The notes below the pieces were generated by a model. The model was not told the DNA's origin. It made no database searches and was given only the letters and a program-made list of their open reading frames with translations. A program made the position numbers and the translations under genes. From Zobellia alginiliquefaciens (GTDB lineage: Bacteria > Bacteroidota > Bacteroidia > Flavobacteriales > Flavobacteriaceae), in NCBI RefSeq assembly GCF_029323795.1, contig NZ_CP119758.1, forward strand, positions 3,224,001-3,288,000: 64,000 nucleotides of DNA. The letters are read 5' to 3'. Below, piece after piece: positions 1 to 64,000 of the stretch (positions within the stretch are counted from its first letter, which is position 1; the number at the start of each line of letters is the position of its first letter).

Positions 1-332
1 TCCTTTAATAAAGCTTTGGCCCTGTCCCAATAAAAATAGGTGGTTTCTTCTTTTTTAAGTTTAAGGTAAACCAAGGCAAATTTATGATAGCAATCTATAA
101 GGGCTTTTACATCTTCGTTTTCCTCTGCTACTTTTGCTGCTTTTTCTAAGGCTTCAAGAGCTAAATCTGTTTGATCTCTATTGCGATACGCCCGTGCTTC
201 TTCAAAATAAATGCGTACATCATTGTTTTTAACGATAAGACTGTCTTGGGCCATTCCGTTTTGGGTGACCCAAATCAATACGAAAATCGATAGTATCTTT
301 TTTAAGTCGATATGTAGAAAATCAAGATTCAA
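1..332 (-). CDS. TPR-type exported protein, 3' part cut by window edge
   Basis: Only the N-terminal 110 residues or so are present. Reading leftward, a hydrophobic leader (KKILSIFVLIWVTQNGMAQ) looks like a signal peptide. It is followed by helical repeats (DLALEALEKAAKVAEENEDV, then YHKFALVYLKLKKEETTYFY) with the A-G-Y spacing of tetratricopeptide repeats. No ATG precedes the signal peptide. The best start is TTG at 332-330, overlapping the gapA stop in TTGA, which suggests translational coupling. Exported TPR proteins of this kind in Bacteroidota often continue into a histidine kinase or a LuxR-type regulator, but that part lies outside the window. The function is therefore open. Confidence 0.6.
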   Translation of the reverse strand, partial: MNLDFLHIDLKKILSIFVLIWVTQNGMAQDSLIVKNNDVRIYFEEARAYRNRDQTDLALEALEKAAKVAEENEDVKALIDCYHKFALVYLKLKKEETTYFYWDRAKALLK

Positions 333-1339
333 ACGTAATTATTTCGTTTCAAAACTAAAATTAGGTCAATTAATCTGCTGCTATAACCTGTTTCGTTATC
401 ATACCAGCCGATTATCTTCACCATTTTACCGATAACCGAAGTCATCATAGAATCAAACGTACAAGAGTAATAACTATTGTTTATGTCAATGGATACTATA
501 GGGTCTTCCGTGTATAAAAGTATGTTTTTGAGCTCTTTATCGGATTTTTCCTTAAAAATAGTGTTTATTTGGTCTATAGATGTTTCGCTCTTAACATTAA
601 AAGTAATATCTGTTAAAGACCCATTAGGTACTGGAACTCGAATTCCGCAACCACCGATTACATCTGCCAGATGAGGAAAAATTTTGGTAAGCGCTTTTGC
701 TGCCCCTGTAGTGGTAGGGACAATGGACTGTGATGCCGCTCGTGCCCTTCTTAAATCATGATGAGGTTGGTCATGCAAACTCTGATCGGAGGTGTATGAG
801 TGTATGGTAGTAATGTAGGCCTGCTCAATACCGCAGAGCTCATCAATTACTTTGATCATGGGAGCTGCGTTATTTGTAGTGCAAGATGCATTTGAAATAA
901 TATTGTCATCTGCATGTAACGAAGTTTCGTTAATACCCAGAACAATCATTTTTATATCATCTTCTACGGGTGGTGCAGATAAGATTACTTTTTTGGCACC
1001 GTTTGTCAGATGAGGCTCAAGGCTTTCCTTTGTTTTGAATTTCCCAGAACATTCCACAACAATATCTACATCATAATCAGACCACTTTATGTCAGTTGGT
1101 GTCTTATGATTGGTTAAAGGTATTGCCTTGTCGTCAACAAGAATCGTATTTTCTTTAAAAGAAACAGGATGGTGGAAAACCCCATGAATACTATCATACT
1201 TTAATAAGTGCGATAGTGTTCTGGCATCTGCCAAATCGTTTATAGCAACTACATTTAGGTTGGGGTAAGCATCTAACAGCCTAAAGAGCGTTCGACCTAT
1301 TCGGCCAAATCCGTTAATGCCTATATTGGTCTTCTTCAT
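329..1339 (-). CDS. gapA: Glyceraldehyde-3-phosphate dehydrogenase (type I)
   Basis: This 336-residue enzyme has the usual family length. It converts glyceraldehyde-3-phosphate, phosphate and NAD+ to 1,3-bisphosphoglycerate in cytoplasmic glycolysis. The N-terminal Rossmann motif is NIGINGFGRIGR. Asp after IN (about residue 35) predicts NAD rather than NADP preference. The catalytic Cys lies in SNASCTTNN (C153) and the partner His in TTIHSYTSDQ (H180). The second Cys common in this motif is Asn here, which does not remove the catalytic residue. The gene lies 75 bp after lipA on the same strand and its stop overlaps the likely TTG start of the next gene. Confidence 0.96.
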   Translation of the reverse strand: MKKTNIGINGFGRIGRTLFRLLDAYPNLNVVAINDLADARTLSHLLKYDSIHGVFHHPVSFKENTILVDDKAIPLTNHKTPTDIKWSDYDVDIVVECSGKFKTKESLEPHLTNGAKKVILSAPPVEDDIKMIVLGINETSLHADDNIISNASCTTNNAAPMIKVIDELCGIEQAYITTIHSYTSDQSLHDQPHHDLRRARAASQSIVPTTTGAAKALTKIFPHLADVIGGCGIRVPVPNGSLTDITFNVKSETSIDQINTIFKEKSDKELKNILLYTEDPIVSIDINNSYYSCTFDSMMTSVIGKMVKIIGWYDNETGYSSRLIDLILVLKRNNYV

Positions 1340-1414
1340 AGGGAAATTAGGGGCTAAAGGATAAAGCTATCCCAAGCTATTTTTCATTGTTGGGTAAAAT
1401 TGTATTTGTCAATT

Positions 1415-2290
1415 TTAGTGAATGTGCTTGTGTGCTTTATAGGAAGATCGTACCAAAGCGCCACTTTCTACATGTCTAAAGCCCATTTCTAGACCTATTT
1501 CTTCATATTTTTTGAATTGCTCCGGAAGAATAAATTCTTTTACAGGCAAGTGTTTTTTAGAGGGTTGAAGATATTGTCCTATAGTAACAACATCAACATT
1601 GGCATCTCGTAAATCCTGCATGGTTTCAATAACTTCTTCTTCTAACTCACCTAAACCAAGCATGATTCCAGATTTCGTACGGTTTACGCCATTAGCACGT
1701 AAATAACGGAGCACCTCAAGGCTACGCTCATATTTGGCTTGTATCCGTACTTCACGAGTAAGTCTTTTAACGGTTTCCATGTTATGGGAAACAACCTCGG
1801 GACCTACTTCTATAATACGGTCTAAATGCCTTTCTATGCCTTGAAAATCAGGAATAAGAGTTTCAAGGGTGGTCGTTGGGTTCATTCTACGAATAGCCTT
1901 TACGGTCTCTGCCCAAATAATAGACCCCATATCTTTTAAGTCGTCTCTATCTACTGAAGTAATAACAGCATGTTTAATGCCCATAATTTTAATGGAACGA
2001 GCCACTTTTTCAGGTTCGGCCCAATCTACCGTATCCGGTCTGCCGGTCTGAACACCACAAAAACCACAAGAACGGGTACATACATTACCTAAAATCATAA
2101 ATGTAGCAGTACCTTCTCCCCAGCATTCGCCCATATTAGGGCAACTACCCGAGGTACAAATAGTGTGAAGGTCATATTTATCTACCAATCCTCTAAGTTG
2201 AGTATATTTTTTGCCTGTAGGAAGTTTAACTCTAAGCCATTTTGGCTTTCCCTTTGGAGGGATAACGTTGCCTATAGTATCTGTGCTCAT
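1415..2290 (-). CDS. lipA: Lipoyl synthase
   Basis: A radical-SAM enzyme that inserts two sulfurs into the octanoyl chain on lipoyl domains of pyruvate and 2-oxoglutarate dehydrogenases and GcvH. The auxiliary cluster motif [12 protein letters not shown] and the radical-SAM motif CTRSCGFC are both intact. The C-terminal serine motif VRSSY is present near the end. The chosen start (MSTDTIGNV) gives 291 residues. An upstream in-frame ATG at 2311 would add seven residues (MYKIASI) that do not look like the family N-terminus. The gene lies between an ECF sigma gene and gapA, all on the minus strand. Confidence 0.96.
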
Positions 2291-2461
2291 AATTGATGCA
2301 ATTTTATACAAATATACAATTTAGCTGTGCAGCACCGCTGTTATTGGGCTGTTTTTGCTTTTGCTTGAACTGTAATTCTTTGGAAATTAATATTATAGCT
2401 GTTTTAAGCTGAAAGTAATATTTCTTTCAGGGTTAAATGGGTTGGAGATTGATTAGGAAAA

Positions 2462-3016
2462 TTACTTTTTCCGGATAACTTCTGCCAAAAGTTTTTTAGC
2501 TCTTAACAGCTTTACTTTTACATTGTTAATGGGTTCGTTAAGTTCCTTTGCTATATCTGCATAGCTTAATTCTTTGAAATAACGAAGGTTGATGACTTCC
2601 TGGTAGTGCGGTTTTAGCTTTTTTATATGCATTAAAAGACTGGCCAGGTTCTGTTCTCTAATCAACTGGTCCTCGGCAGATGGAGCATCATCAAGAACTT
2701 TTTTTACCGCATCTTGGTTTCCGCTGGTTTCAAGGCTTTTTTTGCGTTTACGAATCAGATCAACGTGAATGTTCTTTGAAATGGTAATTAACCAGGTCTT
2801 GAACTCATAGTCTTTATTATAGGTACCGAGTTTGTCAAAGGCCTTTGAAAAGGTCTGAACGGTAATGTCCTCTGCATCGTTCTCATTTTCGGTACGTTTT
2901 AGTTGAAAACCGTAAACTCCGTTCCAATAGGTGTCTAAAAGTGTGCTGTAGGCTATTTGGCTTCCTTTGAGGGCTTTTTGTATGGTAATTTGGATGTTGT
3001 CATCGGCTTTTGCCAA
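2462..3016 (-). CDS. ECF-type RNA polymerase sigma factor
   Basis: A protein of 184 residues with the two-domain layout of group 4 sigma-70 factors. Region 2 includes NDAEDITVQTFSKAFDKL and FKTWLITISKNIHVDLIRKR, covering core binding and -10 recognition. Region 4 includes YQEVINLRYFKELSYADIA and NNVKVKLLRAKKLL, a helix-turn-helix for -35 recognition. No anti-sigma gene follows directly. The nearest is the RskA-like gene at 3347-4105, which already pairs with the other sigma gene. Its regulon cannot be read from the sequence. Confidence 0.88.
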   Translation of the reverse strand: MAKADDNIQITIQKALKGSQIAYSTLLDTYWNGVYGFQLKRTENENDAEDITVQTFSKAFDKLGTYNKDYEFKTWLITISKNIHVDLIRKRKKSLETSGNQDAVKKVLDDAPSAEDQLIREQNLASLLMHIKKLKPHYQEVINLRYFKELSYADIAKELNEPINNVKVKLLRAKKLLAEVIRKK

Positions 3017-3067
3017 AAGAAGATAGTTTGAAAAATGAGAATTTAAATTGAGTTATGAAGGTTTAGA

Positions 3068-3262
3068 TTATGCTTCATTTCTGCACTCTTGCTCGCTTGG
3101 TAGCTTACCGCACATTCCGCAGGCTTCACCACTTTGGTTTAAAAATGGACTTTGGCTAGCGCAAGTACCCGCAAATTTCCCGTCTTTTTTCGCCCAGATT
3201 TTAATGGCTATTCCTGCAAATCCCAATGCTAATAACCCGATGGTCAATAAAATGAGTTTCAT
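3068..3262 (-). CDS. Small membrane-anchored Cys-rich protein
   Basis: A 64-residue protein with an N-terminal hydrophobic helix (LILLTIGLLALGFAGIAIKI, residues 3-22). A short soluble tail follows with four Cys: GTCASQSP, ACGMCGKL and EQEC. The CxxC and spaced Cys suggest metal binding or redox chemistry, which is inference. Similar short proteins are common in Flavobacteriaceae as uncharacterised membrane or secreted proteins. It lies 51 bp upstream of a sigma gene and behind its own likely terminator and -7 box, so it may head the transcript that includes that sigma factor. Confidence 0.7.
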   Translation of the reverse strand: MKLILLTIGLLALGFAGIAIKIWAKKDGKFAGTCASQSPFLNQSGEACGMCGKLPSEQECRNEA

Positions 3263-3278
3263 AAAGATTATTTTGGGA

Positions 3279-3286
3279 CAAAGATA
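3279..3286 (-). promoter_or_regulatory. Candidate -7 element (TATCTTTG)
   Basis: On the minus strand TATCTTTG fits the Bacteroidota consensus TAnnTTTG and lies 16 nt before the start of the 64-residue Cys-rich protein, directly after the anti-sigma terminator. No TTG is seen at the expected -33 distance, so the call is tentative. Confidence 0.35.
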
Positions 3287-3290
3287 TAAA

Positions 3291-3324
3291 ATTAAGCCCC
3301 GAAATGGAAGTTTCGAGGCTTAAT
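3291..3324 (-). terminator. Hairpin terminator after the anti-sigma gene
   Basis: The arms ATTAAGCC-x-CGAAA and TTTCG-x-GGCTTAAT form a 13-pair stem with one mismatch and a six-base loop. On the minus strand it is followed by TTTTATAT. It lies 22 bp beyond the stop of the RskA-like gene. Confidence 0.75.
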
Positions 3325-3346
3325 GATATATTAAATAAACAATTGC

Positions 3347-4105
3347 TTAGTATGCAATGTTCGCTACTATATTTTCTACGGTAGGGCTTTGGTTGCCTCC
3401 TTGTGGTTCTATGGTAATATAACTAACGGCATCTTCTGCGTAGGGCAATGCCAATAATTTTTCTTGACTGCTAGCTTCTTTTATGATACCTAAATTCACC
3501 ATTTCTCCGTTTACCTCTGTCCACATCTGGTAACATTGGTCTTTTGGCAAATGCGGAAGCTTGCTTACATTAATATAAGAAAGTCTCTTTACCGGATTTA
3601 TGTAGGCCACGGCTTTAAGCTCTTTTGCTTTTTTGTTTCCTTTTACGGTATACTTTTTTGTTTCCGGGTTTTGTAGAACAATAAACTGGTTTCTAACATC
3701 TTCCAACTGGGCACGCATAGTTTCTTCCAAATCGTCAATTTTGTTATTGACAATAGAGTTCTCTTCTTCCAGACTTTGGTTTTTGTCCCAGAAGAAATAG
3801 GATGCACCTGCAGAAACCAATACGGCAAAACTGGCCGCAACCGCCATGCGGTAGAAATTTCTTTTAAAGTTGGACTCTTTATTAATACTGTTAAGAATTC
3901 TTTCTTTAAGTGCTTCCGGTGCTTTAACGGCATGCAATTTTGCATACGTTTCTAAATTGTCTTGTAGCTCATTGTAGGTTTCACGAACTTCTGGGTACAT
4001 AGACAAATAGCGTTCTACTTGTAGTGCTTCCTCAGTTGTAGTAGTACCTAAAAGATAGCTTTCCAATAAATCGGAATCTAGGAATAATTTTATTTTTTCT
4101 TTCAT
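3347..4105 (-). CDS. Anti-sigma factor, RskA-like
   Basis: A protein of 252 residues. The N-terminal part (1-75) is an anti-sigma zinc-finger-like helical region without the classical HxxxCxxC zinc ligands (FLDSDLLESYLLGTTTTEEA). A single membrane helix follows (about 86-105, FYRMAVAASFAVLVSAGASY), then a coiled-coil stretch (112-145). The C-terminal extracytoplasmic domain contains CYQMWTEVNGEMVNLGI, typical of the RskA C-terminal domain. It starts 4 bp after the stop of the sigma gene at 4110-4676. The pair therefore forms a sigma/anti-sigma unit that probably senses an envelope signal. Confidence 0.87.
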   Translation of the reverse strand: MKEKIKLFLDSDLLESYLLGTTTTEEALQVERYLSMYPEVRETYNELQDNLETYAKLHAVKAPEALKERILNSINKESNFKRNFYRMAVAASFAVLVSAGASYFFWDKNQSLEEENSIVNNKIDDLEETMRAQLEDVRNQFIVLQNPETKKYTVKGNKKAKELKAVAYINPVKRLSYINVSKLPHLPKDQCYQMWTEVNGEMVNLGIIKEASSQEKLLALPYAEDAVSYITIEPQGGNQSPTVENIVANIAY

Positions 4106-4109
4106 GGTA

Positions 4110-4676
4110 TTAGGATATCAGGTTTAATGATAACACCAACAGTAATGTAGGGCCGTAAATTTTCTTGAGTTCCCTGAGCCCGATTTTTAATCTAGATTTG
4201 ATAGTTCCCAGCGGAATATTAAGCTCATCGCTAGCTTCCTGTTGCGTCATACCCTCAAAAAATAAGGCATCTAACACAATTTGGTATTTGGTCTCTATCT
4301 TGTCTAAATTTTCACGGACGTCCATAAACTCTGGTCTTGTACTGTTGACGCCTAAATTATATACGTCAGAAACATCAATTTGGATTTCCTTATCACTTTT
4401 TGTATTAACGCTTCTTAATTTATCTATTGCCGTATTACGTGTTATACGAAATAACCACGTAAAAAGTTTAGCCTTAGATGAATCATAAGAATCGGATTTT
4501 TTCCAAATCTTTATAAAACTTTCCTGTAAGACATCCTGTGCTAATTCTTCATTTCGAACTACCTTGTTGGCAACCCCCAAAAGTGTGTCTCCATAATGCT
4601 CATACAAAAGTGAAATAGCTTTTTCATCTCTTTCTTGAAGCAGTTCTACAATGTGTTTTTCAAGTAGTGTACTCAT
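4110..4676 (-). CDS. ECF sigma factor (SigK-like), partner of the anti-sigma
   Basis: A protein of 188 residues. Region 2 is seen in ELAQDVLQESFIKIWKKSD and FTWLFRITRNTAIDKLRS. Region 4 is seen in ALFFEGMTQQEASDELNIPL followed by GTIKSRLKIGLRELKK. It directly precedes the RskA-like anti-sigma gene with a 4-bp gap, the classical layout for co-translated sigma and anti-sigma. The tail LLLVLSLNLIS is unusually hydrophobic for a sigma factor. Upstream towards murB there are two hairpins. Confidence 0.9.
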   Translation of the reverse strand: MSTLLEKHIVELLQERDEKAISLLYEHYGDTLLGVANKVVRNEELAQDVLQESFIKIWKKSDSYDSSKAKLFTWLFRITRNTAIDKLRSVNTKSDKEIQIDVSDVYNLGVNSTRPEFMDVRENLDKIETKYQIVLDALFFEGMTQQEASDELNIPLGTIKSRLKIGLRELKKIYGPTLLLVLSLNLIS

Positions 4677-4800
4677 ATTTTAGTGTCGGTGCAAAAAAAA
4701 TGGATGTTTGGGCATCCAATTTAATCGATAGAACCGTATATGTTTAAACGCTAATTTATAAAATGATTTTTATATAGGCGTTTTCAAAATATTAATAATA

Positions 4801-4829
4801 TAAATGTGCACTTGGTAACTGCACATTTA
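4801..4829 (-). terminator. Perfect 10-bp inverted repeat, probable terminator
   Basis: TAAATGTGCA and TGCACATTTA form a perfect stem around a nine-base loop between murB and the sigma operon. On the minus strand it is followed by the AT-rich TATTATTAATATTTTG. It could end murB transcription or serve as a regulatory site ahead of the sigma gene. Confidence 0.45.
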
Positions 4830-4856
4830 ATTTTTGGTTAGTTTGGTTTGGTATAG

Positions 4857-4879
4857 CCCCCAAGATTTTTCTTTGGGGG
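4857..4879 (-). terminator. G/C-rich hairpin directly after murB
   Basis: CCCCCAAG and CTTTGGGGG pair with one bulged base around a six-base loop, five bases beyond the murB stop. A strong T-run is lacking on the minus strand but an AT-rich tract follows on the plus strand. It is the first of two tandem hairpins behind murB. Confidence 0.55.
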
Positions 4880-4883
4880 TTAT

Positions 4884-5903
4884 TTATTTTATGATGTTTA
4901 CCTCCGGTGATATATTAATACCGAATTTCTTATCTACTTCCTCAATTATTCTATAGGCTAAATTTAACATTTCTTCACCTGTAGCATTACCGTGGTTGAC
5001 AAGAACCAACGCCTGATTTTTATGAATACCGGCGTCACCGAATCTTTTACCTTTAAAACCACATTGTTCAATTAGCCAGCCTGCTGGTATTTTATAGCTT
5101 TCATCCGTAATTTTATAGGATGGAGCTTCAGGATGGAGTGTAATGAACCGGGTGTAATCTTCTAGGCTAATTATCGGATTTTTGAAAAAACTCCCGCTAT
5201 TGCCCAAAACTGCGGGGTCTGGCAATTTACTTTGCCTAATTGCTATTACAGCATTTGAAATATCTTTTATAGTAGGGTCTAAAATGCCCATTTTTTCCAA
5301 TTCAGCGTCAATAGCACCGTAAGAGGTGTTTTTCTTATGGTTCTTTTTCGACAGTTGTATGATTACCGAAGTGATAATGTATTTTCCTTTTCCTTCGTTC
5401 TTAAAAAAAGAATCACGATAGCCAAACTGACAGTCTTCTTTAGAAAAAGTCTTTAGGGTTTGAGTTTCAATATGCATTGCTTCGCAAGAAACAAAATTAT
5501 CCTTTAGTTCAACACCGTAAGCGCCAATGTTTTGAATTGGGGCCGTACCAGTGTTACCAGGAATAAGAGACATATTTTCTAATCCACCATAATTTTGGTC
5601 TAGCGTCCATAGTACCATTTGGTGCCAATTTTCGCCGGCCATAACCTTTAAAAGTACATTGTCGTCACTCTCTTCAAGAACTTCTTTTCCTTTTAAGTTG
5701 ATGTGTAAAACCAATGCATCAACATTGTTAGTGGTAATCAACATATTACTTCCCCCGCTAAGAACAAATTTGTTGGGGTAATCGTTAAGTTGAAGAGCTT
5801 CTTTTAAGTCTTCCAGGCTATTGATTTCAACAAAGAATCTAGCTTTGGCATCTATTCCAAAGGTATTATAGGGCTTAAGGGATATATCTTTTTTTACCTC
5901 CAT
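4884..5903 (-). CDS. murB: UDP-N-acetylenolpyruvoylglucosamine reductase
   Basis: This FAD enzyme reduces the enolpyruvyl ether to UDP-N-acetylmuramic acid in cytoplasmic peptidoglycan precursor synthesis. The 339 residues match the type I (E. coli-like) length. FAD-binding motifs are SGGSNMLI and IPGNTGTAPIQNIGAYGVE. The type I signature YRDSFFK and the proton-donor Ser in NSGSFFKNP are present, as is the C-terminal AGWLIEQCGFKG. Its ATG overlaps the stop of the upstream aminotransferase (TAATG), so the two are probably translationally coupled. Confidence 0.96.
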   Translation of the reverse strand: MEVKKDISLKPYNTFGIDAKARFFVEINSLEDLKEALQLNDYPNKFVLSGGSNMLITTNNVDALVLHINLKGKEVLEESDDNVLLKVMAGENWHQMVLWTLDQNYGGLENMSLIPGNTGTAPIQNIGAYGVELKDNFVSCEAMHIETQTLKTFSKEDCQFGYRDSFFKNEGKGKYIITSVIIQLSKKNHKKNTSYGAIDAELEKMGILDPTIKDISNAVIAIRQSKLPDPAVLGNSGSFFKNPIISLEDYTRFITLHPEAPSYKITDESYKIPAGWLIEQCGFKGKRFGDAGIHKNQALVLVNHGNATGEEMLNLAYRIIEEVDKKFGINISPEVNIIK

Positions 5904-7093
5904 TAAGCTATATAACTTTTTAGCGCCTCCTTTAGTATGTGAACAGCTCTCTTTAAGTTGCCTTTATCAAGAACATAGGCAATTCTTATTTGGTTCTTAC
6001 CATGTCCTTCTGAAGCATAAAATCCTGCAGCAGGTGCAACCATTACGGTTTCATTGTTCAGTCTAAAATCTTCTAGCAGCCACTGAGCAAAATCATCTGC
6101 ATCTGTTATGGGTAATTCCGCAATGCAATAAAAAGCACCTTGAGGCTTACCTATTTTAATGCCTTCAATTTTCTCCAATTCTTCAATTAGAAGGTTTCTA
6201 CGGCCTACATACTCTTCTTTGACATCGTCAAAATAACTTTGTGGAGTTTCCAAAGCGGCCTCACTGGCTATTTGAGCATATGTTGGTGGCGATAATCTTG
6301 CTTGTGCAAATTTTATGGCTGTTTTAATAATGTCTTGGTTCTTGGTGACCAAACAACCTATTCGAGCCCCGCACATGCTATATCTTTTGCTAACGGAGTC
6401 TACGATAATGGCATGTTCTTCCAACCCTTCTTCCTGTAAAATAGAGTAGTGCTCTTTTCCGTCATAAGTAAATTCACGGTATACTTCATCCGCAATTAAG
6501 AACAGATCATGTTTTTTAACGATGGCCGCTAGTTTCTTTATTTCCTCACGGGTATATAAGTATCCCGTAGGATTTCCCGGATTACAAATAAGAATAGCCT
6601 TTGTTTTAGGTGTAATCAGTTTTTCGAACTCTTCAATGGCTGGAAGGGCAAAATTAGAATCGATATTGGATATTACCGGAACAACCTTTACCCCTGTAGC
6701 GGTAGCAAATCCGTTGTAATTGGCATAAAAAGGCTCGGGAATGATTATTTCATCGCCATTATCCGCGATACTGCCCATGGTGAAAGCTAAAGCTTCGGAG
6801 CCACCTGTGGTCACTATAATATCTTGTGCAGTTACGTGAATATCATTCTTAGCGTAATAGGCAGCAAGCTTTTCACGGTATTCTTCTGAACCTTCGGTAC
6901 GGCTATAGGCAATAACGTCCAAGGTGTTGTTTTTTACTGCATCCAGCGCTACTTGTGGAGTCTTTATGTCTGGTTGACCAATATTTAGATGTATTACTTT
7001 AACCCCTTTTTTCTTCGCTTCTTCTGCGTAAGGAACTAGTTTTCTAATTGGTGATGAGGGCATTGAAAGCCCTTTTTGAGATACTTTTGGCAT
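5903..7093 (-). CDS. Pyridoxal-phosphate aminotransferase, class I (aspartate aminotransferase-like)
   Basis: A protein of 396 residues from the ATG at 7093 (MPKVSQKGLSMPSSPIRKL). An in-frame upstream start at 7129 adds twelve residues without family character. Fold type I motifs are HLNIGQPDIKTP at the N-terminus, ICNPGNPTGYLY, the PLP region IADEVYREFTYDG, and the Schiff-base Lys in SVSKRYSMCGARIGC. The sequence type matches the aspartate/prephenate aminotransferase subgroup, but the exact substrate cannot be set. It is coupled to murB by a one-base overlap. Confidence 0.9.
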   Translation of the reverse strand: MPKVSQKGLSMPSSPIRKLVPYAEEAKKKGVKVIHLNIGQPDIKTPQVALDAVKNNTLDVIAYSRTEGSEEYREKLAAYYAKNDIHVTAQDIIVTTGGSEALAFTMGSIADNGDEIIIPEPFYANYNGFATATGVKVVPVISNIDSNFALPAIEEFEKLITPKTKAILICNPGNPTGYLYTREEIKKLAAIVKKHDLFLIADEVYREFTYDGKEHYSILQEEGLEEHAIIVDSVSKRYSMCGARIGCLVTKNQDIIKTAIKFAQARLSPPTYAQIASEAALETPQSYFDDVKEEYVGRRNLLIEELEKIEGIKIGKPQGAFYCIAELPITDADDFAQWLLEDFRLNNETVMVAPAAGFYASEGHGKNQIRIAYVLDKGNLKRAVHILKEALKSYIA

Positions 7094-7233
7094 ATAAGTA
7101 CAATTTTGCTGCAAAAATGAGGAAACCAAATGACAAAACCATACGCCTTGGGAATTCGTTTATTGGTCTTTTGTTAAAAAACAAGTGGTGTATGTGAAAA
7201 AATCGTAAATTATAGAAGGAAATATGAAAAAAG

Positions 7234-8562
7234 TTGAACTGCCTTCGTCCACATATCATATTCTTTCTAATGCTGCTTTCTTTTTCGGTAACAGGGCAGG
7301 GCTTTAATTTGCCCGAAGGCCAAAAATCCGAAAAGGTAAAATTTCAGCTTATAAACAACCTCATTATAGTGCCTATTGAAGTGAATGGTACGGAACTTTC
7401 TTTTTTATTGGACTCCGGAGTAAGTTCTCCCATATTGTTCAATATCTCCGAAACGGATTCGGTTCAAATAAACCATGTTTCTGAAATTACCATTAAAGGT
7501 TTTGGCGATAATGAACCAATTAAGGCCTTGGCTTCAAAAGGGAATCAATTTCGTCTGAAAAATATCGTGAACGAGAATCAGAAATTATTCGTCGTGATGG
7601 ATAAGAGTATCAATTTTTCTACTTCTTTGGGAATCCCTGTACATGGTATTATTGGCTATGATATTTTTAGGGATTTTGTGGTAGATATCAACTATACCAA
7701 AAAGAGTATCCGTTTTCGTGACCCGGAGACGTATGTATATAGGGAAAACAAAAGCAATGAAGTCCTGCCTTTGTCCATTAGGGCTAAAAAAGCGTATTTG
7801 AATACGGGACTCTATTTGAATGATGGAAAGGAGGTTTCTGCAAGATTACTTCTGGATACGGGCAGCAGTGATGCACTTTGGCTCTTTGAGAGTGATTCGG
7901 TTCAGGTACCGGATAAACATTATGATGATTTTCTGGGGAAGGGCCTTAACGGAAATATTTACGGTAAAAGAACTAAGGTAAATGGTTTAAAAATAGGTCG
8001 TTTTATGTTGAATGATGCTAAAGCAGCTTTTCCCGATAAGGATTCTTTTCGAGAACTTACAAATTTGGTGAATCGTAACGGTAGTTTAGGTGGCTCGGTT
8101 TTAAAAAGGTTCCGCGTTGTGTTCGATTATCAAAGAAACCGTATTATACTTCGTAAGAATTCTAATTTCAATAGACCTTTTAAATACAACTTGTCCGGAT
8201 TGGATTTGCAGCATGCAGGCATTCGCTATATAGCAGAAAGTATTAGTGACGGGCGAGGAGTAGTGTATGCGGATAAACGTGAATTTGGTAATGTGCAACT
8301 ACTTTTTGAAAATCAGACCCGATTAAGTGTTGCTCCGGAAATTATTGTTTCTTCTATTCGTGCAGGTAGTCCGGCGCATGAGGCCGGTTTGCAAGAAGGA
8401 GATGTTATTTTGGCGGTAAACGGAAAAAGTGTTCACCGGTACAAACTTCAAGATATTTTAGAGATGATCAATGAAAAAGAGGGCAAGCGTATTAAGCTAT
8501 TAATTGAGCGTTATAATTCCGATTTGCTATTCACTTTTGTACTCAAAAATATGCTTAAATAA
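7234..8562 (+). CDS. Exported retropepsin-like aspartyl protease with PDZ domain
   Basis: A protein of 442 residues. After an N-terminal signal peptide (HIIFFLMLLSFSVTGQG) come two aspartyl-protease half-domains with active-site motifs LLDSGVSS (about residue 59) and LLLDTGSSDALW (about residue 208). A C-terminal PDZ domain follows (about 370-440, RAGSPAHEAGLQEGDVILAV). It probably cleaves or binds peptides in the periplasm. The open frame begins at TTG. A better-looking ATG AAA AAA at 7224 is out of frame by one base, and removing one A from the six-A run would give MKKLNCLRPH, a textbook signal-peptide start. Either a TTG start or a frameshift is possible. Confidence 0.85.
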   Translation: MNCLRPHIIFFLMLLSFSVTGQGFNLPEGQKSEKVKFQLINNLIIVPIEVNGTELSFLLDSGVSSPILFNISETDSVQINHVSEITIKGFGDNEPIKALASKGNQFRLKNIVNENQKLFVVMDKSINFSTSLGIPVHGIIGYDIFRDFVVDINYTKKSIRFRDPETYVYRENKSNEVLPLSIRAKKAYLNTGLYLNDGKEVSARLLLDTGSSDALWLFESDSVQVPDKHYDDFLGKGLNGNIYGKRTKVNGLKIGRFMLNDAKAAFPDKDSFRELTNLVNRNGSLGGSVLKRFRVVFDYQRNRIILRKNSNFNRPFKYNLSGLDLQHAGIRYIAESISDGRGVVYADKREFGNVQLLFENQTRLSVAPEIIVSSIRAGSPAHEAGLQEGDVILAVNGKSVHRYKLQDILEMINEKEGKRIKLLIERYNSDLLFTFVLKNMLK

Positions 8563-8592
8563 AAAAGACCCGATCTTGCGATCAGGTCTTTT
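8561..8592. terminator. Bidirectional terminator between convergent genes
   Basis: AAAAGACC-x-GATC and GATC-x-GGTCTTTT form a hairpin with A-run before and T-run after, so it can serve both the protease gene (plus) and the DUF1573 gene (minus). Confidence 0.85.
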
Positions 8593-8617
8593 ATTCAATT
8601 TTTAAGATAAGATGAGT

Positions 8618-9004
8618 TTATTTGCCTTCAGAAGCTTTAACCTCACCTTTAATTTTTAGCACCTTTGTTGGTGTGTCGGCATTAGAAATTACTGTAATGG
8701 CCTTTCTAATCGGACCAACACGGTTGGTGTCATATTTTACTTGAATTTCACCTGTTTTTCCTGGTAAAATTGGATCTTCTGGTTTTTTAGGTATGGTACA
8801 ACCACAGCTAGAGCTTACCTTGCTAATAATCAATGGAGCTTGACCAGTATTCGTAAATTCAAAAACACGAACACCATCGGCCCCTTTTTGAATCTCGCCG
8901 TAATCAACGGTTTCAGATTTGAATTCAATTTTAGCGGCCTTATCCTGTGCGGTAAGGGTTAATCCCATTAGGCCAACAAATAATACGAGTACTATTTTTT
9001 TCAT
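8618..9004 (-). CDS. DUF1573-domain exported protein
   Basis: A protein of 128 residues from the ATG at 9004, where MKKIVLVLFVGLMGLTLTAQ is a clear signal peptide. An in-frame start at 9028 would place eight extra residues before it. The body is a single Ig-like DUF1573 domain with the conserved FEFTNTGQAPLIISKVSSSC, CGCTIPKKPEDPILPGKTG and VKYDTNRVG. Such proteins are abundant in Bacteroidota and are of unknown role, perhaps structural or adhesive in the periplasm. A near-canonical promoter precedes it. Confidence 0.9.
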   Translation of the reverse strand: MKKIVLVLFVGLMGLTLTAQDKAAKIEFKSETVDYGEIQKGADGVRVFEFTNTGQAPLIISKVSSSCGCTIPKKPEDPILPGKTGEIQVKYDTNRVGPIRKAITVISNADTPTKVLKIKGEVKASEGK

Positions 9005-9025
9005 TTTATTAAATTTAGGGAATCT

Positions 9026-9056
9026 CAAAAATAAATCTTTTCAGATGAACCTCCAA
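9026..9056 (-). promoter_or_regulatory. Bacteroidota-type promoter for the DUF1573 gene
   Basis: On the minus strand TTG (9056-9054) is followed after 20 nt by TATTTTTG (9033-9026), matching TTG-N19/20-TAnnTTTG. The predicted start site gives a leader of about 17 nt before the ATG at 9004, which also supports that ATG choice. Confidence 0.6.
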
Positions 9057-9063
9057 AATTCTT

Positions 9064-9092
9064 TTGTTATCTGTTAACGTTACTTATTTTTG
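9064..9092 (+). promoter_or_regulatory. Candidate promoter for valS
   Basis: TTG (9064-9066), 18 nt, then TATTTTTG (9085-9092). The leader to valS would be about 108 nt and contains two small inverted repeats (GGCAA/TTGCC and TCGGTC/GACCGA). No T-box or other known element is recognised. Confidence 0.35.
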
Positions 9093-9203
9093 TTTCGTAT
9101 TTGAAACAAGGCAAAATTGCCATAATTTATTAATAACGCAACTTCTTATTTCGGTCTTTATTGTTATGACCGACATTCCTTAGTCAAAAACCGTTCCAAA
9201 AAT

Positions 9204-11834
9204 ATGGATATCCCTTCTAAATATGACTCCTTAAAAGCTGAAAATCATTGGTATGATTACTGGATGGAGCATGATTATTTTTCATCTACTCCAGATGAGA
9301 GAGAGCCTTACACTATTGTAATTCCTCCGCCAAACGTAACAGGAGTACTTCATATGGGGCACATGCTTAACAATACTATTCAAGATGTATTGATAAGACG
9401 TGCGCGCTTAATGGGTAAAAACGCGTGCTGGGTACCAGGTATGGACCACGCTTCAATTGCTACAGAGGCTAAAGTTGTAGCCAAGTTGAAATCAGAAGGT
9501 ATAGATAAAGCCGATCTGAGCCGTGAAGAATTTTTAAAGCACGCTTGGGATTGGACAGATGAATACGGCGGTGTAATTCTTGAGCAGCTTAAGAAATTAG
9601 GTGCTTCATGTGATTGGCAACGTACAAAATTCACTATGGATGACGACATGTATAAGTCGGTCATTAAAGTATTTGTTGATTTATTTAATAAAGGATTGAT
9701 CTATAGAGGGTACCGTATGGTAAACTGGGACCCGGAGGCGCAGACCACACTTTCTGATGAAGAGGTGATTTATGAGGAAAAACAAGGACTTTTGTACTAC
9801 CTCTCATATCCTATTGAAGGTTCTGATGAGCGTGTAACCATTGCTACTACGAGGCCAGAGACCATTTTAGGGGATACGGCAGTATGTATCAATCCTAATG
9901 ATGAACGTTATCGTCATCTACAAGGAAAAAAGGTAGTTGTACCTATTTCCGGTAGGGTTGTACCAATTATTGAAGATGAATATGTTGATATTGAATTTGG
10001 TACCGGATGTTTAAAAATTACTCCTGCCCACGATATTAATGATAAAGCCTTAGGAGAAAAACACGGACTAGAAACCATAGATATTTTTAATGCGGATGCT
10101 ACTTTTAATTCTTTTGGATTGCATTACGAAGGAAAAGACCGTTTTGTAGTTCGTAAGGAAATTACCAAAGAGCTGGAAGAAAAAGGATTTTTGGTAAAAA
10201 AGGAGAACTACGTTAATAAGGTGGGTACTTCTGAGCGGACCAAAGCTGTTATCGAACCACGTTTGAGCGATCAATGGTTCTTAAAAATGGAAGATTTGGT
10301 TAAACCGGCCATAGAATCTGTTCTTAAGACGGAAGAAGTAAAGTTCTTCCCCAAAAAGTTCGAGAATACCTATCGCCATTGGATGGAAAACATTCGGGAT
10401 TGGAATATTTCTCGTCAATTATGGTGGGGACAACAGATTCCGGCCTTTTATTTTGGTGACGGACAAGAAGATTTTGTAGTTGCGGAAACTATTGAAGATG
10501 CCTTAAAACTAGCACAGGAAAAGTCAGGCAATGCCAATTTGACAGAAGCGGACCTAAAACAAGACGAGGATGCCCTGGATACTTGGTTTTCATCTTGGTT
10601 GTGGCCAATAAGTGTCTTTAACGGTATTTTAGAGCCGGATAATGATGAGGTTAACTACTATTACCCAACTAATGATTTGGTGACAGGTCCGGATATTATT
10701 TTCTTCTGGGTGGCTAGAATGATTATTTCCGGTTACGAATATCGAGATGAACGTCCTTTCCAAAATGTATATTTTACCGGATTGGTGCGTGATAAGCAAC
10801 GTAGAAAAATGTCCAAGTCGCTAGGAAATTCACCAGATGCACTTAAGTTAATAGAAGATTACGGAGCAGATGGAGTTAGAGTAGGGCTTCTGTTAAGCTC
10901 AGCTGCGGGTAACGATTTGATGTTTGATGAAGATTTGTGTCAACAAGGTAAAAACTTCGCCAATAAAATATGGAACGGCTTCCGATTACTGAAAGGGTGG
11001 GAGATAGCAGATTTACCACAACCCGAAGCATCAAAATTGGGTATAGAGTGGTACAAAGCTAAATTCAATAAAACTTTGGTTGAAATTGAAGACCATTTTA
11101 GCAAATACCGTATTTCAGATGCTTTAATGGCTATTTATAAGTTGGTTTGGGATGATTATAGTTCATGGTTGTTGGAAATTATTAAGCCAGACTATCAGAA
11201 ACCAATTGATAAGGCCACTTATGAAGCGGTTATCGATTTATTTGAACAAAACTTAAAGTTGTTACATCCGTTTATGCCGTTCTTAACTGAGGAGGTTTGG
11301 CAACACATAACAGAGCGTACTCCGGAAGAGGCTTTGGTAGTAGCAAAATGGCCTCAATTGGAAAAGGTGGACGATGCTCTTATAGAAAGTTTTGATATAG
11401 CAGCAGAAGTGGTGTCCGGTGTTCGGAACATTCGTAAAGAAAAGAACATACCTATGAAAGAAAGTTTAGAGCTTATGGTTCTAAATGAGGGTAAATTGGC
11501 CAAAACTTGGGATGTGGTTATAGAAAAACTGACCAATGTCTCCGAGATTTCATATGTTGATGCCACGGTTGATGGCGCTTTGTCCTTTCGTGTAAAAAGC
11601 AACGAATACTTTGTGCCGATAAGCGGAGCAATAGATGTTGAAGCGGAAATCAAAAAGATTGAAGAGGAGTTGAAGTACACCAAAGGCTTTTTAAAATCTG
11701 TACAGAAGAAACTTTCCAATGAGCGTTTTGTAAATAATGCTCCTGAAAAGGTAATTACAATAGAGCGTCAAAAGCAAGCAGATGCCGAGGCTAAAATTGA
11801 AACCTTAGAAAAAAGTTTAGCCAGTTTGGGATAA
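9204..11834 (+). CDS. valS: Valyl-tRNA synthetase
   Basis: A class I aminoacyl-tRNA synthetase that attaches valine to tRNA-Val. The 876 residues fit the bacterial enzyme. The HIGH-type motif is in [15 protein letters not shown] (about 40-54), the editing domain has [14 protein letters not shown], and the signature KMSKSLGNS is near residue 535. The anticodon-binding domain follows. The C-terminal 65 residues are the coiled-coil tRNA arm ([19 protein letters not shown]). The gene stands alone, closed by a strong hairpin terminator. Confidence 0.97.
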
Positions 11835-11857
11835 ACTTTTTGTTAGTACAATAATTG

Positions 11858-11895
11858 CGGCCGGTTATTCTATTTCTAGAGTATCCGGCCGTTTT
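11858..11895 (+). terminator. Rho-independent terminator of valS
   Basis: CGGCCGG and CCGGCCG pair, with a partly paired inner stem, followed by TTTTGTTTT. It begins 23 bp after the valS stop. Confidence 0.88.
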
Positions 11896-12021
11896 GTTTT
11901 GGGGCGATGAAATAGTTCCAAACAACTTTTTCACCAGTAATGCTGGATTAGTGGAGCAGGATAGAGCACCTATATTCAGGCTGTTGTACAGATGTTTCAA
12001 CTAAAATTGCATCGCAATAAA

Positions 12022-12035
12022 TGAATATATATTCA
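12022..12035. promoter_or_regulatory. Palindromic TetR operator, copy 1
   Basis: TGAATATATATTCA is a perfect 14-bp palindrome 22 bp before the tetR start codon. The left flank ATAAATGAA and the core TATATTCA recur in the copy downstream of the gene. This fits autoregulation by the TetR protein. Confidence 0.7.
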
Positions 12036-12057
12036 CTTTAATTGCTATATTAGTCAG

Positions 12058-12627
12058 GTGAGAGTTAAAGATGACACTAAGATTAATACAATTTTTGAAG
12101 CGACTATTGAGTTGACTTCTGAAGTTGGGTTAAATAAACTTACCATGTCATCTATTGCCGAAAAGGCTCAATTGGCTTCCGGAACTTTGTATATATATTT
12201 TGATAGTAAAGAAGAACTATTAAATGAGCTGTACAAGCATTTGTTAGTTCGCGGTACACTTTCATTATTACCTTCTGTACAGCATCTTCCGTTGAAAAAA
12301 CAATTTTGGATTATATGGTCTAACGTATTAAAATTCCGTGTGTCCAATAGCTCAGAGGTGGTTTTTATGCATCAATTCCGGTATTCATCTTATGTATCGG
12401 AAGAAACAAATGAACTTGATGAACAGTTTTTAAGCTATTTAAAAACGATGTTGAATAAAGGTAAAGAAGAGCTAATTGTAAAAAATATTGATAACCGTTT
12501 GATGATTTCATTGTTATATGGATACGCCAATACTTTTGCGAGACAATTGGTCAAGGATAAAATTGAGTTAACGGATAGTTTGATGGAGCAATCTTTTCGT
12601 GTGTGTTGGGATGCCATAAAATCATAA
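12058..12627 (+). CDS. TetR/AcrR-family transcriptional regulator
   Basis: A protein of 189 residues starting at GTG, with no in-frame ATG before the conserved domain. The N-terminal helix-turn-helix is clear: IFEATIELTSEVGLNKLTMS, then SIAEKAQLASGTLYIYFDSK. The C-terminal ligand/dimer domain is all-helical and unassigned. The gene is flanked on both sides by copies of TGAA-N6-TTCA with shared outer bases. The downstream neighbour with the same orientation is an unknown exported protein 294 bp away, which could be a second target. No efflux gene is adjacent, so the ligand is unknown. Confidence 0.88.
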   Translation: MRVKDDTKINTIFEATIELTSEVGLNKLTMSSIAEKAQLASGTLYIYFDSKEELLNELYKHLLVRGTLSLLPSVQHLPLKKQFWIIWSNVLKFRVSNSSEVVFMHQFRYSSYVSEETNELDEQFLSYLKTMLNKGKEELIVKNIDNRLMISLLYGYANTFARQLVKDKIELTDSLMEQSFRVCWDAIKS

Positions 12628-12634
12628 AATTTTA

Positions 12635-12670
12635 ACGTTTATAAATGAACCTATATTCATTTATAAACGT
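12635..12670. promoter_or_regulatory. 15-bp perfect inverted repeat holding TetR operator copy 2
   Basis: ACGTTTATAAATGAA (12635-12649) and its exact reverse complement (12656-12670) flank a six-base spacer. The core TGAACCTATATTCA (12646-12659) matches copy 1 at 12022 in both half-sites, and ATAAATGAA is shared. It begins eight bases after the tetR stop, so it could also act as a terminator hairpin, but no T-run follows on the plus strand. The rest of the gap to 12921 holds nothing recognisable. Confidence 0.65.
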
Positions 12671-12921
12671 ATATTGTAATGTCTTATCAGTGTAACGACA
12701 TGAAAAATTAGATTATAATAGCTCCATAGTCTTACTTGGATACTTATTTTTTGAGGATTGTCTAATCTGCTTAAGTCATTGGAGGCCCCATTTGTCATAA
12801 TCCTACGTGTTCCCCCACTTTATGGCTTCGGGGTCCTTCTTTTTAGACTTCCCTCATAAATTTTGCTGCTTTTGGTGTAAAAATTAATTTTTCGCTTTAT
12901 ATTTATGTAAACCAGCATATT

Positions 12922-13515
12922 ATGAAAAACATCCTATTTTGCATTGCTTTTTTCTCAGTCTTTTTCATGACTTCTCAAGAAACTAAGGTGGAGATTCTTT
13001 CTCCGGAAATTCAAATAAAAACAGCCGTTTTGCCAGCTCCGGAAGCAGATAAAGATGCTGCAATGGTCTATGGTTATGATAGCTCGGGAAGCTTGATGGT
13101 TCTCAGGGAAGGTTCCAATAATCTTGTTTGTATTGCAGATGATCCGTCAAAAGAGGGAATAAGTGTAGCTTGTTATTCAAAGTCGTTAGAGCCTTTTATG
13201 AAGCGAGGAAGAGAGCTTACGTTGGAAGGAAAAAATACAAAGGAGAAAAGAGAAATACAAGGCGCTGAGGTTGCAGCGGGTAAATGGCAAATGCCTATCG
13301 TTCCTAGTATGCTCTATATTTATTACGGAAGTGACGAGGCGTATGACAAGAAAACAGGTGAGTTGGGAGATGGTCAATATCGTTATGTTATTTATACACC
13401 CTTTGCTACTGTTGAGACTACCGGTTTACCATCAAAACCACATGAAAAGGGAATGCCTTGGTTAATGGATCCCGGAACTTTTCGAGCTCATATAATGGTT
13501 GGTCCTTTTAATTAA
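12922..13515 (+). CDS. Exported protein of unknown function
   Basis: A protein of 197 residues with a signal peptide (MKNILFCIAFFSVFFMTSQE). I do not recognise a named domain. The mature part has two Cys (NLVCIADD, SVACYSKS) that could form a disulfide, a motif LEPFMKRGREL, and a C-terminal PWLMDPGTFRAHIMV. It is hydrophilic and has no membrane helix, so it is probably periplasmic. It follows the tetR gene and its second operator, and may be the regulated target. The link is positional only. Confidence 0.65.
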   Translation: MKNILFCIAFFSVFFMTSQETKVEILSPEIQIKTAVLPAPEADKDAAMVYGYDSSGSLMVLREGSNNLVCIADDPSKEGISVACYSKSLEPFMKRGRELTLEGKNTKEKREIQGAEVAAGKWQMPIVPSMLYIYYGSDEAYDKKTGELGDGQYRYVIYTPFATVETTGLPSKPHEKGMPWLMDPGTFRAHIMVGPFN

Positions 13516-13593
13516 ATTCGGCTCAATTAAAAAACTGTTCGTCTCTATTTATAGAGAAATATCAATACTAAATAAAAATTTAAAACTCACAAA

Positions 13594-14862
13594 GTGGAAA
13601 GTTATGCTCAGGCGCTTTTGTATGCAATTCCATTTTTTGTGGTGCTTTTGGCCATAGAAATAGGATATGGCTATTTTGTGAAAGATCAGAAGCATAAAGT
13701 GCTGGATTCGGTTTCAAGTATCAGCGCAGGTTTTACCAATATCATCAAAGATACTTTGGGTTTGGGTTTTATCTTGGTGACCTATCCTATTTTATTGGAG
13801 AATTTGGCCGTGTTTACATTAGAGAGTACTTGGCTTCTATGGATTGTGGCCTTTGTAGTCATAGATTTTGCAGGATATTGGAACCACAGGCTAAATCATA
13901 AGGTAAACTTTTTCTGGAATCAACATGTTATTCATCACAGCAGCGAAGAGTTTAATCTTGCATGTGCGTTGCGCCAGTCTATTTCTAATTTGATTGGTTA
14001 TTTTCCCTTACTATTGATTCCGGCTGCTTTCTTTGGGGTGCCTAACGAGATAATAGCCATACTAGCTCCAATTCATTTATTTGCGCAATTTTGGTACCAC
14101 ACACAGCACATAGGTAAAATGGGTTGGGCAGAGTATATCATTGTTACGCCATCACAACATAGGGTTCATCACGCAATAAATCCTGAATATATAGATAAGA
14201 ATTTGGGACAGATTCTTTGTGTCTGGGATCGTTGGTTTGGTACGTTTCAAGAAGAGTTGGAGGACGTACCTCCCCAGTATGGCGTATTAAAACCAGCTTC
14301 TACATGGAATCCTATTCCTATTAATTTTCAACACCTTTGGCGATTGATGCAAGATGCGTGGCGCACTAAGAGCTATTTAGATAAATTGCGTATATGGTTT
14401 ATGCCCACGGGTTGGAGGCCAGAGGACGTCAAAACAAAATATCCTATCGAAATTATTGAAGATGTCTATGGCTTTACGCGATACGACACCCAGGCATCCA
14501 TAGCTTTAAAAGTATACGCTATTTTTCAACTCATTGCCACAACACTATTTTTATGGTTCATGTTTTTTAACTATACCGAGATTGGAGTGAGCGGACTTTT
14601 AGTATTCGGTTTTATAGTTTTTGTTGGTATTTATGGGTACACTACTTTAATGGACCGAAAACCATATGCCGTTTATATTGAACTTTTCAGGGGTATAGTA
14701 GGATTAGTGTTGATTTCTATTTCGGGTGATTGGTTCGGTATGAATAGCTACATTACTTTCGGAAGTTGGCTTGTGGGTATTTACTTTTTGATTACTGCCT
14801 TTTGCGGTGTATACTTTACTTATTTTGAATCTGTAGTTCAAAATAGCAAAACAATGGTTTGA
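13594..14862 (+). CDS. Sterol desaturase / fatty acid hydroxylase family membrane protein
   Basis: A protein of 422 residues starting at GTG. N-terminal membrane helices are followed by the di-iron histidine motifs HRLNH, QHVIHH and QHRVHH, the fingerprint of the fatty acid hydroxylase superfamily. About five more hydrophobic helices fill the C-terminal 130 residues, longer than minimal members. It probably hydroxylates or desaturates a lipid in the inner membrane, using O2. The substrate is unknown. A creatininase-family gene follows 27-72 bp downstream, depending on its start, and may be co-transcribed. Confidence 0.85.
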   Translation: MESYAQALLYAIPFFVVLLAIEIGYGYFVKDQKHKVLDSVSSISAGFTNIIKDTLGLGFILVTYPILLENLAVFTLESTWLLWIVAFVVIDFAGYWNHRLNHKVNFFWNQHVIHHSSEEFNLACALRQSISNLIGYFPLLLIPAAFFGVPNEIIAILAPIHLFAQFWYHTQHIGKMGWAEYIIVTPSQHRVHHAINPEYIDKNLGQILCVWDRWFGTFQEELEDVPPQYGVLKPASTWNPIPINFQHLWRLMQDAWRTKSYLDKLRIWFMPTGWRPEDVKTKYPIEIIEDVYGFTRYDTQASIALKVYAIFQLIATTLFLWFMFFNYTEIGVSGLLVFGFIVFVGIYGYTTLMDRKPYAVYIELFRGIVGLVLISISGDWFGMNSYITFGSWLVGIYFLITAFCGVYFTYFESVVQNSKTMV

Positions 14863-14934
14863 TTGTTTTTTTATTAAAGTAGTTTTGAGATGTCTGCCCT
14901 CAAAAAGACTGTACTTTTAAATCAAATTAACTTT

Positions 14935-15696
14935 ATGAGACCTTATATTTTAGCAGAAACCAATTGGGAAGCCCTAAAGGATGAAAAGTTTGACTTGGCT
15001 ATACTGCCTTGGGGAGCCACAGAGGCGCATAATTATCATTTGCCCTATGCGACCGATAATATTCAGGCCGATTATATGACCGCGGAATCAGCGCGAGTGG
15101 CATGGGAGAAAGGAGGGAGGCCTGTTGTGTTGCCTACCGTACCGTTTGGTGTTAATACAGGCCAATCTGATATATATCTAGATATTAATTTAAATCCAAG
15201 TACACAGCTTGCTATTTTGACTGACATAGTAGAGGTTCTTAATAGACAAGGCGTGTATAAATTATTGATATTTAATGGTCATGGCGGCAATAACTTTAAA
15301 CCTTTGGTACGTGAGCTGGGCTATAAGTTCCCTAAGATGTTTATTAGCTTTTGTTTCTTTCCGGGGGTATTGAACAAAGGTTTGTATTTTGAAGAAAAAG
15401 GAGATCATGCAGATGAGATGGAAACTAGCCTGATGCTTCATTTGCAACCAGATTTGGTATTGCCCAGGGAAAAATGGGGTGATGGGGCTTCTAAGAAATA
15501 TAAAATCAAACCGTTTTCGGAAGGTTGGGCTTGGGCCGAAAGAAAATGGTCGGAAATAAGTGAGGATACCGGCGTGGGCAATCCTCATAAAGCAACAAAA
15601 GAAAAGGGTGAGCGATTTTTTAACGATGTGACCCTAAAAATGGGTGATTTTATTTACGAACTGTGTAAAGCGGATACTAACGATTTATACGAGTAG
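14935..15696 (+). CDS. Creatininase (creatinine amidohydrolase) family protein
   Basis: A protein of 253 residues from the ATG at 14935 (MRPYILAETNW). An in-frame ATG at 14890 would add 15 residues. Metal-site motifs of the family are all visible: LPWGATEAHNYHLPYATDN (Glu, His and Asp ligands), FNGHGGNNF (His) and GDHADEMETSLM (Glu). Members hydrolyse cyclic amides or formamides such as creatinine or N-formyl intermediates. The substrate here is not known. It follows the sterol-desaturase-like gene in the same orientation. Confidence 0.85.
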   Translation: MRPYILAETNWEALKDEKFDLAILPWGATEAHNYHLPYATDNIQADYMTAESARVAWEKGGRPVVLPTVPFGVNTGQSDIYLDINLNPSTQLAILTDIVEVLNRQGVYKLLIFNGHGGNNFKPLVRELGYKFPKMFISFCFFPGVLNKGLYFEEKGDHADEMETSLMLHLQPDLVLPREKWGDGASKKYKIKPFSEGWAWAERKWSEISEDTGVGNPHKATKEKGERFFNDVTLKMGDFIYELCKADTNDLYE

Positions 15697-15708
15697 ACAA
15701 GATGGTAA

Positions 15709-15975
15709 TCAGTTTTTTTTACGTACCTCGTTCTTAACGAGTTTAATGTATGCTTTCATTGCGTCCTCTCGCTTTATACTCTTTGCCTGAATAAGTGCAT
15801 TAGCTTTAAAAGCATTGATTAATGGAGTGCTACTACCAGGATTGCTATAGTTTCTATTAGCTATCTTGTAATAAGCATAGAGCTTTAGTAGTAAATCTGC
15901 AGGCAGTGGTTCGGTAAAGTTATTCATGAACTCTACCGCTTTGTCAAAATCAGTATGTAATTTCTCCTTCTTCAT
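15709..15975 (-). CDS. Acyl-CoA-binding protein
   Basis: An 88-residue four-helix protein that binds long-chain acyl-CoA in the cytoplasm. Family marks are DFDKAVEFMNNF, LLLKLYAYYKIANRN and the C-terminal REDAMKAYIKLVKNEV. The usual GD/KPG motif is changed to NPGSSTPLINAF. Its start overlaps the end of psd by 26 bp, so it belongs to the psd-cdsA operon. It may deliver acyl-CoA for phospholipid synthesis. Confidence 0.87.
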   Translation of the reverse strand: MKKEKLHTDFDKAVEFMNNFTEPLPADLLLKLYAYYKIANRNYSNPGSSTPLINAFKANALIQAKSIKREDAMKAYIKLVKNEVRKKN

Positions 15976-16633
15976 TCTTTTTTAGAACAGCGGCAACACA
16001 AGTTTCAGCACCGATTACTTTCTGATTTAATTTAACCGTAATTGCACAATCTAAGGGTAAAAATAAATCCACCCTAGATCCAAATTTTATAAAACCTGCA
16101 TCTTCTCCCTGCTGAACATTATCACCCTCTTCCGCGTAGTTGACAATACGTCTCGCTAATGCACCGGCAATCTGTCTGTACAGGATATCGCCAAACTTTG
16201 GTGTACGGATAACAACAGTTGTTCTTTCGTTTTCCGTGCTGGATTTAGGATGCCAAGCAACCAAATATTTACCCGGATGGTATTTAGAGAATTTCACACT
16301 TCCGCTAACAGGGTAACGGGTAACATGCACGTTGGTTGGCGACATAAAAATAGACACCTGTATACGTTTGTCCTTAAAATATTCCGTTTCTTCCACTTCT
16401 TCAATAACAACTACTTTTCCATCCACAGGAGCTAAGATGTCATCAAAGTTTTTTGCGGCCCTACGCGTTGGGTTTCTAAAAAATTGAAGAATCAATATAA
16501 GAAAAACAACGGCAATCAATTGAATACCCATGCGTAGCCAAGGTATATCAATTGCATACTGAGAACCAAGTATGATTACTGCAACGATAAAAAAGGTAAT
16601 CAGAATAATTTTTTGACCCTCTCTATGAAACAT
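15950..16633 (-). CDS. psd: Phosphatidylserine decarboxylase family protein
   Basis: A protein of 227 residues, the short form of the enzyme that makes phosphatidylethanolamine from phosphatidylserine at the inner membrane. Two hydrophobic N-terminal stretches (IILITFFIVAVIILGSQYAI and MGIQLIAVVFLILILQF) anchor it. Core motifs are ILAPVDGKVVVIEE, FMSPTNVHVTRYP and the self-cleavage site IKFGSRVDLFLP, where the Ser of GS becomes the pyruvoyl group. It overlaps cdsA upstream by 11 bp and the ACBP gene downstream by 26 bp. Confidence 0.93.
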   Translation of the reverse strand: MFHREGQKIILITFFIVAVIILGSQYAIDIPWLRMGIQLIAVVFLILILQFFRNPTRRAAKNFDDILAPVDGKVVVIEEVEETEYFKDKRIQVSIFMSPTNVHVTRYPVSGSVKFSKYHPGKYLVAWHPKSSTENERTTVVIRTPKFGDILYRQIAGALARRIVNYAEEGDNVQQGEDAGFIKFGSRVDLFLPLDCAITVKLNQKVIGAETCVAAVLKKNEEGEITY

Positions 16634-17426
16634 GGGCGAATATTTTTAAGGTTAAGTACGCAAATGGTGCAGCAAATATTAAACTATCTAGACGATCTAA
16701 CATACCGCCATGGCCAGGTAAAATAGCACCACTATCTTTTACGCCTGCCGTTCTTTTAAATTTTGATTCAATTAAATCACCTAAGTTACCAGCTATTACT
16801 ATAACTACGGCTAATATTACCCATTGCATGGGGTTTAAAATAGGTTCATATTTAGCCATAAAATAAGCTGATCCAACAGCAAAAACTAATCCGCCTAATG
16901 CACCTTCAATCGTTTTCTTTGGAGATACCGCAGGAAACAATTTGGTACGTCCAAAGCTACGACCTACTATGTAAGCAAACGAATCATTTACCCAAATTAA
17001 GATAAAAATACCTATAATTAAAAATTTTGCGAAGTCATTATTGGTGTAAGGAATCATGGTTAGGTAGATACAGCCACCTCCTACATAGAATAAACCAATA
17101 AGAAACTTTTGAACGGTATTAAATAGTTTTGTCCTTTTAGAAAAAAGGTAATAAAGCAACATGCAATTTACGGTTAAGGTACATCCCAAAAGGACATACA
17201 CCAAAATCATATCACTTACAAAGTAGATAAATGCCCACCATAGAATTAAATAGGCGCCATAAATATGAAGCCCTTTTAAATCAACAAGCTTTTTGTATTC
17301 ATTGAGACAGGCAAGGCCAAATATCATGAATAAAAAATCGAAGGCATCTGAACTTAAAAAGACTGCGGACAACAATAAAAAGATGTAAACAGCTCCTGTA
17401 AGCGACCGTCTTAAAACTTCCTTCAT
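16623..17426 (-). CDS. cdsA: Phosphatidate cytidylyltransferase
   Basis: A multi-spanning inner-membrane enzyme that makes CDP-diacylglycerol from phosphatidic acid and CTP. The 267 residues are largely hydrophobic. The family signature near the C-terminus is intact: SPKKTIEGALGG, then GDLIESKFKRTAGVKDSG and PGHGGMLDRLDSL. It lies 4 bp after the LUD gene and overlaps psd, so phospholipid synthesis genes are contiguous. Confidence 0.95.
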   Translation of the reverse strand: MKEVLRRSLTGAVYIFLLLSAVFLSSDAFDFLFMIFGLACLNEYKKLVDLKGLHIYGAYLILWWAFIYFVSDMILVYVLLGCTLTVNCMLLYYLFSKRTKLFNTVQKFLIGLFYVGGGCIYLTMIPYTNNDFAKFLIIGIFILIWVNDSFAYIVGRSFGRTKLFPAVSPKKTIEGALGGLVFAVGSAYFMAKYEPILNPMQWVILAVVIVIAGNLGDLIESKFKRTAGVKDSGAILPGHGGMLDRLDSLIFAAPFAYLTLKIFAHVS

Positions 17427-17430
17427 GTTA

Positions 17431-18045
17431 TTATAGGTCTTCCAGAAGTAGGAGGTACAGGTTTTTAGAACTGCTTCCGTAAGTTAGAAAATCATCTGAA
17501 TTTCCTTCGTTGGCTTGAAAGTGTTTTAATGTAGTAATGTTTGCGGGTATATTATGATCGTATTTCTTTTTAATGGTTTTTAAACCTTCTCCTATAGATT
17601 CAACTAATTGACTAGTAGTTGCAAATACGATTACATTATATGGTAGTTCGTTAAGTTTTTTATCCATTAACTGATTGGAACAAACCAAAATAGAACCATT
17701 TTGAGCTATTAAATGCTCGCAAGTGGTAAAGAATACTTCACTTTCTTTACTAACATTGGTGAAGCTAATATTTTCTTTGGAAAATTTTTCTTTGAGTTTA
17801 GGGTTTATGACATAGAACGGATGTTCCTGCCAGCTATTCTCATTAACGATATTTTTTACCGCCTGAGAAATCTCGGAAAACGAATCGCAGTAAAGAAATT
17901 TACCACCATTCTGTTTAAAATGTATGGTAAATTTCTCATCTACAGGAATGTTCAGATCAGGCATATGTGCACCTCTAGTTTCCGCTGTTTCTTTGGAAAC
18001 CTTCTTTTGCTTGCCGCCACCGAATAATTTATCAAATAGCCCCAT
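17431..18045 (-). CDS. LUD-domain protein
   Basis: A protein of 204 residues with a single LUD (LutC/YkgG-like) domain: CEHLIAQNGSILVCSNQ and NVIVFATTSQLVESIGEGL match the fold. LutC-type proteins take part in lactate oxidation with LutA and LutB, neither of which is here. The gene instead lies between ftsH and cdsA, 57 bp after ftsH. The role in this setting is unknown. Confidence 0.82.
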   Translation of the reverse strand: MGLFDKLFGGGKQKKVSKETAETRGAHMPDLNIPVDEKFTIHFKQNGGKFLYCDSFSEISQAVKNIVNENSWQEHPFYVINPKLKEKFSKENISFTNVSKESEVFFTTCEHLIAQNGSILVCSNQLMDKKLNELPYNVIVFATTSQLVESIGEGLKTIKKKYDHNIPANITTLKHFQANEGNSDDFLTYGSSSKNLYLLLLEDL

Positions 18046-18102
18046 TTGCTCTTGTAAAACTCAATATGCGTTCTCTCTAGTTAAAGAAAACGTTAAATAT
18101 TC

Positions 18103-20106
18103 TTATTTATTTTCTTCTCCTTCTTCAGTTAACGCATCCTCTGAGGATATTGAACCATTAGAAATTTTTTCTTGTCCTTTTTTATCGAACTCTTCTCCAA
18201 AAGATCTTTTGCCAAAAATCTTTTCTAAGTCTTCTTTAAAGATGACTTCTTTTTCCAATAATCTTTCTGCAAGGATGGTAAGTTTATCCTTATTATCGGT
18301 CAATACCTGAATAGCTCTTTGGTATTGCTCCTCAATAATTTTAGATATTTCCTCATCAATCTTTTTGGCAGTATCCTCACTGTAAGGTTTGGAGAAACCA
18401 TATGAGTCTTGTCCCGATGAATCGTAATATGTAATGTTACCTATTTCGTCGTTAAGACCGTAAATGGTTACCATTGCCCTTGCTTGCTTGGTTACTTTTT
18501 CCAAATCACTCAAGGCTCCGGTAGAAATTTTATTGAAAATTACTTTTTCCGCAGCTCTACCTCCCATAGTGGCGCACATTTCATCTAGCATTTGCTCTGG
18601 GCGTACAATAAGGCGTTCTTCTGGCAAATACCATGCGGCACCTAAGGATTGCCCTCTTGGTACGATAGTAACTTTTACCAATGGAGCGGCATGCTCCAAC
18701 ATCCAACTTGTAGTAGCGTGACCTGCCTCATGAAAAGCAATAGTTTCCTTTTCACCAGGAGTTATAATTTTGTTCTTTTTCTCCAATCCGCCAACAATTC
18801 TGTCAACAGCATCCAGGAAATCTTGCTTTGAAACTGCCTTTTTCTCTTTTCTAGCCGCGATTAATGCAGCTTCATTACAAACATTTGCAATATCCGCTCC
18901 AGAGAAACCAGGTGTTTGTCTGGCTAGGAAATCAAGGTCTAAAGCCTCAGAAGTTTTGATAGGTCTTAGGTGAACTTCAAAAATTTCTTCCCTTTCTCTA
19001 ATATCCGGAAGGTCTACATATATCTGTCTGTCAAAACGACCGGCACGCATTAAAGCTTTATCCAAAACATCTGCACGGTTGGTAGCCGCTAAAACAATAA
19101 CATTGGTGTTCGTTCCAAAACCATCCATTTCAGTCAATAACTGGTTCAAGGTGTTTTCACGTTCATCGTTAGATCCGGTAAAGTTGTTCTTGCCACGTGC
19201 TCTACCAATGGCATCTATCTCATCAATAAATATAATGGCAGGTGATTTATCTTTTGCTTGTTTAAACAAGTCGCGTACTCTTGAAGCACCTACACCTACG
19301 AACATTTCTACGAAATCAGAACCTGATAGGGAAAAGAAAGGTACTTTGGCCTCACCAGCAACAGCTTTTGCCAAAAGGGTTTTACCTGTTCCCGGAGGGC
19401 CCACCAAAAGGGCTCCTTTCGGTATTTTACCACCCAGGGAAGTGTACTTGTCCGGGTTTCTTAGGAATTCTACAATTTCTTCTACTTCCTCTTTGGCCCC
19501 TTCAAGACCTGCAACATCTTTAAATGAAGTTCTGGTATCTGTCTTTTCGTCAAAAAGCTTGGCTTTGGATTTTCCAATATTAAAGATTTGACCACCAGCG
19601 CCGCCACCGCCGCCGCCAGACATTCTGCGCATCAAATAAATCCAAATACCAATTATTAGTACAAAAGGTAGTATGCCCAATAGAAGGTCCATTAGATAAT
19701 TATTGTCCGTATCGTAATCAACAATAGTATCTAAATTGTTTTCTTTTTTGATGTTTTTTATTTCGTTCTCAAAGTTCTGTAAATCACCGTAATCCAATAC
19801 ATATTGGGGTACAGCACCTGTTGAGGGTAGAAAAGGCTTTTCCGCTACATCTTTATGAACATCCTTGGCCATAGCTTCTTCCGTAAGAAAAACTTTGGCC
19901 TGACGCGTATTGGTGATAATCATTATTTCTTTGACATCACCGTTTCTAAGATACTCTTGTAGCTCTGAAGTTGTTGTCTTTCTGGTACTGGCCAAATTGC
20001 CGCTACCTATAAATTGAAAACCTATTAAAAGTATTGCAATCAATCCATAAATCCACCATGAGCTGAACTTCGGTTTCTTGTTGTTTGTATTATTATCTTT
20101 AGCCAT
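18103..20106 (-). CDS. ftsH: ATP-dependent zinc metalloprotease FtsH
   Basis: A hexameric inner-membrane AAA+ protease that degrades misfolded membrane proteins and regulatory proteins. The 667 residues show two membrane helices (about 17-34 and 138-159), a polyglycine linker (164-169), Walker A GPPGTGKT (236-243), Walker B IIFIDEIDAIG, the second region of homology with RAGRFDRQ, and the zinc site HEAGH (459-463). The C-terminal tail is acidic. It is preceded by rsfS (9-bp gap). Confidence 0.97.
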   Translation of the reverse strand: MAKDNNTNNKKPKFSSWWIYGLIAILLIGFQFIGSGNLASTRKTTTSELQEYLRNGDVKEIMIITNTRQAKVFLTEEAMAKDVHKDVAEKPFLPSTGAVPQYVLDYGDLQNFENEIKNIKKENNLDTIVDYDTDNNYLMDLLLGILPFVLIIGIWIYLMRRMSGGGGGGAGGQIFNIGKSKAKLFDEKTDTRTSFKDVAGLEGAKEEVEEIVEFLRNPDKYTSLGGKIPKGALLVGPPGTGKTLLAKAVAGEAKVPFFSLSGSDFVEMFVGVGASRVRDLFKQAKDKSPAIIFIDEIDAIGRARGKNNFTGSNDERENTLNQLLTEMDGFGTNTNVIVLAATNRADVLDKALMRAGRFDRQIYVDLPDIREREEIFEVHLRPIKTSEALDLDFLARQTPGFSGADIANVCNEAALIAARKEKKAVSKQDFLDAVDRIVGGLEKKNKIITPGEKETIAFHEAGHATTSWMLEHAAPLVKVTIVPRGQSLGAAWYLPEERLIVRPEQMLDEMCATMGGRAAEKVIFNKISTGALSDLEKVTKQARAMVTIYGLNDEIGNITYYDSSGQDSYGFSKPYSEDTAKKIDEEISKIIEEQYQRAIQVLTDNKDKLTILAERLLEKEVIFKEDLEKIFGKRSFGEEFDKKGQEKISNGSISSEDALTEEGEENK

Positions 20107-20115
20107 TATTATTTT

Positions 20116-20499
20116 TTACTGATTCAAACTGCTACTACTTTCTATTGTGGTTACTTTGGCATCTCCCCAAAGACCTTCAATATCATAATATTCTCTAACT
20201 TGTCTTTGAAAAACGTGTACAACAACGTTAACATAGTCCATTAATACCCACTCGGCATTATCTTCACCTTCTACGTGCCAAGGTTTGTCTTGTATGGATT
20301 TGCTAACGATTTTACGAATTGAACCTACTATTGCGTTTACGTGCGTATTTGAAGTACCATTACAAATTATAAAGTAGTCGCAAACGGTGTTTTCTATATC
20401 TCTAAGGTCAAGGAGATTTATATCTTGCCCCTTAACTTCTTCTATCCCCTGTAATATCAATGCAATTAGTTCATCTGCACTGGCTTTGCTTTTTTGCAT
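20116..20499 (-). CDS. rsfS: Ribosome silencing factor RsfS
   Basis: A 127-residue protein that binds uL14 of the 50S subunit and blocks subunit joining under starvation. Family marks are GQDINLLDLRDIENTVCDYF, ICNGTSNTHVNAI and WVLMDYVNVVVHVF. It heads the minus-strand operon rsfS-ftsH-LUD-cdsA-psd-ACBP. A possible -7 box TAACTTTG is found 20 nt before its start (20526-20519). It is divergent from birA. Confidence 0.95.
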   Translation of the reverse strand: MQKSKASADELIALILQGIEEVKGQDINLLDLRDIENTVCDYFIICNGTSNTHVNAIVGSIRKIVSKSIQDKPWHVEGEDNAEWVLMDYVNVVVHVFQRQVREYYDIEGLWGDAKVTTIESSSSLNQ

Positions 20500-20592
20500 T
20501 CAAAAATTTTAGTTTCTACAAAGTTATTATTTTTTTGTTCTTTTAGACCTAGTTTTTTATAATAGATACAATATCTTCAAAATGAGCCTAGC

Positions 20593-21324
20593 ATGAATAT
20601 AATCAAACTTGATGCCACGGACTCTACAAACGCATATTTAAAGCGTTTGTTGTCTGATGGCGAAAGGACTGATTTTACGGTCGTTTCCGCTAAAGAGCAA
20701 CACAGTGGAAAGGGGCAAATGGGCGCTAAATGGGAGTCTGATTCTGGTAAAAACCTTACTTTTAGTGTGTTAAGGAAGGATTTGACGTTAGGGGCAAATG
20801 ATTATTTTTTACTGAATATTTGCGTGTCATTGGCCGTTTATAATACTTTAAAAACATATCAAATACCAGATTTAACCATAAAATGGCCCAACGACATTCT
20901 GTCAGGTACGTCAAAAATTTGTGGAATTCTTATTGAAAATATGCTGTCGGGAACTTTAATCAATACCGCAATTATAGGAATAGGGCTGAATGTGAACCAA
21001 ACCTTTTTTGGAACACTCGAAAATGCATCGTCTCTAAAATTAATTGTGGGGAGAAGTTTTGATTTGGACGAGTTGTTGTTCAATCTATTAAAAAGTTTGA
21101 AATCTGTTTTTTTAGAGTCGAATACGAGTAGCAAAGAAAGCTTATGGCAGACTTACGAGCAGGTACTTTTTAGAAAAGACAAGCCCTCTACTTTTGAGAA
21201 TAGGGAAAACGAACTGTTCATGGGCTTTATTCGCGGGGTTTCCCCACAAGGGAAACTACAAATAGCCTTGGAAGACAATGCTTTAAAAGAATTTGATATT
21301 AAAGAGGTAAAATTGCTCTACTAA
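20593..21324 (+). CDS. birA: Biotin-[acetyl-CoA-carboxylase] ligase, catalytic domain only
   Basis: A protein of 243 residues that activates biotin with ATP and attaches it to carrier lysines, which here would include pyruvate carboxylase. The biotinyl-AMP loop appears as HSGKGQMGAKWES (GKGQMG for the usual GRGRRG), and KWPNDILSGTSKICGILIE holds the catalytic Lys. There is no N-terminal DNA-binding domain, so it is not a repressor like E. coli BirA. Its stop abuts the stop of the convergent SRPBCC gene. Confidence 0.93.
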   Translation: MNIIKLDATDSTNAYLKRLLSDGERTDFTVVSAKEQHSGKGQMGAKWESDSGKNLTFSVLRKDLTLGANDYFLLNICVSLAVYNTLKTYQIPDLTIKWPNDILSGTSKICGILIENMLSGTLINTAIIGIGLNVNQTFFGTLENASSLKLIVGRSFDLDELLFNLLKSLKSVFLESNTSSKESLWQTYEQVLFRKDKPSTFENRENELFMGFIRGVSPQGKLQIALEDNALKEFDIKEVKLLY

Positions 21325-21717
21325 TTAAATCTTAGCTAAGTTATCCGATAGCGTACCCATGAAATTCGTTATTGGGTGCTTGATCATCATTGCCATCATA
21401 GCGTTGAACTGGCCTTCAAAACTTAGGGAAACTTTGCTTTCCGTATCACTGACAGCTAAAATATCTGCAGTAAGTGTAAAGGGTAGTTTATCGCTAGCCG
21501 CACCTAAAACTATTTGGCTGTTTGGGGTTTGTGACTGTCGTTGTAAAACAATTTGTGGCATTCCTGATAAGGCAAATAGGAAGCGGTCTTCGTTAATTAC
21601 TTCAAATTTATCGATATTATCGGGCATTAATTTTTCAAAATTCTTTAGATCCGTTAAGAACTCAAAAACTTCTTTATCTCCTTTTGAAATATTTCTTTGT
21701 GGTGTCTCTATGTGCAT
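21325..21717 (-). CDS. SRPBCC/START-like small protein
   Basis: A 130-residue cytoplasmic protein with a probable helix-grip fold: EVFEFLTDLKNFEKLMPDNI near the start resembles ligand-binding SRPBCC proteins. The remainder is beta-rich with a C-terminal helix (MMIKHPITNFMGTLSDNLA). No catalytic residues can be assigned. It lies 7 bp after pyrE and is probably co-transcribed. Confidence 0.7.
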   Translation of the reverse strand: MHIETPQRNISKGDKEVFEFLTDLKNFEKLMPDNIDKFEVINEDRFLFALSGMPQIVLQRQSQTPNSQIVLGAASDKLPFTLTADILAVSDTESKVSLSFEGQFNAMMAMMIKHPITNFMGTLSDNLAKI

Positions 21718-21724
21718 AGTACTA

Positions 21725-22366
21725 TTATTGTTCCCATTTAGAAGGATTCTTTCTCCATCCTAGTAAGGTGTTTAACTGGTCTTCTTTAATAAACTGAGTA
21801 TCCGAGGCTTGCTCGATCAAATGGTCATAATCACTAAGCGTATTCAAAGAGACATTTTTTTCTTCAAAATTATGCTGAGCAACGTCAAAACCATAGGTGA
21901 ATATGGCTAGCATGCCCTTTACATTGGCTCCGGACTCTTTTAAAGCCTCTACAGCGTTTAAACTACTCTTTCCCGTACTAATCAAATCTTCAATGACCAC
22001 AACGGTCTGGTTGGGTTCTAATTGGCCTTCAATTTGGTTTTTTCTTCCATGTGCCTTAGGCTCCGGTCTGACGTAAATAAACGGAAGCCCTAGAAAATCG
22101 GCAACTAAAGCACCAATACCAATGGCTCCTGTAGCTACTCCTGCAATAATATCAGGCTTACCATAAAGAGCCTCTACCTGCTTGGCCATCTCTTCTCTTA
22201 TGAAGTTTCTAATGACAGGATAGGAGAGTATTATTCTGTTGTCACAATATATTGGAGATTTCCATCCGGAAGCCCATACGAAAGGATTTTCCGGTTTCAA
22301 CTTAATTGCATTAATTTGCAGTAGAAGTTCGGCCGTTTTTTTGGCGGTATTTTTGTCTAAAACCAT
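21725..22366 (-). CDS. pyrE: Orotate phosphoribosyltransferase
   Basis: Catalyses orotate plus PRPP to OMP in pyrimidine synthesis. The start at 22366 (MVLDKNTAKKTAE) gives 213 residues, the usual length. The open frame runs further upstream to 22513 but that part overlaps the Nudix gene and lacks family character. Motifs are NPFVWASGWKSPIYCDNR, the catalytic loop RPEPKAHGRKNQIEG and the PRPP site VVVIEDLISTGKSS. Its ATG overlaps an ATG of the divergent Nudix gene within CATG. Confidence 0.95.
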   Translation of the reverse strand: MVLDKNTAKKTAELLLQINAIKLKPENPFVWASGWKSPIYCDNRIILSYPVIRNFIREEMAKQVEALYGKPDIIAGVATGAIGIGALVADFLGLPFIYVRPEPKAHGRKNQIEGQLEPNQTVVVIEDLISTGKSSLNAVEALKESGANVKGMLAIFTYGFDVAQHNFEEKNVSLNTLSDYDHLIEQASDTQFIKEDQLNTLLGWRKNPSKWEQ

Positions 22367-22373
22367 GACGCAA

Positions 22374-22961
22374 ATGTATAAAGTTTTTGTGAACGAATTG
22401 CCCTTGATCCTAACAAATAAACTCTCGGAAACGAAAGGCGGCGAATATTTTTTGTTGAACGAGGCTTCTATACAAGATGCTATAAAGGCTTTGCGTAAAA
22501 AAAAGTTGGACAAAGCATTTATCTATCATCCGAATTCGGAGGAAATACTTAAGAAATTTACACATAGTATACCTTTGGTAGTTGCCGCCGGGGGAGTAGT
22601 GACCAATGATATTGGTGAAGTGCTATTTATTTACAGAAATGATAAATGGGATTTGCCAAAAGGGAAATTAGACAAAGGAGAATCTATAGAAGCGTGTGCC
22701 GTAAGGGAGGTTATGGAGGAAACCGGCGTAAAAGAACTTAGGGTGGAGAATTTTCTAAAAACCACGTATCATATCATTAGCAATGGTGGGGTCTATACCT
22801 TAAAAGAGGTGCATTGGTATGCTATGCGAACCAGTTATACGGGTAAGCTTAAACCTGAAAAGAAAGAGGGAATAGTTAAAGTAAAATGGAAAGGACCTAA
22901 AAAAATTCAGGAAGCACTTCAAAATTCCTATAATAATATAAAAATCCTTTTTGGGGCGTAA
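22374..22961 (+). CDS. Nudix hydrolase
   Basis: A protein of 195 residues with an N-terminal extension of about 65 residues before the Nudix fold. The Nudix box GKLDKGESIEACAVREVMEE matches GX5EX7REUXEEXGU fully and binds divalent metal. Substrates are nucleoside diphosphate derivatives or related molecules, not predictable here. The start may be ATG at 22374 (MYKVFVNE) or ATG at 22365 (MTQMYKVF). The latter lies inside the pyrE start codon. It ends two bases from the stop of the convergent M14 peptidase gene. Confidence 0.88.
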   Translation: MYKVFVNELPLILTNKLSETKGGEYFLLNEASIQDAIKALRKKKLDKAFIYHPNSEEILKKFTHSIPLVVAAGGVVTNDIGEVLFIYRNDKWDLPKGKLDKGESIEACAVREVMEETGVKELRVENFLKTTYHIISNGGVYTLKEVHWYAMRTSYTGKLKPEKKEGIVKVKWKGPKKIQEALQNSYNNIKILFGA

Positions 22962-22963
22962 TC

Positions 22964-24739
22964 TTACTCTTTCATAATTCTATAAACAGGGTATTGCATG
23001 TGGCTACTCTCGTAGTGGTCAGAACGCTTAAATAGCCAGTCTAACTGCGCATACCAGTTAGTGTTAAAAAGAGAATCATTGGCTTTTTTGTATAGAAAAC
23101 TATCCTTTAAAGTCTGGTTTTCCTCTAATAATTTGGCGGCTTCATCTTCAAAAACGTATGGAGAGAATCCTTCTTTTTGCTGCAAGACCGAATCGAAAAA
23201 GTTCCAGTTAAAGAATGAATCTTTGGTTTCCGGCTCTAAGGTCTCCAATATATAACGAATGCCTTTCTGATCCGTAGGAATCAAAATATCTCCTTGTTGA
23301 AATTTTATTTTTTCAGTTGAGTTTTTTACTTCTGTATCATAATGCGGATAATGGCCTTCGTAAGGTTTGTCTACAGTGTTGTAACTTTCTATTTTATAGG
23401 ATTGCACTGTGAGCATAGTATCCTTTTGGAATGTTGTATAATTTATTTCATTGAGTTCCAAAAGTGAAATAACCCTGCGCCAACCCTTTTTAAGTATGTA
23501 AGCTTCAGGAATTTCAATAGAATCTGTTGGTGTATAGAAGTTTTGATATGGTGTTTTTTTATTAAAAGGTCGGGTCCTGTCATATTTTAGTCTTGTGAGC
23601 CCTGTTACTACACTGGTTAGCGTATCGGCTTCATACCCCTTAAAATCTAAAATGGTTGTTTTTGTGGTGTCTATCTGCCATTTGGTAGGGTAGTGGCTCC
23701 ATTCCTTATGTCTGTACTTTGCTTCGGCCCGTAATTGCTTTATTTGTTTTGAATCGGTTTCAGCTAAATCAATCATTTTGGTCATCAACATATATGTGCC
23801 TTCTACTCTTTGTTTATAGGGTTTGAGCATGTGGGTTTCTACCATCATGCCCAAAGTATTCCATAATGAGGTATAGCCTGTGGAATATCTGGGGTAATCC
23901 ATGAATTGGGAAAACCCCTTTTCCGGAACTTGATTAAAAACATTCACATAAGGTGTTATCTCCCAATCTGCTATTTGCAAAGACTTTTCTAGGGTAGGCA
24001 TCATTTTATTATGAACGTAATCACCCAAGTTGCCTCCTAACTTGTTGTGTTGAGTAAATAAGTGGGTAAGGGTGTATTGGTAATCAGCGCCGTTACTAAC
24101 ATGGTTGTCAATAAAGATATCAGGGTTGACCATATGGAAGATTTCAAAAAACGTACGTGCGTTTTTAGTGTCTGCCTTAATAAAATCTCGATTGAGGTCG
24201 TAATTTAGAGTGTTGCCCCTAAAGCCATAGGAAATAGGACCATTTTGATTGGCCCTTGTGGTGCTGTTTCTATTCAAAGCTCCTCCAATATTATAAATTG
24301 GAATAGTTACCAATACGGTGTTTTTTGGAGCATTTAATTTGCCAGTTGCAAAATCTCTGTATAACAACATTGTGGCATCAATCCCATCACTTTCACCAGG
24401 GTGAATACCGTTATTAATAAAAAGTATGGTCTTGTTATCTGCTATTTTCTGAAAATTAAAGTCGCCATCCGGATTGTAGGTGATTATATGTAACGGGTAG
24501 CCACTATCTGTTTCTCCAATGGTCTGCATGTTTATTTCAGGAAATTCTTTGGCTAGCCTAATGTAGAAATCTATGGTCTCTAGATATGTTGCGGTTTCGG
24601 TGCCGTTGCTGAGTTCAAAGTGGGTTTTATAGTCCTCGGTTTTATCTTGTTGCTCCGTTTCGCACGAGAAAAAAATGAATAGGGCCGCAAGAAGAAAAAT
24701 GCATAAAAGAGGACTGTAGGGTATAGATATTCGTTGCAT
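22964..24739 (-). CDS. M14-family zinc carboxypeptidase, lipoprotein
   Basis: A protein of 591 residues. The N-terminus has a hydrophobic leader ending in a lipobox (ALFIFFSC), so it is probably membrane-anchored outside the cytoplasm. Zinc ligands are visible as NNGIHPGESDG (HxxE) and DNHVSNGADYQYT (His), and a candidate catalytic Glu in MMVETHML. After about residue 350 there is an extra beta-rich C-terminal part. Members trim C-terminal residues from peptides or act on peptidoglycan peptides. Specificity is not predictable. Confidence 0.87.
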   Translation of the reverse strand: MQRISIPYSPLLCIFLLAALFIFFSCETEQQDKTEDYKTHFELSNGTETATYLETIDFYIRLAKEFPEINMQTIGETDSGYPLHIITYNPDGDFNFQKIADNKTILFINNGIHPGESDGIDATMLLYRDFATGKLNAPKNTVLVTIPIYNIGGALNRNSTTRANQNGPISYGFRGNTLNYDLNRDFIKADTKNARTFFEIFHMVNPDIFIDNHVSNGADYQYTLTHLFTQHNKLGGNLGDYVHNKMMPTLEKSLQIADWEITPYVNVFNQVPEKGFSQFMDYPRYSTGYTSLWNTLGMMVETHMLKPYKQRVEGTYMLMTKMIDLAETDSKQIKQLRAEAKYRHKEWSHYPTKWQIDTTKTTILDFKGYEADTLTSVVTGLTRLKYDRTRPFNKKTPYQNFYTPTDSIEIPEAYILKKGWRRVISLLELNEINYTTFQKDTMLTVQSYKIESYNTVDKPYEGHYPHYDTEVKNSTEKIKFQQGDILIPTDQKGIRYILETLEPETKDSFFNWNFFDSVLQQKEGFSPYVFEDEAAKLLEENQTLKDSFLYKKANDSLFNTNWYAQLDWLFKRSDHYESSHMQYPVYRIMKE

Positions 24740-24773
24740 ATATCAAAAATAAGCAAAAACGGGTAAGCTTATA

Positions 24774-25178
24774 CTATGCAATTTTGGTAATCTCGGCAAC
24801 GTGTTCCTTACGGATAGGTTTGTTGTTAAAGGTAATGGTATGGCATGTTTTTTTCTTGAACTCTTCCCAGTTCTGTAAATCGAAGGTGTCTATGGAAGAT
24901 GTAATGATATTTACTCGTACTTTTTCGGTTAGTTTAAGGGTGATGAACTCATCTAGAAATTGCCACCCGTCCATAATAGGCATGTTTATATCTAAAAAAA
25001 TAACCTGGGGTACTTTTTTATTTTCCTCGATTCGCTGCTTAATCCCTTGAATGGCCATTTTGCCATTGCGGTATACGCTAATATCATTGCAATCAACCAC
25101 TAGGCTTAACATCTTTTGAATGCCAAAAACGGTAATAGGGTCATCATCAATAATACAAATGCTTTCAATTTTGTTCAT
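24774..25178 (-). CDS. Stand-alone response regulator (CheY-like receiver)
   Basis: A protein of 134 residues from the ATG at 25178 (MNKIESICIIDDDP). An upstream start at 25205 lies deep in the kinase gene. The acidic pocket IDDDP, the phospho-acceptor Asp in FLDINMPIMDGW, the TSS switch residues and a Lys in NNKPI complete a receiver domain. There is no output domain. The start overlaps the end of the PAS kinase gene by 14 bp, so it should be its partner. Confidence 0.9.
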   Translation of the reverse strand: MNKIESICIIDDDPITVFGIQKMLSLVVDCNDISVYRNGKMAIQGIKQRIEENKKVPQVIFLDINMPIMDGWQFLDEFITLKLTEKVRVNIITSSIDTFDLQNWEEFKKKTCHTITFNNKPIRKEHVAEITKIA

Positions 25179-27018
25179 TAAAATATATTTTGAAGGTAGT
25201 GCCAAGGCCTACCTTACTGGCAACTGTCACTTTGCCGTTCATTGCCTCTATTTGGTTTTTAGTAATGTAAAGACCTATGCCTCTGGCGTCACTATGATCG
25301 TGAAAGGTTTTGTACATGCCAAATAATTTGTTTCCGTATTTTTTAAGATCAATACCCAGTCCGTTATCCTCAATGGATAACACTACATAACCATTCTCAT
25401 TAACCGTATTTAAGGTAATTAACGGTGGTCTGTCCGGATGTCTGTATTTTACTGCATTAGTGATGAAATTCATTAGAATACTGTCAATATATGCCGGTAT
25501 AACTTTAATACTCGTGTGTTCGGAAATAGCATTTACTATTTTAGCATTATTATTTACTAAAAATGCTTTGAGATTTCGTTTTACGGAAACAATACGCTGA
25601 TTTAACCTTACAGGCTTTTTCTCAAGATTAATATTTGTATTGATTGCTACTACCTCGTTTAGATTTTCCAAAGTTTCAAGTAAATTGTCTGAAGCTTGGG
25701 TGAGCATTGTTATGATGTTAGATTTCTCTTCCTCGTTTTTCTCATTGGCAAGAAAATCCAATAACATTGAGAAATTGGCGGTATGAGAGCGCAAATTGTG
25801 AGAAACAATATGTGCAAAATTCACTAGTTTTTTGTTCTGTTGCGAGGTAACATTAATTAAATCACGTAGTTCCTGTTCCTTTTGTTTAAGGTCCGAGATA
25901 TCCATACTGATGCCTACTAGACCTTGTGCTTTACCATTATTTCCCTTCAGTGGAATTTTTGATGTAAGGAATGTAGAGATTCTACCGTCTTTAGTTTCAC
26001 TAATGGTTTCCCTGCCTAAAATAGGTGTAAGAGTTTCCATTACCTGTAAATCTTCCGATCTGGAAATTAATGCAATATCCTTGTTGAAAAGTTCAAAGTC
26101 ACTCTTTCCTAATAACTCATCAGCGCTATCCACGCCCATGTAGTCGCATTCGGATTTGTTGACCAGAATTTTTCTAGATTCTGTATCTTTTATAAATACA
26201 TTAAGAGGTAAGTTGTCAATTAGGGTTCGTAGCAACAGCTCATTTTCCTTGGTCTTGGTTTCTGATTGAACCTGTTCCTCAATGTTCTGTAATGTTCCTT
26301 TAATACCTACAATTTTACCATCTGAATATGTGGGTATGCCAGCTACTTGTACCCAAATTTGATTGCCTTTTGCGGTATTCAATTGTAATTTTTCGCTCCA
26401 AGATGTGCCCTTGTTGATGGTTTCATGAACCAACATTGAAATTGTATTTCTGTTGTGCCCATCTTTATACGAAGCTATTGCGTTATCAAAAGAGAACACA
26501 TGCTCGTTGCCTACTTCATAAATCACGCGAACGGTGTCGCAACATATGAGCTTATCATTTTCAATGTTGTAATCCCAAACACCAATTTTGCTTATCTCGC
26601 ACATGGCATCCAGAAGGGATTGAAGTGTGTTTACCTGTTCTTTTCTAAACTTCTTATCTGTAATATCCTCAAAATTAATAATGAGGCCAATAGTACTGTC
26701 GTCTTCATTTTGCCATGCGGTACATGTCCATTTATAACAGTTAGGGCCGGAGGCGCTACTTAAGCTATAATTTAAATTTGAGTGGTCGGGTTTGTCTGAA
26801 AGACAGTGGTATAGGGTGTTTTCCCAATCCTCGCTGAGTGTTGTGAATAATTCGTTTATGGGTCTGCCAAATGTATTTTTTGAGTCAAAACCAAAATCGG
26901 CAAAAAACTTGTCGGACGCATAAATAACCTCGAACTTTTTGTTCGTAAAAACAGTTGCTGTAGGCAGCTGTTTTACTAGGGGGTTATTTGCTATGGTTGT
27001 GGTTCCGCTCAAGGTCAT
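25165..27018 (-). CDS. Cytoplasmic PAS sensor histidine kinase
   Basis: A protein of 617 residues without signal peptide or membrane helix. Three PAS domains occupy about 15-130, 135-255 and 260-385 (the third with EITK-like KDGRISTFLTSKIPLKGN). The dimerisation/phospho-acceptor region has VNFAHIVSHNLRSHTANF. The ATPase domain has NFITNAVKYRHPDRP (N box), EDNGLGIDL (G1) and RGIGLYITK (G2). It is followed by an overlapping receiver gene. The multiple PAS domains suggest sensing of a soluble or redox cue. Confidence 0.92.
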   Translation of the reverse strand: MTLSGTTTIANNPLVKQLPTATVFTNKKFEVIYASDKFFADFGFDSKNTFGRPINELFTTLSEDWENTLYHCLSDKPDHSNLNYSLSSASGPNCYKWTCTAWQNEDDSTIGLIINFEDITDKKFRKEQVNTLQSLLDAMCEISKIGVWDYNIENDKLICCDTVRVIYEVGNEHVFSFDNAIASYKDGHNRNTISMLVHETINKGTSWSEKLQLNTAKGNQIWVQVAGIPTYSDGKIVGIKGTLQNIEEQVQSETKTKENELLLRTLIDNLPLNVFIKDTESRKILVNKSECDYMGVDSADELLGKSDFELFNKDIALISRSEDLQVMETLTPILGRETISETKDGRISTFLTSKIPLKGNNGKAQGLVGISMDISDLKQKEQELRDLINVTSQQNKKLVNFAHIVSHNLRSHTANFSMLLDFLANEKNEEEKSNIITMLTQASDNLLETLENLNEVVAINTNINLEKKPVRLNQRIVSVKRNLKAFLVNNNAKIVNAISEHTSIKVIPAYIDSILMNFITNAVKYRHPDRPPLITLNTVNENGYVVLSIEDNGLGIDLKKYGNKLFGMYKTFHDHSDARGIGLYITKNQIEAMNGKVTVASKVGLGTTFKIYFNEQN

Positions 27019-27221
27019 GTTGTAATTTCTGACTAAAGTAGCTGCATTTTGCGTTATATCTAAACCTTTGTTGTGAATAGTATCAAACTCGTTGTGTTGT
27101 ACGAAAAAAGGGTTGTATGAACAAAATAAAAGCTAATTATGTTGTATTTACCTACAAATTACAAATTATATTTAATAATTAACACTTTTTAAATGTGTTA
27201 TTAGAAGATAAGGTGATAAAA

Positions 27222-27677
27222 CTATAATGTGCGGACAGTATCAGGCACAAGACTGGTGTAATCTCCTCCATTTCGGATGACGTCTCGCACAATTGAAGAA
27301 CTAATGTAGGATTTTCCTGAGGATGTTAATAAAAATACGGTTTCTATTTCAGACAACTTTCTGTTTGTGTGAGCTATAGCTTTTTCAAATTCAAAATCCC
27401 CAGGGTTTCGCAATCCCCTTAAAATAAATTGGGCATTCACTTTCTTACAAAAATCTACAGTGAGCCCTTGGTATGTAAGTACTTTTATTTTAGGTTCATC
27501 TTTAAAAGCGTCCTCAATAAACTTCATGCGCTGTTCCAGGGAAAACATATATTTTTTATCGGCATTTACACCAATAGAAATTATAATCTCATCAAACAAG
27601 GTAATACCCCTTTGAATAATATCAGAATGACCTAGGGTAAGTGGGTCAAAGGAACCAGGAAATATTGCACGTCTCAT
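27222..27677 (-). CDS. coaD: Phosphopantetheine adenylyltransferase
   Basis: A 151-residue enzyme of coenzyme A synthesis that joins phosphopantetheine and ATP to dephospho-CoA. The nucleotidyltransferase motif GSFDPLTLGHSDIIQRG (TxGH) and the C-terminal ISSSIVRDV are intact, as is LRGLRNPGDFEFE. It lies 43 bp after ddl on the same strand. Confidence 0.96.
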   Translation of the reverse strand: MRRAIFPGSFDPLTLGHSDIIQRGITLFDEIIISIGVNADKKYMFSLEQRMKFIEDAFKDEPKIKVLTYQGLTVDFCKKVNAQFILRGLRNPGDFEFEKAIAHTNRKLSEIETVFLLTSSGKSYISSSIVRDVIRNGGDYTSLVPDTVRTL

Positions 27678-27720
27678 AAGTGTATTGGAATTATAGGATT
27701 AGTTGCTCGTTCTTATAAAG

Positions 27721-28704
27721 TTACCCTTTTTTATTTAGAGCTTCATCTACGGCACTGGTAAACAATTCCTCAAGTGATATACCTGCCTTTTCTGCTTGTT
27801 GAGGTAAGATACTCTCCGTAGTTAGACCAGGAGTGGTATTCATTTCTAACATATAAGGCTCATCACCAATAAAAATAAATTCGCTTCTGGAATACCCTTT
27901 CATTTTTAATACCTCATAAGCGCGTTTGGCAAGTGCTTCAACTTTTTCCTGTTGTATTCTGGAAATACGTGCGGGTGTAATTTCTTGGGATTTACCCTCA
28001 TACTTCGCCTCGTAATCAAAAAAGTCGTTCTCAGATACAATTTCGGTAATGGGCAATACCTTGGTTTCTCCCTTATAGGTTATCACGCCAACGGAGACCT
28101 CCGTGCCATCTAGGAAAGCTTCAATTATAATCTCATCGTCTTCTTTGTAAGCGTTGTCTATAGCCGCTTTTAAATTTTCTTTTTCATGAACTTTAGAAAT
28201 GCCAAAGCTACTTCCCGCTTTATTGGCCTTTACAAAACAGGGTAGACCTACTTTTTTGATAATGGCTTCTTCGTCTATTGGATCTCCGAGGTTTAAATAA
28301 TAAGATGGGGCTGCGTTTATACCATAGGGCTTAAGTACACTTAGAAGGTCTCGTTTATTAAAGGTAAGCGCAGATTGGTAATAATCGCATGAAGTCTGGG
28401 GAATACCGGTCAGCTCAAAGTATGCTTGCATTAGACCATCTTCACCTGGTGAACCATGAATAGCATTAAAAACACAGTCAAAGTGTATTGTTTCTTTTTC
28501 TAGGTCTACTGAAAAATCATTTTTATTTATTGGGTATTCTTCGTTGTCTTCATTTACATATACCCATTTATCCTTGAAAATATGAATGCGATACGTATTA
28601 AACTTTTCTTTATTTAGGTATTTGTGCACTACGTTTCCACTGGTAAGCGAAATTTTATATTCGCTACTATAACCACCCATAATTATGGCAATATTCTTCT
28701 TCAT
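27721..28704 (-). CDS. ddl: D-alanine--D-alanine ligase
   Basis: An ATP-grasp enzyme of 327 residues that makes the D-Ala-D-Ala dipeptide for peptidoglycan. Motifs are IMGGYSSEYKISLTSG, HGSPGEDGLMQAYFEL, PCFVKANKAGSSFGISK and the C-terminal LEMNTTPGLTTESILPQ. The position of Tyr or Phe that separates D-Ala from D-Lac ligases was not resolved by eye. It is divergent from the PASTA-protein gene. Confidence 0.95.
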   Translation of the reverse strand: MKKNIAIIMGGYSSEYKISLTSGNVVHKYLNKEKFNTYRIHIFKDKWVYVNEDNEEYPINKNDFSVDLEKETIHFDCVFNAIHGSPGEDGLMQAYFELTGIPQTSCDYYQSALTFNKRDLLSVLKPYGINAAPSYYLNLGDPIDEEAIIKKVGLPCFVKANKAGSSFGISKVHEKENLKAAIDNAYKEDDEIIIEAFLDGTEVSVGVITYKGETKVLPITEIVSENDFFDYEAKYEGKSQEITPARISRIQQEKVEALAKRAYEVLKMKGYSRSEFIFIGDEPYMLEMNTTPGLTTESILPQQAEKAGISLEELFTSAVDEALNKKG

Positions 28705-28771
28705 ACAACCGTTTAAAATTTACTCTGTAAAACGAAACCGAAATTAAACAAAAAAAGCAACACGAGTTCAC

Positions 28772-28779
28772 TATATTTG
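28772..28779 (+). promoter_or_regulatory. -7 element TATATTTG before the PASTA-protein gene
   Basis: TATATTTG is a perfect TAnnTTTG match 19 nt upstream of the ATG at 28799. No TTG lies at -33, so only half of the consensus is seen. Confidence 0.45.
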
Positions 28780-28798
28780 TTGCGTTAAAAGGAACCCA

Positions 28799-29386
28799 AT
28801 GCGTAATTTTTTCAATTTTTTAAAAAGTAAGGTATTTTTTATTCAAATAGGTCTGGCCATTCTAGTTGTGGTACTCTTGGTGTTTTTTATGCTACGTTGG
28901 TTAAGTTCAACTACCAACCATGGAGAATTTGTTGAAGTGCCTGACTTTTCTAAAATGTCCGTACCGGAAATGCGTAAATCTGTAGAAGAGGCTAAATTAA
29001 GGTATGAGGTTTTGGATTCCGCCAATTTTAATCCGGATTACCCTAGATTTTCAATTATAGAACAAAATCCACCTGCTGGCAACAAGGTTAAGGAAAACCG
29101 AAAAATTTATTTTACGGTCAATCCGTCTGGCTATAAGAAAGTTTCCGTTCCTAATATTATACAGGTTACACAACGTAATGCGGCCTCTATGCTACGTGCT
29201 GTAGGTTTAGATGTGCAGCGTGTTACCTATATAGACCAATTAGGAAAAGATATGGTCTATTATATAAAGTATAAAGGAAAACAAGTGAAGCCTGGTGATA
29301 AGTTACCTAAAACTTCTAAAATTGAGTTGGTTTGCGGTAATGGTTCCATAACCGAGCAAGCAAAGGTTCAAGCAGATTCAGAATAG
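28799..29386 (+). CDS. PASTA-domain membrane protein
   Basis: A protein of 195 residues with a short cytoplasmic start, one membrane helix (about 15-37, VFFIQIGLAILVVVLLVFFM) and two extracytoplasmic PASTA domains. These are about 43-110 with VEVPDFSKMSVPEMRKSVEE, and about 111-180 with VSVPNIIQVTQRNAASML. PASTA domains bind muropeptides or beta-lactams in kinases and PBPs. Here there is no kinase or transpeptidase domain. The gene is divergent from ddl and 3 bp ahead of rluD. Confidence 0.87.
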   Translation: MRNFFNFLKSKVFFIQIGLAILVVVLLVFFMLRWLSSTTNHGEFVEVPDFSKMSVPEMRKSVEEAKLRYEVLDSANFNPDYPRFSIIEQNPPAGNKVKENRKIYFTVNPSGYKKVSVPNIIQVTQRNAASMLRAVGLDVQRVTYIDQLGKDMVYYIKYKGKQVKPGDKLPKTSKIELVCGNGSITEQAKVQADSE

Positions 29387-29389
29387 TAC

Positions 29390-30415
29390 ATGCAAACACC
29401 GGAAAATCAAGAATTGAACGATGATGAGCTTTTTGAACATCATCGTGTTATAGCTTCAAAAGGGCAAGTGCCATTAAGAGTGGATAAATTCTTAATGAAC
29501 TTTATAGAATACGCTACTCGGAATAAAATTCAGCAATCTGCTAAGAATGGGCATATTTGGGTAAACGGCACTATTGTAAAACAGAACTATAAGGTAAAGC
29601 CTAACGATGAGGTAAAGGTATTGTTTGAGCACCCTCCCCATGAGTTTCTTTTAGTTCCCGAAGATATTCCTATAGATGTGGTTTATGAGGATGATGTACT
29701 GTTGGTAGTCAATAAGCCTGCAGGTATGGTAGTGCATCCCGGTCACGGAAACTATTCGGGCACTCTTATTAATGCACTTTTGCACCATGTTAAAGATTTA
29801 CCGGCAAACAGTAATGAACGTCCTGGTCTTGTGCATCGTATTGATAAGGACACTTCAGGACTTTTGGTAGTGGCCAAAACAGAGGCGGCCATGACACACC
29901 TTGCCAAACAATTCTTTGATAAAACTTCTGAACGGGAATATGTAGCTCTTGTTTGGGGGAATGTACAGGATGATGAAGGTACTATAGAAGGTAATGTAGC
30001 CAGAAATCCCAAAAACCGTTTGCAAATGCATGTCTTTCCTGAAGGAGATGAAGGTAAAGAAGCGGTTACACATTATTCCGTTATGGAGCGATTGGGTTAT
30101 GTAACTTTGGTTTCCTGCAAATTAGAGACCGGTCGTACCCACCAGATCAGGGTTCACATGAAATATATTGGCCATACACTTTTTAATGATGAGCGTTATG
30201 GTGGTGATAAGATTTTAAAGGGAACAACATTTACCAAGTATAAACAGTTTGTAGATAATGCTTTTAAGGTGTTGCCACGGCAGGCACTACATGCTAAAAC
30301 ATTGGGTTTCGTACACCCTGTAACTGGTGAAATGATGCGTTTTGATTCTGAAATTCCACAGGACATGGTGGACTGTATTGAAAAATGGCGACATTATTCA
30401 CAGCACAGTAACTAG
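29390..30415 (+). CDS. rluD: RluD-family 23S rRNA pseudouridine synthase
   Basis: A protein of 341 residues. The N-terminal S4 RNA-binding domain (VDKFLMNFIEYATRNKIQQS) is followed by the RluA-type catalytic domain. The catalytic Asp is in VHRIDKDTSGLLVVAKT, and the motif GRTHQIRVHMKYIGHTL is present. E. coli RluD modifies helix 69 of 23S rRNA. This target is likely but not proven for this protein. It starts 3 bp after the PASTA-protein gene. Confidence 0.92.
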   Translation: MQTPENQELNDDELFEHHRVIASKGQVPLRVDKFLMNFIEYATRNKIQQSAKNGHIWVNGTIVKQNYKVKPNDEVKVLFEHPPHEFLLVPEDIPIDVVYEDDVLLVVNKPAGMVVHPGHGNYSGTLINALLHHVKDLPANSNERPGLVHRIDKDTSGLLVVAKTEAAMTHLAKQFFDKTSEREYVALVWGNVQDDEGTIEGNVARNPKNRLQMHVFPEGDEGKEAVTHYSVMERLGYVTLVSCKLETGRTHQIRVHMKYIGHTLFNDERYGGDKILKGTTFTKYKQFVDNAFKVLPRQALHAKTLGFVHPVTGEMMRFDSEIPQDMVDCIEKWRHYSQHSN

Positions 30416-30522
30416 GTCATAAATAACATTGATACTCGTATCAATAACTCTTTTCTTATGCCATAGGTTATATTGATAATCATCAGTATTTTTACTTGAA
30501 GTTTTTCAAAATAGACACTAGT

Positions 30523-31284
30523 ATGAAGATTGTTATCTCACCGGCAAAATCTTTGGATTTTGATAAGGAATACCCTAAATATAAAGAAACACAACCTCAA
30601 TTTTTAGAAGAGGCTTTAAAACTGAATAAGATTTTGGCTAAGAAAAACCCTAAAGCTTTATCTGAGCTTATGGGTATTTCAGATAATTTGGCGCAGTTAA
30701 ATTATCAAAGAAACCAAGATTTTGAAGTGCCTTTCACACTTAAAAATGCACGCCCTGCCGTTTACGCTTTTAATGGGGATGTGTACCAAGGGTTGGATGC
30801 GTATACCATGCCTTCTCAAAAAATGGAAAAACTACAGGAAAGCTTACGTATTCTTTCTGGCCTTTATGGCTTTTTAAGACCGTTGGATTTAATGCAACCG
30901 TATCGTCTGGAGATGGGTACGCATTTAAAAGTAGGTAGAAAAAAGAACCTGTATGAGTTCTGGAAAAAAACCTTAACGGACGAGTTGAATTCCGAAATGC
31001 AGGATGATGAACTTTTCATCAACTTAGCTAGTAATGAATATTTTAGTGCAATAGACACCAAAGCTTTAAAAGTGCCTGTAATTAGTCCCGTCTTTAAAGA
31101 TTGGAAAAATGATAAGTTAAAGATTATTAGTTTTTATGCTAAAAAGGCCCGTGGCTCCATGGTGCGCTATATTATAGATAAAGATGTAAATACGCTAGAT
31201 GAGCTAAAAGGGTTCAATTATGACGAGTATGAGTACAGTGAAGCGCATACCGTAAAAGAAAACGAACCCGTTTTTATCAGGTAG
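30523..31284 (+). CDS. yaaA: YaaA-family peroxide stress protein
   Basis: A protein of 253 residues from the ATG at 30523 ([15 protein letters not shown]). The TTG-initiated extension at 30496 is not conserved-looking. Family motifs are [35 protein letters not shown] and [15 protein letters not shown]. In E. coli YaaA lowers free iron and protects DNA during hydrogen peroxide stress. It is followed 17 bp later by a Crp/Fnr-type regulator gene. Confidence 0.92.
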
Positions 31285-31301
31285 TTAGTAAAATTAACCT
31301 T

Positions 31302-31910
31302 ATGAAAGAGCACTTTTCTGTTGAAGAGAATATTCTGTTTGATTTTTTCAATCAGGTATATCCATTAACTGAAAATGATTTTGAGCCTTTGGCTAAGGTT
31401 ATACGAAAGAAAAAAATAAAAAAGGGAGAGTTTCTGTTGGATATAGGGCAGGTGGAGACCAAGACCAGTTTAGTTTTAAAAGGGTTTATCCATCAATACA
31501 CCATTATTGAAGATAATCTGTTTACAATAGATTTTTCTCTGACAGGTATGAGTTTCAATAATTTTACAAGTTATATGGAAAACTCACCTTCCAATCAAAT
31601 ACAAGAAGCATTAACTGATTCTGAAATTATCTATTTTGAAAAAGAGGACATAGATAAACTTCTATTACTAAGCCACCCATTTTCTTTTATTTATACGAAA
31701 CTATTTGAACAAGTTCATCTAGAGCGGGAAAGGAGATCTTTAATACTGCAGCATAAGAATGCCTACAAAAAATACGAACTTTTTTTGATTACAATTTCTA
31801 AATCTAAAAGATTTTTAGAAGAGGTGCCTCAAAAATTAATTGCCAATTATTTAGGTATGACAGCAGAAACCTATAGCAGGGTGAAAAAAACATACTTAAA
31901 AAACGCTTAA
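31302..31910 (+). CDS. Crp/Fnr-family transcriptional regulator
   Basis: A protein of 202 residues. The N-terminal cyclic-nucleotide-binding-like beta barrel (about 25-125, KKGEFLLDIGQVETKTSLVL) lacks the cAMP-binding RxS motif in clear form. The C-terminal winged helix has PQKLIANYLGMTAETYSRVK. Such proteins are frequent in Bacteroidota and their ligands are mostly unknown. It may regulate the esterase gene 73 bp downstream, or itself. Confidence 0.85.
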   Translation: MKEHFSVEENILFDFFNQVYPLTENDFEPLAKVIRKKKIKKGEFLLDIGQVETKTSLVLKGFIHQYTIIEDNLFTIDFSLTGMSFNNFTSYMENSPSNQIQEALTDSEIIYFEKEDIDKLLLLSHPFSFIYTKLFEQVHLERERRSLILQHKNAYKKYELFLITISKSKRFLEEVPQKLIANYLGMTAETYSRVKKTYLKNA

Positions 31911-31983
31911 AAGGGTAATTTCTTGATTTGGAATAAGTTTTAAGTTTTAAAGATTTTGGACTTTTGAAGCAAAGTCTAAGGCT

Positions 31984-32781
31984 ATGAAACTTGCAACAAT
32001 TCTTTTATTCTCTAGTTTACTGTTTAGCTGCTCTAATGATGATGATAGTTTTGATGTCATCGGTAAAAAAGAACAATTTGTTGTAACCTCTTCTGTAATA
32101 AATGACAGTTACCCTGTGTATGTCTTTCTTCCTGAAAATTATAATGGTAATTCAGTACATCAATTGATTATTGCTTTGGACGGAGACACAAGGTTTAATA
32201 CAATTGCAGGGATTATTTCGGATAAAGTACAAAAGGAAAGTATACCTCCTTGTATTTTAGTAGCTGTTGGTAATAACAAGCAAAGAAATAGGGATTATAC
32301 CCCTACTGTTTATGCCCACGGTTCTGGTGGTGCTCAAAACTTCTATCGGTTTATTAAGGATGAATTAATACCGGAATTAGAATCTAGATACAGTATAGAC
32401 TCCTCCAATAACAAAACATTAGTTGGCCATTCCTTTGGTGGGCTCTTTACCCAATACGTAATGGCTCAAGAAAGAGCTTCAAACCCTTTTAACAAATTCA
32501 TATCAAGCGGTACATCATATTGGTATGATGCTGGGGTTATATTCGAATTTGAGGAATCCTATGCCAACACACATAAAGATTTGGAGGTAAAATTCTACAA
32601 CGGTATGGGCACCTTAGAAGGTGGGGTTATGCTGGGGTCCTTTGCAGAAATGAATCAAAGGCTCAATTCTAGAAATTATCCAAATTTTAAGCATCGGAGT
32701 GAATTAATAGAAAAAAGTGGACATAGTGGTTCTACAAGTGAAATATTTAAAAAGGGATTGGACTATGTATTTATCAATTAA
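31984..32781 (+). CDS. Alpha/beta-hydrolase esterase, lipoprotein
   Basis: A protein of 265 residues with a lipobox (SLLFSCS) and the putative-esterase fold related to Fes/IroE and esterase D. The nucleophile elbow is GHSFGG. A downstream His in KSGHSGSTSE fits the triad, and YVFLPENYNGN starts the domain. It is anchored in a membrane facing outwards and may cleave an ester such as a siderophore or a sugar acetate. Its last 17 bp overlap the next gene. Confidence 0.83.
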   Translation: MKLATILLFSSLLFSCSNDDDSFDVIGKKEQFVVTSSVINDSYPVYVFLPENYNGNSVHQLIIALDGDTRFNTIAGIISDKVQKESIPPCILVAVGNNKQRNRDYTPTVYAHGSGGAQNFYRFIKDELIPELESRYSIDSSNNKTLVGHSFGGLFTQYVMAQERASNPFNKFISSGTSYWYDAGVIFEFEESYANTHKDLEVKFYNGMGTLEGGVMLGSFAEMNQRLNSRNYPNFKHRSELIEKSGHSGSTSEIFKKGLDYVFIN

Positions 32782-33340
32782 AGGAGCAGTAGTTATTTTA
32801 TTTCTTTTTATTGGGTCAGCTGTATGGGCGCAGGAAGCAAATACTAATTCAATAGAGATAGGGGTGCTCGCAGCTGGTGATGAAGCATTGTATTACGGTG
32901 CTTACGGTAAATATACTATACCACTTTCCCAAAATAAAAATCATTTTACTTTAGGGTTTTCTATGGTTGCATATTTTGATTTTAAAGGAGAATCCGAGCC
33001 TGATGCATATTTAAAAAACGATGTAGATATGCGTTTAATACCAACGGCAAATTTTGGATACTCTCTTAATTTTAATAGGATACAGGTAAATGTAGAAGTA
33101 CCTGTTGGTTTAAGTTTTGCAAGAACAAAAGGCACTTTGGTTAATGAACGAATAGGCTTTGAAAGGGACTTTTCTAATAATGAAACTTTCTTTAACTATG
33201 GCTTATTTTTTTCTCCAAAATATAAGATTAGTAGCACCAATAGTCTTGGACTTTACGGTTTTTTGCCCTTAGTTAGTGATAAAGCGCAATCTGGATATCA
33301 AATAGGGATTGGATGGACCAAAATATTTGGATATAAATAA
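32765..33340 (+). CDS. Putative outer-membrane beta-barrel protein
   Basis: A protein of 191 residues from the ATG at 32765, where MYLSIKGAVVILFLFIGSAV begins a signal peptide ending in WAQ. A start at 32717 would bury it in the esterase gene. Alternating amphipathic strands (HFTLGFSMVAYFDF, IQVNVEVPVGLSF, NYGLFFSPKYKI, YQIGIGWTKIFGY) suggest a small barrel. The specific function is unknown. The overlap with the esterase gene suggests coupled expression. Confidence 0.65.
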   Translation: MYLSIKGAVVILFLFIGSAVWAQEANTNSIEIGVLAAGDEALYYGAYGKYTIPLSQNKNHFTLGFSMVAYFDFKGESEPDAYLKNDVDMRLIPTANFGYSLNFNRIQVNVEVPVGLSFARTKGTLVNERIGFERDFSNNETFFNYGLFFSPKYKISSTNSLGLYGFLPLVSDKAQSGYQIGIGWTKIFGYK

Positions 33341-33349
33341 AATAGAAAA

Positions 33350-33371
33350 GATAGTAGTTTTAACTGCTATC
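33350..33371 (-). terminator. Hairpin terminator after bTHX
   Basis: GATAGTAGTT and AACTGCTATC pair (one G-T) around a two-base loop. On the minus strand TTTTCTATTTT follows. It lies between the barrel gene and the convergent bTHX gene and may serve both. Confidence 0.55.
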
Positions 33372-33425
33372 TAAATACCCTCTAAAATCCAGTGTAAGAA
33401 CTAGCCACTTTACATATAACAGCAG

Positions 33426-33554
33426 TTACTTTTTCTTTTTAATATCTATTTTCTCTTCTACGGTAGGGCGTTTCTTTATTTTTCTTGGTCGCCTTGCCCC
33501 AAAAGAGCGATTTGCTATTTTACCTCTTCTCGATTTTTTATCACCTCTTCCCAT
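33426..33554 (-). CDS. Small ribosomal subunit protein bTHX
   Basis: A 42-residue, strongly basic protein beginning MGRGDKKSRRGKIANRSFGA and followed by RRPRKIKKRPTVEEKID. The start MGRGDKK-x-RRGKI and the RRP motif match the bTHX (Thx) family of 30S head proteins in Thermus and Bacteroidota. It is too short for most gene-length cut-offs. A hairpin terminator lies downstream. Confidence 0.85.
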   Translation of the reverse strand: MGRGDKKSRRGKIANRSFGARRPRKIKKRPTVEEKIDIKKKK

Positions 33555-33747
33555 ATAAATGTGTCTTTATTTTAATATAGGGCTTTAGGTTTGGAATGTC
33601 AAATAAAGTGTCTAAAAACCATTTTATCCGCCTATAAAAACATCACAAATTTCCTAGAATTAATAAGTATATCCTATTGTTATCCTTACCCAAAAAAGTT
33701 AAGTTTGTTTGAATCGGTTTTTAAATACAAATTTAAACAGCGTACAA

Positions 33748-36700
33748 ATGAAAATAGAGAAGGTTTTAGTAGCGAATAGAGGAGAGATTGCTATACGTAT
33801 TTTTAGGGCCTGTGTTGAGATTGGAGTGCGCACGGTTGGTATTTATACGTATGAGGACCGGTATTCTTTACATCGTTATAAAGCCGATGAATCCTATCAG
33901 ATAGGGGAGGACAATGAGCCGTTAAAACCGTATTTGGATATAGATGCCATTATTAAGGTGGCCAAAGAGAATAATGTTGATGCTATTCACCCTGGTTATG
34001 GGTTTCTTTCGGAAAACTCCAATTTTGCCCAAAAATGTGCAGATAATGGAATTGTTTTCGTCGGACCTAAAGTATCCGTATTAAAGGCTTTAGGGGATAA
34101 AATTACGGCCAAAGAAGTAGCGGTTGCTAATAATATTCCGATTATTCAGAGTAGTGATAAAGATTTAAATAATATAAAAACGGCCATTACGGAAGCGGAC
34201 CGCATTGGCTATCCGTTAATGTTGAAAGCTGCCTCTGGTGGGGGTGGTCGTGGAATGCGGGTTATTCGAACCCAAGAAGAACTTGAAAAAGGCTTTCCAG
34301 AAGCTAAAAGGGAGTCTTTGAACGCTTTTGGCGACGATACGGTTTTCCTAGAAAAATTTGTGGAAAACCCAAAACACATTGAAGTGCAGATTGTTGCCGA
34401 TATGCATGGTAACATGGTACACTTGTACGAACGGGACTGTTCCGTGCAAAGAAGGTATCAGAAAGTAATAGAGTTTGCTCCCTCAATAGGGCTTCCGCAA
34501 GAGACAAAAGATAGTCTTTACGCTTATGCAATTGCAATTTGCAAGGCGGTAAATTATAATAACATCGGTACCGTTGAATTTTTGGTGGATGATGACGGAA
34601 GTATCTATTTTATTGAGGTAAACCCGCGTGTTCAGGTAGAGCATACGGTTACCGAAATGATTACGAACATTGATTTGATCAAGGCACAACTTTTTATTGC
34701 CGGAGGATATAAGCTATCCGATACACAAATTAAAATACCGAATCAAGAATCGGTTCAGGTTACGGGGATAGCACTACAATGTAGAATAACTACGGAAGAT
34801 CCATCCAATGATTTTAAACCGGATTATGGCGTAGTTACGACCTATAGAAGTGCTTCTGGTTTTGGTATACGGTTAGATGCCGGTAGTATCTATCAAGGTG
34901 TTGTTATTTCACCTTTCTTTGACTCTATGTTGGTTAAGGTTTCTGCACGTAGCCGTACTTTAGATGGTTGTTGTAGAAAAATGCGACGAGCGCTAGCTGA
35001 GTTCCGTATTCGCGGAGTGAATACGAATATGGCCTTTTTGGACAATATCCTAAAGCACGAGACTTTCCGTGAAGGCAAGGTTACTGTCAATTTTATTAAG
35101 AACGAGCCCAAGCTTTTTGAGTTTGTAGAACCTCGGAATAGAGCGAATAAGCTTATTACATTTATAGGGGAAACGATAGTAAACGGTAATCCCGATGTGA
35201 AGAATTATGACCCTAACCGTAAGTTCACAAAACCAAAAGTACCATCATTTTCAAAAACGGAAGGATATCCAAAAGGAACCAAAGATTTACTCACGGAAAT
35301 GGGCCCGGAGAAATTTGCCCAATGGTTAAAAAATGAGAAGCAGGTCCATTTTACGGATACTACCATGCGCGATGCCCATCAAAGTCTGTTGGCAACCCGT
35401 ATGCGAACGGTAGATATGATGAAAGTGGCGGAAGGTTATGCTAAAAACCATCCCGAGATTTTTTCTATGGAAGTTTGGGGCGGTGCTACTTTTGATGTTT
35501 GTCTGAGGTTTTTACATGAAAACCCATGGGAGCGTTTGGCACTTTTAAGAAAGGCAATGCCCAATGTATTGCTTCAGATGCTAATACGTGGATCTAATGG
35601 CGTGGGGTATACAGCTTATCCTGATAACCTGATTGAGAAATTTGTTGAAGAATCATGGAATACAGGAGTAGATGTCTTTAGGATTTTTGATTCTTTAAAC
35701 TGGATGAAATCCCTTGCGCCGTGTATTGAACATGTGCGAAAGCGAACAGGTGGTCTTGCCGAAGGTTCTATTTGCTACACTGGTGATATTTTAAATCCCT
35801 CTAAAACAAAATACGACCTTAAATACTACATTCAATTAGCAAAAGATATTGAAAATGCCGGAGCTCATATTCTGGGCGTAAAAGATATGGCAGGACTATT
35901 AAAGCCCAATGCCGCTTTTGAACTGATTCAGGCATTAAAATCAGAATTGAACATTCCAATTCATTTGCACACTCACGATACATCGTCAGTTCAAACGGCA
36001 ACGTACATGAAAGCTATCGAAGCGGGTGTGGATGTGGTAGATGTTGCTTTAGGAGGCCTTTCTGGTTTGACTTCTCAGCCTAATTTTAATTCGGTGGTAG
36101 AGATGCTTCGTTTTAATGAGCGCGAGAATCAAATGAATACGGATAAGTTAGCGGAGTATTCCGATTACTGGGAATCCGTCAGAAACTATTATTACACTTT
36201 TGAATCCGGATTAAAATCTGGTACTGGTGGTGTGTATCATCATGAAATACCTGGTGGACAATATTCGAATTTAAAAGGTCAGGCAATCGCTCTAGGTCTT
36301 GAAACAAAGTTCACTGAGGTAACTAAAATGTATGCTGAGGTCAACCAAATGTTTGGAGACATTGTAAAGGTTACACCAAGCTCTAAAGTAGTAGGAGATA
36401 TGGCGCAATATATGGTAGGTAATAATCTTACTGTGGAAGATGTTATGGAGAGAGGAGAAGATATTTCCTTTCCGGAATCGGTAAAAAGCTTCTTTAGAGG
36501 GGATTTGGGACAACCGGTTGGTGGGTTTCCAAAGAAACTACAAAAGATTGTCCTTAAAGATGAAAAGCCATATACCAACAGACCCAATGCGCATTTGGAG
36601 CCCATAGACTTTGATAAAGAGTTCAAAGCTTTTAAAAGGAAATTTAAAAAGGGTATGGGTAGAGATCTAGAAATGACCGATTTCCTTTCCTATAAACTGT

Positions 36701-37200
36701 ATCCAAAAGTATTTACAGAGGCTTACAATAACCACGTGAAATATGGCAATGTGGTGAATATACCAACCAAAAATTTCTTTTATGGTATGGAAGTGGGCGA
36801 AGAAATAATGGTAGAGTTAGAAGGCGGAAAGAATGTTCTTATTTCGTTGATGATCGTAGGTGAGCCAGATGAAGCTGGGAACGTTAGTATTTTCTTTAAA
36901 ATCAACGGTCAGCTTAGAAACGTTTTAATAAAAGACACTTCGGTAAAGGTTGAAAAGCAAGAAAATGTAAAAGCAGATTCAAGTGACGCAAAACAAATTG
37001 GAGCGCCATTGCAAGGTTTACTTTCTAGTGTTCTGGTAAAAACAGGGCAAGAGGTGAAAAGAAATCAGCCCTTGTTCGTTATTGAAGCCATGAAAATGGA
37101 AACTACGGTAACCGCTACCGAAGAAGGTACAGTGGCTAAGATTCAGTTACAAGGTGGTTCATTGGTAAATTCAGAGGATTTGGTGCTAACCCTAAAATAA
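33748..37200 (+). CDS. pyc: Pyruvate carboxylase
   Basis: A single-chain biotin enzyme of 1150 residues that makes oxaloacetate from pyruvate, bicarbonate and ATP. The start at 33748 (MKIEKVLVANRGEIAIRIF) is typical. Domains in order are the biotin carboxylase (1-450, with KAASGGGGRGMRVIR and FIEVNPRVQVEHTVTEMI), the carboxyltransferase (about 520-1000, with DTTMRDAHQSLLATRMRT and HLHTHDTSS), and the C-terminal biotinyl domain with EAMKMETTV. It is anaplerotic for the TCA cycle. BirA at 20.6 kb probably biotinylates it. Confidence 0.97.
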   Translation: MKIEKVLVANRGEIAIRIFRACVEIGVRTVGIYTYEDRYSLHRYKADESYQIGEDNEPLKPYLDIDAIIKVAKENNVDAIHPGYGFLSENSNFAQKCADNGIVFVGPKVSVLKALGDKITAKEVAVANNIPIIQSSDKDLNNIKTAITEADRIGYPLMLKAASGGGGRGMRVIRTQEELEKGFPEAKRESLNAFGDDTVFLEKFVENPKHIEVQIVADMHGNMVHLYERDCSVQRRYQKVIEFAPSIGLPQETKDSLYAYAIAICKAVNYNNIGTVEFLVDDDGSIYFIEVNPRVQVEHTVTEMITNIDLIKAQLFIAGGYKLSDTQIKIPNQESVQVTGIALQCRITTEDPSNDFKPDYGVVTTYRSASGFGIRLDAGSIYQGVVISPFFDSMLVKVSARSRTLDGCCRKMRRALAEFRIRGVNTNMAFLDNILKHETFREGKVTVNFIKNEPKLFEFVEPRNRANKLITFIGETIVNGNPDVKNYDPNRKFTKPKVPSFSKTEGYPKGTKDLLTEMGPEKFAQWLKNEKQVHFTDTTMRDAHQSLLATRMRTVDMMKVAEGYAKNHPEIFSMEVWGGATFDVCLRFLHENPWERLALLRKAMPNVLLQMLIRGSNGVGYTAYPDNLIEKFVEESWNTGVDVFRIFDSLNWMKSLAPCIEHVRKRTGGLAEGSICYTGDILNPSKTKYDLKYYIQLAKDIENAGAHILGVKDMAGLLKPNAAFELIQALKSELNIPIHLHTHDTSSVQTATYMKAIEAGVDVVDVALGGLSGLTSQPNFNSVVEMLRFNERENQMNTDKLAEYSDYWESVRNYYYTFESGLKSGTGGVYHHEIPGGQYSNLKGQAIALGLETKFTEVTKMYAEVNQMFGDIVKVTPSSKVVGDMAQYMVGNNLTVEDVMERGEDISFPESVKSFFRGDLGQPVGGFPKKLQKIVLKDEKPYTNRPNAHLEPIDFDKEFKAFKRKFKKGMGRDLEMTDFLSYKLYPKVFTEAYNNHVKYGNVVNIPTKNFFYGMEVGEEIMVELEGGKNVLISLMIVGEPDEAGNVSIFFKINGQLRNVLIKDTSVKVEKQENVKADSSDAKQIGAPLQGLLSSVLVKTGQEVKRNQPLFVIEAMKMETTVTATEEGTVAKIQLQGGSLVNSEDLVLTLK

Positions 37201-37216
37201 GGCTACTTTTGTGCCG

Positions 37217-37882
37217 ATGTTTTTACATACGCACCCATACGAGCCTTTTATTTTTGAAGACACTGAGAAGCTGATTGTTGGCACGCTTCCGCCACCTAGG
37301 TTTACTTCGGGTGAGTTGAAGGTTGATGACGTAGATTTTTGCTATGGCAGTAGAAATGGTATGTTATGGCCTATACTTGATCGTATTTTTGAGTTGGGGT
37401 TGGTGTATGAGAACACTCATTTAGCCATTGAGCAACGTAAGAATTTTTTACTTAAAAATAGAATTGGCGTTTGTGACATTGTTGAAAGTGCCGAGCGCGA
37501 TAAAATAGATGCCTCTGATTTGGGTATGCAAAATGTGCAGTTAAGAGACTTGGTGCATTATTTAGAACTTTACCCAAATTTAAAAACCGTTCTTTTCATG
37601 GGAGGCAACAGTAAAAACGGCCCGGAGTATTTTTTTAGAAGACAGCTTAAAATAGCAGGTCTTCAATTAAAGACCGTTACGGACCAAGTTCCTAGAGTAT
37701 ACGAACTTCAGTTGCCAAAATCAAAACGAATTGTTCGTACGGTTAGTTTAACGGCACCGTCAGGGGCAGCAAATAGGGCAGTGGGTAGCTTGGCCTCCTA
37801 TAAAGAAATGAAAGCTGCAGACCCCAATTTTAACACCATGGATTTCCGGGTTCTTCAATACCAAGGTTTTTTTCTTTCCTAA
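37217..37882 (+). CDS. Uracil-DNA glycosylase-like family protein
   Basis: A protein of 221 residues. The start may be GTG 37211 or ATG 37217. The core EKLIVGTLPPPRF resembles motif I of the UDG superfamily. FCYGSRNGMLWPIL and TAPSGAANRAVG replace the other motifs. Related proteins excise uracil or other damaged bases, but the activity of this subgroup is not established and the key water-activating residue is not obvious. It lies 16 bp after pyc and is likely co-transcribed. Confidence 0.72.
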   Translation: MFLHTHPYEPFIFEDTEKLIVGTLPPPRFTSGELKVDDVDFCYGSRNGMLWPILDRIFELGLVYENTHLAIEQRKNFLLKNRIGVCDIVESAERDKIDASDLGMQNVQLRDLVHYLELYPNLKTVLFMGGNSKNGPEYFFRRQLKIAGLQLKTVTDQVPRVYELQLPKSKRIVRTVSLTAPSGAANRAVGSLASYKEMKAADPNFNTMDFRVLQYQGFFLS

Positions 37883-37922
37883 GATATATCCTTCGTAAAA
37901 AAAATGGAATAGCTATAAACTA

Positions 37923-37956
37923 AAAAGAGTCCTATCGGTTTCGATAAGACTCTTTT
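37923..37956 (+). terminator. Terminator after the UDG-like gene
   Basis: AAAAGAGTC and GACTCTTTT form the outer stem, with ATCG/CGAT inside. It lies about 40 bp past the stop. The remaining stretch up to 38182 contains no other feature that I recognise. Confidence 0.85.
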
Positions 37957-38182
37957 ACGAGAACATTATATGAAAATGAAAAAATTTAAATCCGTTTTAA
38001 TTACATGGTAAATGTACCCTGTTATGGTGTGGTAGCGTAATTATTGTTGTCAAGTCTGTTGTTTTTGTGGTGTAGTGTGATATTTTTGTTATATGATGTA
38101 TCTGAGTAGTAATAGTCATGTATTATTACCGATATTTACAGATTGAAATTGATATATAATTGCTTAAATTTTAATATTGCCT

Positions 38183-40729
38183 ATGCCGCATTCAGAAAGA
38201 TTGGTTGAGTTTAAAAAATCGGTCAATAATAAGTTCAATGTCTACAATAGCCTCTTCTTAAATTTACCTTATCGGAATATTGAGAACGTTGGTATGCTTA
38301 TACCTTTGTTACTTGATCAATGTCAGAAGGGCTTAAGTTCAGGGTTGAATCCGCAAGAGATTTTGGAGGCATTCTTTGAAAATTATGCACATATTGAATC
38401 TGAAAAGGACCAAATTGATTTCATGTTCAGGATTATTCAATATGTAGAACGGCAGGTAGTTTTATATGATAGTGTTGAGGATGCTGCTTTTCCTAAGCTT
38501 CAGGAACATACGCGTTCGTTATCTATAAAAGATTATTTTGAACTAGTGGATAAAAACAAGAGTTGGGACAAAGTGTCCAAGAAACTCTCTACGTTCAGTG
38601 CCCGTTTGGTAATGACAGCTCACCCCACTCAGTTCTATACACCAGCAGTTTTAGATATTATTGAAAAATTACGTTCGTTGATTTTAGAGGATAAAATCGA
38701 CGATATTGATATCGCTTTGCAGCAGTTAGGGTTAACGTCTTTGATCAATTCAAAAAAACCGACACCTTTAGACGAAGCAAAAAATATCATTTACTTCTTG
38801 CGTCACGTGTATTACAATGCTGTTGGTGATTTGTACGCCTATATCAAGGAAAACATCAATAAGGCCGATTTTGAAAATCACAATATAATGAAGTTGGGCT
38901 TTTGGCCCGGTGGTGACCGTGATGGTAACCCGTTCGTAACTGCGGATATCACTAAAGATGTATCGGACGAGCTTCGTATCACTTTAATGAAGTGTTACTA
39001 CAATGATTTAAAAATCATTCAGAAAAAACTGACTTTTAAAGATGTACAAGAGCCTCTTCAGAAGCTTCGGGGTAATTTGTATACTGCCATGTTCGATTCT
39101 AAAAAATCAGTAGGGTATGAAGATATTCTTCAGCCGCTTCTTGATACTAAGGAGTTGTTGGTAAACAAATATCATGGTCTTTACAGTAAGGACCTGGAGA
39201 ATTTTATAGATAAAGTAAAAATCTTCAAAACCCACTTTGCAACTTTAGATGTAAGACAAGACCACAGCAAACATGTATTGGCGGTAGAGAATATACTAAA
39301 GCAAAACAAATTGATTAAAGAAGATATCAGTGAGCTTTCAGATGAGGCTTTGGTAGACCTTTTGATCAATAAGGATTTGTCAGTAGATGCTAATGATTTT
39401 TCGGAGGATATCGTAAAAGATACCATAACCAACATAAAGCAGTTAAAAGGTATTCAGGATGCTAATGGTGAAGAAGGCTGTAACCGCTATATAATTAGTA
39501 ATTCCGAAGATATTTTCTCTGTATTGTTCGTATTCGGATTGTTCAGATGGTGTGGTTGGAAGAAAGAGGATATCAGTTTTGATATTGTTCCTCTTTTTGA
39601 AACCATGAACGGTATGGATGGCGCTGAAAAGACCATGCAGACACTTTTTGATCTACCTGAATATAAGGAGCATTTGGAAAGAAGAAATAACAATCAGACC
39701 ATAATGCTCGGTTTCTCCGATGGTACAAAAGATGGTGGTTATTTAAAAGCCAACTGGGCTATCTTCAAGACCAAAGAAACCCTTTCCAAGGTTTGCGATA
39801 AAAATGGTTTTAATGCTATTTTCTTTGATGGTCGTGGTGGACCACCAGCACGTGGTGGTGGAAAAACACATCGTTTCTACGCAGCACAAACCAAGAGTAT
39901 TGCCAATCATGAAATTCAATTGACGATTCAAGGGCAGACCATTACAAGTACATACGGTACTAAAGAGCAGTTTATTCATAACAGTGAGCAATTGTTGACG
40001 GCTGGTCTTTCAAACAACCTTTTCGGTAAGGAGAATGTGATTTCTAAAGACCATAGAAAACTAATAGAACAACTTTCTGAGTTGAGCTTTGAAAAGTATG
40101 ATGTGCTTAAGCAACATGATAAGTTTATTTCCTATTTGGAGAACAGAAGTACCCTAAAATACTATCAAAAAGCAAATATTGGTAGTAGGCCAGGTAAAAG
40201 AGGGAATAAGAAAAAGTTGGAACTAACCGATTTAAGAGCGATTTCTTTTGTAGGTTCTTGGAGCCAATTGAAGCAAAACGTACCAGGGTATTTTGGTTTG
40301 GGAACAGCTATTCAAACCATAAAGAACGAAGGCAGATTATCGGAACTTAAGAAGTTGTACAAAGAAGTACCTTTCTTTAAAGCTTTAATGAGCAATAGTA
40401 TGATGTCTCTTTCTAAGTGCTACTTTGAGTTGACCTCATATATGAAACAAGATGAGGAATACGGAGCATTCTGGAACATCCTTCACGAAGAGTATATGTT
40501 ATCAAAGAAAATGTTACTGCTCATATCTGGCAGTAAAATCTTAATGGAGAACGAGGCCGTTTCTCGTGAATCCATTAAAATACGTGAGAACATTGTGCTG
40601 CCGTTGTTGGTTATACAGCAGTTCGCACTACAGAAAATAGGTAAGGGAAGTGACTTTAAAGAAGAGTATGAAAAAATCGTTACTCGTTCGCTTTACGGTA
40701 ATATTAATGCCAGTAGGAACTCTGCATAA
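38183..40729 (+). CDS. ppc: Phosphoenolpyruvate carboxylase
   Basis: A protein of 848 residues from the ATG at 38183, after a TTG at 38177. It fixes bicarbonate on PEP to give oxaloacetate. The first catalytic site is VMTAHPTQFYTPAVLDI and GFWPGGDRDGNPFVT carries substrate ligands. The glycine-rich loop is FDGRGGPPARGGGKTHRFY, where classical enzymes have FHGRGG-x-x-x-RGGGP. The chain ends NASRNSA instead of the usual NTG, with the conserved C-terminal region otherwise aligned. With pyc 1 kb upstream, both anaplerotic enzymes are side by side. Confidence 0.93.
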   Translation: MPHSERLVEFKKSVNNKFNVYNSLFLNLPYRNIENVGMLIPLLLDQCQKGLSSGLNPQEILEAFFENYAHIESEKDQIDFMFRIIQYVERQVVLYDSVEDAAFPKLQEHTRSLSIKDYFELVDKNKSWDKVSKKLSTFSARLVMTAHPTQFYTPAVLDIIEKLRSLILEDKIDDIDIALQQLGLTSLINSKKPTPLDEAKNIIYFLRHVYYNAVGDLYAYIKENINKADFENHNIMKLGFWPGGDRDGNPFVTADITKDVSDELRITLMKCYYNDLKIIQKKLTFKDVQEPLQKLRGNLYTAMFDSKKSVGYEDILQPLLDTKELLVNKYHGLYSKDLENFIDKVKIFKTHFATLDVRQDHSKHVLAVENILKQNKLIKEDISELSDEALVDLLINKDLSVDANDFSEDIVKDTITNIKQLKGIQDANGEEGCNRYIISNSEDIFSVLFVFGLFRWCGWKKEDISFDIVPLFETMNGMDGAEKTMQTLFDLPEYKEHLERRNNNQTIMLGFSDGTKDGGYLKANWAIFKTKETLSKVCDKNGFNAIFFDGRGGPPARGGGKTHRFYAAQTKSIANHEIQLTIQGQTITSTYGTKEQFIHNSEQLLTAGLSNNLFGKENVISKDHRKLIEQLSELSFEKYDVLKQHDKFISYLENRSTLKYYQKANIGSRPGKRGNKKKLELTDLRAISFVGSWSQLKQNVPGYFGLGTAIQTIKNEGRLSELKKLYKEVPFFKALMSNSMMSLSKCYFELTSYMKQDEEYGAFWNILHEEYMLSKKMLLLISGSKILMENEAVSRESIKIRENIVLPLLVIQQFALQKIGKGSDFKEEYEKIVTRSLYGNINASRNSA

Positions 40730-40761
40730 AAGAGGATTCTCCTGTTTTTTCGATTAAAACT

Positions 40762-40800
40762 AACCTTCGACCGTTCAACGGTCGGAGGTTTCTTTTTTTT
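40762..40800 (+). terminator. Strong terminator of ppc
   Basis: AACCTTCGACCG and CGGTCGGAGGTT form a 12-pair stem (one G-T) with a TTCAA loop, followed by TCTTTTTTTT. Confidence 0.95.
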
Positions 40801-40901
40801 ATCGTGCTTTGGAATTTATATTTGTAATCTTTATCTGTCATGTGGCCTCTTTTGAAAAAGATTGTACTATGGCTGCAGAATTAAAATTTAAAAAAGATTG
40901 A

Positions 40902-42638
40902 ATGAATTATAAATTTTCACTTATCGTACTTTTCATTTTTTTAATGGGTTGTTCTGACGATGAAGAAAGCGTTCCTATTATAAAAACAGGAGATTTGGGC
41001 GTGTATGTTTTTTCTGGGGAAAACCCTTACCCTAATGCAATTGTCACTACTTTTCCTGAAACGGATAGTCTAATTACCGATGCTCTAGGGACTGCTGTAT
41101 TTAGAGATCTTGAGCTGGGTGAGTATGAGGTAACAGTGGTTCTTCCTGATTTAGGGAACGAAACTTTTAGTACCACAACTACAATAATTGAAGGAGAAAA
41201 TACACTATTAGGATTAGAGATTGATCCTGCCCTTTTTCTAGTACCATCTGAATTAGAAATTCAAAAGTTGATTGCTGAAGTTTACAATGAATTTCGGAAT
41301 ATATATGGTTTTGATAATCATGTAATGGTCTGGGGAGATATAGGAACTGATATTGTTCATGTAAATCGGGCTGCTATCAATCAACTGTCTACTTTGGATA
41401 CGTATTCTTTTACGGTAGGAGAAAGTATAATAGAGAAGGTTTTTGCAGATTATTATGTCGCAATACTACATACAAATACAGGGTTGGATTGTTTGCAAGA
41501 TGAAGACTGTTTAGGCGACCAAGAAATTGATGTTGAGGCTGCAGAAGCTGAATTCAGGTTTCTGCGTGCGTTGGCGTATTTCAATTTAGTCAAGATATAT
41601 GGCAACCCCGTTTTGGTAACTACCTCAGAAGTTGATTTATCAGTTTCTACTACCCCGGTACAAGGTGCCGAAGTAGTATATGATCAAATACTTGAAGATT
41701 TGATTTTTGCAGAACAATATTTACCACAAGCTACAAAATATAAAGCTTCCAAGGAAGCTGCTCAGGCATTGCTGGGTAAGGTGTATATGCAAATGGCAGG
41801 GTTTCCTTTATTGCAAACCGATAAATATGCTTTAGCATTGACGCAGTTCAAAAAAATAACAAGTAATTTTGAACTTGAAGCTGATTATGCTGATGTTTTT
41901 AGTGTTGAAAATCAAGCCGCTGATAATGAGGTCATATTTAGTTTTGACTTTAATGCCGATCAAATTGAATCTCGCAGCAAGTATGGTAGTGTTTGGGGAC
42001 CATTAGGTTTTACAGATTCCGATGGGTTACTTTTGAATTCCGACTTTATTACAAGTTATGGTTTTACAGAAAATTCAGAGAACCCTGTTTCGTTTCCGTT
42101 AAATATAGCCGATACACGTTTTGCTCAAAATATAGCAACCTTCAATGTAGTTAATAACCAAACATTTGATGCTTCAGATGTTAGTGACTGGAGGCCATTA
42201 AAATTTTTGTCAAGAAGTAATATAGAAGCGGGTTCTGACAAAAGTCTTTCTGATTTTCCTGTGTTGAGATATGCCGATATACTGTTACTACTGGCAGAGG
42301 CCGAAAATGAAGTGAACGGACCCACTCAATTGGCTTATGATGCAATTAATGCAGTAAGACAACGAGCATTTAAAAATGATGAAAACGATATTCCATTTGG
42401 ATTAAATAAACAGCAATTTTTTGAGACGATCTTTAACGAGAGAAAACTGGAGCTTTGCTATGAAGGGCATAGAAAAGATGATTTGGTACGTTGGCAACTT
42501 TTAGAGGATGCCATCAATGAGTTTAATCTAGAGAATCCAGAAAAAAATAAGGATTATCAGTCACACGAGTATATTTGGCCCATACCTTTATCTGAAATAA
42601 ATCTGAACCCAGGGGTCGAACAAAATCCGGGATATTGA
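40902..42638 (+). CDS. SusD/RagB-family lipoprotein with N-terminal Ig-like domain
   Basis: A protein of 578 residues. A lipobox (FIFLMGC, Cys 17) anchors it, probably at the outer surface. Residues about 27-100 resemble a carboxypeptidase-regulatory/Cna-B-like domain (GDLGVYVFSGENPYPNAIV, DALGTAVFRDLELGEYEVTV), which is not normal for SusD. The SusD part has the TPR-like helices (AEAEFRFLRALAYFNLVKIYG) and the typical end (AINAVRQRAF, IFNERKLELCYEGHRKDDLV, WPIPLSEINLNPG). No SusC/TonB partner is adjacent. The ligand is unknown. Confidence 0.88.
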   Translation: MNYKFSLIVLFIFLMGCSDDEESVPIIKTGDLGVYVFSGENPYPNAIVTTFPETDSLITDALGTAVFRDLELGEYEVTVVLPDLGNETFSTTTTIIEGENTLLGLEIDPALFLVPSELEIQKLIAEVYNEFRNIYGFDNHVMVWGDIGTDIVHVNRAAINQLSTLDTYSFTVGESIIEKVFADYYVAILHTNTGLDCLQDEDCLGDQEIDVEAAEAEFRFLRALAYFNLVKIYGNPVLVTTSEVDLSVSTTPVQGAEVVYDQILEDLIFAEQYLPQATKYKASKEAAQALLGKVYMQMAGFPLLQTDKYALALTQFKKITSNFELEADYADVFSVENQAADNEVIFSFDFNADQIESRSKYGSVWGPLGFTDSDGLLLNSDFITSYGFTENSENPVSFPLNIADTRFAQNIATFNVVNNQTFDASDVSDWRPLKFLSRSNIEAGSDKSLSDFPVLRYADILLLLAEAENEVNGPTQLAYDAINAVRQRAFKNDENDIPFGLNKQQFFETIFNERKLELCYEGHRKDDLVRWQLLEDAINEFNLENPEKNKDYQSHEYIWPIPLSEINLNPGVEQNPGY

Positions 42639-42648
42639 TATTTTTCAA

Positions 42649-42699
42649 TATAAAGCAAAAGGGTCCGTACGTTAGACGTACGGACCCTTTTGCTTTATA
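42649..42699. terminator. 24-bp perfect inverted repeat, bidirectional terminator
   Basis: The arms 42649-42672 and 42676-42699 are exact reverse complements around a three-base loop (TAG). The core GGGTCCGTACGT is flanked by AAAGCAAAA and TTTTGCTTT, so transcription from either side would meet a stem plus a T-run. It ends the SusD gene on the plus strand and the 47-residue ORF on the minus strand. Confidence 0.9.
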
Positions 42700-42709
42700 G
42701 CTAATAATC

Positions 42710-42853
42710 CTACTGCTTATTTTGTTGACCTTTAATTGTGTCTTTTTCAATATCAAACTCATTGGTGTCAACACTTGTATTTCCGGTCGGATTTGTAGGA
42801 TTACTCTGTTCTACTTTTCTTTTAAATTTTCTCTTATCATCAATCATTCCCAT
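42710..42853 (-). CDS. Small hydrophilic protein, 47 residues
   Basis: MGMIDDKRKFKRKVEQSN begins a strongly charged 47-residue frame ending DTIKGQQNKQ. It has no signal peptide or membrane part. Support comes from its placement: it ends 11 bp ahead of the strong bidirectional terminator and fills the only gap between it and the next minus-strand gene. I do not recognise a family. It may be a genuine small gene or chance. Confidence 0.45.
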   Translation of the reverse strand: MGMIDDKRKFKRKVEQSNPTNPTGNTSVDTNEFDIEKDTIKGQQNKQ

Positions 42854-42972
42854 GTTTCTTGGTTTTTAAGTTAGTTTGTAACTTAGAAAAAAATTGTGCA
42901 AAACTCGGTTAAAGGATGAATAAAGCTTTGTTAGTGAATGTTAAAAGGGAGAAAGACTGAGTAACATCCTTT

Positions 42973-43641
42973 TTAAAAATCATTGAGCGATTGAACATAT
43001 TTTATAGTTAAGAGAGCTTTCTCTTTTTCATCGTCTGCGATTGATTTTTTTTCTTCATCATATTTCTGCAGTAGTGCTAAGTCATGGTCTGCCAAAAGTT
43101 TTCGTAATGCGAAAGTATTAAGGTAGGTTACTGTATTATTTTTTGTGTCCAACAGATACGGAAATCTTAACAAAGCGAGTTTTATACCTTGAATACCTCC
43201 ACCGATTGCTCCAAAATCAGACCAAAATGTTGCTGTTTTGGTTTCTTCAATTTGATAATTGTATGTATTTGTATCCTGAGCGATTCCGGCGGTAAACAGT
43301 AAAAACCTTCCGTTGTTGCGAACGGGAGCATACCGATTTTGTAATTTGTATTTGGTGCAATTTATGAATAACGTATCGTTATTGGAGTAGGCTAAAATAT
43401 GCTTTCGAATATCTTTTTTAGAAACTGATTTGTCTTCGGAAATTAAACGGTAATCATTACCGCCGCTCATTTTAATGTCACTTTTTGACCTTTTTTCTAC
43501 TATGAGTTCAATTTCTTTGGAAGGTGTTTTGTTTTGAATCTCTTCAATTGACATATAGACACCTTGCGGATATGGTGTCTGGGCATTCAAATTTGTAAAG
43601 AAGCAGGTCAAAAAAACAATTGAGAAAAATTTTGTAATCAT
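42973..43641 (-). CDS. Exported protein of unknown function
   Basis: A protein of 222 residues with a signal peptide (FFSIVFLTCFFTNLNAQ). The mature part starts TPYPQGVYMSIEEIQNKTPS and contains SGGNDYRLISEDKS and LAYSNNDTLFINC. It resembles a Bacteroidota-specific domain of unknown function (I recall a DUF6563-like pattern, not verified). A short glycine-rich hydrophobic stretch (WSDFGAIGGGIQGIKLALLR) is followed by a charged C-terminal helix. It lies in its own unit downstream of the trpA terminator. Confidence 0.7.
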   Translation of the reverse strand: MITKFFSIVFLTCFFTNLNAQTPYPQGVYMSIEEIQNKTPSKEIELIVEKRSKSDIKMSGGNDYRLISEDKSVSKKDIRKHILAYSNNDTLFINCTKYKLQNRYAPVRNNGRFLLFTAGIAQDTNTYNYQIEETKTATFWSDFGAIGGGIQGIKLALLRFPYLLDTKNNTVTYLNTFALRKLLADHDLALLQKYDEEKKSIADDEKEKALLTIKYVQSLNDF

Positions 43642-43760
43642 AATGAGGCGGCTTATGGGTAAATAATCTTTAGTACATTTAATAGGGAAAATGGCCTAAT
43701 CCAAAGCGCTTCTCTATTTTTGGTGAAAGTTATAGAATTGGAAAAAGGGTATAAAAAGCA

Positions 43761-43801
43761 AAAGTTCAGCAGTTCAATTATTCGTTGAATTGCTAAACTT
43801 T
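43761..43801 (-). terminator. Terminator of the trp operon
   Basis: A 17-base stem with one mismatch and one G-T (AAAGTTTAGCAATTCAA on the minus strand) and a seven-base loop. TTTTGCTTTTTATA follows. It lies 38 bp past the trpA stop. Confidence 0.9.
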
Positions 43802-43838
43802 CACTGTAAGGATATTTTTGAAATCTAGATAGCTATAT

Positions 43839-44603
43839 CTATCTAATGGTCTTGGTGAAGGTTGAAATTCCGTCAACACCATGACCGTTCAAATGTTTGA
43901 TAAATGCCGAGCCAATAATAGCTCCCTTTGCAGATTTGGTAGCCTGCTCAAAAGTTTCCGAATTACTGATGCCAAAACCTACGATTTGAAGGTTTTCTAG
44001 GTTCATATCTGCAATACGTTGAAAATAGGTTTGCTGTTCATCGCCAAAACCGGATTGAGATCCCGTAACACTGGCGGAACTTACCATATAAATAAACCCG
44101 TTGGAAACTGAATCGATAAAACGAATACGCTCTTCGGAAGTCTGTGGCGTTATCAAAAAGACATTGATGAGTCCATATTTTTCAAACGTTTCTTGGTACT
44201 CGTCATGATATACATCAACGGGTAAGTCGGGGATGATGAGTCCGTCTATACCTATTTCCTGGCATTTTTTACAGAAGGCTTCAACGCCATATTGAAGCAT
44301 CGGGTTGAAATAGCCCATGATGATAAGTGGAATGGAAACCGACTTCCGAATATCTTTCAGTTGATTGAAAAGAATTTCGGTGGTCATACCGTTTTTAAGA
44401 GCCGCTGTGGAGCTTTGTTGAATCGTTGGGCCATCAGCCAAAGGGTCGCTGAAAGGAAGCCCTATTTCTATCATATCAACTCCGTTTTTCTCTAGATTTT
44501 GTATGATTGTAACTGTGTCATCCAATTTTGGATATCCCGCTGTGAAATAGATGGAAAGGAGTTTCCCGTCTTCGTTTAATTTATTGTTGATTCTATTCGC
44601 CAT
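43839..44603 (-). CDS. trpA: Tryptophan synthase alpha chain
   Basis: A TIM-barrel protein of 254 residues that cleaves indole-3-glycerol phosphate to indole and glyceraldehyde-3-phosphate. Catalytic Glu and Asp are in MIEIGLPFSDPLADGPTIQ, and GFGISNSETFEQATK binds the phosphate. It is the last gene of the trp operon, 72 bp after trpB. Indole passes to TrpB through the alpha-beta tunnel. Confidence 0.97.
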   Translation of the reverse strand: MANRINNKLNEDGKLLSIYFTAGYPKLDDTVTIIQNLEKNGVDMIEIGLPFSDPLADGPTIQQSSTAALKNGMTTEILFNQLKDIRKSVSIPLIIMGYFNPMLQYGVEAFCKKCQEIGIDGLIIPDLPVDVYHDEYQETFEKYGLINVFLITPQTSEERIRFIDSVSNGFIYMVSSASVTGSQSGFGDEQQTYFQRIADMNLENLQIVGFGISNSETFEQATKSAKGAIIGSAFIKHLNGHGVDGISTFTKTIR

Positions 44604-44675
44604 AGTTTCAAATGCTTTTTTTCCTTATAAAGGATGGAGTAGGCAAGGTGTGTTCACTATACCTATCCCGATATT

Positions 44676-45905
44676 TTATAAATTAAAAAATTCGATGTAA
44701 TTATTAAGGTCTTTATCGCCCCGACCGGATAGGTTGATGACTACCACATCTTCGGGTTTAAATTTTCTATGTTCAAGAACGGCCAAGGCATGTGAAGATT
44801 CTATGGCAGGGATAATACCTTCCGTTTTACACAGTAGCAAACCTGCGTTCATAGCATCTTCATCCGTAATAGAAATAAACTCACCACGGCCGGATGCAAA
44901 TAAATTGGCGTGCATAGGTCCCACACCAGGGTAATCCAATCCTGCAGAAATAGAATAAGGTTCTGTAATTTGGCCGTCATTGGTTTGCATCAATAAGGTT
45001 TTGCTTCCGTGAATGATGCCCACTTTTCCCAATGCTGAGGTAGCTGCACTTTCACCGGTGTCAATTCCTTTTCCCGCAGCTTCAACCGCAATGATACCTA
45101 CATCAGGATTGTCTAAATAATGGTAATAAGCTCCGGCTGCGTTACTTCCTCCACCAACACAAGCAACCACGTAATCGGGATTTTCACGACCTTCTTTTTC
45201 TTTTAACTGCCATTTTATTTCTTCTGAAATAACCGATTGAAACCGCGCTACCATATCCGGGTAAGGATGTGGACCCACAACACTACCAATGATATAGTGG
45301 GTATCTACCGGGTTATTAATCCAATCGCGAATAGCTTCATTAGTAGCATCTTTTAGCGTTCTACTTCCGGAAAGTGCCGGTCTAACTTCAGCTCCTAACA
45401 TTTTCATCCTAGCTACGTTGGGTGCTTGTCTGGCAATATCTATTTCGCCCATATACACAATACACTCAATACCCATTAGCGCACATACCGTAGCGGTCGC
45501 AACACCATGTTGTCCTGCACCCGTTTCTGCAATGATTCTGTTTTTGCCCAATTTCTTGGCCATAAGAATCTGCCCAATGGTATTATTAACTTTGTGCGCT
45601 CCCGTATGGCAAAGATCTTCGCGTTTTAGGTATATTTTGGTATTGTGTTTTTTTGAAAGTCTATCTGCAAAATAGAGTGGGGTAGGGCGTCCTACATAAT
45701 CTTTCAGCAACTGGTCAAACTCTTCCTTAAAAGAAGGTTCTTGCATGATGCGAATATAGTTTTGCCGAAGTTCTTCAGTATTCGGGTATAGCATTTCAGG
45801 AATAAAAGCACCTCCAAACTCCCCGTAATATCCTTTTTCGTCCGCTTGATAAGAACTATCCCCTAATTCATTTTTATACGGAACTGTTTTGTTTACGTTT
45901 GTCAT
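44676..45905 (-). CDS. trpB: Tryptophan synthase beta chain
   Basis: A PLP enzyme of 409 residues that joins indole and serine to tryptophan. The start at 45905 ([15 protein letters not shown]) is preferred. A start at 45956 lies in the GH88 gene. The Schiff-base Lys is in [21 protein letters not shown] binds phosphate and CVGGGS is present, and the N-terminus has [15 protein letters not shown]. It lies 37 bp after the GH88 gene, which breaks the usual trpF-trpB contact. Confidence 0.97.
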
Positions 45906-45942
45906 GATAATTTTTTTATTGCTAGCTAGAACTATTCTATAG

Positions 45943-47199
45943 CTATAATTGAGCAACTTCTTTTTGGCTTTTGATTTTTTTCAATCTATCCAATGCCTCT
46001 ATGTAATAATAATCGGCATAGATTAGTGCAACATCTATTTCTGAACCTAATGATTTTGCACCTGTAGAATGTAATAAAAACGAATTGGCTTTACCAACGC
46101 CTGAATAATTTTCAGAACTTAAAGAGCTTAACATTTTTAAGGCGGCGTTATAATATTTTTGCTTTTGAGTTGTATCCTCTAAAAAGGTGCTGAGCTCTAA
46201 TAAGCCTGAAGCAACAACTGCAGCAGCGGAAGCGTCCCTTTCTTCTTTTTCTAAATTAGGAACGTCGAAATCCCAATATGGAACATAATCCTCAGGTAAA
46301 AGCTCAAGGTATCTGTCCGACAATTTTTGAGCAAAATCCAAGAATTTCTTATCTCCTGTTTCACGATATACCATGCTGAATCCATAAATCCCCCATGCTT
46401 GACCTCTTGACCATCTACTATCATCTGCGTAGCCTTGTTTGGTATGATGGTTCAGCACACTGCCCGTGATGGAATCATATTCTATAACGTGCCAAGATGT
46501 ATAATCATCTCTAAAATGATTTTTCATGGTGGTCTCGGCGTGTTTGATCGCGATATCCTTCAACTCAGAATCTCCTCCGTTCTTAGCAGCCCAAAACAAG
46601 AGCTCTAGGTTCAACATGTTATCGATTATGGTGATATGTTGCTGCCATCTTGGGTGCATCTTGTTAGACCAAGATTTTATTGTGCCTACTTTTGGGTTGT
46701 ACCTCGATACCAATGATTTTGCCGATGTTAACAGAATGTCTTTATACTCTTTTTTGTCTCCTAGCTTATAGCCATTGCCAAATGCAGGAAACATCATAAA
46801 ACCAATATCGTGATGCTCTGTAATTGTTTTATAATCTTCAAAAACTTCAGTTCTTTTAATGGCTTCGGTTTTCCATTTTTCATCTTTGGTCAGGTCGTAC
46901 ATGTACCATAGAATACCGGGGTAAAAGCCCGAGGTCCAAACCAACCTTCCATTGGGAACTTCTTTCCACTCTTTTTCGTTAGTTTCTATAAGTCGTGGGT
47001 GTTTGGTTAGGTCCGTTAATTTTGGAACTGATGTTTCTAATTGAGATTCACAATTATCGATAGCGCTTTCTAAATCAAATGTAGCTATTGTTTCATGGGT
47101 ATTAGACTCGCTATTGGATTTAATTTTTTTAGGTGCGTCATGACAGGCGAAAAGTAAAGAACAAATACTAAAAAGTAGTAGTTTGGTACATTTTGTCAT
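45943..47199 (-). CDS. GH88 unsaturated uronyl hydrolase, lipoprotein, inside the trp operon
   Basis: A protein of 418 residues from the ATG at 47199. A start at 47265 precedes the signal peptide. The lipobox is LLFAC (Cys 19). GH88 marks are [12 protein letters not shown] (catalytic Asp 131) and [15 protein letters not shown] (Asp 193), as well as [19 protein letters not shown]. These enzymes remove the 4,5-unsaturated uronic acid left by polysaccharide lyases (ulvan, glycosaminoglycan and related substrates). There is no lyase, SusC or sulfatase nearby. It is co-oriented with the trp genes, 74 bp from trpF and 37 bp from trpB, so it is probably in the same mRNA. Confidence 0.93.
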
Positions 47200-47273
47200 T
47201 ATATTGGTTTTTGTCAGTAGTAGTTTTCTCTTTTTTGGGTTACTGGTTAGTTTGAGATTGCTCATAAATTTGT

Positions 47274-47960
47274 TCAGATTGCTATCAAACTTTTAAATTC
47301 TTTTACTTTTTCAACATCTTTCAGTCCTGGCTCAATTTCAAATTTACTGTTCACGTCAATGGCGTGGCAATATTTTGCTTCGGGCCTTTTCATAAATTTC
47401 TTTAAGGAATCTAGTTCATTTAGTCCTATTCCTCCACTTAGAAAATAAGGTTTGGTTGACGGATAGTCTTTTAAAACACCCCAGTCAAAAGCATAACCGT
47501 TTCCTCCGGGTAATTCTCCTTTGGTATCAAAAAGGAAGAAATCACAAACTGCCTCGTAAGGCTTAAGCATTTCAAAGTCAAAATTGTTTTTGATTGAAAA
47601 TACTTTTATAATCTCAATATGCTTTGCTTTCTGTTTCAGTTCTGCACAATACTGCGGTGTTTCTGAACCGTGCAATTGTACCAACAAAAGATTGTAATCT
47701 TCTACGCGTTCCAGTACGGTTTTAATGTTAGCGTCTACAAATACACCTACTTTCTTTATCGTATGCGGAACGGCCGTCATTGGGCCTGAAAAGTGTCGTT
47801 TTGATTTATCCCAAAAAATAAAACCTAAATAGTCGGGTTTTAAACCGGCAATTTCGGCCGTGTTTTTCTTCATACCACACACCTTTAATTTAATAGGAGC
47901 GTTTTCTATGGTAGAAGGCACTTCTTTTTTAGTGGTGTAATGATAGTTCATTTGAGACAT
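47274..47960 (-). CDS. trpF: Phosphoribosylanthranilate isomerase
   Basis: A TIM-barrel protein of 228 residues that converts N-(5-phosphoribosyl)anthranilate to CdRP. Cys in KLKVCGMKK is the catalytic base and Asp in HAIDVNSKFE is the acid. FLSGGIGLNEL and LVQLHGSETPQY are also present. The N-terminal 24 residues before KLKVCG are longer than usual. An ATG at 47951 is an alternative start. It is separate from trpC here, unlike the E. coli fusion. Confidence 0.95.
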   Translation of the reverse strand: MSQMNYHYTTKKEVPSTIENAPIKLKVCGMKKNTAEIAGLKPDYLGFIFWDKSKRHFSGPMTAVPHTIKKVGVFVDANIKTVLERVEDYNLLLVQLHGSETPQYCAELKQKAKHIEIIKVFSIKNNFDFEMLKPYEAVCDFFLFDTKGELPGGNGYAFDWGVLKDYPSTKPYFLSGGIGLNELDSLKKFMKRPEAKYCHAIDVNSKFEIEPGLKDVEKVKEFKSLIAI

Positions 47961-47976
47961 AGCTTTTGGGTCGTCA

Positions 47977-48759
47977 TTAAGACAGTTGGTTTATAAATTC
48001 TTTAGCATTCTCACCGGGATTATCGGTTTTCATAAAATTCTCACCAATTAAGAATCCCTGGTAGCCATAAGGTTTTAAATCCTTAATGGCCTCTATGGAA
48101 CTGATTCCACTTTCTGAGACCTTTACAAATTCATCTGGAATTATCTTTGAAAGCGATTTGCTGGTTTCCAAGCTCACCTCAAAGGTCTTTAGATTTCTGT
48201 TATTGACACCTAACATGTCTAGGCTGGGCATAATGCTTTTATGTAGCTCAGCTTCGTTGTGAACCTCAAGAAGAACATCTAGGTCAAGACTCTTGGCGAG
48301 CTCCGAAAGTGTTTTTATTTCTTCTTTGGATAAAATAGCTGCAATTAATAGAATGACATCCGCTCCATGGGCTTTAGCTTCTAAAATTTGATATTCATCT
48401 ATAATGAACTCTTTGCGCAATAATGGCATCTGTACGGCTGCTCGAGCCAATATCATGTCATCTAATGAACCTCCAAAATATTTCCCATCCGTTAGAACGG
48501 ACATGCCGCAGACCCCTGCATTTTCATATCCGGTAGCTACATCTTGAACGTTCAGCCCTTGATTGATTTCCGATTTTGACGGAGACCGACGTTTGTGTTC
48601 CGCAATAATACCGCTATTGCTATTACGAAGTGCATTGCTCAAAGACACTGTTTTTCGTGAGAACAAAACCGATTTCTCTAATTGTGAAACGGGAATAAGC
48701 GAGCTTTTAAGGTCTACTTCCTTGCGTTTGTCGGCTACTATTTTATCTAGAATGTTCAT
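47977..48759 (-). CDS. trpC: Indole-3-glycerol phosphate synthase
   Basis: A TIM-barrel protein of 260 residues that closes the indole ring of CdRP. Motifs are IIAEHKRRSPSKSEI (catalytic Lys, substrate Ser), GMSVLTDGKYFGGS, LRKEFIIDEYQILEA and LLEVHNEAE. LGVNNRNLKTFEVSLETS and SESGISS complete the active site. It lies 27 bp after trpD and 16 bp before trpF. Confidence 0.96.
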   Translation of the reverse strand: MNILDKIVADKRKEVDLKSSLIPVSQLEKSVLFSRKTVSLSNALRNSNSGIIAEHKRRSPSKSEINQGLNVQDVATGYENAGVCGMSVLTDGKYFGGSLDDMILARAAVQMPLLRKEFIIDEYQILEAKAHGADVILLIAAILSKEEIKTLSELAKSLDLDVLLEVHNEAELHKSIMPSLDMLGVNNRNLKTFEVSLETSKSLSKIIPDEFVKVSESGISSIEAIKDLKPYGYQGFLIGENFMKTDNPGENAKEFINQLS

Positions 48760-48786
48760 GCTAATGATTCGCTCTTGAATACTGAT

Positions 48787-49782
48787 TTAATTTTTACTCA
48801 ACTCCTGCAACTTCCTTAAGGCATCTAGACCTTTTCCGGCTAAAAGTGATTCTTTGGCTTTTTCAAAACCTTGCAAGGGAGTCAAGTTTTTAACCGTTGC
48901 AATGGCAATACCCGCATTGGCACAGACTACATTGTTTTGTGCTTCCGTACCGCGGCCTTGCAACACGTTTACAAATATTTGTGCCGAATCTTCAATGGAG
49001 TCGCCACCTACAATCTGAGACTGCTGTATTTTTTGAACCCCAAAATCTTCAGGTTTCAACATGCTTTCTGAATTGTTGGAAATGGTTTTTGTATTTCCGG
49101 TCAATGATATTTCATCATAACCATCTAAAGCATGAAGAACAGTAAATTTTTTATCGGTATTTTGATATAGGTACCCGTACATTCTAGCAAGTTCCAAATT
49201 AAAAACACCTACCATTTGGTTCTTCGGAAAAGCCGGATTAACCATTGGTCCAAGCATGTTGAAAAACGTCTTTACCGCTAATTCCCTCCGAATAGGGCCA
49301 ACATTTTTCATGGCTGGGTGAAATAAAGGAGCGTGTAAAACACAAATTCCAGCTTCATCAATAGATTTCTTTAGGAAGTCAGCTTCGTTACTGAACTTAA
49401 TCCCCAGAAATTCCATTACATTACTACTTCCGCATTTGGAGGAGACACCATAATTACCATGTTTGGTTACGTGCACTCCCGCACCTGCGGTAACAAATGA
49501 AGCCAAGGTAGAGATGTTAAAAGTGTCTTTTCCGTCACCACCGGTTCCACATAAATCAATTGGGTTGTAGTCGGAAAGGTCTACGGCCAAACACAATTCT
49601 AAAAGGGCATCTCTGAAACCTTCCAGCTCTTCAATAGCAATACTACGCATCATATAAACGGTTAGGAATGCCGCAATCTGACTTGTATTGTAATCTCCTT
49701 TTGCAATATTCACCAACACTTGCTTTGCTTCCTCTTTTTCAAGAATATCGTGATTGATGAGTTTATTTAATATTTCTTTCAT
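48787..49782 (-). CDS. trpD: Anthranilate phosphoribosyltransferase
   Basis: A protein of 331 residues that transfers phosphoribose from PRPP to anthranilate. PRPP-binding motif DLCGTGGDGKDTFNISTLAS is intact. KHGNYGVSSKCGSSNVMEFL and HPAMKNVGPIRRELAVKTFF are also present. Small differences (NYG for NRG/NRS) are not at the known catalytic positions. It is not fused to trpG. Confidence 0.96.
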   Translation of the reverse strand: MKEILNKLINHDILEKEEAKQVLVNIAKGDYNTSQIAAFLTVYMMRSIAIEELEGFRDALLELCLAVDLSDYNPIDLCGTGGDGKDTFNISTLASFVTAGAGVHVTKHGNYGVSSKCGSSNVMEFLGIKFSNEADFLKKSIDEAGICVLHAPLFHPAMKNVGPIRRELAVKTFFNMLGPMVNPAFPKNQMVGVFNLELARMYGYLYQNTDKKFTVLHALDGYDEISLTGNTKTISNNSESMLKPEDFGVQKIQQSQIVGGDSIEDSAQIFVNVLQGRGTEAQNNVVCANAGIAIATVKNLTPLQGFEKAKESLLAGKGLDALRKLQELSKN

Positions 49783-49838
49783 GGTACTGTTCTTACTACT
49801 ATGGAAACGGTTTGATATATTTTTTTAGACTTCTAAAT

Positions 49839-50402
49839 TTAATTTTTCAACCAGTTAGAAAGAATGCTTTTGCCTTCAGGAGTCAAAACCGATTCAGGGT
49901 GGAACTGTACTGCGGAAACGTCATAGACCTTGTGGCGAAGTGACATAACCTGACCGTTTTCATCAACTGAGGTAGCTTCTAGGCTTTCCGGTAAATTTGG
50001 GTCCACTACCCATGAATGGTAGCGTCCCACATTTATCTTTTTGGGAAGGCCTTCAAAATTAGGGTCGTCTTTGGTAATGGTTATTTCAGTAGCGATACCG
50101 TGGTATACTTCGTCTAAATTAATTATTGAACCACCAAAAACTTCACCTATGGCCTGTTGGCCCAAGCACACCCCAAAAATACTCTTGGTAGGTGCATATT
50201 TGGCAATAATTTCCTTTAAAAGTCCTGCTTCGTCCGGAATTCCTGGTCCAGGTGAAAGCACTATTTTATCAAAAGCATCAACTTCTTCCAAAGTCAATTG
50301 GTCGTTACGTTTTACTATAACCTGACAATCTAAATCCTCTAAATAATGAACCAAGTTGTATGTAAAACTATCGTAGTTGTCTATTACTAAAATCTTCTTC
50401 AT
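49839..50402 (-). CDS. trpG: Anthranilate synthase component II (glutamine amidotransferase)
   Basis: A protein of 187 residues that supplies ammonia to TrpE. The class I amidotransferase triad is seen as Cys in FGVCLGQQAIGE and His/Glu in QFHPESVLTPEG. The oxyanion strand is SPGPGIPDEAG. It starts 2 bp after the trpE stop, so the two subunits are probably coupled in translation. It may also serve aminodeoxychorismate synthase, as in some bacteria. Confidence 0.96.
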   Translation of the reverse strand: MKKILVIDNYDSFTYNLVHYLEDLDCQVIVKRNDQLTLEEVDAFDKIVLSPGPGIPDEAGLLKEIIAKYAPTKSIFGVCLGQQAIGEVFGGSIINLDEVYHGIATEITITKDDPNFEGLPKKINVGRYHSWVVDPNLPESLEATSVDENGQVMSLRHKVYDVSAVQFHPESVLTPEGKSILSNWLKN

Positions 50403-50404
50403 GG

Positions 50405-51802
50405 TTATATGGTTTCAGCAATTTTCAATGCTTTGGTCAGTGCGCCCAATTTGTTATAGGTTTCTTGCAATTCGTCTTCGGGGTTTGATGCGGCAACAAG
50501 ACCTGCGCCCGCTTGGTAATTTAACTGGTGGTTTTTGCTCAAGAACGTACGGATCATAATGGCATGGTTGAAATTACCATCAAAATCCATAAAGCCGATG
50601 GCGCCACCATAGTATCCTCTACTGGTTTTTTCATACTTCTCAATAAGCTGCATGGCCATATGTTTTGGTGCGCCGCTTAACGTTCCTGCTGGAAAGGTGT
50701 CCGCAACCACTTTCATGGTAGGCGTATCTTTTTTCTTTTGCCCTACAACTTTTGATACCAGATGAATAACGTGGGAAAAGAACTGTACTTCTCTATAATT
50801 GGTTACCTCTACCAAACTACCGTTTCGGCTTAAATCGTTACGAGCCAAATCTACCAACATTACATGTTCGCTATTTTCCTTGTCGTCTTCTTTAAGTTGT
50901 TTGGCAAGAATGGCATCTTGTTCATCGTTTCCGGTACGTTTAAAGGTTCCGGCGATAGGGTGAATTTCTGCTTTGCCTTCCTTTACAATAAGTTGCGCTT
51001 CAGGAGAACTTCCAAAAATCTTGAAATCGCCGTAGTCAAAATAAAACAAGTAAGGCGATGGATTGATGGAGCGAAGTGCTCGGTACACGTTAAATTCATC
51101 CCCTTTGAATCCTTGAGAAAATCTACGAGATAAAACCAGTTGAAAAACATCACCACGTTGACAGTGTTTTTTAGCTAACCGAACGTGTTCTCTATACTCT
51201 TCATCTTCCAGATTGGAAGTAGCGTCTCCATCCAAAGAGAAATTATAGGAAGCAAAAGTGCGTACGTTTAGAATATGTGCTATTTCAGAGGTGTTTTCAT
51301 CAGTATTAAAACAATGTGCGAAAATATAAGCCTCGTTCTTATGATGGTCTATTGCAATGATGTTTTGGTAGACCGCATAGTAAATATCGGGAATGGAAAT
51401 AGAATTGTCCTTTTTGGTGATTTCTACATCTTCATAGTAGCGCACGGCATCATAGGCCATATAACCAAAAATACCATTGTTAATGAATTTAAAATCGCTT
51501 TCGTCGGCTTCAAATTTTTTGCTGAACTCGTGCAGGACATTTACAACGTCTGTACCTTCGTTTATTTCCGTTTCTTGTGAAGTTTGGTCAGGAAAACGCT
51601 CAATAATCGTTTCGTTCTCTATTTTTATTGATGCAATAGGGTTGCAGCAGATATACGAAAAACTATTGTCGTTAGCGTGATAGTCGCTACTTTCAAGCAA
51701 GATACTATTAGGGAAGCGGTCTCTAATTTTTAGATAAACGCTTACCGGCGTAATGGTATCGGCCAGGATTTTTTTGTGGAATGATTTTAATTTGTACTTC
51801 AT
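50405..51802 (-). CDS. trpE: Anthranilate synthase component I
   Basis: A protein of 465 residues from the ATG at 51802 (MKYKLKSFHKKILAD). A start at 51823 falls in the attenuator hairpin. It converts chorismate and ammonia to anthranilate. The N-terminal feedback-site element LLESSDYHANDNSFSYICC matches the LLES motif that binds Trp. Catalytic region: HPIAGTFKRTGNDEQD, ENSEHVMLVDLARNDLSR and PAGTLSGAPKHMAMQLI. It is regulated by the leader described at 51823-51969. Confidence 0.96.
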   Translation of the reverse strand: MKYKLKSFHKKILADTITPVSVYLKIRDRFPNSILLESSDYHANDNSFSYICCNPIASIKIENETIIERFPDQTSQETEINEGTDVVNVLHEFSKKFEADESDFKFINNGIFGYMAYDAVRYYEDVEITKKDNSISIPDIYYAVYQNIIAIDHHKNEAYIFAHCFNTDENTSEIAHILNVRTFASYNFSLDGDATSNLEDEEYREHVRLAKKHCQRGDVFQLVLSRRFSQGFKGDEFNVYRALRSINPSPYLFYFDYGDFKIFGSSPEAQLIVKEGKAEIHPIAGTFKRTGNDEQDAILAKQLKEDDKENSEHVMLVDLARNDLSRNGSLVEVTNYREVQFFSHVIHLVSKVVGQKKKDTPTMKVVADTFPAGTLSGAPKHMAMQLIEKYEKTSRGYYGGAIGFMDFDGNFNHAIMIRTFLSKNHQLNYQAGAGLVAASNPEDELQETYNKLGALTKALKIAETI

Positions 51803-51822
51803 GTTGATAGTATTCAAATGCA

Positions 51823-51849
51823 AAAGGCTTGTCGTGATGACAAGCCTTT
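51823..51849 (-). terminator. trp attenuator terminator
   Basis: On the minus strand AAAGGCTTGTC, loop ATCAC, GACAAGCCTTT, then TTTTGCATTT: an 11-bp perfect stem 21 bp ahead of trpE. An alternative antiterminator pairs TCGTGA (51883-51878) with TCACGA (51837-51832), and TAAGC (51875-51871) with GCTTG (51845-51841). This would open the terminator. Confidence 0.85.
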
Positions 51850-51877
51850 ATATAGTTTTACTACAATGATGCTTAGC

Positions 51878-51934
51878 TCACGATATCTGTCGAGAGTTGT
51901 TCCACCACCAAGTATTTGTGTTATTTCTGTTCAT
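51878..51934 (-). CDS. trpL: trp leader peptide with three consecutive Trp codons
   Basis: An 18-codon frame reading MNRNNTNTWWWNNSRQIS and stop. Three TGG codons in a row lie at residues 9-11. A ribosome stalled there would mask the CTCTCGA segment and leave TCGTGAGCTAAGC free to form the antiterminator. A ribosome reaching the stop codon would cover TCGTGA and let the terminator form. The start lies a few bases after the promoter, so the mRNA is nearly leaderless. An in-frame ATG at 51955 lies upstream of the -7 box and is rejected. Confidence 0.9.
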   Translation of the reverse strand: MNRNNTNTWWWNNSRQIS

Positions 51935-51939
51935 TGGCT

Positions 51940-51969
51940 CAAATATAGAAATCATTTTTAAAACCACAA
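51940..51969 (-). promoter_or_regulatory. Canonical Bacteroidota promoter of the trp operon
   Basis: On the minus strand TTG (51969-51967), exactly 19 nt, then TATATTTG (51947-51940), a full match to TTG-N19-TAnnTTTG. The expected start site (about 51936-51934) nearly coincides with the leader ATG at 51934. Confidence 0.85.
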
Positions 51970-51992
51970 ACCCATTTGTTTGAAAAAAACAA

Positions 51993-52021
51993 AACCCTGC
52001 AATCGTGTGAAATGCAGGGCT
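51993..52021 (-). terminator. Terminator of the YceI gene
   Basis: CCCTGCA and TGCAGGG form a perfect stem around an 11-base loop. On the minus strand it runs into TTTTGTTTTTTTC. It ends the MarR-YceI unit ahead of the trp promoter. Confidence 0.88.
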
Positions 52022-52043
52022 TAAATTTTACAGTTGTACCAAT

Positions 52044-52619
52044 TTAGAATTCTAGGTCGACCACTAGGTCAAACTCGTCATAAATGGCTTTATCGCCTAA
52101 GTTGTCAAAGAAACTACCGGAACCATATTTAATGTCATAAGCAGTTCTGTCTACTTTTACGGTAGCAGTTGCTTTGCTACCATACACAGATACATCAAAA
52201 GTTACAGGTTTAGTAACACCTTTAATAGTAAGGTCTCCTGTTACTTCGTAAGAATTTTTTCCTGTAGGCTCAACTTTGGTGAAAACCAATTTAGCGGCAG
52301 TGTGCTTTTCGGTACCAAAGAAATCGTCAGATTTTAAATGGCCTTCTAATTTTCCTTTTGATTCCCCTTCTAAATCTGTAGCCACTAAAGTAGTCATGTC
52401 AGCTTCAAATTCTCCGCCGGTCAATTTATCGCCGTCAAAAATTAATGTACCGGATTTTAAGTCCACATTTCCGTAATGTGATCCGGTTACCTTGTACGCC
52501 TTCCAAGTAATTGTACTTGCTTCGGTCTTTACTTCTTTTTTTTCTTCAGCTACTGGTTCAGTTGCTGTTGCTACGCCAAATACCATGGCAAGCGCCAAAC
52601 TTAATACTCCTTTTTTCAT
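52044..52619 (-). CDS. YceI-family periplasmic protein
   Basis: A protein of 191 residues with a signal peptide (MKKGVLSLALAMVFGVATA). The body is the YceI lipocalin-like barrel with TITWKAYKVTGSHYGNVDL, DDFFGTEKHTAAKLVFTK and VTGDLTIKGVTKPVTFDV. Such barrels bind isoprenoid quinones or similar lipids. It lies 34 bp after the MarR gene on the same strand, a pairing frequent in Flavobacteriaceae and probably controlled by MarR. Confidence 0.92.
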   Translation of the reverse strand: MKKGVLSLALAMVFGVATATEPVAEEKKEVKTEASTITWKAYKVTGSHYGNVDLKSGTLIFDGDKLTGGEFEADMTTLVATDLEGESKGKLEGHLKSDDFFGTEKHTAAKLVFTKVEPTGKNSYEVTGDLTIKGVTKPVTFDVSVYGSKATATVKVDRTAYDIKYGSGSFFDNLGDKAIYDEFDLVVDLEF

Positions 52620-52653
52620 AATTGATGTTTAAAATTAATTGATAATAGTGTTT

Positions 52654-53103
52654 CTATTCAAATTTATTGAACAATATGTTCAGTTGTTTCATTTCTTTGT
52701 CCGATAGATTTTGAAGAATCTTGTCTTCTGCTTCAGACATTGCAATATCCATTTTTTTTAGGATGTTAAGGCCTTCCTTTGTTATACGTATTTCAACCTT
52801 TCTTCGGTTGGATGGGCAAACTTGTCTTTTTGCAAACCCTTTTAATATTAACTTGTCTACCAACCGAGTGGTATTACTCATTTTGGTTACCATACGTTCG
52901 TTTAGCGTAGCTAAACTTGCGGGCTTATCATTCTGCCCCCTTAGGATACGTAAAACATTAAACTGCTGCAATGATACTCCGTACGGTTTTAATGCCGCCG
53001 TTAATGCTTCATTTATAAGATTGCCAACCAGTAAAAAGTGAATCAGCGTTCGGCTTTTTAAGGGGAGTTCTTTTTCAATCTTTAAAACATCTTCAACATT
53101 CAT
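52654..53103 (-). CDS. MarR-family transcriptional regulator
   Basis: A protein of 149 residues with the winged helix-turn-helix. LQQFNVLRILRGQNDKPASL is followed by LNERMVTKMSNTTRLVDKLI as the recognition helix. The beta-wing contains RQVCPSNRRKVEIRITKEG. A perfect palindrome lies 14 bp upstream of its start (53117-53128), which suggests self-repression. It is in one unit with the YceI gene. The inducer is unknown. Confidence 0.92.
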   Translation of the reverse strand: MNVEDVLKIEKELPLKSRTLIHFLLVGNLINEALTAALKPYGVSLQQFNVLRILRGQNDKPASLATLNERMVTKMSNTTRLVDKLILKGFAKRQVCPSNRRKVEIRITKEGLNILKKMDIAMSEAEDKILQNLSDKEMKQLNILFNKFE

Positions 53104-53116
53104 GTTACTACAACTA

Positions 53117-53128
53117 TTGTATATACAA
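53117..53128. promoter_or_regulatory. Palindromic MarR operator candidate
   Basis: TTGTATATACAA is a perfect 12-bp palindrome directly upstream of the MarR gene, inside the divergent region shared with the rhodanese gene. Its size and AT content fit MarR boxes. Confidence 0.65.
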
Positions 53129-53263
53129 ATGTATGTTGAATGTTTGATATGGAAATGTGTTTACACTTTAATTTTTTGTTAAATGTTTGGGAGAAGCATT
53201 TGCTGTAAAATCCGTAATTTTGAATTTTAATTGATATTCGCTTTAGCGATAAAAAAGAACGTT

Positions 53264-53575
53264 ATGAATTTATCACAAGAAGATTGGGAAGAGCAACTGG
53301 AAAAAGACGATAACGCATTTATTCTAGATGTTAGAACCCCGGAAGAAGTAGAGGAAGGGTATATTCCAAATTCTACTAATATAGATTTTTATCTTGGACA
53401 AGATTTTTTAAACGAAGTCGAAAAGCTTGATAAAAGTAAGAATTACTATGTCTACTGCCGCAGTGGAAATAGGAGCGGGCAGGCTTGCGCGATTATGAAT
53501 AGCGTGGGAATTGAAAATGCCTATAACCTAGAAGGTGGCTTTATGAATTGGGACGGTGCGGTAGAAGGCGAGTAA
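53264..53575 (+). CDS. Rhodanese-like domain protein
   Basis: A single-domain cytoplasmic protein of 103 residues from the ATG at 53264 (MNLSQEDWEEQLEKDD). A start at 53231 lacks family character. Domain marks are AFILDVRTPEEVEEGYIPNS and the catalytic loop YVYCRSGNRSG with the active Cys. It transfers sulfane sulfur or acts as a sulfur carrier. The acceptor is unknown. It is divergent from the MarR gene. Confidence 0.92.
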   Translation: MNLSQEDWEEQLEKDDNAFILDVRTPEEVEEGYIPNSTNIDFYLGQDFLNEVEKLDKSKNYYVYCRSGNRSGQACAIMNSVGIENAYNLEGGFMNWDGAVEGE

Positions 53576-53625
53576 TAGCTTTTTAACGTGTCCTAAATAT
53601 ATAGGTCTCTATAACTCGTAAAATG

Positions 53626-53671
53626 AGTCCTCAATTGATACTTGCATAAAGTGTCTTTTGAGGACTTTTTT
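53626..53671 (+). terminator. Terminator after the rhodanese gene
   Basis: AGTCCTCAA and TTGAGGACT, with a partly paired inner stem (ACTT/AAGT), followed by TTTTTT. It lies about 50 bp past the stop. Confidence 0.85.
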
Positions 53672-53724
53672 AGTTTTTACAAATTTTGTATCTAAATTGT
53701 ACATTCCTAAATAAACCATTTGCC

Positions 53725-54999
53725 ATGCGGGAAGACCTTCTTCACTTTATTTGGAAGTACAAAAAATTACAAGTAACGGACTTGGCAACTACCCGTGGAG
53801 AGCGTTTGTTTCTTTTGGATTTTGGTACGCATAATCATTTGGCGGGACCTGATTTTTTTAATGCTAAAATAGATATTGATGGTCAGGTCTGGGCGGGTAA
53901 TGTAGAGATGCACTTAAAATCTTCGGATTGGTATGCACATCACCACGAGGAAGATGATAACTATAACAATGTAATATTACATGTGGTTTGGGAGGATGAT
54001 GGTGAGGTTTTTAGAAATGACAATAGTGAAATACCTACCTTGGAGTTACGTAAATATATTCCTTTGCAATTGCTGCAATCGTATCAAAAGTTGTTCGATA
54101 AGAAGGACATTCGTTTTATTAATTGCGAAAAGGACCTTAAAGAGGTTGAAGAATTTTTGGTTAAGAATTGGCTGGAACGGTTATATTTTGAAAGATTAGA
54201 AGCCAAAGCTGAATTTGTACTGGAGCTTCTTGAAAAATCTAATAATAATTGGGAGCAGGTGCTTTTTACCTTGCTATTAAAGGCTTTTGGACTCAAAATA
54301 AATGGTGCATGTTTTCAAAGTTTGGGGGCTGCTCTTGAATTTTCGGTTTTTAGAAAGCAACAGGGGAATGTTTTTCAGATGGAGAGTCTGTTGTTTGGTA
54401 TGACCCACCTATTGGAAGACGATCAGGTGTTGGACGAGCATTATCTTCAGTTGAAGAAAGAATATAGGTATCAGAAAAAGAAATATAATTTAAAGGATGA
54501 AGGTGTATTAAAGCCGCAATTTTTTAAACTTAGGCCTCCTAATTTTCCTACGATACGTTTATCGCAGCTGGCCAATTTGTATGGTTCGCATTCCTCATTG
54601 TTTCAAAAAGTAATTTCAGCATCTAGCTTAGAGGAGATGTACCTGCTATTTGCGGTTTCGGCCAGCCCGTATTGGAACAATCATTATACTTTTGGTAAAG
54701 AATCGAAAAAGAGTATAAAAAAGCTAACTCCAAAATTTATAGATTTACTAATAATAAATGCAATCCTGCCACTTCAATTTTGCTACGCTAAATATCAAGG
54801 TAAAGAGGTTAATGAAAGTATAATCAATATTATATCAAATATTAAGAAAGAAGAAAATACGGTTGTCCGTAATTTTAAAACTCATGGCCTTTCCGTTGGC
54901 AATGCGCAAGAAAGTCAGGCGTTGTTGCAATTGTATAATGGGTATTGCACTCAAAACAAATGCCTACAATGTGCCGTAGGTACTAATTTATTACGTTGA
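53725..54999 (+). CDS. DUF2851-family protein
   Basis: A protein of 424 residues from the ATG at 53725 (MREDLLHFIWKYKKLQ), the usual family start. A longer frame from 53686 is rejected. Conserved parts are NHLAGPDFFNAKIDIDGQVW, GNVEMHLKSSDWYAHHHEED and NNVILHVVWEDDGEV. Four Cys sit at the C-terminus (GYCTQNKCLQCAVG). DUF2851 is found mainly in Bacteroidota and its function is unknown. The acid- and His-rich N-terminal region is consistent with a nuclease-like metal site, which is inference only. Confidence 0.9.
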   Translation: MREDLLHFIWKYKKLQVTDLATTRGERLFLLDFGTHNHLAGPDFFNAKIDIDGQVWAGNVEMHLKSSDWYAHHHEEDDNYNNVILHVVWEDDGEVFRNDNSEIPTLELRKYIPLQLLQSYQKLFDKKDIRFINCEKDLKEVEEFLVKNWLERLYFERLEAKAEFVLELLEKSNNNWEQVLFTLLLKAFGLKINGACFQSLGAALEFSVFRKQQGNVFQMESLLFGMTHLLEDDQVLDEHYLQLKKEYRYQKKKYNLKDEGVLKPQFFKLRPPNFPTIRLSQLANLYGSHSSLFQKVISASSLEEMYLLFAVSASPYWNNHYTFGKESKKSIKKLTPKFIDLLIINAILPLQFCYAKYQGKEVNESIINIISNIKKEENTVVRNFKTHGLSVGNAQESQALLQLYNGYCTQNKCLQCAVGTNLLR

Positions 55000-55060
55000 A
55001 ATGGTTAAATTTGATATTGAAGATTTTAAAAAAACGATTTAATTAGTTTCTAATACCCCT

Positions 55061-55288
55061 ATGAACATCTTCTATAAATTACTGTATTATTTTCAGAAAC
55101 GAGGTTTTGAGGTGTGTCGTAGAATAGCTGAAAGGCTGGGTATACGGGCTAGGGTTGTACGTACGTCTTTTATTTATCTCACATTTGTTACTTTAGGTTT
55201 TGGTTTTGCGCTCTATTTATTTTTAGCTTTTTGGTTAGGTATTAAAGACTTGGTATATACCAAACGTACTTCTGTTTTTGATCTATGA
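55061..55288 (+). CDS. PspC-domain membrane protein
   Basis: A 75-residue protein with a PspC domain. The N-terminal GFEVCRRIAERLGIRARVVR is followed by one membrane helix (about 35-60, TSFIYLTFVTLGFGFALYLF). PspC proteins take part in envelope stress signalling in E. coli. Here the gene is coupled by an ATGA overlap to a potassium channel gene. Confidence 0.83.
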   Translation: MNIFYKLLYYFQKRGFEVCRRIAERLGIRARVVRTSFIYLTFVTLGFGFALYLFLAFWLGIKDLVYTKRTSVFDL

Positions 55289-56298
55289 AATTGACACATT
55301 TCTTTCAATCTAGAATATACATAGCACTAACTTTAATGCTTAGCGTATTGTTGATCGGTGTTTTGGGGTATCGTTTTTTATCTGATCTTACTTGGGTAGA
55401 TGCGCTTTATATGACCATTATTACCGTGACCACAGTAGGTTTTTCGGAAGTGGGGCCTATGGATACCCAAGAGAAAATATTTACTGTAATACTTATCATA
55501 CTCAGTGTTTTTATTTTAGCATTTTCTATCTCGGTCATTACAGAATATATTTTAAGTAGAAATTCACTACAAGAATTAAAAAAGAAAAAAGTGAAAAATA
55601 AAATCGATAATCTTTCCGGTCATGTTATTGTCTGTGGATTTGGTAGAAACGGTATGCAGGCCGTTGAACGTTTAAAGGCCTATAAAAAACCTTTTGTTGT
55701 CATAGAGAGGGATAAAGAGGTGATCGATAAATATGATGAGGAACTTTTATTTGTAGAAGGTGATGCCAATGAAGATGAAACTCTACTTGCGGCCGGACTT
55801 GACCGTGCTCAACATTTAATAACTGCACTTCCAGATGATGCGGCTAACTTGTTTGTGGTGCTGTCCGCAAGACAATTGAATAAAAGTTTGTTCATAGTCA
55901 CTAGGGCGTCTCTGGTAACCTCACAGAAAAAGTTGCTTTTAGCTGGAGCGAATAAAGTAATTATGCCGGATAAAATTGGCGGAGACCATATGGCTTCATT
56001 AATTGTGATGCCAGATCTTATTACTTTTATGGATAAGTTGGGTGTGGAAGGGGAACATACCACAAATCTAGAGGAAGTAGCTATTGAGGATTTTAAAGGT
56101 CAGGTGGAATGTAACTCCTTACGCGATTTAGATTTACGTAAGCGAACCGGTTGTACTATAATCGGTTACATTGAACCTGACGGAAACTATATTATTAACC
56201 CTGAAGCAGATTTACAATTGCAGCCTAAAAGCAAGGTAATTGTTTTAGGTAGGCCCGAACAAATACGAAAATTGAATGAAATGTTCTCCATAGGTTAG
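55285..56298 (+). CDS. Two-TM potassium channel with RCK domain
   Basis: A protein of 337 residues. TM1 (about 10-32), the pore helix and the selectivity filter TVTTVGF (GF for GY), then TM2 (about 65-87) form a KcsA-like pore. The cytoplasmic RCK N-terminal Rossmann domain has VIVCGFGRNGMQAVERL and a C-terminal RCK-C part ending in KVIVLGRPEQIRKL. It is a ligand-gated K+ channel of the MthK type. It overlaps the PspC gene by 4 bp. Confidence 0.92.
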   Translation: MKLTHFFQSRIYIALTLMLSVLLIGVLGYRFLSDLTWVDALYMTIITVTTVGFSEVGPMDTQEKIFTVILIILSVFILAFSISVITEYILSRNSLQELKKKKVKNKIDNLSGHVIVCGFGRNGMQAVERLKAYKKPFVVIERDKEVIDKYDEELLFVEGDANEDETLLAAGLDRAQHLITALPDDAANLFVVLSARQLNKSLFIVTRASLVTSQKKLLLAGANKVIMPDKIGGDHMASLIVMPDLITFMDKLGVEGEHTTNLEEVAIEDFKGQVECNSLRDLDLRKRTGCTIIGYIEPDGNYIINPEADLQLQPKSKVIVLGRPEQIRKLNEMFSIG

Positions 56299-56409
56299 TC
56301 GTAACCTACGTTAATTGAACATTATTATTTGATTGTGTTACTATTTTTTAAGATATTGCCGAAATTGTGTTAAAAACCTTAACGTAACACTGAACCCACA
56401 AAAATACAT

Positions 56410-58482
56410 ATGAAGAAATTTACCTTATTGTTTTTCCTGCTACTTGGTGTAGCAGCCTTTTCTCAAGAACTTATTGTAAAAGGAAAAGTTTACAATCCAT
56501 CTTCACAAATTAATGATGGTGTAGTAGAGGTAGACGTGACAGGGGGAACACCTCCATATACTTATAAATGGAGTAATCAAGAAACGGCTTTGTCATCTTC
56601 AAGGGCTAGTGGTTTGGTAGAAGGAGTCCCTTATGATGTCTTGGTAACGGATTCAGCCGGTAATTCCGAAACAAAAGTATTTGAAGTAGAGACCAATGCA
56701 ATTGCTGAGGTCTTTAATGGTACAATGACTCCTGCGGTAAGTGCATTAGGCTCTATACTTTTCTGGGATCCGTTTGCGGCAATAGGTATTTATGATCCTG
56801 TTGTGTATGCTGATGTTAAATTGATAGGTACGCCGGGCTGGACAAATGATATTCAAAATAAATTTGTACTCAAAAAATGGCTGAAGCCTGAGGGAGCTAA
56901 AGTAAAAAAGGGAGAAGATATTGCTGTCATATCTAGCAATGATGATGAGGACTTGACCGTTTCTGCTACGGCTACAGGCGAATTGAAATATTTAGTGTCC
57001 GAAGGGAAGGTTATCTATAACTCTGAAAATGCAAAACATGTTATTGAGCAAGGGGCGCATTACTTAGCAGAAATAAAGTACGATGAGCCTTTGGTAATGA
57101 CGCATCCTAATGGAGACCCTATTACTAATGGTATTTCTTTTATTGTTATTTGGTTGGTTTTAGGAGCTACGTTCTTTACGATTAGAATGGGCTTTATTAA
57201 CATTAAAGGTTTCAGGCATTCCATAGACCTTGCTAAAGGTAAATATGATGATCCGGATGCGCCTGGTCAGGTTACCCATTTTCAAGCGTTGGCCACAGCA
57301 GTTTCAGGAACTGTTGGTTTGGGGAATATTGCCGGTGTTGCCGTAGCGGTATCATTAGGTGGTGCAGGAGCTACTTTTTGGATGATTGTCTGTGGTTTGT
57401 TAGGAATGTCTTCCAAGTTTGTAGAATGTACGTTGGGTGTAAAATATAGAGATATATTACCTGATGGAAGAGTTTTTGGAGGTCCAATGAACTATTTAAG
57501 ATACGGACTGGAAAAGCGTAACATGAAAGGTTTCGGTAAGGTCTTAGCTGGTTTATTTGCCGTTTTGGCCATTGGAGCTTCTTTTGGTGGTGGTAATATG
57601 TTTCAAGCCAACCAATCTTTTGAGCAATTAGCGGGTCAGTTCCCGGCATTGGTCGGTCACGGCTTTTGGTTTGGTGTAGTTACGGCTATTCTTGTAGGGG
57701 TTGTAATTATTGGCGGTATCAATAGCATAGCTAAGGTTACCGGTAGGGTGGTGCCAATTATGGCTTCCATATATATTATTGCGGCTTTGGCCGTAATTAT
57801 AATGAACATTCAGAATATTGGACCTGCATTTACGGCAATATTTGATGGTGCATTTAGTCCATCTGCTTTAAAAGGTGGTGTAATAGGGGTTTTGGTTATT
57901 GGATTTCAACGAGCTGCTTTCTCTAATGAAGCGGGTGTTGGTTCTGCGGCCATTGCACATAGTACCGCAAAAACCAATCACCCACCATCTGAAGGTTTTG
58001 TAGCTCTTCTTGAACCGTTTCTAGATACCGTAGTGGTTTGTACCCTTACAGCGCTTGTACTTATTTTTACAGGTATGCATGAGGTTGAAGGTATGGCAGG
58101 AGCACAGCTAACGTCTGATGCTTTTGGTAGCCAGATTTCATGGTTCCCTTATGTATTGGCTTTAGCAGTATTTCTTTTTGCCTTCTCTACAATGATTTCA
58201 TGGTCTTACTACGGTATGCGTGCTTGGACTTACCTTTTTGGTAAGAGTAAAAAATCAGAGATGATTTATAAAATGCTTTTCTTGGTATTTGTTGTAATAG
58301 GTGCTTCCGTAAGTTTAGGTGCCGTACTTGATTTCTCTGATATGATGATTTTGGCCATGTCCTTTCCAAATATCATAGGTCTTTATATAATGTCTGGTGA
58401 AGTTAAAAGTGATTTAACAACGTACTGGAGAAAACTAAAAGCTAATGAGCTTTTTAAAAAACAAATAACCGCTAAGGAATAG
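56410..58482 (+). CDS. AGCS sodium:alanine symporter with large extracytoplasmic extension
   Basis: A protein of 690 residues, about 240 more than usual AGCS members. A signal peptide ([19 protein letters not shown]) is followed by a SprB/PKD-like domain (about 35-97, [33 protein letters not shown]) and a hydrophobic stretch (about 110-135). A biotinyl/lipoyl-like segment comes next (about 155-225, [18 protein letters not shown]). The AGCS membrane core starts near 241 with [31 protein letters not shown] and GAGATFWMI. It probably imports alanine or glycine with Na+. Confidence 0.88.
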
Positions 58483-58501
58483 TTTACCTAGTTATTCGCG
58501 G

Positions 58502-59401
58502 ATGAAAAACTTTAAATCCCACTTCAGGTTCAATAAGCAAGAACGGAGTGGGGTTTTTTATTTGCTCTTTATTATAGTTGCGCTTCAGGTAGCCTATTTC
58601 ATCCTAAGCTCATCAAATTCTTCTGATGGGAATGTTGATTTTCTTGAGGATAAACAACTTCAGCTTCAAATAGATAGTCTTAAGGATAAAGCTCTAGAGA
58701 AAGACGCTATTAAAATTTATCCCTTTAATCCCAATTATATAACGGACTATAAGGGGTATACTTTGGGGATGTCCCTAGAAGAGATAGATAGACTGCATAA
58801 TTTTAGAAAAGAGGGGAAGTTTGCCAATAGTGCTGAGGACTTTCAAAAAGTTACCAAGATTTCAGATTCGTTACTTCAGTTAATTTCGCCCTATTTTAAA
58901 TTTCCAGAATGGACGCAGGGTAGGGAAAAGTCCACTTCGTCATATAAAACATACCATACTAAAGATCAAGGCAGCTCCAGTAATCAGAGTGAAGTGAAGC
59001 AGATGGTTACTGATATAAATCAGGCAACTATTGAAGAGCTGCGCGAAATCAATGGTATTGGTGAAAAGCTATCGGCTAGAATTGTAAAATTTAGAGATAG
59101 GTTAGGCGGATTTTTGGTAAACGAACAATTGTATGATGTGTATGGGCTGGAGCCGGAAGTTGTAGAGCGGACATTAAAGAGGTTTCAGGTGCTTAAAAAG
59201 CCTGTTGTTGAAAAAATTAACATAAATACAGCATCGGCCGAAAAACTGTCAAAATTAGTATATCTTCAAAAACAGGTCTCTAAAAGCATAGTAAATTACA
59301 GGAATGATAACGGAACTATACTTTCTTTTAACGAATTATTAAAAATAGAGAATTTTCCAGTAGAGAAGATTGATAGAATTAAGTTATATTTGGCCTTATA
59401 A
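58502..59401 (+). CDS. ComEA-like helix-hairpin-helix protein, membrane-anchored
   Basis: A protein of 299 residues with one N-terminal membrane helix (about 17-36, GVFYLLFIIVALQVAYFIL). HhH repeats follow: about 95-140 (LEEIDRLHNFRKEGKFANS), about 170-230 (DINQATIEELREINGIGEKL) and about 235-299 (NINTASAEKLSKLVYLQKQ). ComEA-type HhH domains bind double-stranded DNA in competence, and the protein may take part in DNA uptake. No other com gene is next to it. Confidence 0.85.
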   Translation: MKNFKSHFRFNKQERSGVFYLLFIIVALQVAYFILSSSNSSDGNVDFLEDKQLQLQIDSLKDKALEKDAIKIYPFNPNYITDYKGYTLGMSLEEIDRLHNFRKEGKFANSAEDFQKVTKISDSLLQLISPYFKFPEWTQGREKSTSSYKTYHTKDQGSSSNQSEVKQMVTDINQATIEELREINGIGEKLSARIVKFRDRLGGFLVNEQLYDVYGLEPEVVERTLKRFQVLKKPVVEKININTASAEKLSKLVYLQKQVSKSIVNYRNDNGTILSFNELLKIENFPVEKIDRIKLYLAL

Positions 59402-59412
59402 ATTTATTGGCA

Positions 59413-60582
59413 ATGCAAAGCATGTACTTTACGGAAGAACATCAATTATTCAGAGAGAGTCTCCGGGATTTTTTAAAGAAAGAAGTAGTACCTCATATTG
59501 ATAAATGGGAAGCGTCAGGAACAATTGAGCCTTTCATTTGGGAGAAATTTGGTGAAATGGGTTATTTTGGCCTTGCTACCTCCGAAAAGTATGGGGGATT
59601 GGGGTTGGACCTTTTTTATACCGTGATATTTCTGGAGGAGCTTCAAAGAGTGAATTCGGGTGGTTTTGCCGCGGCAATGTGGGCGCATGCATATTTGGCA
59701 ATGACGCATTTGAACAAGAATGCAAATGATGAGCAGAAAAAGGCGTATTTGATGCCTAGTGTAAATGGAGAGAAAATAGGGTGTTTAGGTGTTACGGAGC
59801 CATTTGGTGGTAGTGATGTCGCCGGTATGAGGACAACAGCTGTAAAAGAAGGCGACAATTATATAATTAATGGATCCAAAACATTTATTACAAATGGTGT
59901 GTACGGAGACTATTGTATTCTGGCTGCAAAGACGGATCCATCCGCAGGGAACAAAGGTATAAGTATCATTATAGTGGATTTAAAAAGTGAAGGTGTCTCT
60001 GCAAGTAAGTTAAATAAGTTAGGTTGGAGGGCATCGGATACGGCAGAACTTGCTTTTGATAATGTTAAGGTTCCTGTTAGTAATTTAATGGGGGATGAGG
60101 GAAAAGGCTTTTCCTTTATAATGGAAGCTTTTGCTTTGGAGCGTTTGGTTATGGGAATAAATGCCCATGCTAGGGCGGAATATGCTTTAGAATATGCATT
60201 GCAATATATGTCCGAGCGGGAAACTTTCGGTAAGTCTATAAATCAATACCAGGCCCTGCGCCATAAGTTTGTTGATCTTCATGCAGATATGGAAATATGC
60301 AAGCAATATAATTATGGGGTAGTTTATAAGATGGATAAAGGCGAATATGTTGTTCGGGAAGCTACTATTTCAAAATTGAAGTCTACTGAAATGGCAGATA
60401 AAGTAGCTTACGATTGTTTGCAATTCTTGGGTGGGTACGGGTATATAGAGGATTACCCTATGGCACGTATGTTCAGGGATAGTCGTTTGGGTCCAATAGG
60501 TGGAGGAACTTCAGAAATACTAAAAGAAATCATTGCAAAAATCGTTATTGATAAAAAAGAATACAGAATGCCAAAAGGGTAG
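59413..60582 (+). CDS. Acyl-CoA dehydrogenase family protein
   Basis: A flavoenzyme of 389 residues from the ATG at 59413. TTG 59407 and ATG 59422 are other in-frame starts. Motifs are GCLGVTEPFGGSDVAGMRTT (FAD/substrate), KTFITNGVYGDYCILAAK and YDCLQFLGGYGYIEDYP. The region GGGTSEILKEIIA has Gly where medium-chain enzymes have the catalytic Glu. The base is instead likely the Glu of FALERL, as in long-chain and isovaleryl-CoA types. Its exact substrate, which could be glutaryl-CoA or a fatty acyl-CoA, is not resolved. Confidence 0.88.
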   Translation: MQSMYFTEEHQLFRESLRDFLKKEVVPHIDKWEASGTIEPFIWEKFGEMGYFGLATSEKYGGLGLDLFYTVIFLEELQRVNSGGFAAAMWAHAYLAMTHLNKNANDEQKKAYLMPSVNGEKIGCLGVTEPFGGSDVAGMRTTAVKEGDNYIINGSKTFITNGVYGDYCILAAKTDPSAGNKGISIIIVDLKSEGVSASKLNKLGWRASDTAELAFDNVKVPVSNLMGDEGKGFSFIMEAFALERLVMGINAHARAEYALEYALQYMSERETFGKSINQYQALRHKFVDLHADMEICKQYNYGVVYKMDKGEYVVREATISKLKSTEMADKVAYDCLQFLGGYGYIEDYPMARMFRDSRLGPIGGGTSEILKEIIAKIVIDKKEYRMPKG

Positions 60583-60673
60583 GAGGTCTATATACTAAGG
60601 GGCTGCGGTGTTTTTAATGTATTGTTTTGAAGTATATTTAGAGATACGTAGTGCTCAATTGTAAATTAGTTTA

Positions 60674-60681
60674 TATATTTG
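60674..60681 (+). promoter_or_regulatory. -7 element TATATTTG before rpsU
   Basis: A perfect TAnnTTTG element 34 nt ahead of the ATG at 60716. No TTG is found at the exact -33 distance. It would give a leader of about 30 nt that contains the whole Shine-Dalgarno sequence. Confidence 0.5.
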
Positions 60682-60698
60682 CCGCCTTAATCATAAAG

Positions 60699-60707
60699 AA
60701 AGGAGGT
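60699..60707 (+). promoter_or_regulatory. Strong Shine-Dalgarno sequence of rpsU
   Basis: AAAGGAGGT, complementary to the 16S rRNA 3' end (CCUCCUUU plus one), lies 8 nt ahead of the ATG. Almost all other genes in the window lack such a site. In Bacteroidota the anti-Shine-Dalgarno is normally hidden with the help of bS21, and rpsU is the known exception, consistent with feedback control of S21. Confidence 0.88.
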
Positions 60708-60715
60708 TGTAGCCA

Positions 60716-60910
60716 ATGTTAATTATACCAGTAAAAGAAGGAGAAAACATCGATCGGGCTTTGAAACGTTTCAAGCGTAAATTCGATAAAACGGGTACGA
60801 TGCGCAGATTGCGTAAGCGTCAACAATTCACAAAACCTTCCGTTGAGCGCAGAGCGCAGATACAGAAAGCAGAATACATTCAAGGTTTAAGAGATAAAGA
60901 AGAAATTTAA
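60716..60910 (+). CDS. rpsU: Small ribosomal subunit protein bS21
   Basis: A 64-residue basic protein starting MLIIPVKEGENIDRALKRF and continuing KRKFDKTGTMRRLRKRQQF. It binds near the 3' end of 16S rRNA and in this phylum contributes to occluding the anti-Shine-Dalgarno. It has a near-perfect Shine-Dalgarno and a terminator, so it is monocistronic. It begins the block of translation-related genes that ends in tuf. Confidence 0.97.
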   Translation: MLIIPVKEGENIDRALKRFKRKFDKTGTMRRLRKRQQFTKPSVERRAQIQKAEYIQGLRDKEEI

Positions 60911-60942
60911 TATCTAATAGACTTTGTTTAGTGTACAAATAG

Positions 60943-60975
60943 AAAAATCCCATCATTATGATGGGATTTTTTTTG
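60943..60975 (+). terminator. Terminator of rpsU
   Basis: AAAAATCCCATCA and TGATGGGATTTTT form a 13-bp perfect stem with a three-base loop and a long T-run. Confidence 0.93.
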
Positions 60976-61063
60976 TTTAAATATTTCTACCTCTTATTAC
61001 AATCTCTCTTTTCTCCTAGCGTTGTTAAAACTGCTGTTGCTGTCAATTTGTTAACTTCGTATT

Positions 61064-61954
61064 ATGTCATTGGATTCCTTTATATCGTATCTGGCTTTGG
61101 AAAAGAATTATTCTGCCCATACGGTAACCGCATATAAAAGAGATTTAGAGGCGTTTGGTGAGTTTTGTGACCAGAATTATGATTGTAAGAATATTGATGC
61201 TGTGGCGTACAGCTTTGTTAGGAGTTGGATCGTGAGCTTGGTAGATTCCGGGGTGTCCAACCGATCGGTTAATAGAAAGATGGCCTCGTTAAAGGCGTAT
61301 TATAGATTTCTTCAAAATATTGGAGCTATAAAGGTGAATCCTTTAGCGAAACATAAAGCCCTGAAAACATCAAAAAAAATCGAAGTTCCTTTTTCGGAAG
61401 CGGAAATGGAGGAAGTGCTTTCTCAAATTAACTTCGGAGATGATTTTGAAGGGGTTAGGGACAGGCTCATTATTGAGTTGTTTTATACTACAGGTATGCG
61501 TAGAGCGGAACTTATAAATTTAAAGATGATAGATGTTGATTTCTCGCAACATCTTTTGAAGGTTTTGGGAAAGCGTAATAAAGAACGTGTGGTGCCCTTA
61601 TTGCCTTCTGTTGAAATCCTTTTGAGAGCATATCTGAAGGAAAGAGAAGCGCTATTGGAGATAACGGATAAAACCCATGTCTTTTTATTGAAATCAGGCA
61701 ATAAACTGTATGAAAACCTTGTTTATCGATTAATAAATAAGTATTTTAGTGAGGTGTCGTCTAAGGTTAAAAAGAGTCCCCATATCTTAAGACATACTTT
61801 TGCGACCCATCTGTTGAATAAAGGGGCGGATATGAATTCTGTAAAAGAATTGCTGGGTCATGCGAGCTTGGCATCCACACAAGTATATACACACAATAGT
61901 ATAGCAGAATTAAAAAAGGTACATGCCAGTGCACACCCTAGGGGTAAAAAGTAG
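61064..61954 (+). CDS. Xer-type tyrosine recombinase
   Basis: A protein of 296 residues. The SAM-like N-terminal domain (1-90) is followed by the catalytic domain with Arg in YTTGMRRAELINL. HILRHTFATHLL (H-x-x-R), LLGHASLASTQVYTHN (His and the Tyr nucleophile, the Tyr near residue 281) complete the active site. The length and sequence match XerC/XerD, which resolve chromosome dimers at dif. It cannot be told apart by eye whether it is XerC or XerD. The housekeeping neighbours argue against a mobile-element integrase. Confidence 0.92.
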   Translation: MSLDSFISYLALEKNYSAHTVTAYKRDLEAFGEFCDQNYDCKNIDAVAYSFVRSWIVSLVDSGVSNRSVNRKMASLKAYYRFLQNIGAIKVNPLAKHKALKTSKKIEVPFSEAEMEEVLSQINFGDDFEGVRDRLIIELFYTTGMRRAELINLKMIDVDFSQHLLKVLGKRNKERVVPLLPSVEILLRAYLKEREALLEITDKTHVFLLKSGNKLYENLVYRLINKYFSEVSSKVKKSPHILRHTFATHLLNKGADMNSVKELLGHASLASTQVYTHNSIAELKKVHASAHPRGKK

Positions 61955-61999
61955 CTGGCAATTTTAGATTACATTGTTTAACATAAAAAACTATAACCT

Positions 62000-62302
62000 A
62001 TGAAAGTAAATGCGCAATCAGTCAATTTTAATGCGGATAGATCGCTTATAGACTTTTTACAGAGCAGATTAGATAAGCTTGAAACCTTCTATGATAAGGT
62101 AATTAGCGCAGACGTTTATTTAAAAGTCGAGAATACGAGTTCAAAGGAAAATAAAATAGTAGAAATCAAATTGAACATACCTGGAGATAAATTCATGGTA
62201 AAAAAGCAATGTAAGAAATTTGAGGAGGCAGTTGACTCTGCTTGTAACTCTCTGGAAAGGAAGCTAATAAAACACAAGGAAAAATCTCGTGTTCAAGCAT
62301 GA
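62000..62302 (+). CDS. hpf: Ribosome hibernation promoting factor, short form
   Basis: A 100-residue protein of the HPF/YfiA family: MKVNAQSVNFNADRSLIDFL, then LDKLETFYDKVISADVYL and DKFMVKKQCKKFEEAVDSA. It binds the 30S mRNA channel in stationary phase. It has no C-terminal dimerisation domain, unlike long HPF. It lies between the Xer gene and the tRNA-tuf operon. Confidence 0.92.
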   Translation: MKVNAQSVNFNADRSLIDFLQSRLDKLETFYDKVISADVYLKVENTSSKENKIVEIKLNIPGDKFMVKKQCKKFEEAVDSACNSLERKLIKHKEKSRVQA

Positions 62303-62324
62303 TAAATTTTTTTCAAATTTTGTT

Positions 62325-62353
62325 TTGAATAAACAAAAAAACGTATACATTTG
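62325..62353 (+). promoter_or_regulatory. Promoter of the tRNA-tuf operon
   Basis: TTG (62325-62327), 18 nt, TACATTTG (62346-62353), one base short of the canonical spacing. The expected start site (about 62357) is at the foot of the hairpin described next. Confidence 0.65.
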
Positions 62354-62355
62354 CA

Positions 62356-62381
62356 GTCCGTTAGAAATAGCGGACTTTTTT
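62356..62381 (+). terminator. Hairpin with T-run overlapping the tRNA-tuf start site
   Basis: GTCCGTTA and TAGCGGAC pair (one G-T) around GAAA and are followed by TTTTTT. It can end hpf transcription, 54 bp after its stop, but it also lies at +1 to +25 of the predicted tRNA-tuf transcript. Confidence 0.7.
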
Positions 62382-62403
62382 ATGCCGGAAACGATGTAGA
62401 AAA

Positions 62404-62477
62404 GCCGATGTAGCTCAGCTGGCTAGAGCAGCTGATTTGTAATCAGCAGGTCGTGGGTTCGAGTCCCTCCATCGGCT
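62404..62477 (+). tRNA. tRNA-Thr (anticodon TGT)
   Basis: A 74-nt cloverleaf. The acceptor GCCGATG pairs with CATCGGC. The anticodon arm is GCTGA-TTTGTAA-TCAGC with anticodon TGT. The T arm has GGTTCGAGTCC. CCA is not encoded. It is first of the four-tRNA cluster ahead of tuf. Confidence 0.96.
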
Positions 62478-62503
62478 CTAAAAGTTCTTTAAAAAATTGG
62501 TTT

Positions 62504-62585
<82 letters not shown>

Positions 62586-62640
62586 CTTTTTTTAAAAGCC
62601 CAATTTTTTTTGGGTGTTGAAATGTTGAATTTTTATAATT

Positions 62641-62713
62641 GCGGGAGTAGCTCAGTTGGTAGAGCGTCAGCCTTCCAAGCTGAATGTCGCCGGTTCGAAC
62701 CCGGTCTCCCGCT
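62641..62713 (+). tRNA. tRNA-Gly (anticodon TCC)
   Basis: A 73-nt cloverleaf with acceptor GCGGGAG/CTCCCGC, anticodon loop CTTCCAA (anticodon TCC) and T loop GGTTCGAACCC. Confidence 0.96.
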
Positions 62714-62755
62714 CTAATAAGCCAAGGTAATGTGTGTGGTTTTGAATCTGCAACG

Positions 62756-62776
62756 TTGAACCTTGAACCTTGAACC
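62756..62776 (+). repeat. Three tandem copies of TTGAACC
   Basis: The seven-base unit TTGAACC is repeated three times in the spacer between tRNA-Gly and the second tRNA-Thr. It resembles T-loop-like sequence and may have arisen by slippage. No function is apparent. Confidence 0.8.
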
Positions 62777-62782
62777 TAATAA

Positions 62783-62854
62783 GCCGACGTAGCTCAGGGG
62801 TAGAGCGTTTCCTTGGTAAGGAAGAGGTCACGGGTTCAATTCCCGTCGTTGGCT
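62783..62854 (+). tRNA. tRNA-Thr (anticodon GGT)
   Basis: A 72-nt cloverleaf. The acceptor GCCGACG pairs with CGTTGGC (one G-T). Anticodon loop TTGGTAA (anticodon GGT). T loop GGTTCAATTCC. It precedes tuf by 55 bp. Confidence 0.96.
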
Positions 62855-62909
62855 CAATTAAGGCATTATTTGTACACTAATATATAACTAAGATTAAAAT
62901 TCATTAAAA

Positions 62910-64000
62910 ATGGCAAAGGAAACTTTTGATCGTTCCAAACCGCACTTGAATATAGGTACTATTGGACACGTAGATCACGGTAAAACAACATTGACTGCTG
63001 CTATTACTACGGTATTGGCGAACGCAGGTTTGTCTGAGCTTAGAAGCTTTGACTCTATTGACAACGCTCCTGAGGAAAAAGAGAGAGGTATTACTATTAA
63101 CACTTCTCACGTTGAGTATCAAACAGCTAATCGTCACTACGCTCACGTTGACTGTCCTGGTCACGCGGATTACGTAAAGAACATGGTTACTGGTGCTGCT
63201 CAGATGGACGGTGCTATTCTTGTTGTTGCTGCTACTGATGGTCCTATGCCACAAACTCGTGAGCACATCCTTTTAGGTCGTCAGGTTGGTATTCCAAGAA
63301 TCGTTGTTTTCTTGAACAAAGTTGACATGGTTGATGATGAGGAGCTTTTAGAGCTTGTTGAGATGGAAGTAAGAGAATTGCTTTCTTTCTATGAGTATGA
63401 TGGTGATAACGGACCTGTAATTTCTGGTTCTGCACTTGGTGCCTTGAACGGTGAGCAAAAATGGGTTGACACTGTAATGGAGTTGATGGCTGCTGTTGAT
63501 GATTGGATCGAGCTTCCTAAGAGGGATGTTGAGAAGGATTTCTTAATGCCTGTTGAAGATGTGTTTACTATTACTGGTCGTGGTACTGTTGCAACTGGTC
63601 GTATTGAAACTGGTGTTGCTAACACGGGTGATCCTGTTGAGATTATCGGTATGGGAGCTGAGAAATTGACTTCTACTATTACTGGTGTTGAAATGTTCCG
63701 TAAGATTTTGGATAGAGGTGAAGCTGGTGATAACGTTGGTATCTTGTTGAGAGGTATTGAAAAAGCACAAATCAGCAGAGGTATGGTAATCTGTAAGCCA
63801 GGTTCTGTAACTCCACACGCTAAATTTGAAGCTGAGGTTTACGTTCTTAAGAAAGAAGAAGGTGGTCGTCACACGCCATTCCATAATAACTATCGTCCTC
63901 AGTTCTACGTTAGAACTACAGATGTAACTGGTAACATTTCTCTTCCTTCTGGAGTTGAGATGGTAATGCCAGGTGATAACCTTACTATTACAGTTGATCT
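62910..64000 (+). CDS. tuf: Elongation factor Tu (3' end cut by window)
   Basis: The first 363 codons of the roughly 395-residue GTPase that delivers aminoacyl-tRNA to the ribosome. G motifs are [15 protein letters not shown] (G1), [12 protein letters not shown] (effector), [16 protein letters not shown] (G3) and NKVDM (G4). Domain 2 ([19 protein letters not shown]) and most of domain 3 ([16 protein letters not shown]) follow. Codon use is strongly biased to a few codons, as expected for very high expression. This produces long but spurious frames on the opposite strand. The order of four tRNAs and tuf equals the E. coli tufB operon. Confidence 0.97.

Follow-up and report, generated by a model that had tools for sequence, protein, structure and literature searches.

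Organization of the trp locus

The window, i.e., the whole stretch of 64,000 nucleotides of Zobellia alginiliquefaciens DNA analysed here, carries the tryptophan biosynthesis genes and their leader on its minus strand. The first gene of the operon is trpE (positions 51802-50405), whose best NCBIfam match is trpE_most at a score below the cut-off of the model. It is followed by the co-directional trpG, trpD, trpC, trpF, a GH88-like gene, trpB and trpA (50402-43839). TrpD and TrpC pass the cut-offs of their models and TrpG that of a subfamily model, TrpF matches its own family best at a score below the cut-off, and trpB was named from its PALP domain and its context.

The region upstream of trpE is bordered by a terminator-like hairpin with a T-run (CCCTGCA...TGCAGGG; 52019-51983), which belongs to a YceI-like upstream gene and adjoins the trp promoter. 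A sub-threshold match to the Rfam family 'trpB' (25 bits for a cut-off of 59) falls on this hairpin and was discarded. The promoter is composed of the TTG of a −33 element (51969-51967) placed 19 nt upstream of a −7 box, TATATTTG (51947-51940), that fits the Bacteroidota σA consensus TAnnTTTG. The box is followed by the five nucleotides AGCCA and by the ATG of a short ORF at 51934. This TTG-N19-TATATTTG arrangement with a nearby ATG had been proposed in the original prediction and can be read directly on the minus strand, the spacing being 5 nt. TATATTTG is the sole exact TAnnTTTG box between the terminator of the upstream gene and the leader. A scan for promoters of the σ70 type, the wrong type for this organism, gave two matches where 1.3 are expected by chance and was discarded.

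In Flavobacterium johnsoniae, the transcription start is separated from the box by 4 or 5 nt in 241 of 434 candidate promoters, and these 241 candidates were taken as the probable promoters (PMC6847099); in F. psychrophilum the box is located at −12 to −5 (PMC9723704). On the basis of these distances, transcription of the leader is predicted to start at A51935 or at the A of the AUG at 51934 (51935-51934), an assignment that also fits a pyrimidine-purine step found at this position. Another ATG in frame with the short ORF is found at 51955-51953, 21 nt upstream of the leader start and before the −7 box.

The predicted leader peptide and the Bacteroid-trp family

The short ORF (51934-51878) is predicted to code for an 18-codon leader peptide, MNRNNTNTWWWNNSRQIS, ending at a TGA codon (51880-51878). 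It features three tandem Trp codons (51910-51902), the putative sensor, which are conserved in relatives. No other start codon was found between 51934 and these codons in the leader of the window.

A match to the Rfam family RF01692 (Bacteroid-trp) extends over 51954-51839, covers the full length of the model (1-131) and scores 51 bits for a gathering cut-off of 49. This element lies directly upstream of the trp biosynthesis genes. RF01692 and tRNAs are the only RNA families that reach their cut-off within the 64-kb window; no covariance-model match to a T-box was found there at gathering score. In other phyla trp genes are controlled by a T-box, a TRAP-like protein, a riboswitch or an sRNA, and a sensor of this kind might operate at the present locus, the short ORF being then incidental. 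We regard this as very improbable given the Rfam result and the conservation of the tandem Trp codons, present as WWW in 164 of the 168 leaders with an ATG ORF described below and as WW in 12 of the 14 trpE loci listed from genomes missed by Rfam. The reading retained here is that of a ribosome-mediated attenuator. Such a trp attenuator is already known in this group: Bacteroid-trp RNA has been tabulated (PMC2864571) and was reported to resemble the E. coli leader and to be conserved upstream of trp in F. psychrophilum (PMC6414381). Attenuation of trp in Bacteroidota is thus not new, a point absent from the original prediction, which did not name RF01692.

The family was surveyed in one genome per species, a match being defined by E ≤ 0.001. 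RF01692 was found in at least 208 of 299 genomes of the bacterial family (184 over the cut-off), in the nine genomes of the genus examined (eight over the cut-off), and in 27 of 247 genomes of a phylum sample, 26 of them from the same family. Among 20 listed genomes of the 91 without a match, 14 have TrpE, and a leader ORF with WW is found upstream of it in 12; one of the two remaining loci is cut by a contig end. The figure of 208 is therefore a lower bound, and the reading of a missing Rfam match as loss of the element was dropped. In five of these genomes (L244, L247, L248, L249 and L250; 1.7-2.2 Mb in size) the leader has WW only and its start codon lies 4-5 nt past a box.

For comparison of the leaders, 150 (L001-L150) of the 208 matches in the family were read, G082 being excluded because of its position at a contig edge. 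Leader ORFs were searched as ATG-initiated frames of 8-45 codons, WW being required by the search itself. Leader calling was applied to 180 loci in all, of which 174 have an ATG ORF; removal of six duplicates from the same genome left 168. The six loci counted at first as devoid of a leader ORF have one that starts with GTG (L055, L118 and L150) or TTG (L069, L080 and L092). The window's own leader is included in the 168, among which the four that do not have WWW have WW. Pairs were counted on an alignment of 49 leaders, obtained by thinning the 168 at a script score of 0.80. The 18-codon peptide with its three Trp codons is found on the minus strand as had been described, and the comparison with relatives proposed as a check of the attenuator finds the Trp codons, the terminator and the antiterminator helices all kept. 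In L049 (genome G001), from the same genus, the leader ORF is four codons shorter (MNRNNVNTWWWNNS), a TGA replacing the CGA of the window. Its TCGTGA and terminator are intact, and a ribosome at this stop codon would sit further away from the segment named region 2 below.

Predicted terminator and antiterminator

A hairpin with an 11-bp stem (AAAGGCTTGTC/GACAAGCCTTT, 51849-51823) and the loop AUCAC (ATCAC in DNA) ends 20 nt before the ATG of trpE at 51802. It is supported by covariation: 98.5% of the cells of the alignment of 49 leaders are paired, five of the 11 pairs change on both sides and none of 500 shuffles is as high on any of five measures. A hairpin followed by a T-rich tail is present in 166 of the 168 leaders, so that a predicted intrinsic terminator precedes trpE. 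The original prediction described the stem correctly and its U-run too generously. The UUUU sequence extends from 51825 to 51822, three of its residues are inside the stem, and it is followed by GCAUUUG. The T runs are longer in many relatives and poor in the genus of the window. RNAalifold applied to the alignment of 49 leaders predicts the terminator alone, as expected since competing helices exclude each other.

The 5′ strand of the putative antiterminator core, TCGTGA (region 2; 51883-51878), spans the end of the peptide ORF and is found in 155 of the 168 leaders. Its 3′ strand, TCACGA (51837-51832), consists of the terminator loop and of the first GA of the terminator 3′ arm. Counted as 7 bp, the core (G)UCGUGA/UCACGA(C) is paired in 88.9% of cells, and counted as 6 bp in 94.2%; the 7-bp figure falls to 8-57% when the two strands are slid relative to each other and is reached by none of 500 shuffles. 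Three pairs of the core change on both sides (6 of 500 shuffles are as high) and its covariation score is above all 500 shuffles, while the number of further pair types in the core does not exceed that of shuffles (396 of 500). The antiterminator had been proposed to comprise 6+5 pairs. The 6-bp part is general among the 49 diverse leaders. The 5-bp part, TAAGC (51875-51871) with GCTTG (51845-51841), is specific to some lineages: 70.2% of its cells are paired and one of its pairs is found in 11 of the 49 leaders, which makes it a local extension. Apart from the U-run and this extent of the antiterminator, the coordinates and the earlier reading of the window were right.

The position of TCGTGA relative to the leader ORF differs between leaders. 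Its start lies 6 nt ahead of the ORF end in 91 of them, 11 nt ahead in 30 and 3 nt past it in 27, and 7 leaders have other registers. Since the TGA is out of frame in the −11 class and the motif is untranslated in the +3 class, TCGTGA is kept as nucleotides. A terminator was called in 166 leaders, and in 157 of these the best duplex between the region downstream from WWW and the top of the terminator is better than in shuffles (p ≤ 0.05). TCGTGA is absent from 13 leaders, 11 of which have a called terminator, and these are informative to different degrees. In L101, L149 and L162 the leader's own loop pairs better than any differing loop from other leaders. In L117, L140 and L180 the pairing is better than with 94-96% of the other loops (91% for L179). 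L039, L116, L141 and L142 have the common loop and provide no information, since 20-22% of other loops do equally well. L101 and L149 represent a compensated exception with a 10-bp pairing, UUGUCGCAAU/AUUGCGACAA. Their region 2 reads TTGTCGCAAT, matching ATTGCGACAA in the terminator, and the arm of the P2 hairpin (see below) reads TTGCGA; the three elements, region 2, terminator and P2 arm, have thus changed together. The proposal that an antiterminator competes with the terminator through the stop-codon region of the peptide is upheld by the conservation of UCGUGA/UCACGA and by the compensation of some of its exceptions.

The E. coli trp antiterminator captures mainly the 5′ arm of its terminator; that of the window would capture the loop together with the first bases of the 3′ arm. 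What is constant in the pairing is the terminator loop itself, and the extension enters the 3′ arm or the 5′ arm according to the lineage: GA or GAC of the 3′ arm is included in most leaders and five of its bases in L101 and L149, and two bases of the 5′ arm are covered in a group with GUGAGA/UCUCAC. These features could also be accounted for by a pseudoknot between UCGUGA and the loop that modulates the formed terminator. Such a function appears improbable, because the pairing enters the terminator stem and the two structures therefore cannot be complete together, and also because in the partial transcripts analysed below the pairing precedes the existence of the 3′ arm. The competing antiterminator is thus preferred.

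Predicted ribosome positions and folding of the leader RNA

Two further helices are predicted upstream of the terminator in the minimum free energy fold. P1, also part of the Rfam consensus structure, pairs 51914-51903, over the Trp codons, with 51871-51859. P2 is a hairpin between CUCUCGA (51896-51890), in the codons past WWW, and UCGUGAG (51883-51877), which includes region 2. In 54 of the 155 leaders P2 exceeds shuffled sequences at p ≤ 0.05; its support from the sequences is considered moderate. The free RNA of the window folds into P1, P2 and the terminator with −30.1 kcal/mol (z = −3.3 against shuffles).

The leading edge of a ribosome lies ~15-18 nt past the first base of its P site. 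With this edge, a ribosome that holds a Trp codon in its A site extends to 51898-51889 and leaves 51883-51878 free; depending on which of the Trp codons is concerned, the 5′ arm of P2 (51896-51890) lies wholly outside the covered RNA, partly inside it or wholly inside it. Region 2 is covered once the ribosome has reached the stop codon. The antiterminator therefore appears to be placed such that a ribosome at the stop codon would block it and one stalled at Trp would not. When folding was computed for a growing RNA considered apart from the polymerase, with everything upstream of 51888 covered, the antiterminator was the structure predicted for 3′ ends 51834-51828 and the terminator appeared only from 51826. 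An antiterminator was obtained in a partial transcript for 39 of 39 leaders, the other ten of the 49 having no TCGTGA or no called terminator. Once the RNA is complete, the stalled ribosome still being in place, the terminator is the more stable of the two structures (−20.8 versus −16.4 kcal/mol for the antiterminator), so that antitermination would have to be kinetic.

Distance between promoter and start codon

The distance between the promoter box and the start codon has a two-peaked distribution in the 150 family leaders, with a sharp peak at 5 nt and a broad one at 16-20 nt. Exact TAnnTTTG boxes are found 5 nt from the start codon in 26 cases, at 4 nt in two, at 6 nt in one and never at 0-3 nt; 26 are at 7-12 nt, 86 at 14-22 nt and 13 further away, up to 52 nt. 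The 5-nt spacing is found in 34 of 174 leaders in all, 31 starting with AUG and three with GUG. It is also found in the nine genomes of the window's genus examined. A TTG at a spacer of 16-22 nt from the box is present in 27 of the 31 leaders with AUG. In half of the 12 leaders from genomes missed by Rfam, a box is followed after 4 or 5 nt by an ATG that shares the frame of WW. As transcription in F. johnsoniae starts mostly 4-5 nt past the box, members of the 5-nt class should have a 5′ leader of 0-1 nt, and the leader mRNA of the window is accordingly predicted to be leaderless. The GTG-initiated L055, L118 and L150 belong to the 5-nt class and would be leaderless GUG starts; in the TTG-initiated L069, L080 and L092 the box is further from the start codon. 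The RF01692 model begins ~20 nt before the start codon, and these positions would correspond in the 5-nt class to promoter DNA rather than to RNA.

The bases past the box point to the same start. In the 5-nt class position +4 is C or T in 33 of 34 leaders, position +5 is A in 25, and a pyrimidine-purine step ending just before or on the first base of the start codon is present in 33. The corresponding numbers in 99 leaders with a spacing of 13-22 nt are 76, 64 and 72. The start codon itself supplies a purine in the 5-nt class, for which reason a stricter figure is needed: where the AUG of a class member is directly preceded by a purine (25 leaders), a pyrimidine comes before this purine in 24, compared with 58 of 73 in the leadered set. 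As judged from these bases, a putative initiator is found at the same distance from the box in both classes, and the start codon lies on it in one only.

It could be argued that the same attenuator is transcribed with a normal leader from a true promoter located further upstream, TATATTTG being fortuitous or secondary. This alternative is favoured by the larger box distance in most of the family's leaders and by the rarity of leaderless mRNAs in flavobacteria (5.5% of F. psychrophilum mRNAs; PMC9723704). According to other published figures, about 3.7% of B. thetaiotaomicron mRNAs have under 10 nt and 87% of those of F. johnsoniae have more than 10 nt (PMC6847099). The in-frame ATG at 51955 is kept in 12 of the 31 AUG leaders of the class, that of the window included (nine in the genus of the window), and in L241; outside the genus it occurs in L022, L111, L147 and L241. 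It is missing, however, from 19 of the 31. Furthermore, the upstream gene ends in the strong terminator-like hairpin at 52019-51983, and from there to the leader no second exact box is found. All nine genomes of the genus examined keep the 5-nt distance, and in 29 of the 31 AUG leaders of the class no exact box other than this one exists within 40 nt. The enrichment of the pyrimidine-purine initiator at +4/+5 from the box in both classes speaks in the same sense. We consequently find a distant promoter unlikely and retain the leaderless transcript. In five of the 31 leaders that combine AUG with the 5-nt spacing, that of the window not among them, a further in-frame ATG or TTG precedes WWW, and translation could start internally.

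A control was made with 464 kb of the window's genome (343 script-called ORFs), using the 212 ORFs with a free upstream region. An exact box is found within 82 nt of 52 of them, 4-6 nt away in three and 13-22 nt away in 19. The pattern TANNTTTGN5ATG is not enriched genome-wide (102 occurrences versus 99 in the reversed control), which gives no support to a general use of the 5-nt arrangement by this genome. The version of the pattern with 3 nt exceeds its control (204 versus 126), indicating that raw pattern counts are no measure of promoters.

Distribution of the class on the TrpE tree

Leaders were placed on a TrpE tree of 99 loci, obtained by a quick search with SH-aLRT supports only. The 4-6 nt class (35 rows) is scattered on it and requires 10 changes, compared with 29.2 in shuffles. 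At least three of the 10 changes are forced by well-supported branches; they may be gains or losses. A group of 29 rows (support 81) includes the genus of the window, and 24 of its rows have the 4-6 nt spacing. Groups of the class placed elsewhere are formed by L013, L032, L059 and L068 (support 81) and by L079, L115, L133, L136 and L144 (support 89), and the class members L087 and L179 are on long branches. The 36 leadered rows are in other groups of the tree. In a bolder scenario, to which we give an even chance, the flavobacterial trp sensor would have been repeatedly moved to the exact 5′ end of the RNA and held there by selection. Were it true, attenuation in these leaders would depend on leaderless initiation, 5′-terminal GUG included, and would be convergent with that of Streptomyces and Sinorhizobium (see below). 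The first ribosome could then load once the 5′ end leaves the RNA polymerase, which would suit the timing of attenuation.

Proposed mechanism and relation to known attenuators

The leader of the window is probably a ribosome-mediated Bacteroid-trp attenuator with a peptide translated from a leaderless RNA. We observe the ORF, the box of the promoter, competing pairings that are conserved and a promoter-to-start distance with two peaks, and we infer the transcription start, translation of the peptide, termination and the response to tryptophan. Transcription would start at 51935 or 51934, yielding an RNA that begins with A-AUG or AUG, and a ribosome would initiate at this 5′ end to read the 18 codons. 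With ample Trp-tRNA it would reach the UGA at 51880 and cover UCGUGA, allowing formation of the terminator and a stop of transcription before trpE. When Trp-tRNA is scarce the ribosome would stall at codons 9-11, covering the 5′ arm of P2 and thereby leaving region 2 free. Region 2 would then pair with UCACGA as soon as it emerges, occupying the loop of the terminator and the beginning of its 3′ arm. The terminator would be prevented and RNA polymerase would enter trpE and the following genes. In the absence of a ribosome, P1 and P2 would hide region 2 and the terminator would form.

Several known systems share parts of this organization. Bacteroid-trp RF01692 is the same element, with Trp codons in the P1/P2 stem-loop upstream of trp genes in Bacteroidota; unlike the window's leader as described here, its consensus has neither the terminator nor the antiterminator pairing. 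The Trp-rich leader peptide and the pause/antiterminator/terminator logic are common to the window and to the E. coli trp attenuator (PMC6414381), and in both a ribosome at the stop codon would favour termination. The window differs from E. coli by three tandem Trp codons and by having no room for a Shine-Dalgarno leader. The predicted leaderless start resembles that of the alphaproteobacterium Sinorhizobium meliloti, where the attenuated RNA rnTrpL begins with the ATG of trpL; the 14-amino acid peptide peTrpL is reported to have functions in trans, and none is known for the peptide of the window (PMC7298713). The actinobacterium Streptomyces lividans, in which 17% of transcripts are leaderless, has upstream of trpE an 18-amino acid WWW leader peptide, TrpL1, transcribed as a leaderless RNA, with termination that is seemingly Rho-independent (PMC8079986). 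By eye, the likeness between TrpL1 and the peptide of the window is seen only in WWW. These reports, which the original prediction did not mention, place leaderless Trp leaders in two other phyla, to which Bacteroidota would now be added. Within the same bacterial family, attenuation by leader peptides was proposed for 5′ elements of amino-acid operons in F. psychrophilum, pheA and hisG elements being named (PMC9723704).

A literature search that covered mainly open main texts returned no description of a leaderless Bacteroid-trp class. The predicted subclass thus appears undescribed, together with the sharpness of its spacing, its scatter over the tree and its putative GUG members. It would offer a small, conserved example of leaderless translation in a phylum for which such mRNAs are reported to be rare, where initiation without Shine-Dalgarno sequences is still being worked out, and whose flavobacterial mRNAs are otherwise mostly leadered and Shine-Dalgarno-free. 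The Rfam family gains a terminator and an antiterminator supported by covariation. As related lineages are found with and without a leader, they offer a comparison of the speed of ribosome loading that attenuation needs.

The GH88-like gene (45943-47265, minus strand), located between trpF and trpB, may be under the same attenuator. It has weak matches to glycosyl hydrolase families 88, 76 and 47; that to GH88 (24.6 bits) is below the cut-off of 26.6 and that to GH47 (23.2 bits) is just over the cut-off of 22.9.
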